Under the pieces are notes generated by a model. That model was not told the DNA's origin, ran no database searches, and saw nothing but the letters and a program-made list of their open reading frames with translations. A program made the translations under genes and the position numbers. This document shows, in pieces, positions 1 to 64,000 of a DNA stretch of 64,000 bases. The stretch is from assembly GCA_015143295.1 (NCBI GenBank), contig CM026563.1, positions 4,960,001 to 5,024,000 on the forward strand. The letters are read 5' to 3'. Within the stretch, counting starts at the first letter, position 1, and the number at the start of each line of letters is the position of its first letter. The stretch comes from Tetracentron sinense. Lineage: Eukaryota > Streptophyta > Magnoliopsida > Trochodendrales > Trochodendraceae.

Positions 1-267
1 AATTGTTATAATTAATTTTTCAGACATGCGAGCCCCAATCGCATCTTCCCCCCAATCGCATCTTCCCCGGATGCAAGGTGGTGGCCACAAGTGCATGTCA
101 GTAACACCACCTGTTGCACCCACAATACTGTGTCTGTGGAAAAAAATTGACTTAGTGCGTCTGGGCCGAGCACTCCTCTTAATTGTATTTTTATTTTTAA
201 AATTTCGCATCTAGATGAAAATATACTCATCAAAAATTTAATAATGAGTATTTAACAAATTTTAAAA

Positions 268-419
268 GGACTTTGCTACTAAAACCGTTTTAGGGCCGAG
301 ACCACCAAGACCGTGCTCTAGTAGCACGGGATTTCAAGTGGGGCCCAACCTGAAATCACGTGCTATTAGAGCACGGTCTCGGTGGTCTCAGTCCTAAGGT
401 GGTCTTAGAAGCTTTATCC
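268..419. repeat. Palindromic Mutator-type MITE (GGACTTTGC family, copy A)
   Basis: A 152-bp near-palindrome that opens GGACTTTGCTACT and has long complementary arms around a GGGGCCCAACC centre. It is flanked by an exact 9-bp direct repeat ATTTTAAAA (259-267 and 420-428). Nine-base target duplications are typical of Mutator-like elements. Four relatives lie at 5792, 7407, 40960 and 52996. It has no coding capacity. Confidence 0.85.
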
Positions 420-585
420 ATTTTAAAATTTTTGTGCTTTTTAAGTAATTCATATTTTAATCTAATATCTAGTTTGAGATGTTTTTTTCTTCTCATAATC
501 ATTAATGGTTTCCTTATAATGCATGTCAAAATTATGAATCAATTATTACTACGAGAGAGGTGAATCAAGAGTTGAGCTCCCTTAC

Positions 586-907
586 GGTCCGTTCTTTTGG
601 TGGAACTTTTAAAGTCTAGAACTTTCATAGTTTCATACCTATTTTTACTTAATGTCTATGACTATATTTCTTCATAGAGTGCAAAAGTTCTACAAATATG
701 AAACTTTTTAGTTCTATCCAAAGTTTTGGATGTTTTAAGTTCCATCCATATATATGGAACTTCTAATTGAATTGAACCTAATGAATTTGAGATATCATTG
801 TGTAAAAGATTTAAAAACCCTCTCCCCTCTCCTCCCAAACACTTGCCTCTTGTTCCAAAATATTAATATTTCAGACTTTTAAAAGTTCCATAAAAATAAA
901 CGGAGCC
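586..907. repeat. Tourist-like MITE (GGTCCGTTC family)
   Basis: About 320 bp with imperfect terminal inverted repeats (GGTCCGTTCTTTTGGTGGAA at the left, the complement near 880-907). The same family recurs in inverted orientation at 4931-5253 and as truncated copies at 15550-15812 and 23410-23672. TTA next to the ends of the other copies suggests the PIF/Harbinger (Tourist) type. No target duplication is clear at this copy. Confidence 0.6.
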
Positions 908-1483
908 TTGAGATATTTATTAAAACTTATAAACATTTATTGGGATGTATATTTAATTTCCTTTAGCACAAACTCCATAACAATCAGATCAAGCATGTTT
1001 TTGACCAGAGGAAAAATTATGATTCTCATATAACAACGGGAGATACTCGATTCTGTTAACAAGGAGAGCAATAGCAGGAACTCACCGGGGAGAACTTCTC
1101 AAACTTCTGTTTGAAGTCAAATCATCCTCGAGAAGTATGACTCCGCAATAGTCCCGCTAATCACATAAACCTGAACATCCACCATCATTGTCCTAGACCA
1201 CAAAATTGTGTGAACTCTGAACGTATAACATGCAGGAATACCCACCACCAGAGCCCTTACTTAAATGCCACAATTTTTAGAAGTACATATTTGACATTTT
1301 TTGATGTGTCAAAATACTATTAGTCCTTTATAGTCATAGGTTACAGTGACCATTGTTGCAAGTTTCGCTCTTTTGAAAGAGAGAGGGAGTTTATATTGGA
1401 AAAGAAACGCACAATAAGTAACAGCACCACACACATAGATTACACTTAAACTTGGTAAGAAATTGAGTTTTTCACCATCGACC
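908..1483. other. 3' flank of NPF gene 1
   Basis: Non-coding sequence downstream of gene 1. Positions 1375-1483 match the 3' flank of gene 4 (32935-33030) and more weakly those of genes 2 and 3, including a GA-rich tract and the motif AAGAAACRCACAATAAGTAA, so they probably hold the 3' UTR. I recognise nothing in 908-1370. The sequence before 268 is also unassigned. Confidence 0.5.
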
Positions 1484-4400
1484 TCAACCATCCGAGGCAG
1501 ATTTAGTGTCATCCTTCTGATCAACACTCTGATGCTTATACAACCTGGCACACGTTAGATAATAACCAAAGTTAATCACTCCTATTACCACCAACATCCA
1601 AAACACATTATCTAGCCTCCCATCATTTATATTATCCGGCAACCATCCGGTGACCCGCCGAACCAAATCGATCACCGCGGTACTCATATAAAACCCGATC
1701 CCAATCAGCAATGAGATCATGGCAGTCGCGGTGGTACGCAGTGATGTCGGGAATTCTTGGTAATAGAATGCAACTTGTCCCGGGAAGTGGAAAGCCTCTC
1801 CAACTCCTACAATGGCCAGAGGCAGCATCAGCCACAATGCAGACATGGGCACAATCGAACCGGGTTGACCCGTGAGGTGGTGAGATCGAACGATTCGGAG
1901 CCGCCTTGACTCGACTAGGGCTGACCCGGCCATGCCAATAACATTGAGGACGTGTCCGAGTCCGACACGCTGGAGGGGAGTCGGAGATCGACGTGTCACT
2001 TTTTGCCACATAGGACATAGGAAACGGTCAATGATGGAGAGGGAGATGGCTGTGGATACGAGGGTGAAGACTAGGATGGACCCGGCTGGGATTTGAAAGT
2101 GGGGCCCAAGATGTCGGTCCATATTGAGAGCTTGGAGGATTGTTAAACTGGCTTGGATCCCAATAGGTGTGCTTAGAAATATACTGGCTGACCATAGTGG
2201 GAATATTCTAATTAAGGTTTTGAGGTCTTCTACTTGCTCGACCGTACATAGCCTCCATGGTCTTGCGATTGAGCCATTCGATCCAATTTCTGTGTCGCCT
2301 TGGGTTTTCAGTGCCGCGCGGTTTAGGAATCTGCATGAAATGCATGAGTCACAGAGTCACGTCACTTAAATCTCAAAGAAGATTGCTAGTCCTACTCTCA
2401 GCTCTCATCAGTCATCACCAATCACCTCTCCACTTTGCTTGCTCTAACCATATGGTTTGTGAAGTGTATTAACCAAAATTTGCCTTGAGAAATGGTAGTT
2501 TGGTAATTATGAACATAAAGCAGGGTATTTTCTAACAGTAAAATTTTTCCATAAAACCCCCTTCCCAAATCAAATTTTGGGTTGTTTTAGTTTTTGCCTG
2601 TTGATATTCTCTTATAACAATGGTATGGGCGGTGGACCAATAAGAGCAACCTAGATTTTCCCTTGGTACGAAGGGGAATTTATGGCAAACAAATGTTACG
2701 TTAAAAATAAGGAAATAGTTAATGGACTTATCGATCTCATTTGCTAACCTAAGGTATCCACTAGTCCGCCTATTACTACTCTTAAAAAAAAGCCTTTTTT
2801 TGTGCTCATAATAATGAACAGATTAAATATCATGAGGAGCTCTAAATAATTACACTTTTGCCCCATGTAGTGTAAAAAGAAAGCTCCGCATGATGCAGAG
2901 CTCCCCATGAAAATTATTCTCAATAATGAAACTACCACTTCTCAAGATAAAATTTGGGTTGCTTTAGTTGAGTGTTCAACTAGATCTCTTGTTCATAATT
3001 AATCTCATGTTTATACTTGCCCCATTACTGGGAAAGTCTCGAAAAGAGGCTACTAGTATTTCTCTAAATTGATATTGCTAAGCCAACTTTCCAGTATCCC
3101 TGTTATACAAGAAGGAAAATTATTTTTTAAAAATTAAAAATGGTGGGACTCACAAGTATCCGGTCCGAAAATTGTTTCGTCCTTTCTTTACCGACTTCAA
3201 ATTCTCTACTGATGTAACGGGACTCATGAAATCCACAAAAGCCGTCTTTTTACTCTGATTAACAACTTTGACCTTTATATTTAATATTTTTTACTTACTT
3301 TTTCTTCTAAAAACTAAGATTAGTACCGTTAAACCGTAAGGATTAATAAATCTTAACCACATAGAACTGTGTTAAACGAGTAAAATTCATACCTGAAGCT
3401 TGAAGTTGGAGTAGGACATGGCAACTTTGTCACCCCATTACGTTCATAGTAATAAACCTCACCTCCTGGTGATACGAACACCTTCCTCTTCCGAATTGTC
3501 GCTACTACTACTTGCGCTAAGCTCATGAATGGGCTTCCCTGAGGCTTAACGCGGCGATAATGACGAATTCCCAATAAGAACATGGCTAGCCCGATAGCGT
3601 TAGCGCCGATGCCCAAGCCAAACCCCAAGCCCCAGCCAACATTGTCTTGAACATACACAATGGCTGTGGAGCTGATTATAGAGGAAACATATAAGATGAA
3701 GAAGTACCAATTAAAGAAAATTGCTTGATCTTTGGGCTTGTCGAATTGATCTGCTCCCAAGGTTGCAACTGTAAAGCGTGTGCCTCCTGATCCAATAGCC
3801 GCTAGCGCTATAATGATGTATAGGACTGCGAATTGAAATTTCGATGGGGCCTCACATGTGCTCAACCCATTTGTGCATGGTGGGGGCCTTAACGAGTGGA
3901 TTGTTGCGGTTAATGTGAACATAATCATACCCTGCAAGTATAGCGATTTTTATTAGTTTTATATATCGTAATAGAAATATAATATATGAAGACTTTGAAA
4001 TATCAAATCTGTTGGCGGATTCAATGACCTTTTTAACCTCAGATCTTTCTTAAAACAATATAATGAAAACTAAATAACATAGTTGACATGTTTGCAAGTT
4101 TTGAAAGGATCTTCATTGGGAGGTCTTCAACTCTCTCCTCCTCTGGTGGAAGAGAGCTTTTCTTTCTATTACGAGAGAGAATTTATCACTTACATATGTT
4201 AAAGGAGTGAGAGTCTGACTTCTCCTTATTTTTAAGGTCCTAGAATCCACCACAAGGAAAACGATTTTTAGCAATGGACAACGGACGTAAATTGTCTCTA
4301 AAACTAACATTACTGTGACTAATACTAATACCGATAGTAAAATTTACCATCGCTATTCCATGGGTAGTGCTACCATTGATAAAAGAGAATGTGACAGAAA

Positions 4401-7066
4401 TACTTATCAGTCGCTATTTAGCAATGGAACGATTTCGTTGCTATGGAAGGGAGAGAATGAGATCAATGTTTCTCAATTGTTTCTCAATAAGGTGGCACTC
4501 AACTTGTCTCATAATCTATAGAAGGGAGAGAATGAGTTCCAAGGCAAATTAGTCACTCTACTTGCCTTGGTACCCTTCCATAGGAGAGGTGTGGTAGCCT
4601 TACTCAATCGAAAACCAACACCTGTTAAAGCAAGGAATATGTGTTAGTTCTTGGTTGAAAGGAAGGACATGTGTTGGTTTTTGGTTGAGAGTAGAGAATG
4701 CACCTGAGAGTAGGGCTAGCATGTCTCTCCAAAGGATTATGAGACGAGTTTAAGGCAGTTTGATAATTCAAGTATTGATGCAATTTATGACAGAAATACC
4801 CTTAATTTGTTTATGGTCACTTTATTAGTCATAGTTGGTATTTCCAACTTGAGAGAGGGTATCTAAGTCATGCTAAGTTGAAGGAGACCTACAATGAATT
4901 TAATTGATGACGTCTAAGGAATCTAGTTTAGGCTCCATTCTTTGGGTGGAACTTTTAAAAGTCCGGAACATTAATGCTTTGGAACAAGAGGCAAGGGTTT
5001 AGGAAGAGAGGGGAGAGGGTTTCTAACCTTTTTACTTAATGGTATCTCAGATTTATCAAGTTTAATTTAAGTAGAATTTTCACATCTATGAAACTTAAAA
5101 AATCTAAAAATTTTGGTTAGAACTTGAAAGTTTCATATTTGTAGAACTTTTGCACTCTATAGATTGAATAATATAGTTCTATACATTAAGTAAAATTAGA
5201 CATGAAATAATGGAAGTTCTAGACTTTAAAAGTTCCACCAAAAGAATGGAACCTTATGGACCATTACTATGGCTTCAAAGGTCACAAGCTTAGTTCATAA
5301 AAATCCAGTTGTTCTTGTGGTGAGAACTAATTAGAAGCAGCCTAATGGGTATTTGCACCTAGACCCAAAAAGGCGTATGTAGTAATGGTAAATGTTTATA
5401 TTGCAATTTTTCAGTCTACAACAATGGAACTTAGGAGTTGAACTATTCTCGTTCAAGAAAAAAGAAAAATCTTGACAATTTGGTGATTTTCCTTTTATTA
5501 TAGATTTATTAATTTAAAAAAAAAAAGTTGGAATAGGTGAAAATGACACAGATATTGGCACCTTCAATGTAATGGCATATGAGAATTACAAAGAACTCAA
5601 CCATTGCATGACCCATAACAACAAAGATGTGGAATTTTCTATTGTTGAATCAAAAAACGATAAGGAACAGCTAAAAGCTCTACTAAATTTAGAGTTTTTG
5701 CTCTAAACTGAAAATAACTCTATTAAGAGATAGGAGGATCTGCTAAATTTGACATTACACCTTACATCTAGTACATATTATTTATTTCAATGGACATTGC
5801 TATTGAGACTGCAAAAGGGCCAAGACCACCGAGATCCTGCATCTGTGCAAGGGATTTCTGGTGGGACCCACGTTCACATGGTAGGCCCACCTGAAATTCA
5901 CAGATGCGTGGTCTCGGCCCTTCTGCGGTCTCAAAATCATTTCCCTATTTCAATATGAAATAAACTCCAACAGAAAGAGAAGCAGAATCAATCAAAAAAC
6001 CAAATCCTCTACCAATCCGGTTATCATCCCTTGAGGTCTCTACGTGTCCCTTTTGACACCCGTTAACTGTGGGGTTAAGATTCACCCACTTCTCGGGTTC
6101 ACCCACCCATCCTTGGTTTTTTTCAAAAAATATTATTGTTTTCTAAAATTATTTTAATTTTTAAAAAATCCTAAAAATAGTTTTTTAATTTTTTTTTTTA
6201 AATTAATATTTTTTTTCGAAAAACCAAGGATGTGTGGGTGAAGACTAAGGTGAGTGAATCTTAAAAACAATTAAGGGGTGTCAAAGGGACATGTAGCGAC
6301 CTTATCACCCCGGCCAAATCCAGTTATCACCGTAGAGGATTTGGTCTCATCAATCAATATTATAGAAAGAGAAATAATATTAGGAAATAGTTAACGTACT
6401 GCCGTAGTAGATTATTTAGTCTAATGTACAGTCCTCATTGGTCAACGCCCTCCATTTTACCATACATCAACTATTATTAACATTCACACTCCTATGGTTA
6501 AGCAATCTAAGCTTATTTTTAGCCAGTGTGTGAATTTGAGACCTTCATGAGACTTCTTTACCCCTATGTATTGAATATCATTCAATAAGAATATCTTGGT
6601 ACTAATATTTTTAGCTAATAAATGAGGTTGTAACCCTTACCAGCATGGATAAAAAAGAGGAAACTATAATGACTGATGAACAACCGAAGAAGGAGTCGGC
6701 CATAATGGCTCCGGCGAATGGGAAGAGACTGGTGCAACCGCTGACTATGTTCGAGATCTGTGCAGCGTCGATGCTCTTCACGTTGAATTCTCTTATCAAA
6801 TACACAATTAGGTTCGATATCCACCCTCCAGTTGCAAGTGTTAGACCCATTACACACCCTGTCCAAATGGGTGCAACATACATCTATATATGTTAGATTC
6901 TAGAGAGAGTTTGTTAGAGAGAGATGATTAGAGAAAGAGAGAGAGAAATACCTGTGATAAAAGGGAAGGTAATCCAACCCCCTCTTTTGCGATGCCCGTT
7001 TTCCAGTCGTCCTTCTTCGTTGGGTGTAAATTGGCCTTCAAAGTGCTGTAACTCAGTGGCTTCCAT
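1484..7066 (-). CDS. NRT1/PTR family (NPF2, NAXT-like) transporter, gene 1
   Basis: Four exons on the minus strand: 7066-6952, 6858-6641, 3931-3393 and 2330-1484. All junctions are GT..AG, and the frame is open for 572 codons plus TGA. The product is a major-facilitator (POT/PTR2) protein of about 12 membrane helices, probably in the plasma membrane. Landmarks are the N-terminal KRGGWITFPF before helix 1, the PTR signature GGTRFTVATLGADQF at about residues 160-174, FFNWYFF, the basic TIRKRK cytoplasmic loop, SSFRFLNRAAL across the last junction, and GEAFHFPGQVAFYYQEFP near the C terminus. Exon 2 is 218 bp, as usual in plant NPF genes. The proton-coupling ExxE(R/K) motif expected in helix 1 is absent, as in Arabidopsis NAXT proteins such as NPF2.7, which export nitrate. 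The substrate here is inferred, not shown. Intron 2 (2,709 bp) holds several MITEs. The closest relative in the window is gene 4. Confidence 0.9.
2833..2912. repeat. Partial GAGCTC-hairpin MITE in intron 3 of gene 1
   Basis: Degenerate inverted pair GAGGAGCTC ... GAAAGCTCCGCATGATGCAGAGCTC. It is related to the fuller palindromes at 38089-38271 and 40526-40698. It lies inside intron 3 (2331-3392), whose remaining sequence shows nothing else I recognise. Confidence 0.5.
4931..5253. repeat. Tourist-like MITE in intron 2 of gene 1
   Basis: About 323 bp, starting GGCTCCATTCTTTGGGTGGA and ending with the complement TCCACCAAAAGAATGGAACC. TTA lies immediately outside both ends, which suits a PIF/Harbinger-type TTA duplication. 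It is inverted relative to the copy at 586-907. The other intron sequence from 3932 to 4930 has only short weakly palindromic stretches. Confidence 0.65.
5792..5945. repeat. Palindromic Mutator-type MITE (GGACTTTGC family, copy B)
   Basis: A 154-bp palindrome in intron 2 of gene 1 with an exact 9-bp target duplication TATTTCAAT (5783-5791 and 5946-5954). The left end reads GGACATTGCTATTGAGAC. The right end, complemented, reads GGGAAATGATTTTGAGACC. Confidence 0.85.
5997..6345. repeat. Large palindromic MITE, 'CCAAATCCTCTAC' ends
   Basis: About 350 bp. Both ends carry CCAAATCCTCTAC in inverted orientation. The inner arms (GTCCCTTTTGACACCCGTTA, CACCCATCCTTGGTTTTTTT) are shared with the differently ended palindromes at 11028, 38751-39910 and others. 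The centre is an A/T-rich hairpin. A diverged, partly lost copy is at 38306-38605. Confidence 0.65.
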
Positions 7067-7153
7067 GTTATGCTCTCTCTCTTCTTGCAGGAGAATAAAG
7101 GAGAGTAGAAATATGGCTCAAGAAATGGCGATGTACAAGTTAGTGGAGATCAT

Positions 7154-7174
7154 CATATATATATATATATATAT
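7154..7174. repeat. (TA)n upstream of gene 1
   Basis: A short TA microsatellite about 90 bp upstream of the gene 1 start codon. The same place in genes 2, 3 and 4 carries transposon ends instead. Confidence 0.8.
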
Positions 7175-7406
7175 GGTGAACCCCGCCACTAAAGCTACGT
7201 TTGGTCAAGGTGAAACGACGATGAAACGTTTTGAATATATGCTCCTTTTTTTTAATTTAATTTTTTAGTATTCGAATATATGCTCCTTCGAGCACCAGTG
7301 ATTATGCCTAAGATAATCATTTTTATCATTTCAAACCGTATCTTCAACAAAGTAGAGAGCATATGAGCATGTTGTAACAAAAAATAACTTTTTAATCAGT
7401 TTTGAA

Positions 7407-7526
7407 GGACTTTGCTACTGAGACCTCAAAGGGCCGAGACCACACTGAGACCGTGCTTGTGATGCATGGATCTTAAAATTTCATTAAATCTGTTTTCGGC
7501 CCTTTGCGGTCTCACTAGCATTTTCC
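7407..7526. repeat. Palindromic Mutator-type MITE (GGACTTTGC family, copy C)
   Basis: Starts GGACTTTGCTACTGAGACC and ends with a complementary GGTCTCACTAGCATTTTCC. It is internally shortened and has a degenerate 9-bp target duplication. It sits at the same place upstream of gene 1 as copy D (40960) sits upstream of gene 4, with matching flanks, so it was there before those segments duplicated. Confidence 0.75.
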
Positions 7527-7605
7527 TTTTTCGAAACAACGTGAACTAGGTTGATTTGAGGGCAGAAATTGGTTTTCAGTGAAGTGGAATTGGCAACTAA
7601 GCGAG

Positions 7606-7985
7606 ACTGGATCACAGTCAATTGCCCTTGAACTCTCTCTAGAGTTCAATCACTCTAGAGTTCAATCACACCTACAGGTACTAAACATGTTTCCCATTAA
7701 TTTAATTCCTATTAATTGTGGTTAAGATATATTAACTCTTAGAGTTCAACCATATAACCTTGCTCTTAAAAAAAACATTGAAAAGCAATAACTTTAACGG
7801 CTAATAATTCTTCACTAGAGTTAAATATTTTTTCCCTTAAAAGAAGGATATATTGTTGAATTGTAAGGCTTAGTTAATCTTAAACACAGTTAATAAAGGT
7901 TAAAAGAAACATGAGAATGTGTTAACCTATGGGTGCGATTAAATTCGAGGAGAGTTCAATCACAATTGAGTGTGATCCGATCTCG
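7606..7985. repeat. Palindromic MITE with 'CACAGCCAATCGCGATTGAA' type ends, upstream of gene 1
   Basis: Inverted arms containing GAGAGTTCAATCACA and the TTAACCA/TGGTTAA type core. Related palindromes are at 26905-27130, 41205-41500 (orthologous position upstream of gene 4) and 47505-47855, and half-copies lie near 12600-12730, 20640-20710 and 51040-51260. Confidence 0.55.
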
Positions 7986-9530
7986 CTGGCAACCAAGCAG
8001 GCCTCATCTCACTGCAGCTAGCGTCTCTGACAACAAAATTGTTTGTTTCCTTTGTTATTCATTTCATTCTGGGTGTATTGTCCTTGTATTTGACTCTAAG
8101 GGTTCGAGTTGGTGGTTAACGAACCAAGGTGCTTACGAACAGCTCGAGTTTAGGTTGTTAAAATTTTGATCGTATTTGTTTATTTAGTAAACAAGCCAAG
8201 CTCAAATCTTTACTTTTGAGCTTGTTTAATTAACAAGCTCAGCTTGAGCACACTCCTACTTGGCTTGTTAAAAGCTTAGCTCAATTATATTATACTTAAA
8301 TTATTAAAATAATTAAATTAAACACTTAAGTTAACTTACAAAACTGATAATCAAATACGTGAAATGGAATGATAATTTGGTAAAAGCACAAAAGTCAAGC
8401 TTGAAAGCTCCTTCTCATGTAAAAAAGGAGCTGCACACAGCCAAGCTTGAACACATGCACCCCCAACACAACAGTGATGTTGGGTTGTGATGCAATTATA
8501 AAATATATTGCAAAAATTTATTGTATGTTATAATGACCTGATACAAATTACAGAATACAAATCAATGATGACAGAATATAAAATTTAAGGATAGTGCATT
8601 TTACTGACTGAGACTTGAATTAGATTCAATGTCGTTAAGACAATATTGCCCCGCACAGGTGGTTACGACCTACAACAATTTGTCTCCCAAGATACAACAG
8701 TCACGTTCTGGGTACTACCACTAGAAACCCCAGAACACAGCGAACCAGTGATGATTATGTACTCTCTCTTGACTGATATGCAGATGAAAAAATGCAGAAG
8801 AAGATTAGAAACTAGGGAGCAGAAGATCTGATTTCGTACTCCAGAAAATGCAGCAGAGAAGCCTTAAATAATAGGTAATGAGACTGTTCAGAATGGTCAT
8901 GTCTCTTGGGTTTTAGTTTAAATCCAACAGGCATGACTGTTGGATTAAAAAGCTGTTGGGTATAACTGTATAAGTTGAATGGGCTTTGGCCCAACAAAAA
9001 ATAAATATAGGGGTCAGGCTTTAAGGCCCACTAGAACTAAGTCAAGCCGGCTAGCCAAACTTGGTCGAGGCGGGGCGGCGGCGGCGCACGCGTGAGGTTG
9101 GTTCCACCTTGGAGCATGGGTTCACTATTTCGCAAAATTTGGGTGCCCCAAGGGCCCATCCTTTACTACAAGGTAATAGTATATAAACCATACTATGGTT
9201 TCAATAGTTTTCTAATGTGAGAGTATTATACTATGCCTTTCTTCAACTTACAACACATGTTTAAGTGGCCCACTTTGAGATTAATTTCTCATTCACCATT
9301 TCACTGTTTTGGACAAGTAAATATACCCCGTTAATCTTCTCATGGAGGAGAACACAGATCCACTTGGACCCGCCTCAAAACTCTTGTGGGTCCCACTTTA
9401 TTTTGGGTCAAAGTTTATAAAAACTGTTTTTTTCAAAATACTGAGATTGTTCCAAAACAGATTTTTCCTAACAGCAACTAGGCAGGAGCTGCTTCCCAAG
9501 TAGGAAAAGTGCTATTTGTTAAGCTTTTCC
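7986..9530. other. Unassigned intergenic sequence upstream of gene 1
   Basis: No gene recognised. Positions 7986-8390 continue to match the gene 4 upstream region (to about 41700). Positions 8100-8290 contain AGCTTGAGC-type repetitive sequence. Positions 8600-9300 resemble a degenerate retroelement piece but show no LTR pair or primer site I could confirm. A GC-rich spot (GGCGGGGCGGCGGCGGCG) lies near 9070-9090. Confidence 0.4.
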
Positions 9531-10576
9531 TGCTCAAGCTATTTATTGAGTTTTTACGTTTCGCTTCAAATAAGAAAAGGCTTAATGGCGAGTTGTCCAA
9601 GGAGTAATGAGAGAACGGAAGATATGAAAAAGATTACAATTACAAGTTAAACCAATCCCAAGCTCTACAGTAAAGCTTGAGTTTGGTAAACCTTATTTGA
9701 GTGGAGCTTGAGGCTGGATGACTGAGTTCTAAATTGCGAGCGCTCGAGCCAAGCTATTGAGCCTAGTAATATAGGGATTTTATAATCTCGTCTGGATTAG
9801 TGTGGATCACATAACCGCTTATGACCTTTTAGGTTATGTGAAATTTATTGTAAGCATCCAAATTTGCACCAAATAAGGCTTACAAGATTCATTAAATTAG
9901 CTTACATTAGGGAAAAGATTTTGCTAGCCCCAATCACAAATCTTCCAAAGACGCAATTGGGACCATACAAATATCAAACTTGTTTTGACTTTTGTTTTTT
10001 CAGCCATAAAATAATGAAAGATCTCCAAGTGTTTGACTCCTCTTGCATCTATGGAAAAATTTGGAGTAAATGCGACTGGGGCTAGCTCTCCTCTTAGGGA
10101 AATAGTTAGTGGTGAGTATTTAAGAGGGGGGCATCCACCAATGAGGTGATGCCTTAGGTTTGGAAATGGATTTCATGAGTATGCCTATCACTATTCCTTA
10201 CATTAAGCTTAAGAGAGAGATTTCAAAATATTTGTTTCTTTTTAAAATGACTAAAATACTTTTTTTTAAACTGATCAAGTAATTGCTTATTAGCAAAGTG
10301 CCAATCAAATAGGATTACCTCACATAGTTGCTTATAAGTTATGACTGCAATAATTGAGACCAAACGGGTCCTAGCTAAGAATGGAATTAAGCCAAGCCTT
10401 CTATTGGCTAGCTTAGCCCTATGTGCAGCAAAATCTGAAACTTTTTCTATATGGGGAGGCTAAGGTGACATACACGAAAACCTGTGTTGAGGTTACTCTC
10501 ATATTGTGGTAGTGACATGTGTGTCTGCCCCTTAGAACCGGTTGAAACCATAAATGTCCCCTTTTGAAAAAAATTA

Positions 10577-10869
10577 GGCCTTGGATTGTCTCTGGGGAAG
10601 CCAGAAAGGGCTCTCGGGGTTCCATTTATTGTGCGGCAGCTGACAGAAAAATGGAGGAGAAGTATTTATTTTCTCCCCATGATTTTTGACTTCTCCTCAT
10701 TTGATATCTCTCCCCCTTATTCTCACACACTTATCGCAACATGTCCATTTGTGTGTGGAGAAGTCAAAATCATGGGCCCCATGATTTTGACTTCTCCACC
10801 ACATGTCACCTATTCTATGGAACCCCGAGATAAGCCCTTTCTGGCTTCGCCAGAGGCAAGCCGAGGCCT
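10577..10869. repeat. hAT-type MITE downstream of gene 2
   Basis: A 293-bp element with long inverted ends (GGCCTTGGATTGTCTCTGGG at the left; the right end complements to AGGCCTCGGCTTGCCTCTGG) and an exact 8-bp duplication AAAAATTA (10569-10576 and 10870-10877). A sibling with its own 8-bp duplication is at 52641-52897. The gene 3 unit has the empty site in inverted orientation near 18965-18975. Confidence 0.85.
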
Positions 10870-11027
10870 AAAAATTAAAGCTAGAAGATGTGGTTCAAGA
10901 GATATCTCGAGCTCCCAAAATTATAGAGGTATGCTACCCTACTCTAAGACATTCCTTGTCAGCCAAAAATAGCAAGAGTATGGCTATCATTTTTCACAGA
11001 GTAGACTGCTTGTTGACTATTGCCAAT

Positions 11028-11400
11028 GGCACAGGATTCTCTCGAGTTCAACTCGAGAGAATCTCGAGTTGGAACCCTAGAGGTCACCAAGTGTCCTTTG
11101 ACACCTCTTAACCATGGGTAAGGTTCACCCACCCCTAGGGTTCACTAACCCATCCTTGGTTTTTTTTTAAAATTAATTATTATTTTTTAAATTAAAAAAA
11201 CTGTTTTTAGAGTTTTTTAATATTAAAAATATTTTTTTAATTTAAAAAATAATAATTAATAAAAAAAAAAACCGTGAGTGAACCCTAAGGGTGGGTGAAC
11301 CTTACCCATGGTTAAGGGGTGTCAAAGGAGACACGTGGCGACCTCTAGGGGTTCCAACTCGAGAAATTCTCTCGAGTTGAACTCGAGAGGGTCCTGAGCC
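11028..11400. repeat. Palindromic Mutator-type MITE, 'GGCACAGGATTCTCTCGAG' ends
   Basis: A 373-bp near-perfect hairpin flanked by ATTGCCAAT/ATTGCAAAT (11019-11027, 11401-11409; 9 bp, one mismatch). The gene 3 unit reads straight through at the corresponding place (TATTGCCAATTTGTGCCAAC near 19420), giving an empty site. Three further copies are stacked at 38751-39910. Confidence 0.85.
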
Positions 11401-11650
11401 ATTGCAAATTTGTGCCAACTCCCGGAAACCACCTCAAAAAACTAAGAGAGAGAGAGAGAGAGAGAGAGAGAGGTCCTTTCTTAGAAAAGAAACATTGAAC
11501 AACAGTAAGTAGAACCAGGAGTGTTAGCCCCATTTCAGGCCTTTAAAAAAAGTTCGGATACTTGTTGATTGAAGCAGAGAGTAGAAAACCGAGAGTATGG
11601 CTAGCAATGTTCTAAGTACAACGCACCCGCACCCGCACACTTGGACTTGT

Positions 11651-14600
11651 TCAGCTATCCAAGCTAGAACTAGCTGTGTCCTCCTTCTCAACACTCTGGT
11701 ACTTATACAACCTGGCGCACGTTAGATAATAACCAAAGTTAATCACTCCTATCACAGCCAACATCCAAAACACGTTATCTAACCGCCCGTTGTTAATATT
11801 ATCCGGTAACCATCCGGTGACCCTCCGAACCAAATCGATCACCGCCGTACTTAGATAATACCCGATCCCAAGTATCAATGCGATCATCGCAGTCGCAGTG
11901 GTATGCAGTGACTTGGGGAATTCTTGGTAATACAATGCAACTTGTCCCGGGAAATGGAACGCCTCTCCAACGCCTACAATGGCTAGAGGCAACACTAGCC
12001 ACAATGCTGACATGGGCACAATCGAACCGGGTTGACCCGTGAGGTGGTGCGATCGAGCGATGCGGAGCCGGTTCGTCTCAACTAGGGCTGACCCCACCAT
12101 GCTAGTAACATTGAAGACGTGGCCGAGTCCGACACGCTGGAGGGGAGTTGGAGATCTGCGTGTCAACTTTTGCCACATAGGACATAGGGTACGGTCAATG
12201 ATGGTGAGGAAGATGGCTGTGGACACAAGAGTGAAGACTAGGAAGGACCCGGCTGGGATTTGAAAGTGGGGCCCAATGTGTCGATCCATAGTAAGAGCTT
12301 GGAGGGTTGTTAAACTTGCTTGGATCAATATAGGAGTGCTTAGAAAAATAGCGGTTGACCATAGTGGGGATATTCTGATTAGGGTTTTGAGGTCTTCGAC
12401 TTGTTCGATCGTACATAGCCTCCATGGTCTTGCAATTGAGCCATTCGATCCAGTGTCACCTTGGGTTTTCAGTGCAGCACGGTTAAGGAATCTGCATGGC
12501 TCACCAAGTCACGTTAGCGAAATCTAAAACAGTGTGTTGATTAAGTCAAGTGAAACTTAGTAGCAATATTCCTTGTAGCTGTTGACTCATGAGAAAATGG
12601 AGATCGAATCACTGCCAATCGCGATCACCCACAGGTCAGGTCAACACGTGTTCATTCTAATCACTATTAACCCTGGTTAAGATTCACTAGCCTCTAGGAT
12701 TCAACAATTTAACCTTAGATATGGAACCTAATCGTGGGAAGTCGACAACACGAATGAGCGATTTTGTGGGGTGTATAAAGCAAAGGGGTTAGGGATCATC
12801 GCTCACCTGCACAATGCCACCTGCACAATGCATATTTTGGGATGCTCCGGTTATCTTTACAATCAAGCTCCTGTTCCTACTAAATTAAATTTTTAAAATT
12901 CACTTTCTTCAAGGAGAATACGTGTTATTGTCTTCTATTAGGAGGAGAAAGACACATTTTGAGGCAAGTACACTAAAAAAAAGTCTTACAAGAGAGTGTT
13001 GTTAGCATTATCCACTTGAGATTATTGCTTATGTTATTGGATTATCCTCGTTGGAGAGTGATTTGGTTACGAGTTAAGTTAGTACAAATTGGAAGCACAT
13101 GGTCTGTGTTCTTCCTTAGGTTCTTCCTTGTGGTCATGAGTGTTTGAAGGCTGGATAATATTGGTTGTAGAAGTGGTGGGCCTGACAAACCATAGGGCTC
13201 GAACGTGAGTCCTCCACCCCCAAAGTGGATACATGATACATCCTGCCACTGGAGCAAGCCAGGGAGTTGAGAGATTTTGTTTTAAGAATACTAGAAAGAG
13301 GTTAAAATCACATAAAAACGTGTTAAAAGAGTGAAATTCATACCTGAAGCTTGAAGTTGGAGTAGGAGATGGCAACTTTGTCACCCCACTGCCTTCATAG
13401 TAATAATCCTCACTTCCCAGTGATACTGACACCTTCCTCTTCCGAATTGTCGCTACTACTACTCGCGCTAAGCTCGTGAATGGGCTTCCTTGAGGCTTAA
13501 CGTAGCGATAATGGCGAATTCCAAATAAGAAGAAGGCTATGCCGATAACATTAGCGACGATGCCCAAACCAAAACCCAATCCCCAGCCAACATTGTCTTG
13601 AACATACACAATGGCTGTGGAGCTAATTATAGAAGAAACATATAAGGTAAAGAAGTACCAATTAAAGAAAATTGCTTGATCTTTGGGCTTGTCGAATTGA
13701 TCTGCTCCCATGGTTGCAACTGTAAAGCGCGTGCCTCCTGCTCCAATAGCTGCTGTCGCTATTACAGTGTATAAGATAGCGAATTGAAGCTTCGATGGTG
13801 TCTCGCATGTGTCCGACCCACTTGTGCATGGTGGAGGCCTTAATGAGTGGACTGTTGCGGTTAAGGTTAACAAAATCATTCCCTGCAAGTATAGCCATTT
13901 TATTAATTTTCTTCACAATTGAGATAAAAAGAAGACTTTGAAATAACAAATGCATGGCCTTTTATTGTTAATGGCAGCTGCCCTAACTTTTGAAAATAAA
14001 TTTAATTTTACGTTTATATTATTTAATTATAGGCGATTCACCAAAAAAATGTGGGGAATGCTAGCCCCTCCCCACTTTCTCCGTACGACCAACATCTGTA
14101 CTATTTTTTACCGGCTGCTTTTGCTGCCGGTTAAAGCTTCAGCAACAGTCCCATTTCAACTCTCCCCTTCACTTTGTTAATATTTAAAAAGAAACCCATT
14201 AAAGGCCCTCATAATAATAATAAAATTATAATACAGCGTTTTCTCTCTCCTCTCTCACTCTCTCTCTCTCTTCCGAACGAAATGCTTCTTGCTTCATTAA
14301 AAAATACAGTGTCCAAACGACCCAGTTATTGATCGCCGGCCTCAATTAACGGTGAGCAAAGCCATGTCGCCGCCGCCTTGTCGTTTGCACTCTCTCGCGA
14401 ATGGAAACCAGCTTTTAGCTTATTCTATTAGTTTCTCTTTTCCTTTTTTTAATCATTACCGAGTTTTAGTGAAAGGGTTGGCTTGTGATGTGAAATTTGT
14501 TCTGAATTTTATTTCAGGAGAAGAAAGACATGTTCAAGCTCCCATTTCTCCACTATTTTTTTTCTCTTTTTCGGGTTGGGTTTTCGTTCATTTTTTTTTT

Positions 14601-16608
14601 TTTGGGTATGAGAACAGGTAGCTTCCTTCTTCTTCTAAATTTCTAAAAAAATTTTCAAGAGAAGAAAGACATGCTCAAGCTCCCATTTCTCCACTCTTTT
14701 TCTCCTTTTTAAGGGTGGGTTTCCCTTCGATTTTTTCCGTATGAGAACAACTTCCTTCTTCTGTTTTTTTTTTTCCTTTTTCTAATATAGAATGACCACC
14801 GCATATTAGGGGAGAGAGTTTCGGGAGAGAGAGAGAGGGGGCAGGACTCCGGAGAAAAGGGATGGAAGATTTGGATATTCCTATGTACTTTTATGGGGTT
14901 TTTTTGCAAATTACAAATAAAGGGAGGGGCAAGATTTAAATTTAGTTACTGATGAAGCTTTAACCAGCTGAAAAAGCAGCTGGAAAAGTTAGGACAGATA
15001 TTGGTCATATGGAGAAAGTGAGGAAATAAGAAACTGGGGCTAGCATTCCCCAAAAAATGTATGCCTTGCGTTTTTATTACCTAAAATGACATGCTTTTTT
15101 TTGGATGGTAAGCTGGGTTAGGCAAACCCCAATCAAAGTATATTAAAGACAAAGGGAATCACATGCAGCGATATTTACAGCCAGATCGGTTTGCATTTTT
15201 ATTATCTAAAGTGTAAGCTTTTGACACATTTACCCTTAGGTAGGCAAATAAAAGGCAAACACTACTAAGGGTATTATTGGAATTCATACCTATTTAGTAA
15301 AACTTTTCAAATGGTGCCCTGAATCATGATATTTTTGGTTTAGGGTGATAAAATGGTTACTTAACTCTTTAATTATTTAAAAGGGCATAACCCTGAGGCA
15401 ATGGTGCATGTGGCAGCTGCTAACAACTCTTGAGAAAATATATCTCTACAAACGGACAAGATGGCCAACGAACTTGGTCCGATCCTCAAATCTTTCCTTG
15501 GGTGCATTCCCTAGACCTAAAATATTTCGTACCCACTAAATCATTTTCTACAAACCTAATTTTACTTAATGTTTAGAATTATATTATTTCATAGAGTGCA
15601 AAAGTGATACAAATATAGAACTTTTAAATTTGACCACAAATTTTGGATTTTTTGAGTTCCATACATGTGAAACTTCTAATTAAATTGAACCCAATAAATC
15701 AGAGATACCATTGTGTAAAAGAGTTAGAAACCCTCTTCCCTCTCCTCTCATACTCTTGTTCTAAAATATTAATGTTGCAGACTTTTAAAAGTTACACCAA
15801 AAGAACGGAGTCTTACAGACATTATCAAGCGGCCAATACTTAGAAAAGCCTAGCTCCAACTAGGGGTGGGTACCAAGCCGAGGCTAGCCAAACCTAACGA
15901 GCCAAGCTTTTATCGAGCCGAGTTTTTTTTGAAGTTATCAAGCTTGGCTCGACTTGTTAATAAATGAGGAAATCGAGTTCCGAACTCAATTAGAATATGA
16001 TTAATTTAAGAAATTAAGCCTTTAATTAATGTATTATAATTGTATATCTAGGGGTCAGCTCTTGCCCAGCCCCTAGCTCCAATCATTTTGAGGGGGATCA
16101 TGAAAGAGGAGAGCCAATATTGACTAGGGAGTAACATAAACTCTTCTTTAATATGTAAGATATTTTTGGCTAATAATTGAGGCTGTTAGTCCTTACCAGC
16201 AAGGATATAAAAGAGGAAATGATAATGACAGCAGAACAGCCTAAGAAGGAGTCAGCGATAATTGCTCCGGCGATTGGGAAGAGACTGGTGGCACCGTTCA
16301 CTATGTTGGAGATCTGTGCGGCGTTGACGCTCTTCACGTTGAATTCTACTATAAGATACACGATTAGGTTCCATATCCACCCCCCGGCTGCAAGTATTAG
16401 GCCCATCACACACCCTGTCCAAACAGGTGCAACACCAACATCTATGTTAGATTCTAAAGAGAGAGAGAGATTGTTAGATTCTAGAAAGAGAGAGACCTGT
16501 GATAAAGGGGAAGGTAATCCAACCCCCTCTTTTGCTATCGCCGTTTGCTATACCTCCTTCATTGGGTGTAAATTGGCCTTCAAAGTGCTGTAACTCAGTG
16601 GCTGCCAT
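11651..16608 (-). CDS. NRT1/PTR family (NPF2, NAXT-like) transporter, gene 2
   Basis: Four exons on the minus strand: 16608-16497, 16414-16197, 13882-13344 and 12491-11651, encoding 569 residues without a stop. The start MAATELQHFEGQFTPNEGG is conserved in gene 3. It has the same domain plan as gene 1: KRGGWITFPF before helix 1, EFNVKSVNAAQISNIV after helix 2, GGTRFTVATMGADQF at about residues 159-173, KPKDQAIFFNWYFF, TIRKRK in the central loop and GEAFHFPGQVALYYQEFP. The helix-1 ExxE(R/K) motif is missing, which fits the NAXT (anion-excretion) branch of NPF2. Nitrate or chloride export at the plasma membrane is the likely role by family. Intron 2 contains a 999-bp MULE absent from gene 3. 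A Helitron end lies 92 bp upstream of the ATG, so promoter activity may differ from the sister gene. Confidence 0.9.
14053..15051. mobile_element. 999-bp Mutator-like element in intron 2 of gene 2 (Pack-MULE candidate)
   Basis: Ends GGGGAATGCTAGCCCC and its exact inverse; inverted similarity continues for about 110 bp with gaps. There is an exact 9-bp target duplication AAAAAATGT (14044-14052 and 15052-15060). The gene 3 intron has an empty site (CACCAAAAAGGGTATGCC near 22978). The interior carries no transposase but has non-palindromic sequence with CT-rich and GC-richer parts (14240-14430), and a roughly 110-bp segment repeated directly (about 14518-14625 and 14658-14760). It may include captured host sequence. 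Confidence 0.85.
15550..15812. repeat. Truncated Tourist-like MITE, intron 2 of gene 2
   Basis: Right part of the GGTCCGTTC family, ending ...AAGAACGGAGTC next to TTA. The same truncated copy is at 23410-23672 in gene 3, so the insertion predates the duplication of genes 2 and 3. Confidence 0.55.
15860..16074. repeat. hAT-type MITE, intron 2 of gene 2
   Basis: A 215-bp element starting CTAGGGGTGGGTACC and ending TTGCCCAGCCCCT, with an exact 8-bp duplication AGCTCCAA (15852-15859 and 16075-16082). The orthologous copy is at 23720-23943. Confidence 0.75.
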
Positions 16609-16699
16609 GATATGCTCTCTCTTTTTTACAGTAGAAGAAAGGAGAGTAGAAGTATGCTCAAGAAATGGTGATTTATAACTCAATGTGTGTATATATATA

Positions 16700-16730
16700 T
16701 TAGCAAAAACCCCGTGCATCGCACGGGTGT
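16700..16730 (-). mobile_element. Helitron 3' terminus, 92 bp upstream of gene 2 ATG
   Basis: Read on the minus strand, the GC hairpin CCCGTGCGATGCACGGG is followed by TTTTTGCTAA and then T. This is the hairpin plus CTRR ending of a plant Helitron. The element would extend towards higher coordinates. I could not locate its 5' TC end, which may lie before 17929. Confidence 0.6.
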
Positions 16731-17928
16731 GGTAGTTTAAACAATTAAGAATGATAGAATATAAATAGATATAACAAATGAACTTGTGGTAACATTAGTT
16801 GCATGTGGTAAGAACAAATTTCAAATAAATTGAGTTAAAATTTACCTTTTTTTCTAACATCCAAACACACAATTACAAAAATGTTGTTCGAATTTTTTTA
16901 ATCAACATCTTCTAGCAGTAATTAATATTTACTGAAGAGGGATTTAGAAATTATCTAGAACTCAATGATTTAATAATACTATTATAAAGTAACACGTAGA
17001 TGGATGCCTTTTATATATTTTGAGAATCAATTCGTTCAACTTTCCATGGAAGTCCTTAATTTAAATCTAGAAACCATTCAATAAAATTACATTTTAGCAC
17101 ATCAACGGCCACATAAAAATCAAATATACTCCATTTAGAAGGAAGAGTCAAGAACCTCAACATATGTTTGTCTTATTTAATGTTTCTCAACCTACGAAAT
17201 GTAGTCATAGAAAAAGACAAACACAACCTTAAGAAAATATTTGTAGAGCCAAATATATTTTATTTAAGATTGATAATTGTGAAAAAGAAAATATTACCTA
17301 CTTTCATGAAGTGAATTGTATTTTAAATAGCTATGAATAAAATAAAAAAATATTGAAACACGAGTCATGGATGAAAGAAACCAGACATGCCAAAAAGCTA
17401 AAGTTAATAAAAATCAGAGTTTGTTCGAGCAAAAGCTATATACTTCTAGTGATTCAATTTTTATTTAGCACATATTATTAAAAAATATAAAAAAAATAAA
17501 GAAACAAAAATGAAAAATAATAGAAAAGATTTAGGAACAAAGTTTGATTAAATGTATAGCAATATGGATTCTCTACTCGCTTGATTTAGCAGAAATAATT
17601 AATCAAAAACAAAATAAACTTAAACACCCAGCATAACTTAAGGGCTTCTAACAAACCCAAAGCTAAAGTCAAAAGAAATCTGACTTGGTTCAGCCAAATA
17701 GCCATTTATTGAAATAGTTTTAGTGATTCAGTTCAAGGCTTCAAGCTTCATTTAGCACATAAGAATAAAGAAAAATAATACGAAAGAAACAAAAAAACAC
17801 AGAAGGCAAACAGATAAGAGAAGAGAATTAGAGACAAAAATTGATTACCTCAATGAAGGAAAACAAATACCCTAAAAAAAAAAATCCAATTTTAGACATC
17901 CTCAAAATAAGTACGTGCTTCTTACTCA
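16731..17928. other. A/T-rich spacer between the gene 2 and gene 3 units
   Basis: About 1.2 kb of A/T-rich sequence with no convincing ORF. It may be the body of the Helitron whose 3' end is at 16700. It stops where the gene 3 duplication unit begins at 17929. Confidence 0.4.
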
Positions 17929-18835
17929 TGCTCAAGCTATTTATTGAGTTTTTACGTTTCGCTTCAAATAAGAAAAGGCTTAATGACGAGTTGTCCTATA
18001 AAAGGAGTAATGAGAGAACGGAAGATATGAAAAAGATTACAATTACATGTTAAGCCAATCCCAAGCTCTATAGTAACGCTTGAGTTTGGTAAACCTTATT
18101 TGAGTGGAGCTTGAGGCTGATGACTGAGTTCTAAATTGCGAGTGCTTGAGCCGAGCTATTGAGCCTAGTTATATAGTGATTTTATGTGTGGATCACATAA
18201 CCGCTTATGACCTTTTAGGCTATGTGAAATTTATTATCAGCATCCAAATTTGCACCCAATTAGGCTTACAAGATTCATTAAGTTAGCTTATATTAGGGAA
18301 AAGATTTTGCTAGCCCCAATCACAAATCTTCCAAAGACGCAACTGGGACCATACAAATATCAAACTTGCTTTGACTTTTGTTTTTTCAACCATTAAAATA
18401 ATGAAAGATCTCCAAGTGTTTGACTCCTCTTGCATCTATGGAAAAAATTGGAGTAAATTCGACTGGGGCTAGCTCTCCTCTTACGGAAATAGTTAGTGGT
18501 GAGTATTTAAGAAAGATGGAGGGGGGGCATCCACCAATGAGGTGGTGCCTTAGGTTTGAAAATCGATTTCATGGGTACGCCTATCACTACTCCTTACATT
18601 AAGCTTAAGAGAGAGATTTCAAAATATTTGTTTCTTTTTAAAATGACTAAAATACTTTTTTTAAAACTGATCAAGTAATTGCTTATCAGCAAAGTGCCAA
18701 TCAAATATGATTACCTCACATAATTGCTTATAAGTTATGATTGCAACAATTGAGACCAAACGGGTTCTAGCTCAGAAAGGAATTAAGCCAAGCCTTCTAT
18801 TGGCTAGCTTAGCCCTATGTGCAGCACAATCTGAA

Positions 18836-19175
18836 AGTGAAATGACTTCTCTCTTTTTATTGCCACATGTCGATTTGTGTACTTAGGCAAGATGGTTTTG
18901 GTCTTGCGAGAGCAAGACCAAATCCAATCCGCTTGAACCACATCTTCTATAAATAGCTTTAATTTTTAACGAAAGAGAACATTTATGGTTTCAACCGGTT
19001 CTAAGGGGCAGACACACATGTCACTACCACAATATGAGAGTAACCTCAACGGAGGTTGTCGTGTATGTCACCTCAGTCTCCCCGTAGGAGATTGGATTTG
19101 GTCTTGCAAGACATCTTGCCGAGTACACAAATCGACATGTGGCGATAAAAAAGGGAGAAGTCATTTCACTTTCTC
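18836..19175. repeat. Inverted-repeat element with flipped centre, 3' flank of gene 3
   Basis: Two arms in inverted orientation (about 18836-18925 and 19087-19175), sharing CACATGTCGATTTGTGTAC and GGTTTTGGTCTTGC-type sequence. They surround about 160 bp that lie in the opposite orientation to the matching sequence of the gene 2 unit (about 10446-10900). Confidence 0.65.
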
Positions 19176-19654
19176 CCTGTATTTTTACTTCTCTTCAATT
19201 GATTATTTTTTTCATTTTTATCGCCACATGTCGAAAGCCCACAATAAGCAAGACTGTTTTTGTCTTGCTAGAGCAAGACCAAATCTGATCCCGGTTCAAG
19301 ACATATCTCGAGCTCCCAAAATTATAGAGGTATGCTACCCTACTCTAAGACATTCCTTGCAGCCAAAAATAGCAGGAGTATCGCTAGCATTTTTCACAGA
19401 GTAGACTGCTTAATTGAGTATTGCCAATTTGTGCCAACTCCCGGAAACCACCTCAAAAAATAAGAGAGAGAGAAAGAGAGGTCCTTTATTAGAAAAGAAA
19501 CATACAATAACAATAAGTACAACCAGGAGTGTTAGCCCCATTTCAGGCCTTTTAAAAAAGTTCGGATACTTGGTTGATTGAAGCGGAGAGTAGAAAAACC
19601 GTGAGTATGGCTAGCACTGTTCTAAGTACAACGCACCTGCGCACTTAGACTTGT

Positions 19655-22600
19655 TCAGCGATCCGAGCTAGAACTAGTGTCATCCTTCTCAACACTCTGG
19701 TACTTATACAACCTGGCGCACGTTAGATAATAACCAAAGTTAATCACTCCTATCACAGCCAACATCCAAAACACGTTATCTAGCCTCCCGTTGTTAATAT
19801 TATCCGGTAACCATCCGGTGACCCTCCGAACCAAATCGATCACCACCGTACTTAGATAATACGCGATCCCAATTATCAATGCGATCATCGCAGTCGCAGT
19901 GTTATGCAATGACTTTGGGAATTCTTGGTAATACAATGCAACTTGTCCCGGGAAATGGAACGCCTCTCCAACGCCTACAATGGATAGAGGCAACACTAGC
20001 CACAATGCTGACATGGGCACAATCGAACCGGGTTGACCCGTGAGGTGGTGCGATCGAGCGATGCGGAGCCGGTTCGTCTCAACTAGGGCTGACCCCACCA
20101 TGCTAGTAACATTGAGGACGTGGCCGAGTCCGACACGCTGGAGGGGAGTTGGAGATCTGCGTGTCAACTTTTGCCACATAGGACATAGGGTACGGTCAAT
20201 GATGGTGAGGAAGATGGCTGTGGACACAAGAGTGAAGACTAGGAAGGACCCGGCTGGGATTTGAAAGTGGGGCCCAATGTGTCGATCCATAGTAAGAGCT
20301 TGGAGGGTTGTTAAACTTGCTTGGATCCCTATAGGAGTGCTTAAAAAAATAGCGGTTGACCATAGTGGGAATATCCTGATTAGGGTTTTGAGGTCTTCGA
20401 CTTGTTCGACCGTACATAGCCTCCATGGTCTTGCAATTGAGCCATTCGATCCAGTGTCACCTTGGGTTTTCAGTGCTGCACGGTTTAGGAATCTGCATGG
20501 CTCACCAAGTCACGTTAGCGAAATCTAAAACAGTGTGTAGGTTAAAAAAAAAAAAAAAAAAAAGTCTAAAGTGAAACTTAGTAGCAATATTCATTGTAGC
20601 TGTGGGTTACAAATACCAATGCATTTTTGACTCATGAGAAAATGGAGATCGAATCACTGCCAATCGCGAGCACCCACAGGTAAGGTCAACACGTGTTCAT
20701 TTTAATCCTTATTTATTATAGATAGGTTTAGAGAATATAGAGTGATGTAATAAAGTAAGATGAGATAATTTGAAATAGATTAATATCAAATCTTAGATTT
20801 GTTTACGATTAAATTTGATTATGATGTGATACTGTTTTTAGCTTAAGACTCATGTAATCTTTATATAATCCTTAAGGAAGAGTGAGTCATTGTAATCACT
20901 CAAGCTATTAAATAGAATCTCTTTCTTTATTATGGTATCAGAGTGGGTTGATCGGACCTTATTTTGAATTTTTTTTTCCTTTAATCTTGTTTTTCTTGCG
21001 GGTGGCATTGCCATCCGTCTGGCCAACACCTTTTTTTTTTTTTCCTTCAAACCACTGGCCGACTTCTCTTTATGTGCTATTGGGAGAGATCATGACAGTT
21101 TACTTTAATGAACCATCGGCTCTGACAGATTCTAAGATGAGCGGGATGCGACAGTGATGGATTTCACAGACTGACGGTGACCACCAATATGTACAATTGG
21201 ATTTTCCGACGACTTTTCAACAAAGCCCAATGATCTCAGGCTAATTTTTTGTTTATAACAATTGCAAGATCTTTCTTCAAAGGATCATACAATTGCGAGA
21301 GAGTATTAGAAATAGGTTTAGAAAATACAGAGTGGTGTAATAAAGTAAGATGAGATACACTGTATTTCATCTCATATCTAGGTAGATTTGAATTTGAAAT
21401 AGATTATTAGTATCAAATCTTAAATTTGTTTAGGATTAGATTTGATTATGATGTGATACTGTTTCTATCTTGAGACTCATGTAATCTCTATATAATCCTT
21501 AAGGAGGAGTGAATCATTGTAATCACTCAAGCTATTCAATAAAATCTATTTCTTTATCACTATTAACCATAGTTAAGGTTCACTCGACCTTAGGATTCAA
21601 CAATTTAACCTTAGATATGGAACCTAATAGTGGGAAGTCGACAGAACGAACATTCTACGAACGATTTTGTGGGGTGTATAAAGCAAAGGGGTTAGAGTTT
21701 AGGGTTCTCTTCCTCCATCGCTCACATGCACAAAGCTCTCAAACACCCCTGCCAATGCATATTTTGGGATGCTCTGGTTATCTTTGCAACCAAACTCCTG
21801 TTCCTAGTTAATCAATTTTTTGAAACTTTTCTCAGGGAAAAGACGTTTTATTGTCTTCATTTAGGAGGAGAAAGACACATCTTGAGGCAAGTCCACTAAA
21901 AAAAGTCTGAAAAGAGAGTGTTGTTTGCATTATCCACTTGAGATTACTGCTTATGTTATTGGATTATCCTCGTTGAAGAGTGATTTGGTTTTGAGTTACG
22001 TTAGTACAAATTGGAAGCACTTGGTCTGTGTTCTTCCCTAGGTTCTTCCTTGTGGTCATGAGTATATGAAGGCTATCTAGGATAATATTAGTTGTAGAAA
22101 TGGTGGGCTTGACAAACCATAGGACTCGAACCTGAGTCCTCCACTCCAAAGTGGATACATGATACATCCTGCCACTGGAGCAAACCAGGGAGGTGAGAGA
22201 TTTAGTTTTAAGAATACTAGAAAGAGGTTTAAATCACAGAAAAGTGTGTTAAAAAGAGTGAAATTCATACCTGAAGCTTGAAGTTGGAGTAGGAGATGGC
22301 AACTTTGTCACCCCATTATGTTCATAGTAATAATCCTCACTTCCCAGTGATACTGACACCTTCCTCTTCCGAATTGTCGCTACTACTACTCGCGCTAAGC
22401 TCGTGAATGGGCTTCCTTGAGGCTTAATATAGCGATAATGGCGAATTCCAAATAAGAAGAAGGCTATGCCGATAACATTAGCGACGATGCCCAAACCAAA
22501 ACCCAACCCCCAGCCAACATTGTCTTGAACATACACAATGGCTGTGGTGCTAATTATAGAAGAAAAATATAAGGTGAAGAAGTACCAATTAAAGAAAATT

Positions 22601-24481
22601 GCTTGATCTTTGGGCTTGTCGAATTGATCTGCTCCCATGGTTGCAACTGTAAAGCGCGTGCCTCCTGCTCCAATAGCTGCTATCGCTATTACAGTGTATA
22701 AGATAGTGAATTGAAGCTTCGATGGTGTCTCGCATGTGTCCGACCCATTTGTGCATGGTGGAGGCCTTAATGAGTGGACTGTTGCGGTTAAGGTTAACAA
22801 AATCATTCCCTGCATTGCAAGTATAGCCATTTTATTAATTTTCATCACAATTGAGATAAAAAGAAGACTTTGAAATAACAAATGCATGTCCTTTTATTGT
22901 TAATGGCAGTTGCCCTAACTTTTGAAAATAAATTTAATTTTACTTTTATATTATAATATTTAATTATAGGTGATTCACCAAAAAGGGTATGCCTCGCATT
23001 TTTATTACCTAAAAAGGCATGCTTTTGACAGATTTATCAAATAGGGCATGATTTGCATTTTTATTATCTAAAGCGTATGCTTTTGACACAGTTACCCTTA
23101 GGTAGGCAAATAAAAGGCAAACACTATTAAGGGTATTATTGGAATTCATTCCTATTTAGTAAAACTTTTCAAACGGTGCCTGGATCATGATATTTTCCGT
23201 TTAGTGTGGTAAAATGGTACTTAACTCTTTAGTTATTTAAGAGGGCACAACCCTGAGGCAATGGTGCATGTGGCAGCTGCTAACAACTCTTGAGAAAATA
23301 TATCTCTACAAACAGACTAGATGGCCAACGAACTTGGTCCGATCCTCAAATTTTTCTTGGGGTGCACTCCCTAGACCTAAAATATTTCGTATCCACTAAA
23401 TCATTTTCTACAAACCTAATTTTACTTAATGTCTAGAACTATATTATTCCCTGGAGTGTAAAAGTTATACAAATATAGAACTTTCAAGTTTGACCACAAA
23501 TTTTGGATTTTTTAAGTTCTATACATGTGAAACTTCTAATTAAATTGAACTCAATAAATCAGAGATACTATTGTGTAAAAGAGTTAAAATCCCTCTTCCC
23601 TCTCCTCTCAGACTTTTGTTCCAAAATATTAATGTTGCGGATTTTTAAAAGTTCCACCAGAAGAACGGAGTCTTATTGACATTATCAAGCGGCCAACACT
23701 TAGAAAACCCTAGCTCCAACTCGGGGTGGGTAGCAAGTCAAGGCTAGCCAAACCTAACGAGCCGAGATTTTATCGAGCCGAGTTTTTTTTGAAGTTATCA
23801 AGCTTGGCTCAGCTCGGCTTGACTCATTAATAAATGAGGAAATCGAGTTCCGAACTCAATTAGAATATGATTAATTTAAGAAATTAAGCCTTCAATTAAA
23901 GTATTTAAATTGTATATCTAGGGGTGAGCTCTTGCCCACCCCTAGCTCCAATCATGTTAAGGTGGATCATGAAAGAGGAGAGCCGGCCAATATTGACTAG
24001 GGAGTAACATAAACACTTCTTTAATATGTAATATTTTTGGCTAATAATTGAGGTTGTTAGCCCTTACCAGCAAGGATATAAAAGAGGAAATGATAATGAC
24101 AGAAGAACAGCCTAAGAAGGAGTCGGCGATAATGGCTCCGGCGATTGGAAAGAGACTGGTGGCACCGTTCACTATGTTGGAGATCTGTGCGGCGTCGACG
24201 CTCTTCACGTTGAATTCTACTATAAGATACACGATTAGGTTCCATATCCACCCTCCGGCTGCAAGTATTAGGCCCATCACACACCCTGTCCAAACAGGTG
24301 CAACACCAACATCTATGTTAGATTCTAAAGAGAGAGAGAGATTGTTAGATTCTAGAGAGAGAGAGAGACCTGTGATAAAGGGGAAGGTAATCCAACCCCC
24401 TCTTTTGCTATTGCCGTTTGCTATTCCTCCTTCATTGGGTGTAAATTGGCCTTCAAAGTGCTGTAACTCAGTGGCTGCCAT
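19655..24481 (-). CDS. NRT1/PTR family (NPF2, NAXT-like) transporter, gene 3
   Basis: Four exons on the minus strand: 24481-24370, 24285-24068, 22809-22271 and 20492-19655, encoding 568 residues. The protein is almost the same as that of gene 2. Visible differences include LSIVGVGEAFHF, a YFSSIISTTAIVY stretch in exon 3, and a shorter C terminus ending SSSSDR. The GGTRFTVATMGADQF signature is intact and the helix-1 ExxE(R/K) motif is absent, as in its siblings. Intron 1 is 84 bp, a multiple of three, and has no stop in frame, so a retained intron would add 28 Ser/Leu-rich residues before helix 1. Intron 3 (1,778 bp) carries a TRIM retroelement. A Helitron lies 85 bp upstream of the ATG. The role by family is anion (nitrate) transport at the plasma membrane. 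Confidence 0.9.
20714..21559 (+). mobile_element. TRIM/SMART-type LTR retroelement in intron 3 of gene 3
   Basis: Two direct LTRs (about 20714-20932 and 21304-21559) start TATTATAGATAGG/TATTAGAAATAGG and end TTTCTTTATTA/TTTCTTTATCA. Right after the first LTR, TGGTATCAGAGTGGG matches the Met-tRNA primer-binding site used by copia-like elements. The internal part is only about 370 bp and has no gag-pol, the hallmark of terminal-repeat retrotransposons in miniature. Gene 2 lacks it at the matching place (AATCACTATTAACC near 12659). The probable 5-bp duplication is imperfect (TTATT/CTATT). Confidence 0.8.
23410..23672. repeat. Truncated Tourist-like MITE, intron 2 of gene 3
   Basis: Orthologue of 15550-15812, ending GAACGGAGTC next to TTA. 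Confidence 0.5.
23720..23943. repeat. hAT-type MITE, intron 2 of gene 3
   Basis: Orthologue of 15860-16074 with the same 8-bp AGCTCCAA duplication (23712-23719 and 23944-23951). Confidence 0.75.
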
Positions 24482-24565
24482 GCTATGCTCTCTTTTTTTC
24501 AGTAGAAGAAAGGAGAGTAGAAGTATGGCTCAAGAAATGGTGATTTATAACTCAATGTGTGACTA

Positions 24566-24863
24566 TCTATTTTACTATTATAATGGGAGAGATTGGCGTA
24601 GTTAATTTTTCAGAAATTCCCATACTACCCCTATATAAGAACAAAATTTGATTTAATGTCTTACTTTAAAACCCAAACTATCCCTTGCCTTTTAATTTCC
24701 AAACTAGCCCTTGCTCATCTATCTATTTAGAATCACAGCCAATCGCAATTGAACTCGGGGAGAGTTCAATCGCACCCATGGGTTAACACGTGTCCCTTTT
24801 AACTCCTATTAACTATGGTTAACTCCTTCCCCTTGCTCTCACGTGCATTGCACGTGCCACTAG
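24566..24863 (+). mobile_element. Non-autonomous Helitron, 85 bp upstream of gene 3 ATG
   Basis: Starts A|TCTATTTTACTATTATAATG. Ends with the hairpin CACGTGCATTGCACGTG, then CCACTAG|T, matching the Helitron rules (5' TC, 3' hairpin, CTRR, insertion between A and T). A close relative is inverted at 27449-27740. The half next to the 3' end carries CAATCGCACCCATGGGTTAA and TTAACTATGGTTAA, the outer half of the palindromic MITE family seen at 47505-47855. Confidence 0.75.
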
Positions 24864-24970
24864 TAAGTTCAATCGCACCCGTGGGTTAACACGTGTTCCT
24901 TTTAACTCCTATTGACTGTGGTTAACTCCTTCTCCTTGCTTTCACGTGCGTCGCACTTGCCACTTGCTAG
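24864..24970 (+). repeat. Second, tandem Helitron 3' terminus
   Basis: Repeats the last 107 bp or so of the preceding Helitron (same AGTTCAATCGCACCCGTGGG stretch), with its own hairpin CACGTGCGTCGCACTTG and a CTAG end followed by T. The element therefore has two stacked 3' ends. Confidence 0.65.
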
Positions 24971-25772
24971 TATATAGAGAGAGGTATTCATGTTTTTTGG
25001 AACCGGAAAGCTGGGTTAGGCGGACCCTACAACCCTGCGCTTCATAAGAGATAATCTTAGCTAACAAGGGCGGGAATAACTCCGAGCTAACTATAGACTC
25101 ACCAAGGGAGGTGCTTAGTTTTGACAGAGATATTCATCCATATGGTTAGCCCTACTACTGCGTTTGGGCATGGTACTGATCCGACTATGAGGCGTTTTGA
25201 ATATCTGCTTCTTGGGGCACCAGTGTATATGCCTAAGTTAACGGGTTTCTCATTTTTTTTTTAATAGTACCTTCAACTAAGTAAAGAGCACATGACAGCT
25301 CCCCCATTGACCCAGTGGCAGAGCAGTGGCAGAGGAGGTGTGACAGATGAAAGCCACCGTGACTAGCTAACCGATTAATGCCTCACCTACTAACATTAGT
25401 GTTAGAATAAGTGATGCCAACATTACCCATATATATATATATATATAATAAAATAAAAAGCACATGGGCAGCAGCCTGTTCTAAAAAAATGATTTTTTGA
25501 AATAGCAAGAAATAAGTTGATTTGATGGCAGACCAATTGAACCAAATATTAGAATTATTGGCTCTAATAGCCATTTACTCATATCATTAGGGAGATCCAA
25601 ATCTTTGATCAATGAGTATAAATGAGTATAACGATAGCCATAAAAACGTCATATGTTATTAACTTCTTATAAAGAGAGATTATGACTATATAACAGATGC
25701 CAATCCATGGAGAAAGCAAGTTATTATCACTTGGATTTGGTTAAGGGGTGGACCACGAGTCATTGGTTTACA
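24971..25772. other. Upstream flank of gene 3
   Basis: Non-coding. Positions 25140-25310 and 25335-25430 match 48745-48960 and 50265-50365, which marks this as the distal 5' flank of an NPF unit. A (TA)n tract lies at about 25427-25447. Confidence 0.55.
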
Positions 25773-26062
25773 TAAGGGGCGGAGCTAGGATTCTTTTGTA
25801 GGGGACTAAGAATGGGGGTTCGGGGGCTATGCCCCGAAATTTTTTTTTGGGGCTAAGTTCATGAGACATTGCCTCTGTTTGTATCCGTTTTGTAAAGAGA
25901 ATCTTTTTTTCTCAAAGATTCACGGGTGGCTAGAGCTCCCCGTCCTTCGGCTCCACCCATTTCTAAGGCTACACCCTTATTATTGCTATAGTAAAACAAA
26001 AAAAAAATTCAAAATTTCAGGGGGGGCTTCAGCCCTCCCTAGCCCCATGTGGCTATGCCGGT
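25773..26062. mobile_element. Non-autonomous hAT element
   Basis: About 290 bp. The left end reads TAAGGGGCGGAGCTAGG and the right end complements to ACCGGCATAGCCACATGG. There is an exact 8-bp duplication GGTTTACA (25765-25772 and 26063-26070). The right half matches the left end of the hAT element at 54707. An inner pair of hAT-like ends near 25925-25960 suggests a composite. Confidence 0.75.
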
Positions 26063-27448
26063 GGTTTACATCCACAGTTGCCTCTTCTTATTGATCTGGA
26101 TGGATGATTCTACAATTTCCTGCAATTTGTATCAAAGCCCATTGTTGGCTCTAAGATCCTTCCAAAAGTATAGAGCACTCAAATTGCCCTATCAGCCCAC
26201 CAAAAAAAAAAAAAAAATGCCCTATCTCAACGTCAAGGACTCAAGAAATGAGTAGCATTGAAAAAGAGAAATTGATCAGGTGGTAACGGAATTCAGATGG
26301 TTTGTACGAATGCTATACTTGGAGACAAATTCATATATATTACCAAAACATATAAAAAGGGTCGTGTTAGAGTTCATGCAATGCGTGAAAACGCAAGGAA
26401 ACAAATGAAAGGTATAAATGACACTTATGTAATTAGTTATCATAAAATCAATTAAAGAAAATATTTCTAAGAATACCCTTATTCCTTTTATCTATTATCA
26501 AGAATATCCTCATTTTAAGCCTGCTTGAAAATTTTTGAGAATTCACTCATTGCGTGACTCCCATTCCCCTATATACAGACACACACACGCGTAAGTTAGT
26601 TCAGGAGGTAATATATAACAACAAAAGAAAGTTGAGAAAGCCTAAGCAAAAACCTTAACCCTAAGTCTCTTCTCCAGACTCCGGGACCAGGGATTATCTA
26701 AAATTTGATTTTAGTGCATGACAAGATTAATTTTGTGTAATTTATTGTATTATAATTTAATAATAAATATTTCTATTAAAATTGTATAAAACTAGTCAAA
26801 ATAACTACGAAATTCGAATCAAGCTTGAACTAATCAAAGCTGGCTGGACTCAGCTTGAATTGTGTTCGAGCTAAGACCAGATACTAGCCAATTGGAAATA
26901 AACTTGGAGTGCTCAATCGCATCACATGCCCCCTTTTAACCTTGGTTAAGAAATTTTAATTCAAGGGTTAATTTTTAAAAAAATATATTTTTTCCAAAAA
27001 TCTAAGGCTAGATTGTTGAACCCTAATAGTTAATGAATCTTAACCACAATTAATGGGATTAAAAGAAATACATGTTGACTAGTAGATGTGATTGAACTCA
27101 GGGAGACCTCAATCACGATTGAATATGATCCCAACTCATTGGAGCTTAATCAAGTTTTTTCAAGCCAAGCACGAGCATAAACATTTAAGCTCAAGCATGT
27201 TCGGTGCAAGCTCGGCTCAATACATGGCTACCCAAATCCCTATTGATTTTACTAGCTTTTTATGGATTTTTCTTTATTATTTTTTTCCTTTGGATTTCTT
27301 TTATTATTATTTTTCTTTTTATTTCCTTTTCATGCTTACCAAAGAAAGCTAGTGTTTTGCCTTTAATTTCCCAATTGGAAGGTGAACAAGGTCCCGTTCA
27401 TTTACTGACTTAGAAAGTCTGACACTGACAACTTTCATCATTTGACAA
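26063..27448. other. Intergenic repeats including a degenerate palindromic MITE
   Basis: No gene seen. Positions 26905-27130 hold a palindrome of the 7606/47505 family. Positions 27140-27400 match 50450-50640 in the paralogous NPF-RLK flank. Confidence 0.45.
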
Positions 27449-27740
27449 CTAACAGGTGGCACGTGTGATGCACATGAGAACAAGGGGAAGGAGTTAATCG
27501 GAGTTAACCACAGTTAATAGGAGTTAAAAGGGACACGTGTTAACCCGTAGGTGCGATTGAACTCTCCCTAAGTTCAATCACGATTGGCTTTTATTCTATT
27601 ATTTAAATTGATAGATGAGTAAGGGGTAGTTTGGGAATTAAAAAATAAAACATTAATCAAAATTTTGTTTTATATAAGAGTAGTTTGGGAATTTCGGAAA
27701 AATCAGGCTACGCATGCCTCTCCTATTATAATAGTAAAGA
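27449..27740 (-). mobile_element. Non-autonomous Helitron (same family as 24566-24863)
   Basis: On the minus strand it starts A|TCTTTACTATTATAATAGGA and ends ...CACGTGCCACCTGTTAG|T, with a hairpin CATGTGCATCACACGTG. It is 292 bp and differs from its relative by point changes, including a last-but-three C changed to T. Confidence 0.7.
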
Positions 27741-28644
27741 TATATATTTTCGTCAATGAACTTTTCTTTATTTTTTTTCCCTTTGGATGTCATTTAATTT
27801 TTTTTTTTTCCTTTTTCTTTCCTTTTTGTGCTAATCAGAGAGCTAGAGTTTTGTCTTCCCCATTTTGAAGGTGAATAAGGTCCCGTCGCCCAGACTTGTA
27901 AAGTCCCACACTTGACAAGTTTTGTCATTTGACAATTTTTTTTCTTTTTCATAACTAGATGTATGGTACTTTTTATCTAATGTGTTGTAATTTCTATAAG
28001 ACTACTTGCAAATGAATGATTTCATATCTCAAAAAAAATGAGCAGTGATTAGCGGACCTTGGGGTCCACTTCTTATCTTACCCCGCGTCCTCATGTCCCT
28101 TTTTATCACCTCTTTAACCTTGATTAAGCTTAACTTAATTAGAATTATATAAGATTTTGGTATTTTTTTTTTACAAAAAAACTGAGGTTGGTTTGCTTAA
28201 CCCTAGGGGTGTGTGAATCTTAACTACAATTGGTGAATATTTAAAATTGAGGCGTGGACCAATGAAAACCATTTCGTTACAAAATGGAAACCATAGATAC
28301 AATAAATATTTTCCTAAAAAAAAATATAAGACTTGCAATCTCATCATGAAAAATAATTATTCTTTTTAACAACATTGTCTAAGCGACTCAAATTTTCTAA
28401 CTACCATGACAAATTGCAAAGTGGCAAGTTTTATAAGTCTCCACAAAAGAACAGACCCTTACAACAAAGGGGTATACATCAGTCTCGTGACACTGGCATC
28501 CATTGTGATGCTACGGAATTAGAGGAACTAACATCCTCATGAAAGGGTGGTTAAGGAAGGGCATCTCCGGTAGCCCATGTGGAGCATGTCTTGGGTTCAA
28601 TCCATGTAGCCAATACCTTTCTAAGTTCTAAAGAAAAAAAAAAA
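27741..28644. other. Flank shared with the 52.4-kb region
   Basis: No gene. Positions 28460-28640 match 52405-52580 (CATGAAAGGGTGGTTAAGGA in both), the 3' side of the RLK locus. Positions 28070-28260 contain a degenerate palindrome of the TGAACCCTAGGG core family. Confidence 0.45.
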
Positions 28645-31261
28645 GTGGGTTTTACCAAATTAGGCTCTAGGTATTGCTAAATCTTTCAAATAGGCTCTAA
28701 TTTTTGATAATAATTTTTCTAGGCTTATACATGTGTAAGTTTCACACATTCGTGAAACTTATCATGAGATGGACCAAAATGCCCTTCTTTCTACTCTCTC
28801 TCACAATTCACTATACGAAGGAAGAAAACAATTTTTTGAGAATAAACAAATTCGTGTTCATTCAGAAATCCGACCACACCCTTCTTCGTTTAACTCGATT
28901 CATCCATTATAGAGATAAGAGTTCATTATCATTTTTCTTAGTAATATATTCTCAATGTTCATTAGAGTTTTCTCGAATTCATTCCAAATATTTTCTTTAT
29001 TATTTCATTTTTCTGTTTAAAAGTTTCTATCATCTTTATTTATAATAATCACTCTATTCATAGGTTTCTTTATCGTTTTAGTATTTGATCATTTTAAAGC
29101 CCTTCATTTTTCTTTAATTTTTTTTTCATTCAATGAATTTTCCTTCGTTTTTATCATTTTCTCTATTTTTTTTTTCATATATTGCATTCGTATACACAAT
29201 ATCGATTGATCTGGATCCCAAAGCGATCAATCGCTCTCTTAGAACGATCGATTGCTCTCAAAGAGCGATTGATCGATCGATTGCTAATTTTGCATCAATT
29301 AAAAAATTAGTTTTGTCTAACATTTATTATTTTAATTACTTTTTGTAGCTAAAAATATCTTTTAAGTCGAAAATCAAGAGTCCACAAAAAGACGATGACA
29401 CATCCAACCTCAAGGGAAGAGAATTCCACAAGCAAAGAAGAGGTGGAGCAAATTATGAGCAACCATAATTGAAGTATTCCTAGAAGATATTATACAACTT
29501 ATGGAAAATTTTGAGGCCCCCGAGAGAGTAAGTAATTGTGGGCAGCGAGTTACTTCGGTTATCTATAGATTTTTAGAAATGAGAAATTGTATAAAAAGTT
29601 GATGTATATTCATTTATAACCTTTTAGAGATGAGGAATTCAAAAAAAGAAATGAGATGTTGTATGATACATTGGTGTATAATTTTTTTTTTTTATGTATA
29701 TTCGTTTGCTCAACATACATTCAAAAGTCATATCTGATTTAAAGAGATAGTGGAGTCATTGAAGAAGCAACTCTTTTAGGTAACATTCTCTTAGGACAGA
29801 GCTTATATGACACTCAATTTGCACGACACAATATTTTTCCGCCATCTTTGGGTGCACTCATAATTGGCAAATCCGAATCACTAACAATATAACCCAAAAA
29901 GTAACAAAGTTTTAAAAAAATAAATATTGAAAAAGAGAATGGGTGTACTTTTGTCATTATTTGTAACATTTACTCGTTACATTCATGTCTCCATACCCTC
30001 TTCCGCCTCTGATAATACTTTCAAGAGAAATTATGTCATGATTGATTCTGCTTATTGCGCATGAACAATGAATAAAAAACTTGTGTGAAGCTACTCACGT
30101 TCATGTCTTTATACCATCTTCCACTTCTTAAAGATGAGAGCGATCGATTGATCTCATATTATAAATAGACATTTTTCACTGTCTAAGCGATTAGTTTTAT
30201 CGATTGAGAAGATGGAATCTTATAAATTTCTCAGTATGTTTATAAACCAAACTACACACCAAGTCACACACTAATTTACATAAAGCAAAATACCATATAA
30301 ATACTCAAACATATTTACAAACCAACTATGAGTACACCATCTACACACCAAGTCACAAAAATATTCAAAATCACATTACACAAATGTCCAATCACATTTA
30401 TGCAATTTCACACCACTTTAACATCATTGACCATTACAATGCAGCACATGTTAAAACCTCAAATGTCATTCTACAAACGAATATAAATCAACTTCTTATA
30501 CATTTTCTCATTTCTAAAAATGTACAAATAACCGAAGCAACTCGTTGTCCACAATTACTTTATCTTTCGGAGGCCTCAAAATTGTCTATAAGTTATGCAA
30601 TATCTTCTAGGAATACTTTAACGATGACTGCCCATAATCTGTCCCACCTCCCCTTTGCTTGTTGAATTCTCCCTCCTTGAGATTGGATATGTCATCGGTT
30701 TTTTGTGGACCTTTGATTGTCGATTCTAAAGATATTTTTAGCTACAAAAAGTAATCAAAATAATAAACGTTAGATAATATAACAAAATTAAATTTTCAAT
30801 CGATCGATCAATCACTCTCTTAGAGTGATCGATCGCTCTGGGATCCAGAGCAATCAATACTGTGTATACGAATGCAGTATATGAAAAAAAAAATGGAGAA
30901 AATTATAAAAACGAAGGAAAATTCCTTGAATGAAAAAAAAATTATAGAACAATGAAAGACTTGAAATGGATCAAACACAAACGATAAAGAAACCTATGAA
31001 TAGAGTGAATATTATAAACGAAGATGATAAAAACCCTTTGAAAAGAAAAATGAAAGAACAAATAAAATATTTGGAATGAATTCGAGAAAACCCTAATAAA
31101 CATTGAGAATATGTTATTACGAAAAATGAGAATGAACTTTTACCTCAATAATTGATGAATCAAGTTAAACGAAGAAAGGAGTGATCGGATTTCCGAATGA
31201 ACACGAAGAAGATATTTGTTTCTTCCCAAAAAGTGGTTTTCTTCATTCGTACAGTGAACTC

Positions 31262-31308
<47 letters not shown>

Positions 31309-31441
31309 AAGGGCATTTTGGTTAATCTCACGATAAGTCTCACACGTGTGACACTTACACGTGTATAAGCCTAGAAAAGTCAAAACCTATTTGAAGGGTT
31401 TAGCAATACCTAGAGCCTATTTTGGTAAAACCCCTCCCCCC
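28645..31441. mobile_element. 2.8-kb foldback (long inverted repeat) element
   Basis: Arms of about 1 kb (about 28647-29640 and 30440-31433) are inverted copies starting GGGTTTTACCAAATTAGGCT, around about 800 bp of spacer. It lies in a poly-A stretch, so a target duplication (possibly nine As) cannot be proved. The paralogous sequence at 52575-52600 runs through without it. No transposase is seen. Each arm carries a cluster of GCGATCGATTG-like short palindromes (29195-29285 and 30795-30860). Confidence 0.8.
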
Positions 31442-31889
31442 AAAAAAAAAAGAAAAAGAAAAATAATTCCGGTATACATTAAAATGAGTGAGATAAGACA
31501 GCCATTTTCTTAGCTAGAAGAGCCTTGACAATGAATCATTGTAAAATAATTTCACTATCATATAACATACGAATTAATCTAGGGATACTCCCAAAGTGTA
31601 CTCTCATATATACTCTCTAATCTTAACTGTTTATCTCAATTATTAAATGGTTAGGATTCCAGCTAATGTGATAATAGAAAAAACAAAATAAGCCAACTGA
31701 CATCTTGGCCCTTACTGGTTGGTTATAAACGGTTATGATTAGGGAGTATATTTGGGAGTACCGAACTGACTCATAACATATAACTTCAGCTTCAAAATTT
31801 ACAACATAGACAAGCAGACTTATAGGGCGACCGGTCGCGTAATGGAATCAAATATATAACTACTAGATATATCATCTCAGCTAACTTCT

Positions 31890-32455
31890 CTTGCTGCCTC
31901 CGCTCTCCTCTCAATTGAGATGGCCTCTTGGATCTCCTTGAGCACTTCTGACATTGATGGCCTCATACTAGCTCCCACGACGTTGGATACACATCAATGG
32001 TTTCTCGGCGATCTTCCACACTAACTGGATGTCGAATTCATTGCGCAGAGCGCACGCAGAGAGGGATCGATGATTCCCTCAATTTCTCCACTGAATTTCT
32101 CCGCTCTCAATGTGTAACTTTGCCTGTTTTATTAACATTACAACGGTTAAGAATTTGAGAGAAAAAGGCTGGTTTTTTTTTCTGAAGTAGTTCCATAGTG
32201 TTAGAAGTAAATTATCAAAGAATAATTAATATAAAGAACCTCCTAAACTAGAAAAGATGAAAAAAAAAAAAAAAAAAGGTTCCCATATTCCCATAAGAAG
32301 AGATGAAGAACTGGACTGACCCATTGGACTATGTAACGGCAGTCGCCACCAAAAGTTTCATTAGAAATTGCTTCTTGACCAGAAATCAGCTCGAGAAGAA
32401 TGACTCCAAAACCATATTCATCACTCTTCTCTGTTTTTGGGTAATAAACATCGTT
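31890..32455 (-). pseudogene. LRR receptor-kinase 3' fragment (last two exons)
   Basis: Matches the last two exons and intervening intron of the locus at 53336-53829. Positions 32137-31900 correspond to KLHIESG ... MRPSMSEVLKEIQ, but with small insertions and an in-frame stop before MRPS. Positions about 32430-32300 correspond to QLTEKSDVYGFGVILLELIS with changes, and the 5' side is lost into unrelated sequence after about 32440. It is a broken duplicate with no promoter or N-terminal part. It shows that the NPF-RLK neighbourhood was duplicated as a block. Confidence 0.8.
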
Positions 32456-33030
32456 TATTTAGCGACGTTCCTCAGCCGTCGTTTTTTGCGATAAATTTCT
32501 ATCTTTTTGACGTATAGAGTTCAATACTCCTTGTTCTGGTGAGCTGACCATCCATGTTGTGAAACCACCCACAGCAGGAAAGAGCGCAGAAACAGAACAA
32601 ATCAGGAGATGCACAGGTTTCAAATCCGAACAAGGCATCCTTAAACGCAAAATATCTAGCATATGGAGGGCCATCCTCAAACAGAGCTTATCACCTCCAA
32701 CAACCGATAAAGGTATTCGGGAATTTTTCCGTAATGAGATAATAGTATTATCACCACCATTATAGCTGGAGTTTCCCAAAGACAATCGCTCAAACGAGAG
32801 AGAGAGAGAGAGAGATACACCATTTATTGAAACTTGCCATTGAACAACATTGATAACCTCAAGTATACCATCAAGGGCTGTTTCCAAGTTTTGCTCCCTC
32901 TCAAACGAGAGAGAGAGAGAGAGAGAGAGATCCTTTATTAGAAATGAAACACACAATAAGTAACAACACAGCTACACACATAGATTAAACTTAAACTTGG
33001 TAAGAACAATTGACTTGTTCACCATCGACC
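32456..33030. other. Sequence between the RLK fragment and gene 4
   Basis: Minus-strand frame 32956-32459 is open but reads through GA/CT microsatellites (32798-32815 and 32907-32930) and I recognise no domain. Positions 32930-33030 match the gene 1 3' flank and probably hold the gene 4 3' UTR. Confidence 0.4.
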
Positions 33031-36000
33031 TCAACCATCCGAGCCAGATCTAGTGTCATCTTTCTCAACACTCTGGTACTTATACAACCTAGCGCAAGTT
33101 AAATAATAACCAAAGTTAATCACTCCGATCACAACCACCATCCAAAACACATTATCTAGCCTCCCATCATTTATATTATCCGGCAACCATCCGGTGACCC
33201 GCCGAACCAAATCGATCACCGCCGTACTCAGATAATACCCGATGCCAGCCAACAATGAGATCATCGCAGTCGCGGTGGTACGCAGTGACTTGGGGAATTC
33301 CTGGTAATACAATGCAACTTGTCCCGGGAAGTGGAAAGCCTCTCCAATGCCTACAATGGCCAGAGGCAGCACAAGCCACAATGCAGACATGGGCACAATG
33401 GAACCGGGTCGACCCGTGAGGTGGTGAGTTCGAACGATACGGAGCCGCCTTGACTCGACTAAGGCTGACCCCACCATGCCAATAACGTTGAGGACGTGGC
33501 CGAGTCCGACACGCTGGAGGGGAGTGGGAGATCGGCGTGTCAACTTTTGCCACATAGGACATAAGAAACGGTCAATGATGGAGAGGGATATGGCTGTGGA
33601 TACAAGGGTGAAGACTAGGAAGGACCCGGCTGGGATTTGAAAGTGGGGCCCAAGGTGTCGGTCCATACTTAGAGCTTGGAGGATTGTTAAACTGCCTTGG
33701 ATCGCTATAGGGGTGCTTAGAAAAATACCGGTTGACCATAATGGGGATATTCTGATTAGGGTTTTGAAGTCTTCTACTTGCTCGACCGTACATAGCCTCC
33801 ATGGTCTTGCGATTGAGCCATTAGATCCAGTTTTTGTGTCGCCTTGGGTTTTCAGTGCTGCGCGGTTTAGGAATCTGCATGAAATGCACGAGTCACGTCA
33901 CCTAGATCTCCATCAGTGCCTAGTTGAAGCAAGAGCCATGCTACCCCTCCTCTGAGGCATTTTCTATTTTCAGTCAAAATTCTGATACTTATCATTGATT
34001 TCAATCAAAAATCAACACCTGACCTTACAAGGACAAATGTGGTTTTTTTTTGCTGGAGAGTGGTAGGGTGTTAAAAAGGAGAGGAATGCTACCCCTATTC
34101 TCAATCAAACTCTATTCTCAATCTCCACCAATCACGTGTCCATTCTTAATGAGAGATAATGCTTTAACCACCATAACTGATTTGATAATGGATAGATGGT
34201 TGGTGGAGGCTGAGAATAGAGTTTGATAATTGGTAGGTAGTTGGTGGAGGCTGAGTGTAGAGTTTGACCGAGAGTAGGGCTAGCACGCCTCTAAAAAGGA
34301 TGGTGTGGACCAATGAGAATGGTTAGGCTAACCATGCCATCCATAAGGAGTGCTAGCCCTACTCTCAAGTATTCCTATTTTATGAGTTAATTATTTGTTC
34401 ACTTTTAGTGTTAAAGTCTTATAATGACCGAAAAAATATGTGCTTTAACATTAAAAATGAGCAAATGATTGACTCATATTGAAAGTATGAATGCCGTGTG
34501 AGTAGGGCTAGCACTCCTTCGCAATCCATGCCCCATTTACCTTAAAATTATATAACAAACTCTAAAATGGTTAGTTGATCGCACGAGGTGCAGTGAACAA
34601 CCTTACTTGGTGGAACTCATTATTCGGGTGTCTGGTGGTTGATTCGATGATGGAAAAAGGTAAGAAATTTAAAATTTGATGTCTTCCAATCAACCACAGA
34701 CACATGCATTTGAATTCTCCTGGATTCAATTGTAATTGGTTTTGATCTCATCTCCATCAAATCTCTAAGCTTTAGTCACTTTCCAATTTCTACGGTCTTC
34801 GATTGAGCAAACAACCCGAACAACCTTAAAAGAAACCTCGGTGGTGGTGGTTTGGTAATTAAGATGACAAAGAAGAATAGTTTTTTTTTTTTTTAGGGAT
34901 AAATGCTTAGCTTACCCGCGGTTGGATTTATGTAACAAAATGGTTGGTATTCATTGATCGACGCCTTGATTTTTAACACTCATCAACTATGGTTAAAATG
35001 AACTCGCCTTTTGGGTTAAGCAATCCAACCTTACTTGATTTGACTTATTTTGTCTTTTTTAATGTTCCATCAATTCTAATCCTAGCCATTTAATAACAGA
35101 GTTAAACGGTTAAGATTTGAGAATATATTTGGGGGTACTGGTGGACTAATTCTATTTCGTTAATCTTAATTAGGGTTAAATGGGGGTTAACAGGACACGA
35201 TGACATGGTGGTGACTTTAGTAGAAGATCCACAGGTGGGCCAATGTTCTCTTTTTTTGACACTCAAATTTTTCTGTAAATTCCTCCTTTTAAGGCTTTTT
35301 TTGGGTTGCTCCGGGCGGGGAGCTCCTGTTTGTTGTTAAAAATCTTTAAAATATAAATTTTCAAAAGTGTATTTTTTCGTCATAATCTTTTCGTCACTTT
35401 TCCCCCTCGGAAAAGCGCCTAAGCATTCCTCCACAAGCAATGCTAAGTCCACTTTCCGGCCATCCACTCTCTCCTATTATCATACAAGAAGACAAAATAG
35501 TATGACACTTATTTGTGAGTCCCACCATTTTATTTTGTCTTTCTTGTATAAAAATAGTAAAAACCACGAGAGAGTGGATCACCCAAAGGTAGACCTAGCA
35601 TTGCTCCACCGGCCACCACCATGAGTTATTAGTACCCATCCAAAAGGTTAACCAATGAATAAAAAGCCTAGATTACTAAAGGCACCTACTCCTTGTAGCC
35701 ATATTTTTCCATTTTCCTTGCCAAGGGCTGCAAGTTAGAATAAGTGGAAGCGGCAGAATAAAGCAACAGAGACCCCATGATGGTGACGATCACACTTCAT
35801 GCACTAGAAATTGCTTTTTATGTTTTTAGATTATCCTAGTAGTAGAAATATTTAGTTTTAAGAAAATGGCCTTTTAGGTTCTTAGATTATCCCAGTAGTA
35901 GAGATACTTAGGTTTAAGAATACTAGAAATCACAGAGAAATGTGTAAAAAGAGTGAAATTCAAACCTGAAGCTTGAAGTTGGAGTAGGAGATGGCAACTT

Positions 36001-37736
36001 TGTCACCCCATTAGGTTCATAGTAATAATCCTCACTTCCCGGTGATACTAACACCTTCCTCTTCCGAATTGTCACTACTACTACTTGTGCTAAGCTCATG
36101 AATGGGCTTCCCTGAGGCTTAACGTGACGAAAGCGACGAATTCCCAATAAGAATACGGCTAGCCCGATGGCGTTAGTGGCAATGTCCAAACCAAACCCCA
36201 AACCCCAGCCAACATTGTCCTCAACATACACAATGGCTGTGGAGCCGATTAAAGAAGAAACATATAAGGTGAAGAAGTACCAATTAAAGAAAATTGCTTG
36301 ATCTTTGGGCTTTTGGAATTGATCTGCTCCCATGGTTGCAACTGTAAAGCGTGTGCCTCCAACTCCAATAGACGCTAGTGCTATAACGGTGTAGAGGACT
36401 GCGAATTGAAACTTTGATGGGGTCTCGCATGTGTCCGATCCAGTTGTGCATGTTGGAGGCCTTAACGAGTGGACAGTCGCGGTTAAGGTAAACATAATCA
36501 TACCCTGCAAGTGTAGCCATTTTATTTGTTTTTACCACAATACAGATAAAAGGAAGACTTTGAAATATCAAATATCATTTTAATGTTAATGATATTAAGG
36601 GTGGAGCTCGGGCAACTGCCCTAACTGTGGGAGCAAAATTAACTTTTCTTTTATATTATATTATATTATTTAATTATTTAAGAGGCATAACCCTGAGGCA
36701 ATGAGGCATGAAAGAGGAGCATTAATATATGATATTATTAAGACAACACCCTGCCACTTGCTCCAATTTGTTGGGAGCAATAGAACCAATCCGACGGAAG
36801 AGTAAACTGGTAAGGATAAAGTTACACCTTCTATAGAATCCTCTCCACACTATTCTATAAGATATTATGTAAGAATCATATCATCAACATAGAGGAGTAG
36901 TAAGATACTACCATGTTTGGAACGACATACATAATAATAATAATAATGAAGAGAACATAAGAGAATTTATGTGGTTCGACAAATAATTTGCCTAATCCAC
37001 GGGTCAAGATCCGATTACTTATTCAATTTTGCGAGAAATCTTGAGAAACCCGTACAAGAACATTCTTCCATCTCAAATTAAACTAAAACTCAAGCCCAAA
37101 GAATCTTGTACACCCCTCTCAAGTCACATTCTCTACCTGAAGAAGTATCTCTATCTCCTTCAACCAAACCTTTCTCCAACCATAGAGTATTTAATCATGT
37201 TCTATTACCTCCAAGCTGAAAGCATATATATATATATATACACACACACTAGCAAAGCCCCCGTGCGATGCACGGGAGTACAAAGAAAAGTGAAAAGAGA
37301 ATAATTAAAAAAAAAAGTTAAGATAAACATGAGAGGATTGACTCTTAAAAAATCATGGGAAGAGTCGTGTCCTTTTAGAGAGATAAAAGAAGAATATGCG
37401 ATACATGAGAGAAAATTTTGGATGAAATCATTTGAGGTTTTTTTGGGATCAACGGGTGGGAATTAAAGAGGAAAGCTATAGTTGGAATAGATGTGAGAAT
37501 AGATTAAAAAAAATGGGGGGAGGGACACGTCTCTACACACCCTTATCCGTATGAGAAAATAGAGGACCATAATTCCCTAAAATCTCTCAAATGATTTTTG
37601 AATTGAGAGGGAGACGTGTGTTAGTGAAATAATTAACGGTTGAGATTAAAGATGGGTGTCACGTGACATTCTTAAAACAGAACTCGTAGGATTCATAAGA
37701 TTAAAGATTGGAGAGCAAAAAGAAAGGATTAGGTGG

Positions 37737-37769
<33 letters not shown>

Positions 37770-40426
37770 CTAGAGTCCTAGACAATTGGAGAAACCTGAA
37801 TTTGTACAACATGTCAAAATTGGACTAAACAGGTAGGTTCTGTCCGGTTAACCAACCTTTGGTCCAGTTCGACCGAATGTGCTACTGGTTTACTGATTGT
37901 GGAACTTTGACCGATAGCAATTGACTTGCAACCGGCTTGGTCAACCGACTTCCCCACAAGTTTGAGCCACATCACTACACAATGGTAGTCCATGCGATCT
38001 ATTCTCATATGAGATGACTTGCAAGCGGTCCACCCTGCTAACCACTAACTAATGTTACTACCAATAGGTAAATGATACAATTTAAATACAAAGAGGAGCT
38101 CTGCCTCACGCTGTTGAGCGGAGTCCCCTTTTTACATTGTGAAGGTGGCAATGTCACAATTACATGTGTTGCGAAATTGTTCCAGATTTTCTCAATAATT
38201 ACAACCGTGCCACTATCCTAGTGTAAATAGGGGAGCTCTGCTTCAACGCCATGAAGCAGAGCTCCGACTCAAAAGTAATCTCTAAATGATATTGTTAAAA
38301 GAAGCCAAATCCTCTACGGTGATAACCGGATTTGGCAAATTTGATTATCACCCCTAGAGGTCTCCACCTGTCCCGACACCCCTTAACTGTGGTTAAGATT
38401 TACTCATCCCTAGGGTTCACCCATTCATTTTTGGTTTTTAGAAAAAAATATTAATTATTTTTTAAAATTAAAAAACTGTTTTAGGGTTTTTTTAATATTA
38501 AAATATTTTTTTTAAAAAATTAATATTTGTTTATAAAAACCAATGATTGGGGGGGGGGGGGGGGTAACCTTAGGGATGGATGAATCTTACCCACAAATAA
38601 GGTCGAATGTAGAATGAAAACCTTTTTCTTGGTAATAGAACATTGTTAAAAGATGGTAGAATAACTACCAACATGTGATCGGGTTGAACAATCAACCCGA
38701 ACAACTCAAATATTGTCTTGAGAGTTGAGAAGGGCTATTTATGGAAGGGAGTGGATTCTCTCAAGTTGCAACTTGAGAGAATCTCTCAAGTTGGAATCCC
38801 TAGAGGTCGCCACGTGTCTCATTTGACACCCCTTAACCATGGGTAAGGTTCACCCACCCCTAGGGTTCACTCACCCATCCTTGGTTTTGTTTTTATATTA
38901 ATTATTATTTTTCAAATTAAAAAACTGTTTTGAGAGTTTTGTAATTTTAAAAACAGTTTTTTAATTTGAAAAATAATAATTAATATAAAAAAAAATCAAG
39001 GATGGGTGAGTGAACCCAAGGGGTAGGTGAACCTTACCCATGGTTAAGAGGCGTCAAAGGAGACACGTGGTGACCTCTAGGGGTTGCAACTTGAGAGATT
39101 CTCTCAAGTTGCAACTTGAGAGAATCCTGGGCTTTTTTGGAAACAAAATGTGTTAAAAATACCATTCGTATTTTTTAGTTTCTCGTAAGGCACAGGATTC
39201 TCTCGAGTTCGAACCCCTATAGGTCGCCACGTGTCTCTTTTGACACCCCTTAACTATGGGTAAGGTTCACCCACCCATCCTTGGTTTTTTTTTTTATATT
39301 AATTATTATTTTTAAATTAAAAAAACTATTTTTAGAGTTTTTTTAATATTAAAAAAAGTTTTTAATTTAAAAAAAAAGAATTAATATTTTTAAAAAAAAC
39401 CAACGATTGGATGGGTGAACCCTAGGGGTGGGTGAACCTCACCCATGGTTAAGGGGTGTCAAAGGGGACACGTGGCAACATCTAGGAGTTTGAACTCGAG
39501 AGATTCTCTCGAGTTCAACTCGAGAGGATCCTGAGCCTTTCCGTAATAGCACAGGATTCTCTCAAGTTCAACTCGAGAGAATCTCTCGAGTTGGAATCCC
39601 TAGAGGTCGCCATGTGTCTCCTTTGACACCCCTTAACCATGGGTAAGGTTCACCCACCCCTACGGTTCACTCAACCATCTTTGGTTTTTTTTTTTTTTAT
39701 TAATTATTATTTTTTAAATTAAAAAAATATTTTTAATATTAAAAAACTCTAAAAACAGTTTTTTCAATTTAAAAAATAATAATTAATAAAAAAAAAAAAC
39801 CAAGATGGGTGAGTGAACCTCAAGGGTGGGTGAACCTTACCCATGGTTAAGGGGTGTCAAAGGAGACACGTGGCGACCTCTAGGGTTCCAACTCGAGAGA
39901 ATCCTGTGCCATTTTTGATTGGGTTGCTTCAACCGGAGCTCTTGTTAATCTCATGCAATAAACACTTTGGCTAATAAATGAGATTGTTAGCCCTTACCAG
40001 CAAGGATATAAAAGAGGAAATAATAATGACTGAAGAACAGCCCAAAAAGGAGTCGGCAATAATGGCTCCGGCAATAGGGAAGAGACTGGTGCAACCGTAG
40101 ACTATGTTGGAGATCTGTGCGGCGTCGATGCTCTTCACGTTGAATTCCCCTATCAAATACACTATTATGTTCGATATCCACCCTCCGGCTGCTAGTGTTA
40201 GACCCATCACACACCCTGTCCATGTTCAAACGGGTGCAACATACATCTATGTTAGATTCTAGAGAGAGAGTGAGAGATTCTAGAGAGAGAGAGAGAGACC
40301 TGTGATAAAAGGGAAGGTAATCCAACCCCCTCGTTTGCGATCGCCGTTTTCCAATCGTCCTTCTTCGTTGGGTGTAAATTGGCCGGAGAGTTGGCCTTCA
40401 AAGTGCCGGAACTCAGTGGCTGCCAT
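33031..40426 (-). CDS. NRT1/PTR family (NPF2, NAXT-like) transporter, gene 4
   Basis: Four exons on the minus strand: 40426-40300, 40215-39998, 36504-35966 and 33874-33031, encoding 575 residues. Exon 1 is 12-15 bp longer than in its siblings because of a small internal repeat (GQLSGQF). It has the family features of gene 1: KRGGWITFPF, GEFNVKSIDAAQISNIV, GGTRFTVATMGADQF at about residues 164-178, TIRKRK, SSFRFLNRAAL and GEAFHFPGQVALYYQEFP. In the third exon, GADQFQKPK replaces GADQFDKPK and YVEDN replaces YVQDN. The ExxE(R/K) motif is absent. Exon 4 is closest to gene 1. Introns 2 (3,493 bp) and 3 (2,091 bp) are enlarged by MITEs, three of them in tandem. A GAGCTC palindrome lies 100 bp upstream of the ATG. 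Confidence 0.9.
34081..34291. repeat. Mutator-type MITE in intron 3 of gene 4
   Basis: A 211-bp element with ends GAGGAATGCTACCCCTATTC and the inverse of GAGGCGTGCTAGCCCTACTC, and an exact 9-bp duplication TAAAAAGGA (34072-34080 and 34292-34300). It contains a direct repeat of GTTGGTGGAGGCTGAG. Confidence 0.8.
34345..34520. repeat. Mutator-type MITE in intron 3 of gene 4, second
   Basis: A 176-bp palindrome with AAGGAGTGCTAGCCCTACTC ends, flanked by GCCATCCAT/GCAATCCAT (9 bp, one mismatch). It lies 54 bp from the previous element and has related termini. The GGGAATGCTAGCCCC ends of the MULE at 14053 belong to the same terminal type. Confidence 0.75.
37249..37276 (-). mobile_element. Helitron 3' terminus in intron 2 of gene 4
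   Basis: On the minus strand, hairpin CCCGTGCATCGCACGGG is followed by GGCTTTGCTAG and then T. The body would extend to higher coordinates (perhaps to the (TA)n at 37741-37768). The 5' TC end was not found. Confidence 0.55.
38089..38271. repeat. GAGCTC-hairpin MITE in intron 2 of gene 4
   Basis: Starts AAAGAGGAGCTCTGC and ends ATGAAGCAGAGCTCCGACTC, with nested small hairpins at each end. It is the same family as 40526-40698. Confidence 0.65.
38306..38605. repeat. Palindromic MITE, 'CCAAATCCTCTAC' ends, degraded
   Basis: The left end CCAAATCCTCTACGGTGATA matches the inverted right end of the element at 5997-6345. The right end is lost. It contains a run of Gs (38549-38564). Confidence 0.55.
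38751..39910. repeat. Three stacked palindromic Mutator-type MITEs in intron 2 of gene 4
   Basis: Copies at about 38751-39132, 39189-39537 and 39549-39910, each about 350-380 bp, belong to the GGCACAGGATTCTCTCGAG family of 11028-11400. The middle copy has a degenerate 9-bp flank repeat (TTCTCGTAA/TTTCCGTAA). Each can fold into one long hairpin with a TTAATTATTATTTTT-type centre. Confidence 0.8.
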
Positions 40427-40525
40427 GTTATGCTCTCTCTCTCTCTCTCTTTCCAGTAGTAGAAGAAAGGAGAGTAGAAGTATGGCTCTAGAAATGGTGA
40501 TGTACAACTCAGTGGAGATCATATA

Positions 40526-40698
40526 TAAAGAGGAGCTCTGCGTCACCACGTTGTGCGGAGCTCCTCTTTTTACATTATCCGGTGGCAAATGTGTAATTAT
40601 GATGTGTTGCAAAATTACCTCAGTCATTACAAAAATGCCACATTTATAGTGTAAAAAAGGGAGCTCCGCATCAACACCGTGATGCAGAGCTCCGGCTC
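40526..40698. repeat. GAGCTC-hairpin MITE, 100 bp upstream of gene 4 ATG
   Basis: A 173-bp palindrome (AAAGAGGAGCTCTGCGTCAC ... GATGCAGAGCTCCGGCTC) inserted in the TA-rich promoter spot that is a plain (TA)n in gene 1. Confidence 0.7.
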
Positions 40699-40959
40699 AA
40701 AATTAATCTCATATATATATATGATGATGATGATCCATTTGGTGAGCCCCACCACTGAAACAATGTCCGGTCATGGTGGTCTGCGTTTTGAATATATGCT
40801 CCTTTGATTTAATGTTTTTGGTATGCGAATATGTGCACCATCGAGCACCAGTCTTTATGCTAAGATAATCAATTATCTCATTTCACTCAGTATCTTCAAT
40901 TAAGTACAGACCAAATGAGCCCTGTTGTAAGAAAAAATAACTTTAATAAGTTTTTGAAA

Positions 40960-41127
40960 AGGAAATGCTACTGAGACCGCAAAAGGGCTGAGACCTCCAA
41001 GACCGTGCATCCATGCACGGGATTATAGGTGGGGCCTACCATGTGAACGTGGGCCCACCTGAAATCCCGTGCATGCATGCACCTTCTTGGTGGTCTTGGC
41101 CCTTCTCCGGTCTCAGTAGCAAAGTCC
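40960..41127. repeat. Palindromic Mutator-type MITE (GGACTTTGC family, copy D)
   Basis: A 168-bp element with an exact 9-bp duplication TTTTTGAAA (40951-40959 and 41128-41136). It is at the same position as copy C upstream of gene 1. Confidence 0.85.
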
Positions 41128-41711
41128 TTTTTGAAATAACGTGAAATAGGTTGATTTGATGGAGAAATTGCTTTTCAGTGAAGTGGAACTGGCAACTAAA
41201 TGAGATTGGATCATAGTCAATTGCCATTGAACTCTCCCTAAATTAAGTCAGAATCACATCCCACAGGTCAACAAGTGTCTCCTCTAACTCTTATTAACTA
41301 TGCTTAAGATTCATTAATCATTGGGGTTCAACAATATAACATTGGTCTTAAAAAAATATTAACCTTAAGGGTTAAAATTCTTAACTAGAGTTATTTTTTC
41401 TTAAAACAAGAATATTTTGTTGAACCACAAGGCTTAGTAAATCTTAACCTGTTAATAGGGGCTAAAGGAGACCAGTGTTGATCTACAGGTGTGATTTAAT
41501 TGGTTAAAAGCTCGATCGCATTCATTTATTTTGGTAAACAAGTTGAATTTGGAGCTCATTAATTTAGTTAACAAACAAAGCTTGAACACACCCCTAGTGG
41601 GCTTGTTAAAAGCTCAACTCTATTATATTATACTTAAATTATCAAAATAATTAAGTTAAGTAAATAAGTTAACATACAAAACTGATTATCAAATAAGTGA
41701 AATGGAATGGT
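41128..41711. other. Upstream flank of gene 4, matching gene 1
   Basis: Collinear with 7527-8380, including a degenerate palindromic MITE at 41205-41500. Similarity ends near 41700 where a retroelement starts. Confidence 0.55.
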
Positions 41712-43455
41712 GTAATGCATAAAATTCGTAAAATAAGTAAGTATGGCAAGAGCGAATAGAATATTCGTGCTCTAGAGGACGATGTCAGAATTCGTCGTTA
41801 TCTAGACGATGTCAGAATTCGTCATCATCAGAACAATGTTCCGGAATCGTCGTCATCAAGATGGTGTCTGAAATCGTCGTCATTAGTACAATGTCGTAGC
41901 TCGTGATCGAGGCATGATATTAGTATTCATGTTCGAAGGACGGTATCAACGTGAAGAACGAGACTAATATAGAGGACGGAACCGACGTTCAGGATGAAGT
42001 AATCAGGAGGCGATCTCTATGCTCTGACAATTAGGAGTTAATGATAGTCATCTCAGCCCACAAATAGTTTCAAACCGACCTGAAGAAAGTAAGCTTACAC
42101 GTGTGGCACGTGTCAAATAAAGTAGGCTTACACGTGCGGCACGTATGAAGGAAGATTTGTTGACATATTTGGTAATAATCACAAAGCAAGTGGTAAGATC
42201 ATACATGAGCATTAATGAGCATGCAGAGGCATCCTAACTCAAGCCTATAAATACCCCGATCTCACAAAAAGAAGAAAAATAAGGATTTTTCCCCCACAAT
42301 AAAGGAAAAGGGGAGGAATTTTTCTCCCATAATAAAGAAGAAGAGGATTTTTCCCCCACAATAAAGGAAGAGGGCAGGAGAAGAGGGCAGGACGAGAGGA
42401 CGAAACGATAGGGGGGCTATCATCAAGGGGAGAGTCTTACTCAAAAATGAAATGTCTTAAGACATGGTCATTCTCAAAGCCTGTTATTTGTATTTCATCT
42501 TCAACATATACTGACTTGATCATCGGAGGACGTTGACAAGAGGGGCCCTCACCTGCATCAACAAAGGCGAGCTATGATTATACTTGCATCCTTCTACCAG
42601 TCAAACTGAGCTAACAACGCGTGGACGATCAGAAGAATTTGTCCCCATAAAAATTGGCGCTCATCTGTGGGAAACTCTTAAACGATCCCATCGCCGCTCA
42701 TGCATGCTATTTGCTCACAGATGGAGTTCTGAGGAAAAGACTAGGCTTGCTACTTCAGAAAGTGGTTCGACATCAAGATAAGTTCTTGAAGGGAGGGATG
42801 CATCACAACATACACCTCGAACATCTCCTCTTAAGGGAGCACCCAACATTACATCCAAAAATCTGAGATGACTCGAAAGGCAAAGCCAGGTGACCAAGCT
42901 TACCGTGTCATGATGCTCAAAGAGAGGCCTCACTAAGGCAGGATGCATGACGTCGACTTCATTTCCCATCCCCTCCAAGATGACCAGGGGCACGACAAGC
43001 ATTCCCACCAGTGCATAGCAACCCTTTCAGAAGCAAGCTATCCGAGGCAGGGACCACAGTAATACTCCTTGGATGAGAAGAGTTCCCCGCACGTGTGCGA
43101 CGTAAGAAGATAGTCCATGCGAGCTAATTAGAACAACTAGATTGATGCCCATGCGAGCTGGACAAAAGTCATGATCAGTATCAGTAGTAAGGACGGCCGA
43201 GTAGACATTGTTTGAACGAGGCAATCAGACGACGACAAGGGCTCTATATCAATGTCAGGCTGACCAAGTCCTTGTTAATTGCCCGTCGATCATAACACAA
43301 TTCCTGGTGAAGGAGTCATAAGATGAGCAGCCTTCTCGAACTGTCATTGACATCATCAAAGGGACCCCAAGTTTGGGGGTACTGTCATAAGTGTCGTGGC
43401 CATCTGATTAATCGACGAAAACACTCAGATTGTCATGAAAAGCTTATAAAGCTAT
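41712..43455 (+). mobile_element. Deleted Ty3/gypsy-like LTR retroelement
   Basis: An LTR-like region with TATA (CTATAAATACCCC near 42246), an A/G-rich leader with a repeated TTTTTCCCCCACAATAAAGG, and TGACTTGATCATCGGAGGAC typical of plant gypsy LTRs. It is followed at about 42650 by a primer-site-like TTGGCGCTCATCTGTGGGAA. About 700 bp of internal remnant follows without an intact gag-pol. A purine tract (AAGTTTGGGGGTAC, near 43370) then precedes a second TGTCATAAGTG start of a 3' LTR. The element is interrupted by the solo LTR at 43456 and resumes at 45831 for roughly 180 bp. The left boundary is approximate. Confidence 0.6.
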
Positions 43456-45825
43456 TGTGAGCATGAGATTTTCCAACCCACTTTCACAATTATATGTTTT
43501 GACTTGAGTCGCCACCTATTCATTCTTAGGGATAGGTCCCGGGTATTTGTTTGTTTGGATAAGGCAAATGGTCTAATCAGAGTTAGGGTAAGTGGTTCGA
43601 TTAAGCCCTGAGGAAGGTGTTAGGCACCCCAAGACCCCCGTTTTATAACGGTTACCTACTCCCTAAACTTAAGCCAATTATAATCTCAAAGTTTAATTAG
43701 AATGTCCAAAGTTTTTAAGTGAGTGCTAATCCAAGAAAAATAGAAAGCTAGATGACTAGGGTCGAACCCGAGTTGAGTTGCCTACGTACTCACATGGTGA
43801 GATCAGACCGAGCGTAGTTCTGGCACATGAGTCCGTGCCGAGGCTAGGGGGAAGTGTGTGTGTGCATAGGGTGGTCAAAGGGTTTAGCCTAGAAGGCTAT
43901 GGTTTAGTTGACCGGGGAGGTCAAGTGCACAAGTGTTAAGTCTAACCGCGGTTAGAGGGTATTTATCCATGGTTAGATGAGCTAACCAAAGCTAAGGAGG
44001 CCCTACAAGTCTCTTTTTGGTCTTTTTGTATTTTTTATATTTTTTGAGATTTTTGGGGATATTTAAATGTTTTTTATATTTTGGTTATATTTGAATGTTT
44101 TTGGTGTTTTGAGATTTTATCATGTTTTTGGTATTTTGAGATAGGTAAGGTTTTGACAAACTTAACTAAAGTCAAATTTAGTCCAAGAGTTTGGCTAAAA
44201 GATTATAGTTTAAGACATAAAGAAGGATGTGCCTTATGAATGTAAATGGTCTATTGCCAACACCTATTTTGTTGAATTGGTGTTGATAATAGATCAAATA
44301 TCATTGTCTTTCGTATGAGACATTTTTAAGAATGTCCTCTTTAAGTCCTTAAACTATCATTTATTTTAAGTCCTTAAACCATCACCTACCCATTCAACAT
44401 AGAACATGAAGGAAAAATAAAGAAATGAAAGAAAATGAAAACTCATCATTTCCCTTTTAAGGTGGTTCATTTACATCATTATTAATGATGTAATGTTGCT
44501 CTAAAGAATGTTAGGGAGGGGATGAGCTTTCACAAAAAATTCTAGAAAGAGGACTAGAATCTCAAAAGGAAACAAAATGAAAAAGAAAGGTATAGCTTTA
44601 GCTTCCACTCTCTATGGGCCTACCCATATCCACACTTGTGGGTACATAAAAAAGAAAAAAAATATGTACATGGAAAGGAAAAGAAAAAAGGAGCATCTCC
44701 TTGCCTTTGATATGGGGTCCCTCTACACCATTTGATTGGTGTAGAGAGGCCCAACTATGCTTGAGAAATGAGAGATCAAGAAGAGAGAACCAAATAAAAA
44801 AAAAGATAAAAAAGAAGAGAAAATGAAAGGATGAGTGCCTACTCCTCCAAGAATTCTCCTTCAATGCTCCAAGTGGTAGAGTTTTAGAATCCACAAAGGA
44901 AGAGAGTTAGTGAAGAACTCTAAGCTTTTAGTCTTAGAATTCTTTCCAAACTCTAAACCTTAGTTTTTTCTCCCTTCTTCAAACTCAAGAGAAACACAAG
45001 TGGGTGAGAACCTTCTAGGGGTCTTGAGGGATGGATCTAAGAGGCTAAGGGATTGGTATTTATAGGAAAACTAAGAGGTTGGGTTGTGTCTTTTACATGG
45101 GGGATAAAAGGAGCTAGTGGGTAAAGACTTGAGTGTTGTAAGGTGAGTTGATAGATTGAGTGTTGTAAGGAGTGTAAGAGAGTTGGTGGGTTGAGTGAAC
45201 TATGAGTTATATGAGTATGGGTTGTAGGATATAGGGTGTAAGAGAGTTGGTGGGTTGAGTGAACTATGAGTTATATAGGTATGGGTTGATGTAAGAGAGG
45301 TGTAAGAGAGTTGGTGGGTTGAGTGAACTATGGGTTATATGGGTATAGGTTGTAGGATATAGGGTAGGTGGATATGGATATGTGGATTAGGTCTTATGGA
45401 TCATGGGTTATTAGTAGATGGGTCATGGGTTATGATTATTGGACTTTGACTATGACATTTGGGCTTGGGTTATGGAAATAGGCTTTGGCTTAGGCAATTG
45501 GGTGATTGGGTATTTGGGCTTGACTACTTGGGTTGGGTGATAAAATTAGGTAATTGAGTTTGATTGAGTTGTCTAGGTATAAGTTTGGTCAAATGGGCTT
45601 GGGCCTTGGGTATACCTAGGGCTTACTAAGGTTAGGCTAGGGCTACCTAGGGTTTGGGTTTAGGACTACCTAGGGTTAAGCTTAGGGTTAACTAGGGTCT
45701 TAACTAGAGTTTAGTCCTATGGTTAAGGGTTTACCTAGGGTTTGAAACTAGGGTTGATCTAGGGTTTGGACCATAGCTAAATTAATTAACCACGGTTAAG
45801 GGGGTGTAAAAATAGGGTGCTGACA
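43456..45825 (+). mobile_element. Solo LTR, Tat/Ogre-type Ty3/gypsy
   Basis: A 2,370-bp sequence that begins TGTGAGC, ends GGTGCTGACA and has an exact 5-bp duplication GCTAT (43451-43455 and 45826-45830). The GAGTCGCCACC ... GTGTTAGGCACCCC block near 43505-43640 is characteristic of Tat/Ogre LTRs. Only one LTR is present, so the internal part was removed by LTR-LTR recombination. It is nested in the deleted gypsy element. Confidence 0.85.
45172..45363 (+). repeat. 3 x 64-bp tandem repeat inside the solo LTR
   Basis: Units start at 45172, 45236 and 45300 with GTGTAAGAGAGTTGGTGGGT. Confidence 0.85.
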
Positions 45826-46009
45826 GCTATCTCCTATAATTAAAAAGGGTCAAACGCAGCTCGTGGCAAGGGGCATCAAGCAAGCTCTTACTGGCCACCG
45901 CACTCATCAACTCAGGAAGCTCAATTCGAATCCTCGTCTTTGGTGCTCCATCTTCTCTTAGCACCATTCTTGATCGATTAAAAAAGAACGCGCAAGATGA
46001 AATCTACCC

Positions 46010-46479
46010 CCTTGTCTGATTATTATAAAAGGACTCTAATATACATGTTCACGTAAACTACATCATCTGTGTCACTTTCTTATATTTAGGATCCCTACAC
46101 TTTCTTATATTTAGGATCCCTGAAACATGGTAGAGTCCTAAACCAACTCTCCTTTCCGAGAGACTCTTTCTATAGAAATAGAATTCTTCCCTAAAATATG
46201 GTAAAGTCCTAATTAACCAACTCTCTTTTAGGATTCTTCCTTAATATAGTAGTCATAAACAAACTCTCTTTTAATAATAGTTTTCTTTTAATAATGGGTC
46301 CCACATAATATTAAATAGTAACTTAATTAAAGTTTGGTTATATTATAAGTTATGTATTAAATAAATTAAGTTATAGGATATTTATATCCAAGTAAAATTT
46401 TGCATACTCCTCGTACTTTTATTAGTAAAATGGTATATATATATATATATATATATAAAAAGATGTGATTAACTTACTC
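46010..46479. other. Unassigned A/T-rich spacer
   Basis: Contains a direct repeat of CACTTTCTTATATTTAGGAT (46070-46120) and (TA)n at 46436-46457. No gene seen. Confidence 0.4.
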
Positions 46480-46830
46480 TTAGGCATTCCCTGCCCTATT
46501 CTCAGCCAAAAACAAATACAAGAGGCTAAGAAAGAGAGTTGCTAGCAATATCCGCAGAGCCAACTGTCAATTGGGTATGCTAATTTGTGCTGTGTCCAAA
46601 CCACCTCAAAACAAAAGAGGAGATCCTTTATGAGAAGAAAAGAAAGAGAGAGGTCCTTGGTTAGAAAAGAAACACACAATAAGTTCAAAGAGGAGTGCGT
46701 TAGGGTGTGTGTGCGCATTTAGGGGTATGTGTATAACCTTTCTACCCAGAAAAAAATACCAAGAGGAGTGCGAGCCCTACTCTCCGCGTTTTTAAAAAGT
46801 TAGGACACTAAGTTGATTGAGGGTTTTTTT
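46480..46830 (-). pseudogene. 3'-flank relic of a lost fifth NPF unit
   Basis: Collinear with the 3' flanks of genes 2 and 3 (for example 19360-19600): CATTCC...TCAGCCAAAAA, AAACCACCTCAAAA, GAGAGGTCCTT...AGAAAAGAAACA, then TTTTTAAAAAGTT...TTGATTGA. In genes 2 and 3 exon 4 follows at once. Here a (TA)n(GA)n tract and a hAT element follow instead, and no NPF exon is found. Confidence 0.65.
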
Positions 46831-46835
46831 TTTTG

Positions 46836-46838
<3 letters not shown>

Positions 46839-46898
<60 letters not shown>
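46839..46898. repeat. (TA)n(GA)n microsatellite
   Basis: About 37 bp of TA followed by about 25 bp of GA, then CA-rich sequence, at the breakpoint of the lost NPF copy. Confidence 0.85.
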
Positions 46899-46899
<1 letters not shown>

Positions 46900-46968
46900 C
46901 AAACACACACACAACTCACACACAGCACCCACACAACTACACAACCCTCAAAAAGAGGGTTGTATGGG

Positions 46969-47948
46969 TAGGGGCAGAGCTAGGATTTTCTAGTAGTGGG
47001 GATACGTGATGGTTCATTAAATTTGTTGATAGATTTGTGAAAAATTATTAGGTTGTTACAAAATAATCTAAAGAGGATGGGGATCATAGGCCCCAAAATT
47101 TTTTTTATAACTAAGTTTTTGGGGGTATTTCATTCATACATATCTTACTGTTATTGTTTCTCCTTGTTTACACCCTTGCCCCATGGCTATGTCCATTCAA
47201 ATAATTAAATAACATGCTATTGAAGATATATTTTGTTTTCAGTAGTTCAAGGAATGTTGCCCACTTGCCTCATAGATATACTTATTAAATAGTTGAAGAA
47301 TACAGTATAAATGTTTAACTCAGTTTAAGAATTTTAAATCTTAGGGGTTAATAATTATTATTATTATTTTAAAAATAATGTTATATTATTGAACCCCAAG
47401 GGTTAGTGAAGCTTAACCCTAGTTAATAGAGGTCAAAAGGGTCATGTGTTGACTTGTGGAAGCAATTGAACTCCCTGAGTTCATGTCCCCATTCCCAAGG
47501 CGAGATCGGATCACAGCCAATCACGATTGGACTCGGGAACAATTCAATCGCACCCACAAGTCAACACGTGTCATTTTTAACCCTTATTAAGCATAATTAA
47601 GATTCACTAACCTTTAAGGTTCATCAATCTAACCTTGATTTTTTATAAAAAAATTTAAACCCTAGGTTTAGAATTTCTTAACCCTAAGGTTAATTTTTTT
47701 TTTAATATCTTATTCAAAAAACCAAGGTTAGATTGTTGAACCCTAAGGGTTAATGAATATTAACTATGATTAATGGGGGTTAACAAGGACACGTGTTGAC
47801 CTATGGGTGCGATTGGACTCTCCCCAAGTTCAATTGCGATTGGTAGTGATTCAATGGCTATGCACGCGTTGAAAAAAAAAGAAGAAGTTTTTTTCAAAAG
47901 TTGAGTGGGGGCATGTGTCCCCCACAAGCCCCCACCTAGCTCCGCCCG
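46969..47948. mobile_element. 980-bp non-autonomous hAT element with nested MITE
   Basis: Ends TAGGGGCAGAGCTAGG and (complemented) CGGGCGGAGCTAGGTGGGGG, with an exact 8-bp duplication TGTATGGG (46961-46968 and 47949-47956). A palindromic MITE (about 47505-47855) with CCAATCACGATTGGACTC ends is nested inside. No transposase frame seen. Confidence 0.8.
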
Positions 47949-47956
47949 TGTATGGG

Positions 47957-48744
47957 ACCTTAAAGGATACACGAAATACTAGTAACCGCCAATGTGGGAC
48001 TAAAGTAAAGGGCAAAACCCGTTCTTTTTTTGGTATATATATAGAGCACCCAAACACACATAGCTCTGAAAGAATGTAGTGACCTTGAATTATTATTTCT
48101 ACTTCTAAAGTAATTTTGTAATTTCCACCTTTAAGGGTTGTTAAGGGTTAGCCATAATAATATATCCAACTTGTGTTAAAATAAATTCAAAAAAAGAAAA
48201 AGACATTACTCATAAACTAGTTTAGTTAGAACTTGTAGACAAAAAGTATCATTAATGGCATTTCGGTAATTAACTATTAGAATTACTGTTTAAGCAAAGA
48301 GATAACCTAATTAGGGGATTTATTCACAAAACCAAATTAAGGGAAGAAGAGGAGGATTCGTAGCCCTCAAGGGAGAGAGAAAACAGCCGCAAGTTTTGGC
48401 GAAGAAATTCGAGGTTTGTGATTGAGATTCTAGGCTCCAAATTGTGTTTTATCCAAGGTTGTGGATTGATCTGTTCAAGGGCTCCTCTTCAAGTTGAATA
48501 TACCCCATTTGATTTTTTTTTAGAATAGAGATGTCATGCCCCAAAATTCCATCTCGGTCAAAATAAGACTTTGGACTCGTGACACTCATACATGGACTTG
48601 CCTTAACAGCATACAAGGCATACCACAATGAAAGTCTATAAATTTATCCTTAACATTAATAATAAAACCCATCAATAATTATAATAAACCATCATCCGAC
48701 ATTGGCCTTCAAAAGACTCTACATCAGCCATATATCCTTAATAT
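47957..48744. other. Unassigned sequence
   Basis: No gene or clear element. Positions 48330-48500 have the look of a retroelement leader or UTR (GA-rich then TTTGG-rich) but no diagnostic site. Confidence 0.3.
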
Positions 48745-48960
48745 ATATATAATACTGAAATGTCGTTTGGTCATGGTACTGATCCGACTATGAGGTGTTT
48801 TGTAAATCTGCCCCTTGGGGCACCAATGTATATGCCTAAGATAATATGTTTCTCATTTTTAAACTAAGTAGAGAGTTTCCAACCCCCCCCCCCCCCCAAA
48901 AAAAGACTAAGTAGAGAGCACATGACACCTCCCCATTGATCCTTAGTGTCATAGTGTATG
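48745..48960 (-). pseudogene. 5'-flank relic of the lost fifth NPF unit
   Basis: Matches 25140-25315 upstream of gene 3 (GGTACTGATCCGACTATGAG, TTGGGGCACCA, CCTAAG, GAGAGCACATGACA). It also contains a run of 15 Cs (48883-48897). The coding exons that should lie between here and 46830 are missing. Confidence 0.65.
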
Positions 48961-50264
48961 TCCTCCCGCCTGGATCGGGATCAAGTTCCGGTAGAGGAGT
49001 TTGTTGAGAATTGCCTAGAATTCTATTTTGGGAGAAATTCTAAATTGGGCTGAAACTCTATTATTATGGAGTTATTAGAATTTAAAAAGTCTTAATTTGT
49101 TTGAGATTAGAATTTGGGTAATATACTAATTGATTTGTTTTGGGAAAGTCCTAAATGGAGTGAGATTTGTTTTGTGGCTATAAATAAGCTTAGGGTGGAG
49201 GTTTAAGGGATAACCAAACAAGAAAGACCCTTAAGAGGGAGAGAAAACAAGATGTGAGGTGTGGGTAAGGCTTCTATGGTGAGATGAGGCGTCTCCCATG
49301 GAAAGTCCTCGTTAGCTCTCAAGAGAGGAGACTGTCCTCACAGTTTTATCTTGGTGTGCTCTTAATGTGGGAGAATACTGGTTCGGTGTGCAACGGTTCG
49401 AGTTTTAGGTCAGATTTGGATTGAGAGAGTGAACAAAGAATTGTTAGTTGTGTGAAAGTCTTTCAAGGGTTGTGATAGAGTCTTTGAGCATATATATATA
49501 TTCTTGTCTATCTTTTCTCATGAAATCTTTTTTTTTAAAATAAAGTGGGGGATTTGATAGACCCCTCCTTATTTATTAATAAGAAATAGCAATAGGGGGA
49601 CATAAAACCTTACCCCTACAAGAACACAAAGACATAATATTTTACTGTGAAAAATTCTAACATTCCCAATACCTGCTTTATTTAAGAAAATAAGAGATAT
49701 AAAACTACTCCTTTAATCGAGTAGGTTTCTTAACCTACCTCTTTGGTCTTCCTTAAGATGATTTAATTGTTAATGTTTTATTCTTCTTTTTATTTCTCCT
49801 TGAAGTCATTGGGTGAAACCGTCTTCTTCTTCGAATTCTTTAATAAGAATATTGTCACGAATTTTCTCTTGATTACCAAGCCCATTAGGAATCTCAACCT
49901 CCCCTCGAACTTCAGAACTTCTTTTACAGTCAGCAGACTCACAAGAATTCACTTGGACCTTTTCACCCATGTTTTTCTCATATTAAAGGTCATCTCGCTC
50001 CTTCGATCTTGAAGATAGATCTATACATTTCTTAAGGAATTCTGCCCTATTTTTCATCTCTTTTTCTTTGCCCGATCTAGATTCAGAGAGGCAATCTGAC
50101 TCACCTTGATTTCTCATGTAATCTTCTCTTTAATTAGTGGAAGTATATATAGATTGTTTCTAGTATGGATGTAGTCCAAGAGATGGGTGAACCGCGTATA
50201 TTTTGTATATTATGTGTTTGTCATATTATTTTAAAAATACCGCTTGATAGCATCGCTTTCGCCC
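48961..50264. other. 1.3-kb insertion in the fifth-unit flank, LTR-like
   Basis: Absent from the gene 3 flank between 25315 and 25335. It contains TGTTGAGAATTG near 49001, a TATA-like CTATAAATAAGC (49177-49190) and a leader-like GA-rich stretch, suggesting a solo LTR or promoter-bearing element. I could not confirm ends or target duplication. Confidence 0.4.
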
Positions 50265-50645
50265 CCCACAAAGGTGTGACAGGTGAAGGCCACCGTGACC
50301 AGCTAACCAACTAGCGCCTCACCTACTAACATTAGTTAGATAAGTGATGCCTACATCACCCATTTATTAAAATTACATAAAATTAATTTGAACAAGCTTG
50401 AACCAACTCGAGCTCGTCCTAGCTTGAATGGTATTCGAGCTCAATCAAGTTTTTTCAAGTCAAGCACAAGCATGAACATTTGAGCTCGAGCATGTTCAAA
50501 CCAATCTCAGCTCAATACATGTCTACTTAAAAATGGATTTTGCTACCTTTTTGGTTATGAATTTTCCTTTATTATTTTATGTTATTTTCTTTTTCTTTCC
50601 TTCTAGTGTTTTGTCTTTTCTCATTTTGAAGGTGATTAAGGGGAA
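50265..50645. other. Relic of NPF-RLK intergenic flank
   Basis: Collinear with 25335-25430 (GCCTCACCTACTAACATTAG) and then with 27140-27400 (CAAGTTTTTTCAAG...), without the hAT and other insertions present there. Confidence 0.6.
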
Positions 50646-52404
50646 GCAAGACTAAGACTGTCTCTTGGTCATCACATCACCATGCGATATTTCCCTTCCT
50701 ACGACTCGATTCCGGGCCACCACCATCATGTATGATGGAGGACCGCACCTTCACTTTTGGTACTCTTAGTTAGTTAAGGTTCAGGGATAAGAGATTTTTT
50801 TTTAAAGGCAAACACAATACACTCACATGAAGGCCAACACACACATGGATCAATAGAAAGCTGAGCCCAACCCATCTTACCAAAGGGCCTAACTCTTGAT
50901 AAGAGGGAGGAACCTTAAAACAATCACAAAACTTGGAATATCTAACTGATGAATCTGAATTTGAATCAAAGGGGTACGAGAATTAGTTGCCTTGAATTTG
51001 AAGTTAACTCGTGATTCTCTGAAGTTGTAACCCTTGAGTCCCGTTACAACATAAAATCCTCTTAACTGTTCTTGTAGCTCTGGTTAAAAATATTAAGTTT
51101 TAGATTGGTTAATATTTTTTGAATAATTTTTTTGTAAAAATCAAGGTTAGATGGTTGAACCCAAAGGGTTAGTGAATCTTAACCACAGTCAAATGGTATT
51201 AAAAAGGACGCATGTTGACCTATGGGACATAACCTGACTTCTTGGAGTTCAGTTACAACTTGAAGGAATTTCGAGTCTTTAAAGTTTAGCCAGAAGGTGA
51301 GCATCCCAACTGCCACATCATGACAAGAATAGAACACGAGTAATCCCATTGAGATACACACTACCACTATCACAAGAACAGCGGTAGTGTGTGCTGGACA
51401 TAGTTAGCAATTCGGCGTATGGTAAAAATTCAGTATGAAAATTATTCAAGTATAATTTGGAATTTGCATTCAATAGTTCGATTAAAAATTCGGCGAAAAA
51501 AACGCAGGACGCCAAAAGTACAGTACGAAATTAATTCAAGTATAATTCAGGTAAATACTTAATAATTTGTTGAAAAATTCGTCTAAATATATAAAATTTC
51601 TAAGAGAATGCATTAAATCTTTACGTCATATTACAGAAAATGAAAATAAGAAGTGCAATTGGAGAATTAGAGAAAGAGAGTTGAACTTGGAAGGGAGATA
51701 AGAGATTAAGAGAGAAAGAGAGAGAGTCTCTCTTTAAAGGGAGAGTGTTAGTTGTTGGTGTTGACAATACTATAAAGTCGGATACTTGGTCTTCAACTGC
51801 TGGTGGTTGGTTGTGCCATTGTGACAAGTGATGATTGTGAAATAGTTAGGGTTTGCGATTTAGAGAGGGAAAGAGATCGAGAAAAAAAAAGAGGACTAAG
51901 TAATGACTAATGAGTGTTTCATGACTGGTGGCTGACGACTATTAGTGACGTTGTGGCCAATAAGATAAGGACTAAGGTTAGAGATCGAGAAAAATAAAGA
52001 AATAAAAAGAAAGAGAGTTACATGCGCATGCAAGAAGGAAAAAATAAGATTTGAGATTTATCTTACGGGTTTGTGTATATATATATATTATTCGCGAATA
52101 AGTCATGAACAATTCGTGAATAATTCGTGTATAATTCGTCTTACTTAAAAAATTCGTAAATGTTTACTTAGCTTTGATTAATGCAAATATATTATACATA
52201 TGATTCGTTATAAATATTATTCATATATAATACACAAATTTACTGACTATGGCGCTGGCGGGCAAACGAGTTCTAACTTCTAAGTACATGACCATTACAG
52301 AAAATTCAAACGGTTGTGTTTTCGGAATCAGTTTCTCATCCGGAACGATGCCAAATGCCCCCTTAACAACAGGGCCACAGGTGACACGTGCACTTTGAAA
52401 TTCA
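50646..52404. other. Unassigned repetitive sequence
   Basis: Positions 51040-51260 hold half of a TTAACCA-core palindrome. Positions 51380-52200 hold an A/T-rich region with repeated AATTCG-type words (CGTGAATAATTCGTGTATAA near 52115), probably an unclassified element. No coding frame is convincing. Confidence 0.35.
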
Positions 52405-52640
52405 TTTACAACAAAGGGGTTAACATCAGTCGACGTCTCACCAGTCTACTTAGCTGCAGAATAACATAAGCCCAACACCCTCATGAAAGGGTGGTTAAGG
52501 AAGGGCATCTCCTGTAGCACGTGGGGAGCATGTCCTGGGTTCAATCCATGTAGCCAACACCTTGCTAAGTTCTAAATGGGAAAAAAAACAAAAATTCTGG
52601 TTTACTTTTATGAGAGTGAGATGAGCCAGCCATTTGCTTA

Positions 52641-52897
52641 GGGCTTCGGATTGTCTCTGGTGAAGCCAGAAAGGGCTTATCTCGGGGTTCCATAGAATAG
52701 GTTACAAGTGGTGGAGAAGTCAAAATCATGACATGTGGCGATAAGTGTGAGAATAAAGGGGAGAGATATCAAATGGGGAGAAGTAAAAAAAAAATGGGGA
52801 GAAAATAAAATGACTTCTCCCCATATTTTTGCCAACTGTCGCACAATGTATGGAACCCGAGAGGAGTTTCTGGCTTTGCCAGAGACAAGCCAAGGCC
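52641..52897. repeat. hAT-type MITE in the RLK 3' flank
   Basis: A 257-bp sibling of 10577-10869 with an exact 8-bp duplication TTTGCTTA (52633-52640 and 52898-52905). The paralogous sequence at about 31500-31520 (CAGCCATTTTCTTAGCT) is the empty site. Confidence 0.85.
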
Positions 52898-52995
52898 TTT
52901 GCTTAGCTACAAGAGCCTAGACAATGAATCAATGTAATATACTTTCACTATCATATAACAAATAACTTCAGCGTCGAAATTTACAATATAGTTTT

Positions 52996-53155
52996 GGACT
53001 TTGCTACTGAGACCGCATTAGGGCTGAGACCTCCGAGACCGCGCGCATGTGCGCGAGATTTCAGGTGGGGCCCATCATCACATGGTGGGCCCCACCTGAA
53101 ATCTTGCGCACATGCACGAGGTCTCGGCCCTTATGCGGTCTCAAAAGCATTTCCC
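52996..53155. repeat. Palindromic Mutator-type MITE (GGACTTTGC family, copy E)
   Basis: A 160-bp element with an exact 9-bp duplication TATAGTTTT (52987-52995 and 53156-53164). The best-preserved copy: left end GGACTTTGCTACTGAGACCG, right end complemented GGGAAATGCTTTTGAGACCG. Confidence 0.85.
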
Positions 53156-54706
53156 TATAGTTTTAATAATACTTGCACATCATTTCTTAGTTCTTTTTTC
53201 CCTTTATTTTTGGTAAGCTCAATAACACCACAGGGTGATTACTGAAGGCAATTGAAGGAAACACTCACACCACACACACAGCAATGCAAACACACACTAC
53301 ACATGCAACCCTAATAAGCTTCACCCTAGAGCTCCTCAAAACAGGTAACAACCGTTTGAGATGGCATCTTGGATCTCCTTGAGAACCTCTGACATTGATG
53401 GCCTCATACTCCCGCGAGGTTGGGTACACATGAATGCTTTCTTGGCGATCTTCCACACTGATTGGATGTCATACTCATTGCGCAGAGAGGGATCAGTGAT
53501 TCCCTGAATGTCTCCACTCTCAATGTGTAACTTTGCCTGTTTTATAAACAAAACAACCGTTAAGAATTTGAGAGAAAAAACAAGGGTAGAAGCTGAAGTG
53601 GAATAATGAATATATAGAGCCTCCTAGACTAGAAAATTAAACGGAAAAAAAGGTTCCCTTGTTCCCATAAGAAGAGATGGAGATATGACTGACCCATTGG
53701 ACTATGTAACGGCAGTCGCTACCAAAAGTTTCATTAGAAATTGCTTCTTGACCAGAAATCAGCTCGAGAAGGATGACCCCAAAACCATATACATCACTCT
53801 TCTCTGTTAACTGCTGAGAGATATAGTACCTGCTGGTCAAGTAAAATTAAATACAATTGGAAAGCAAGAGTAAGAAGACATGAATAACTAAAATTCTCAT
53901 TTCACGTGGACACATTTACATGTCACAGAGAACATTGGATGCAAGCGGCTGCTTCTTTAACAGGAAGAGCACCACACTGTACCATTCATGTAGCCAACAA
54001 TTTATTGATGTTCTGGAGATTTTAATCAGAAGCAACATCTTCAATAGAGCGCCAGATCTTTAATAAAGACCACTACAAGGCGGGCCGGTGATGCTTGAAT
54101 GGTTGGGCACACATTTAATAAAGATCTGTCCCATAGCGCGTGTGTCTGAAAGGAACACTCAAACAGGTCAAGACCATAAGACAGAAAGGTCAAATGGGAC
54201 ACATCTAATGAGTCATTATTGAAAGTTTGAAACCCCAGGAACTAGAAAATAAGCTTCAAGGGTTCATTGAGACCATCAGCCATCAAGTTTAGTTTTTCAT
54301 ACAATTTGAACCTTATCTGCATGAAGCTAGATTTTGAAGATTCGAGAGGGCGGCAAGGAATCACACTCAAAAAGCAAGTCATGGAAATAACTGTGATAGT
54401 TAATCCCATATAAAAGATAAATATATATCCTACATTCCCACTTAATTATGTCAAAACTTAGATGCCAATAGTAATTGTTAGAATCCCAAAAGGCGAGAAC
54501 AGAATAAGTTTATAAATAAAGGTTGTTTAAGCTTTTAAGGTGATTACAGTCATGGTAGCAATAGCTGGTAGTAGAAGATTCTGAGATCTCAACTCTCAAT
54601 GCAGGAAGAGGGGCAGATCGAAATCCCGAACTGAACAGGAAATCTTAGGAAGCAAGGGTCCTGTAATTGAGTTTGAACAATTCCTATATTACTGTCTCTC
54701 TGTGAG

Positions 54707-57584
54707 CAGGGGCAGAGCCACATGGGGCCCAAGCCCCCCCTGAAATTTTGAATTTTTTTTACAATAGTATTAAAAGCCTGTGAGAGGGCCAGAGCAGGGG
54801 ATGGGGGATCTAGCCACCCCTAAACTTTTGAGAAAAAAATATAGAGGAAAGTACGGATATAGGCTCCCAATTATGAAATAATCCGAAATTGGACTCCACT
54901 TTTAGGGAGTAATTTTTGTAGGCTCCTATAGTGTTTTTAGTATAGCACGTGCTTTCCCTTCTTTTTTTCTCTCCAAAATACCCCCATCTCTATTCAGGGA
55001 CCCTTTCAACACCATGTGAGCCTTCAAGTTCTCAACACAAACTGAGTTCAACTCAAGCTTTCTCCTTCGTTGCAACCGAGCTAAACACTTCTGCTTCATC
55101 TGAAACCCTTCAACACAAACTGAACTAAACCTTTCTGCTTCATCCGAAACCCTTTTGAAGAAAAAGAAAAAGAAGAAGAGTTCGAAGAAGAAGAAAAAGA
55201 AGAAGAAAAGTGTTTTATACGTTTTTGATCCATTTTCGATGGTTATAGTGGCTATTTTCGATTTTTTTTCTAAGGTTTTGTGATCATTTTCGGGATTTTC
55301 TGTTATTACAGTTTATTTTATGTTATTACAATGCATTTTCAATGGTTTTGTTCTCATTTTCGATAGATTTGTACTCATTTTCGGTGGTTTTCTGTTATTA
55401 CAACGCCCATTTTCAGGGGTTTTTTATTATTAGAGTGCATTTTCGATATTACAGTGCATTTTCGATGGTTTTGTGCTCATTTTCGATGGTATTTTGTCTC
55501 ATTTTCGGTGGTTTTCTGTAATAACTGAAAACCACCAAAAATGAGACAGAAAACCACTGAAAATGAGCACAAAATCATTGAAAAAGCACTGTAATATCGA
55601 AAATACACTATAATAACATAAAATCCCCAAAAATTGGCACTGTAATAATAGAAAACCACTGAAAATGAGCACAAAACCATCGAAAAAGCACTATAATATC
55701 GAAAATACACTATAATAACAGAAAACCCCCGAAAATAAGCACTATAATAACAGAAACCACAAAAAATAAGTACAAATCCATCGAAAATAAGCACAAAACC
55801 ATCGAAAATGCATTGTAATAACAAAAAACCATAAAAAATGAGCACAAAATCATCGAAAAAACACTGTAATATTGAAAATGCACTATAATAACAGAAAACC
55901 TCGAAAATTGGCACTATAATAACAGAAAACCACTAAAAATGAGCACAAATCCATCGAAAATAAGCACAAAACCATTTATTTTTTAAAAAATAAATTGTAA
56001 TAATAGGAAACCATCGAAAATGAGAACAAAACCATCGAACTTGAGAACTGTAGCCATCGAAATAAACTGTAATAACAGAAAATCCCGAAAATGAGCACAA
56101 AACCCTAGAAAATATTGAAAATGACCACTGTAACCATCGAAAATGGATCAAAAACATATAAAACACTCTTCTTCTTCAAAAGAGTTTTGAATGAAGCAGA
56201 AGGGTTTAACTCAGTTTGTGTTCGATAATTCAGTTTCTTCTTCATTTTGTGTTTTATAAAAATCGTAATTTAACTCAGTTTGTGTTTGCTAACTCAGTTT
56301 GTGTTTGATCAAAGCTAGCAAACATGCATCAATTTCAGTGCCTATTTTCGGGGGTTTTCTGTTATTATAGTGCATTTTCGATATTACAGTGCTTTTTCGA
56401 TGGTTTTGTGCTCATTTTCGGTGATTTTATGTTATTACAGTGCATTTTCGATGGTTTTATGCTTATTTTCGATGGATTTGTGCTCATTTTCGGTGGTTTT
56501 CTATTATTACAGTGCCTATTTTCGGGGGTTTTATGTTATTATAGTGCATTTTCGATATTACAGTGCTTTTTCGATGATTTTGTGCTCATTTTCGGTGGTT
56601 TTCTGTTATTACAGTGCATTTTCGGTGGTTTTCTGTTATTACAGTGCTTTTTCAATGGTTTTATGCTTATTTTCGATGGATTTGTGCTCATTTTCAATGG
56701 TTTTCTGTTATTACAGTGCCCATTTTCGGGGGTTTTATGTTACTATAGTGCTTTTTCGATGATTTTGTGCTCATTTTCGGTGGTTTTTTGTCTCATTTTT
56801 GGTGGTTTTCAGTTATTACAGAAAACCATCGAAAATGAGACAAAAAACCACCGAAAATGAGCACAAAACCATTGAAAATGCACTGTAATAACAAAAATGC
56901 ACTATAGTAATAAAAAACCCCCGAAAATAGACACTGTAATAACAGAAAACCATCGAAAATGAGCACAAATTCATCGATAATAAGCACAAAACCATCGAAA
57001 ATGCGTTGTAATAACATAAAATAAACTGTAACAACAGAAAATCCCGAAAAAGATCACAAAACCCTAGAAAAAATCGAAAATGACCACTGTAACCATAGAA
57101 AATGGATCAAAAACGTATAAAACACTTTTCTTCTTCTTTTTCTTCTTCTTCAAACTCTTCTTCTTCAAAAGGGTTTCGGATGAAGCAGAAGGGTTTACCT
57201 CAGTTTGTGTTGAAGGGTTTCAGATGAAGCAGAAGGGTTTAGCTCAGTTGCAACGAAGGGGAAGCTTGAGTTGAGCTCAGTTTGTGTTGAGGACTTAAAG
57301 GCTCGCAGGGTGTTGAAGGGGTCTCTGAACAGAGATGAGGGTATTTTGGAGAGAAAAAAAAAAAGGAAAGCACGTGCTGTACTAAAAACCCTGTAGGAGC
57401 CTACAGAAATAACTCTCTAAAAGTGGAGCCCATTTTCGGATTATTTCATAATTGGGAGCCCATATCTGTACTTTCCTCAAAAATATATCCTATACAAACG
57501 GACACTAACAACACGATGGCCCATGAACTTGTCCCTCAAATAAAACAAATCCCCCTCGGCAAGAGAATCCTGGTTCCGCCATTG
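54707..57584. mobile_element. Small hAT element split by a Mutator-like element
   Basis: Left end CAGGGGCAGAGCCACATGG; right end complemented CAATGGCGGAACCAGGAT. There is an exact 8-bp duplication TCTGTGAG (54699-54706 and 57585-57592). Without the nested insertion the element is about 234 bp. It is in the intron between the RLK exons at 57821 and 53829. Confidence 0.85.
54844..57478. mobile_element. 2,635-bp double-hairpin Mutator-like element
   Basis: Terminal inverted repeats start GAGGAAAGTACGGATATAGG and remain alignable for about 480 bp or more. The 9-bp target duplication AAAAATATA is exact (54835-54843 and 57479-57487). The interior is built from about 50-bp units (TTTTCTGTTATTACAGTGCA, TTTTCGATGGTTTTGTGCTC) arranged as two successive inverted pairs, with turning points near 55520 and 56815 and a unique spacer at about 56165-56335. 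There is no transposase. Long low-complexity reading frames (for example 56324-56860) only reflect the repeat. Confidence 0.85.
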
Positions 57585-59689
57585 TCTGTGAGTGCATGCT
57601 TAACTGTACGTATTGCAGGCTACGAAAACAAAGAACCCGGTGGATTTAAAATTTCAAGATCCAGTTAGAGTAACAGAATGAATCCATATGTAGCCCAATT
57701 TGTTTGCTCCATGCAAGTGAAAATAGCTAAGCAAAGGTATTCTAGAGCTTCAACCATAAATGATAATACCAGACGTAGTCATTAATAAATTAAAAGTATT
57801 GATGAATAGAGAGGGCTTACTCAGGATCTAAATATCCTACGGTGCCCTTAACCACGCTTGAGACATGTGTGGCTCCATCTGCTGCAATTTTTTATAAACC
57901 AAAGTCTAAGAACTTTGCTCTCATGTGTTTGTCAAGAAGGATGCTGCTGCTTTTGAGATCCCTATGGATGGTTTTTGGAGCACAGCCCGTATGAAGGTAC
58001 TCAATACCTGAAACAAGTTTGTGAATAGAGTGATTTCTCTTAAATTGAAGGAGTGAGCCCTCCTGAAAAACTAGTATTAAACTTATCCTCCGGCACAGTA
58101 ACCTTTTGCAGCATCCTCAGCTATCTCGAGGCGATTGATCCAACTGATACTTCGCTCATGTGTTAAAGGTCCTAGAAAAAATTATTAGCAGATAACTTGA
58201 GATCCGAAACTAAGTTGTTAAAAACTAAAGGGACATATGAGACTTACCATAAAGATGTTCCTTCAAGTTCCATCATGCATGAACTCATAGACAAGGATAT
58301 TTTTCCCTTCTTCTTGGCAGTACCCAAGAAAGTGTGCAAGGTTTCTGTGATGTATCCTTGAAAGTAGAGCCACCTAGATAAAATGCAATCATGGGTCAGT
58401 TTACAAGAAGCACTTTCTGAAGGGTTATATGAAAGAAACTGGACTATATCATTCTAAGGAAATTAACTTAGTCAGAATAATGAAACAAGTCCTAATGGAA
58501 AATTGAAGGTAGGAATATTATTCAATAAAGGAAGAATTTTTATGACAGGGAACTGAAAAGGTTTCGCTTTGCTCACTTTGGAACTGGAGCACAAGCAGAC
58601 ATTTTGTACATTCGACTTTATTACAATTAAACTAAGTGTTCGTTGGATTGTGGAGAATAAATTACAATGGTAGGAGTACTGAACTTATATCAAATATGGT
58701 TAATCTCTTCATGAATAACTTAGGTTGCTGGTTTGGATTATTTTAGATATTAAAAACATGGCTTTGGTTTTAAAAAGAATCAGTAGCACAAACTGATATT
58801 GAACTAAGATGACTAACTTTCCCAAAAAATTCGCAAGTCTCACGCATTAGATGAAAAGGGAGAGGGATGCGTTACACCCTCATTTCTCAGATTCTTCATT
58901 TTAAACTCGCCTCTAAATTCTCTCATTAATCGATCAGGGTTTCATCTTGTTGCTTGAGTATGATGCTGTCTGTCCTCTTCCAGGCACAAACTGATAATGA
59001 AAAGTCTGGCAGAAACAAGTATACAGAAAAGTATTTTTATTTTTATTTTTTTATGTTCCTCATACCATTTCTCCTTTGTTCCTTTATTATTATTACTTTG
59101 GGCTTTAATTTTTCTCTTAATTTGGTTGTTTGATGTTTGTTTCTTTGAATTGAGGCTATTCAGTTTGCCCTCTCGGTCTGGAAATGCTAAATTTTGATGC
59201 TTCCTGAATTTTTGGGTTCCATTTTTACTAGGATGACTTTTTCTTCTTTTTCATAAATAGTGTTTCAACTCAAGTGATGCAAGGATGAGATACCATATGT
59301 GGTTTTAAATTAATAGATGAATGCAACAAAGATCGAACAAATTTCAGTTTGGACTGCTATGCAGACTAAATTGTGTGGATCCTTTTCAATTTGGAACCAT
59401 ATATGGGCGGTAAACTATCAAGAGAATACCATAGAGATATCATTAAATTGTGATCCTGGAAGCACTAACTACATTTCCTTTTGTCCATTTTTTCTAGATA
59501 TTTTTCCTTGCTCGAAGAATGCTATAATCTGACATGCTCTCTTGATTTGTCTTTTTTATAAATATTCTAGTTTCCATTTTCTCTATGGAAATGATAGATT
59601 GTGATTGAGTTATGATGACATTAACTTTGTGGTTTCTGCTACTTTGAAAAATTCAGGTACATTGGAAAGGTAGATGGATTTCCAAGAGT

Positions 59690-60600
59690 TCACCAAACGG
59701 AAAGAAGGATTTATCAATATACAAAAATTGAATAACTATTGCAAACCGAAATTTAGAACCTTGTTCAAGAGATCCTTGGTGTAAATTATTTGCAGATGAT
59801 GTGGTATTGATTAATGAGGCTAGAGAGGAGGCAAATGCAAAAAGAATTGTGGATGGATTTGTTGGATCTAAGGGTTTTAATGAAGTCAGGCCAAGACAGA
59901 GAAATAGAATGCAACTTTAGGAAGAACACAAATAGGAGTGAGATGATAGTTAACATTTACTGCTAGGAGATACTACAAAGTAATTAATTATATGGTATCT
60001 TAGCTCTATTATTCATAAAGATGGAGAGGTTAAGAGAATGTTGCTCATAAAATTAAAGTTCGATGACTAAAGTGGAGATGTACTTCTGGAGCACTAATGT
60101 GACCAACGTATTCAAATCAGACCAAAAGGAAATTTGATTGATAAGACAATGATAGGACCAACTATGATTAATGGAGCAAAATGTTGAGCGACCAAGAAAC
60201 AACATATTCATAGGATGTGTAGCCGAGATAAGGAAGTTGCGATGGATGAGTAGAAAAACTAGAAAAGATAAGATTAGAATGAACATATTCAATAAAATTT
60301 GGGAGGAATTCCAACAGTAACAAAATAAATGAGAATCGACTGAGATGGTTGGGACACATTCAACGAAGGCTAATGATGGCACCAGTGAGCATTGGAAAGT
60401 GAGTTAGCGTAAGTTAAAAGGCTCTAACAGGGCAGGACAGGACACTTGGATGGAAATTGTGAGAAAATATTAACAGTACACCATTCAATATGGCACTTGA
60501 TAGTGGGGGATGAAGGAACAAAATTCATATCGTGGGCTGTAAATAGTTGGAGTAAGGCACTGAAAAAGAAGAAGTCTGTAAAGGTGGGTTAAATTCCTGC
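59690..60600 (+). pseudogene. LINE reverse-transcriptase fragment in an RLK intron
   Basis: Plus-strand remnants of a plant non-LTR retrotransposon ORF2: WCKLFADDVVLINEAREEAN (the ADD catalytic box near 59790), then IHKDGEV, KKQHIHRMC, IRKLRWMSRKTRKDKIR and NRLRWLGHIQRR in order across several frames. Many stops and shifts. It lies antisense to the RLK, in the intron between 60887 and 58373. Confidence 0.75.
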
Positions 60601-61199
60601 TTGTTTCAAACTAGGATAACATTAGGAAATGGATCCATTTCAAGAAGACAAACTCTATGATACTTGGACAATATTTCATTTGGTATCTAACCTTCGCCAT
60701 AAGTATAGAAATATCAAAGACTCAACAGCTAGAACTACAAAAAATTATTAAAAAGGGAAATTGTTTAGCATGATAACATTGTGAATCATATAATATATAG
60801 TCTCCTGTTTCAAGATAGATTAAGCATGACAAAGATAGGTAAAAAAAAATAGAAGAACATAGAAAGAGGTTAAATTGGAAAGTTTCCTCATTTGAGAACT
60901 CTCGGTTCCCCTGGTAGGAATTACTGGTTAGAACTTTGACTGCTATTTCTTTTCCATCTTTCATTTCTCCGTAGTATACCACTCCAAAGCCCCCTGAACC
61001 AATTTCCTTCTCAAACTTCCTGGTGGCATCCTCAATTTCAGATAATGTGAAGCAATATATGGATTCTGTGCCAGCATCAGGTAAGGAAGAAACTAGTCTC
61101 TGAGCAGGCTGGTCTGAAAAAAAAGGGACAGAAAAAAGCCAGGTTTTGGGTCTATTGAGATTCTTCCCCCCAAAAAAATTAAATAAATAAATAGAGGGC

Positions 61200-61239
61200 G
61201 GTGCCAGGACCACATCAATATTTGATGACTACACCCCAA

Positions 61240-61271
<32 letters not shown>

Positions 61272-61775
61272 CTTCTTCTTTTTTTTTCAACGAGTCTAGG
61301 GTATTAAATAGGGGGTTGTGGACTAACTAGAATCCACAGTATATGCATACATTCATGAAGATTTGCCACTCCAATCACCCTCTTTGATCTTTGCTTCACA
61401 AACTCTTGAACCCATTGAAATCATGGAAATAAAAATCGTCGAAACCGATACGAAACGGGCAATACATATAGGTATCGGTAGTCCCCTGTATGATATTTAT
61501 ACCGATACAAAACGGGTGATACATATCGTTTATTAGTTATCTATGTTTTAATTCATTGTGTAATTGTAACTGTGTTTGCTATTTTGTTTTTCGTCGATTT
61601 CTATGACTTTATATTTGGTTCCTATAACTCATTTAGTTTTATTTTTTTTTAATTTGATTTTTGTTTCTTAAACTAAAAAAAATTATATGTATCGTCCGAA
61701 AACGTTACCAAAACCGATATGTATAGGTTTCGGTTGAGACTGATACATCCCCTGAAACCGTATTTTTAATCATTG
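61200..61775. repeat. A/T-rich intron sequence with 'cgatac' repeat
   Basis: Positions 61435-61775 contain repeated GATACGAAACGGG/GATACAAAACGGG and ATACATAT words, with an inverted CCGATATGTATAGG. This is a common non-coding plant dispersed repeat. A (TA)n and (T)n tract lies at 61241-61285. Confidence 0.45.
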
Positions 61776-62208
61776 ATTGAAATGCCCTAAGATGCAATGC
61801 CTAACATTGTGATTGGTGTGTAGTTATAAAATTTATTGGTAATTTTTAATTTTTGGTATGTACAAGTAATTTTATAGATTAATAGTGTGTACAGTTACTT
61901 TTAATAATGGGAAAAAGTCATCAAATATTGAGGTGCGCCTAGTATTACCCTAAATAAAAGAATATTCAACACTCGGACCTTCCTCATAGAATCTCTTCTT
62001 TCCCTAAGCAGAACCACATCCCCAACGGATGATCCAATAATGATTTTCATGCGGCTCCCTCCTCTGCCTCCTTTGTGAAGATTAGGATTTCCAGAGTAAC
62101 TTCAGTCCACCAAAATAGAACATGATAGTAAATATTTAGTATCACTAGTTCAAAATAGGAGCAGACATAAGCTATGCATTCATTTATACAGGTCAGTAGC
62201 TTAACAAT

Positions 62209-62328
62209 TAGAGGTGTCAATGGGCCGGATTCGGGCCTCAAAAACCTAATATAAACGGGTTGGGCTCGAACTAGGGCTATTCAAAAATACAAAATTCCAG
62301 GCCCAAGCCAGGACCATTGACACTCCTA
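62209..62328. repeat. hAT-type MITE (GTCAATGGGCC family)
   Basis: A 120-bp element TAGAGGTGTCAATGGGCC ... CCATTGACACTCCTA with 8-bp flanks TTAACAAT/TTAAGAAT (one mismatch). Confidence 0.75.
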
Positions 62329-62599
62329 TTAAGAATGATAATTCAAGTCAAGTAGTCTTCATGACAATTTAAATTTAACAAAATGTTACATGAAGTTGTG
62401 TTAGGCTAAATGATTTCGCTATGCCTTCATTTCAGGTCTATAAGGCTTTCTTCATTTTATTTTTCGCACATCTTCTTAAACATAATTTGTTCTCCTTTCC
62501 TAGAGAGATAGTGTGTGTGTGTGTCCGTTGATCCATAGTAGTGAAGAACAATCCTCCCCCACGCCTGAGTTTTTTGTTTTATATTTTTATTTCTGCTAG

Positions 62600-64000
62600 T
62601 TCCAACAGCCCCATGTTTATAAACCTTCTTGGGGGTGGAATAGCTTGTTTGAAGGAAGAAAGTTGCTACTGGAAGGAGTTAGATGGTCAGTTGGAAATGG
62701 GGAGTCTATCCATATATGGTCAGATCCATGGATCCCAGCTGCTACTGGTTTCAAACCCAAGAGAAATATCCATAATGAATGTTTTTAGTTGAAAGTTTCA
62801 GACTTCATTGATATCAACAAAGGTAGCTGGAAAGAAAAGCTGATTTTTGAGTTACTAAATTCAGAAGATGCTAAGGAGGTTCTAAATATGGCATTTAGTA
62901 CCAATGGGCTTCCTAACAGGTTGGTGTGGAACAATACATTTAGTGGCATATATACAGTTAAATCTGGATACCATACATGGAGAAAAAGGGACTGTTATGG
63001 GAAAGACAAAGCTTCAAGCTTCATGCTCTGAATCATCAGTGCCTGAAGAGATGTGGAAAGAAATCTGGAGGGTTCCAACAATTCATAAGGTTCAACATTT
63101 TCTCTAGAGGTGTATTATGAATACTGTAGCTGTGAATTTGAACCTGAAGAAAAAGAAAATTAAAGAAGATGATTTGTGCCCAATGTGTAGAAGCATGACT
63201 GAATCCATACCGCATTTGTTCATTACTTGTGAATATGCCAGAGGTATTTGGTACAATCTCAAGGAAAGGGTGAAAATTCCTCCATATGAATCAAATTTCT
63301 TCAACGCCTGGTGGGAAGGGGAATGAAGAAGACTTGAGAGTAAAAAAAGATGGTTTAGACCAGATGGCCTTGATGGCAAACATCATTTGGGCAATTTGGA
63401 TAGCCAGAAATAACCGGGTGTTCTCTGATAAGAGTGAAGAAAGTTTTGATACCTTCAAAAAAGCTTGGAGCTTAAATGATGATTGCATATCTACTAATGC
63501 CGGAAATGAGAAATTCTTTCAGAATTCAAGATTAACAAGGGATGATTCAGAGGCCAGGAAAGATACTAATGAGTATGAGTTTATTTTCAAGTGTGATGGC
63601 TCAGCCCAAATGGATGGTGCAGCTGCTGGTGTGGGGGTGGATATTTTTAAGGTTTCAAATTATCTTCCCTGATTGTGCCATTCAGTGGAGGTTCAGCAAC
63701 ATTAGCAGAAGCTACGGCCATTAAAATTTACTTATCAATGATTATCCAAAATGGATGGGAGAAGGTATTGATTCAATCATATACAAAGGTAGTAGTAGAT
63801 GCAATTAATGCAAGATCCATTTGCTCAATTGCAGCAGCTACTCATATGCCAATTCTAGATTGCATTGAGTTGATGAAGACAGCCAAAGATGTACAGGTTG
63901 AACATTTGTCTAGAACTTTGAATGGGGGAGCCCATTTACTTGCAAAAATGGCTTTGTGCAAAAGTAGAAGATATTGGGTTGAGAGATGTATGGTTTGTGA
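62600..64000 (+). pseudogene. LINE ORF2 C-terminal part (zf-RVT and RNase H), broken, runs off the window
   Basis: Frames in order: GRKLLLEGVRWSVGNGESIH and IWSDPWIPA (linker typical of plant LINE ORF2, near 62650-62745); WNNTFSGIYTVKSGYHTW; the zinc-knuckle LCPMCRSMTESIPHLFITCE (63176-63235); ANIIWAIWIARNNRVF; and RNase H start FKCDGSAQMDGAAAGVGV (63586-63640), which continues after a frameshift as LAEATAIKIYLSMIIQNGWE and VVVDAINAR. In-frame stops and shifts (for example TAG before KVSDFID at about 62788) show it is dead. It may belong to a different insertion from the 59690 fragment. Confidence 0.8.

Follow-up and report, generated by a model that had tools for sequence, protein, structure and literature searches.

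The window analysed here is a stretch of 64,000 nt of Tetracentron sinense DNA (C13:4960001-5024000), taken from the 1.16-Gb assembly of 1,479 contigs in which the genome searches were carried out. In the excerpt of its description used here, the published assembly of this species has 24 chromosomes of 65 to 33 Mb and a size of 1.17 Gb, and was built from PacBio and Hi-C data (PMC7709256). An intron of a kinase gene in the window holds a hAT element, which in turn holds a second and much longer element; the positions of these features are collected in Table 1. At the inferred splice sites the exons flanking the intron join in frame as ...PE/YYISQQ..., the slash marking the junction. The exon at 57895-58116 scored above the Pfam kinase cut-off (E 3e-9), and the exon stretches 53640-53846 and 60725-61228 gave weak kinase matches below the cut-off (E ~5e-4 to 7e-4). 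Judged by its sequence, we take the gene to be a receptor-like kinase. Its exon frame at 57895-58116 contains an in-frame TAA after DFGL (DFGL*KIAADG), and it could therefore be a pseudogene.

Table 1. Positions in the window of the nested elements, their target duplications, the segments of the inner element and the second hAT copy.
Feature	Position	Strand	Remarks
Kinase gene intron holding both elements	53830..57820	-	Splice sites inferred from sequence
hAT target duplication TCTGTGAG, 8 bp, left copy	54699..54706	.	
hAT element	54707..57584	.	234 bp once the MULE and one of its two duplication copies are subtracted
hAT target duplication TCTGTGAG, 8 bp, right copy	57585..57592	.	
MULE target duplication AAAAATATA, 9 bp, left copy	54835..54843	.	
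Inner element, very probably a non-autonomous foldback-type Mutator-like element	54844..57478	.	2,635 bp
Segment A1	54844..55520	+	Matches A4 at 91.4% identity; consists of outer terminus (~300 bp), GAA-rich stretch and minisatellite
Segment A2	55521..56240	-	Inverted minisatellite copy reaching the element centre
Segment A3	56241..56818	+	Minisatellite in + orientation; 88.8% identical to inverted A2
Segment A4	56819..57478	-	Inverted partner of A1; right terminus
MULE target duplication AAAAATATA, 9 bp, right copy	57479..57487	.	
Second hAT copy without the MULE	25774..26063	-	Empty paralogous site
8-bp duplication ATGTAAAC of the second hAT copy	25766-25773 and 26064-26071		Sequence given on the - strand

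The outer element has the 8-bp target duplication and the short terminal inverted repeats of a hAT element. Its flanks are exact copies of TCTGTGAG, starting at 54699 and 57585, which are the only two + strand occurrences of this sequence in the 64 kb, and its ends, CAGGGGCAGAGCCA and TGGTTCCGCCATTG, are imperfect inverted repeats matching at 10/14 bp. The second hAT copy also has an 8-bp duplication, ATGTAAAC, which occurs only twice when both strands of the 64 kb are counted. Aligned with the outer element joined across the insertion, this copy scored 187, whereas the highest score among 200 single-base shuffles was 47. As the second copy carries its own duplication and lacks the inner element, both insertions are independently supported. 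The inner element is flanked by exact copies of the 9-bp sequence AAAAATATA, starting at 54835 and 57479, out of six + strand occurrences in the 64 kb. An earlier note on this DNA had described a Mutator-like element (MULE) of this size nested in a hAT element, with these two duplications, and its coordinates proved exact. The order of insertion that it gave, first the kinase gene intron as the site, then hAT, then MULE, is supported by both duplications and by the hAT copy without the MULE. A clean nest of gene intron, hAT and MULE and an empty paralogous site are thereby available in a single window.

The window contains other repeats as well. Two clear palindromes lie at 38753-39127 (92%) and 39579-39903 (88%); those covering the stretch in between are larger and overlap. 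A related palindrome stands alone at 11024-11404 (84%). We assign these repeats to another family, MITE-like and palindromic, whose copies are in tandem or nested at 38753-39903. Between 1375 and 41500 there are repeated blocks, up to 93% alike, that hold pieces of a transporter gene, presumably NRT1/PTR-like, judged by the protein sequence.

The whole inner MULE is one inverted repeat, in which element positions 1-1124 pair with 1546-2635; in the best alignment of the two arms, 1,027 bases match and 110 do not (90.3%), and 122 columns are gaps. By self-alignment each arm is a palindrome in turn, at 385-970 and 1724-2229 of the element. The two hairpin apices lie near 55521 and 56815, and of the 32 bases compared between them 31 agree when one sequence is reverse-complemented. 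We divide the element into the four segments of Table 1, the boundary of A1 near the apex being our choice. The longest pairings are those of A1 with A4 and of A2 with A3, at the identities given in the table, and the other segment pairs are shorter and 88-90% alike. For the outermost 267 bp of A1 the sole full-length partner is the end of A4 (90.6% alike). These 267 bp recur inside the element only as pieces of at most 37 bp; the part of the terminal block into which A2 extends starts at base 268 of A1. The outer 300-bp ends are 91% alike within the window copy and up to 94.6% alike when compared with another copy. The shortest periods given by Tandem Repeats Finder are 19-32 bp, and the longer ones 51, 102, 123, 173/174 and 204 bp. 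Most of the element thus consists of inverted repeats of great length that contain tandem repeats, as in foldback elements. The earlier note had seen two consecutive inverted pairs composed of about 50-bp units. The two hairpins and the unit size stand, but the whole element is also a single inverted repeat, a global palindrome, and the units have both smaller sub-units and a higher order. The inner MULE is a palindrome of palindromes; the minisatellite sub-units of which it is built measure 19-32 bp, and the higher-order periods 51-204 bp.

The predicted minimum-energy RNA fold of the inner MULE is a single giant hairpin of -1621.7 kcal/mol, compared with -563.6 ± 7.9 kcal/mol for 20 dinucleotide shuffles. 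The hairpin was predicted on both strands, and the shuffle controls were made on the + strand. With pairing restricted to a distance of 1,400 or 800 bases, the prediction changed to three main local hairpins with ~-1,070 kcal/mol. The inner hairpin at 55264-55790 had a fold z of -21.4. At the level of a fold prediction, this is in agreement with the earlier expectation that transcripts of the element would form long double-stranded RNA.

A first genome search for the family yielded at least 354 matches, which is a lower bound because 40 of 1,841 candidates were scored. Our sample consisted of 40 sequences, namely 39 loci picked by similarity and the window, and both ends were present in 24 of them. 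L044 and L045 were counted as one locus, leaving 23 distinct loci; in the other 16 sequences the stretch contained at most one end, and these do not enter the counts. The family termini are of the GAGGAAAGTACGGA type, the outer terminus beginning GAGGAAAGTACGGATAT. A 24-base terminus pattern had 105 exact matches in the genome, and the same pattern backwards had none. An exact 9-bp duplication directly at the ends was found at 13 of the 23 loci, as against 0/506 mismatched flank pairs. When small shifts were allowed, an exact duplication of 9-11 bp was seen at 15 loci (2/506 mismatched pairs), and with at most one mismatch a duplication was seen at 18 (6/506). No acceptable duplication was found in the remaining five (L011, L023, L034, L041, L044). 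The earlier note had stated beforehand that its reading would fall if the termini did not recur elsewhere with 9-bp duplications, and the 13 exact cases are such recurrences. Two features of MULEs are present, namely a target duplication of 8-11 bp, which in the window copy is an exact 9 bp, and long terminal inverted repeats common to several insertions. Since no transposase was found in the copies examined, membership in the MULEs is assigned from termini and duplications.

By a simple motif count, the two-hairpin orientation pattern is present in 11 of the 23 loci, with lengths of 2.0-2.6 kb. Self-alignment detected both palindromes (at least 200 bp), centred at 0.21-0.31 and 0.67-0.76 of the length, in 10 of these 11 short copies, the exception being L017, which has the right off-centre palindrome only. 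The architecture, previously described as unusual, is therefore not peculiar to the window copy but typical of one class of the family. Eleven longer relatives of 3.0-5.6 kb have blocks of alternating orientation by motif count, and in all 11 there is a direct repeat of at least 639 bp, its copies 79-91% alike and shifted by 572 to 1,646 bp. Tandem Repeats Finder, applied to five of these long copies, gave periods of 748 to 1,191 bp in L030, L034, L039 and L041, and not in L031. One of them, L030, forms an inverted repeat of 5,578 bp, the arms of which measure 2.5 kb and are 87% alike. L044/L045 has neither the double-hairpin plan nor the direct repeat of the long class. At C11:18134563-18142214 the minisatellite query matched seven times on one strand and eight times on the other, mostly 1,051-1,058 bp apart, forming seven inverted minisatellite pairs with a regular period of ~1,056 bp. 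This array may be a giant element or a nascent satellite.

Some further observations concern individual copies. L024 and L025 are 97.8% identical and L044 and L045 are 99.6% identical over 8.3 kb, flanks included; each pair consists of an unplaced contig and a chromosome, and probably represents two haplotypes of one locus. L012, L014 and L022 form a subgroup in which the left terminus has diverged. Their outer 300-bp ends are 70-74% alike within a copy, and their left ends are 91-94% alike between copies. A second, different minisatellite (like KISKLALSWPKISK) is found near or inside family termini in L048 (C589), L013, L028 and L047.

The genome was also searched for the autonomous relative suggested by the earlier note. 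Inspection by eye of the ORFs of 24 element sequences and 19 loci revealed no transposase-like ORF, and seven element-internal ORFs, two from the window and five from L029, L030, L041 and L048, had no Pfam match. The longest stop-free frames of the window interior (183 and 151 aa) run through the minisatellite and were rejected as coding; the window stretches 56309-56860 and 55480-55914, which have no Pfam match, were treated as non-coding. A tblastn search of 41 family sequences with the longest ORFs of ten MULE-domain loci, four of them shorter than 360 aa, returned nothing. No autonomous relative was found among the 150 MULE-domain candidates scored out of 1,282 in the genome, a proportion at which a partner may have been missed. 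Compared with 121 listed terminus places, the nearest of the 150 scored domains lay 7.9 kb away, and two lay within 20 kb, at 7.9 and 9.7 kb, both outside elements as judged by the listed ends. The 7.4-kb copy L048 (C589), the best candidate for an autonomous partner, was rejected; it has family termini, but carries a different minisatellite and no transposase-like ORF. A 583-aa ORF of L040 (5828-7576), which matches Pfam DUF659 (E 1e-47), lies beyond the family terminus and outside the element.

Foldback MULEs are already known as a kind, and what differs here are the nested palindromes and the multiplying hairpin units. The FARE foldback elements of Arabidopsis were reportedly described by Windsor and Waddell in 2000. 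In excerpts of citing papers, whose descriptions are our source for FARE, these foldback transposons of plants carry a long palindromic repeat at each end and are classed with MULEs, as is true of the family here (PMC4486113, PMC3169594). One FARE element contains a MULE-domain transposase (PMC3169594), whereas none was found here. MuTAnT of Medicago truncatula, according to parts of its description, is likewise a MULE with four similar segments in a hairpin-forming foldback, and has a putative autonomous mudrA-like relative (PMC4486113). Its first element is 292 bp, its family ranges from ~200 bp to >1.6 kb and its targets are TA microsatellites (PMC4486113, same parts), whereas the family here measures 2.0-5.6 kb, its arms consist of minisatellite and there is no TA repeat among its 15 exact duplications. 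At L023, a locus without a clear duplication, the right flank is a TA repeat. Judged by the parts of the papers used, MuTAnT is the nearest in plan among the systems compared, at a tenth of the size.

Two animal systems have similar features in the portions of their descriptions that we compared. Tm1, a Mutator/Foldback family of root-knot nematodes, has 9-bp duplications; its terminal repeats are composite, the number of tandem motifs inside them being variable, and its arms are on average 93% alike (PMC3169594). It differs in its motif of ~14 bp and in having a transposase-bearing member, and no palindromes within its arms are described in the parts compared (PMC3169594). Tetris of Drosophila virilis is, in the excerpt used, a non-autonomous foldback element with 8-10-bp duplications and with tandem repeats in its long terminal repeats that also occur as satellite-like arrays (PMC4079207). 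It is an animal element, and its ~220-bp unit comes without a hairpin description in that excerpt (PMC4079207). A literature search, most subscription papers lying outside its reach, returned portions of papers in which no hairpin-in-hairpin plan of such size was described.

The sister copies L012 and L014 are 91.5% alike left to left and 92.1% alike right to right, compared with 86.4% and 84.9% for left against right within one element. They keep the arm order, and the plan is therefore inherited through transposition. We read the double-hairpin plan as old, with copies that move as units. Under concerted evolution, gene conversion or palindrome repair after insertion would instead homogenise each copy again and again, making its arms alike, and so re-make the double hairpin at each locus. 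In line with this, identity of the outer 300 bp within an element exceeded the mean of 88 comparisons with other elements at 20 of the 23 loci, but the best match was another element in all 23, a test that leans that way because one within-element value is set against the best of 88. For the interior arms, within-element identity was above the mean of the others in four of the 11 short copies (window, L017, L020, L023), and nearly equalled the best other in the window copy (90.1% vs 90.5%) and in L020 (91.2% vs 91.6%). It was below the mean in the other seven, however, and never exceeded the best other. With the arm order common to L012 and L014 also arguing against re-making per locus, we regard concerted evolution as decidedly unlikely; some homogenisation may have taken place in a few copies, such as the window copy and L020. 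Long palindromes are prone to mis-assembly, and mis-joining might have made those seen here. This is hardly conceivable when 11 of the 23 loci, whose flanks differ, have the plan in common, which also answers the earlier concern that the internal pairs could be artefacts, and when the duplications are intact at both levels of the nest.

The four similar segments, and the extension of A2 into the terminal block, are reminiscent of Tandem-TIR MULEs, in which the inner copies would be terminal repeats duplicated in tandem. In the parts of Ferguson and Jiang (2012, PMC3310237) used here, such elements have multiplied terminal sequence and duplications, some having been amplified in the genome, and their extra termini are mostly in tandem. 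The inner copies here, in contrast, are inverted and lack the outer end, and in tandem with the outer terminal repeat no further one was found that resembles it over 100 bp or more. As A2 runs opposite to the terminus next to it, and as the interior has the outermost 267 bp only in the short pieces noted above, we consider this reading very improbable. The locus might also be a natural silencer of the Mu killer kind, the hairpin RNA of which would silence an autonomous partner; the palindromic copies would persist for this reason, and the failure to find an active partner would be accounted for. The very strong hairpin predicted on both strands is compatible with such a role, as is the position in a gene intron, where read-through is possible; in the excerpt available, Mu killer is itself proposed to act via a ~4 kb hairpin RNA from read-through (PMC3440606). 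Mu killer carries part of mudrA, however. As no transposase sequence was found in the inner MULE, its RNA could target only termini and relatives and not a transposase coding region, and the host kinase frame has an in-frame stop. We therefore judge a silencer locus, modelled on this precedent, to be rather unlikely.

Taken together, we are confident that the inner element is a non-autonomous Mutator-like element of foldback type. We suggest that a transposase supplied in trans by another MULE would recognise the outer terminus (GAGGAAAGTACGGATAT...) and move the unit, generating the 9-bp duplications. The minisatellite may have expanded within the long terminal repeats through tandem duplication, and switches of template from one inverted copy to another, in replication or gap repair, could have added to this growth. 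The outcome would be hairpins within hairpins and, in the long class, repeated hairpin-bearing units. If the host gene were read through, RNA with the predicted fold could give long double-stranded RNA and siRNA silencing of the family. That the hairpin-bearing units are the unit of amplification, and that the family is turning into a hairpin satellite and a natural source of double-stranded RNA silencing its own members, is a tentative and doubtful proposal. A family that keeps a palindrome of palindromes through transposition, and whose relatives differ in their number of hairpin units, would show how inverted repeats multiply inside a transposon and whether such copies silence their own kind.
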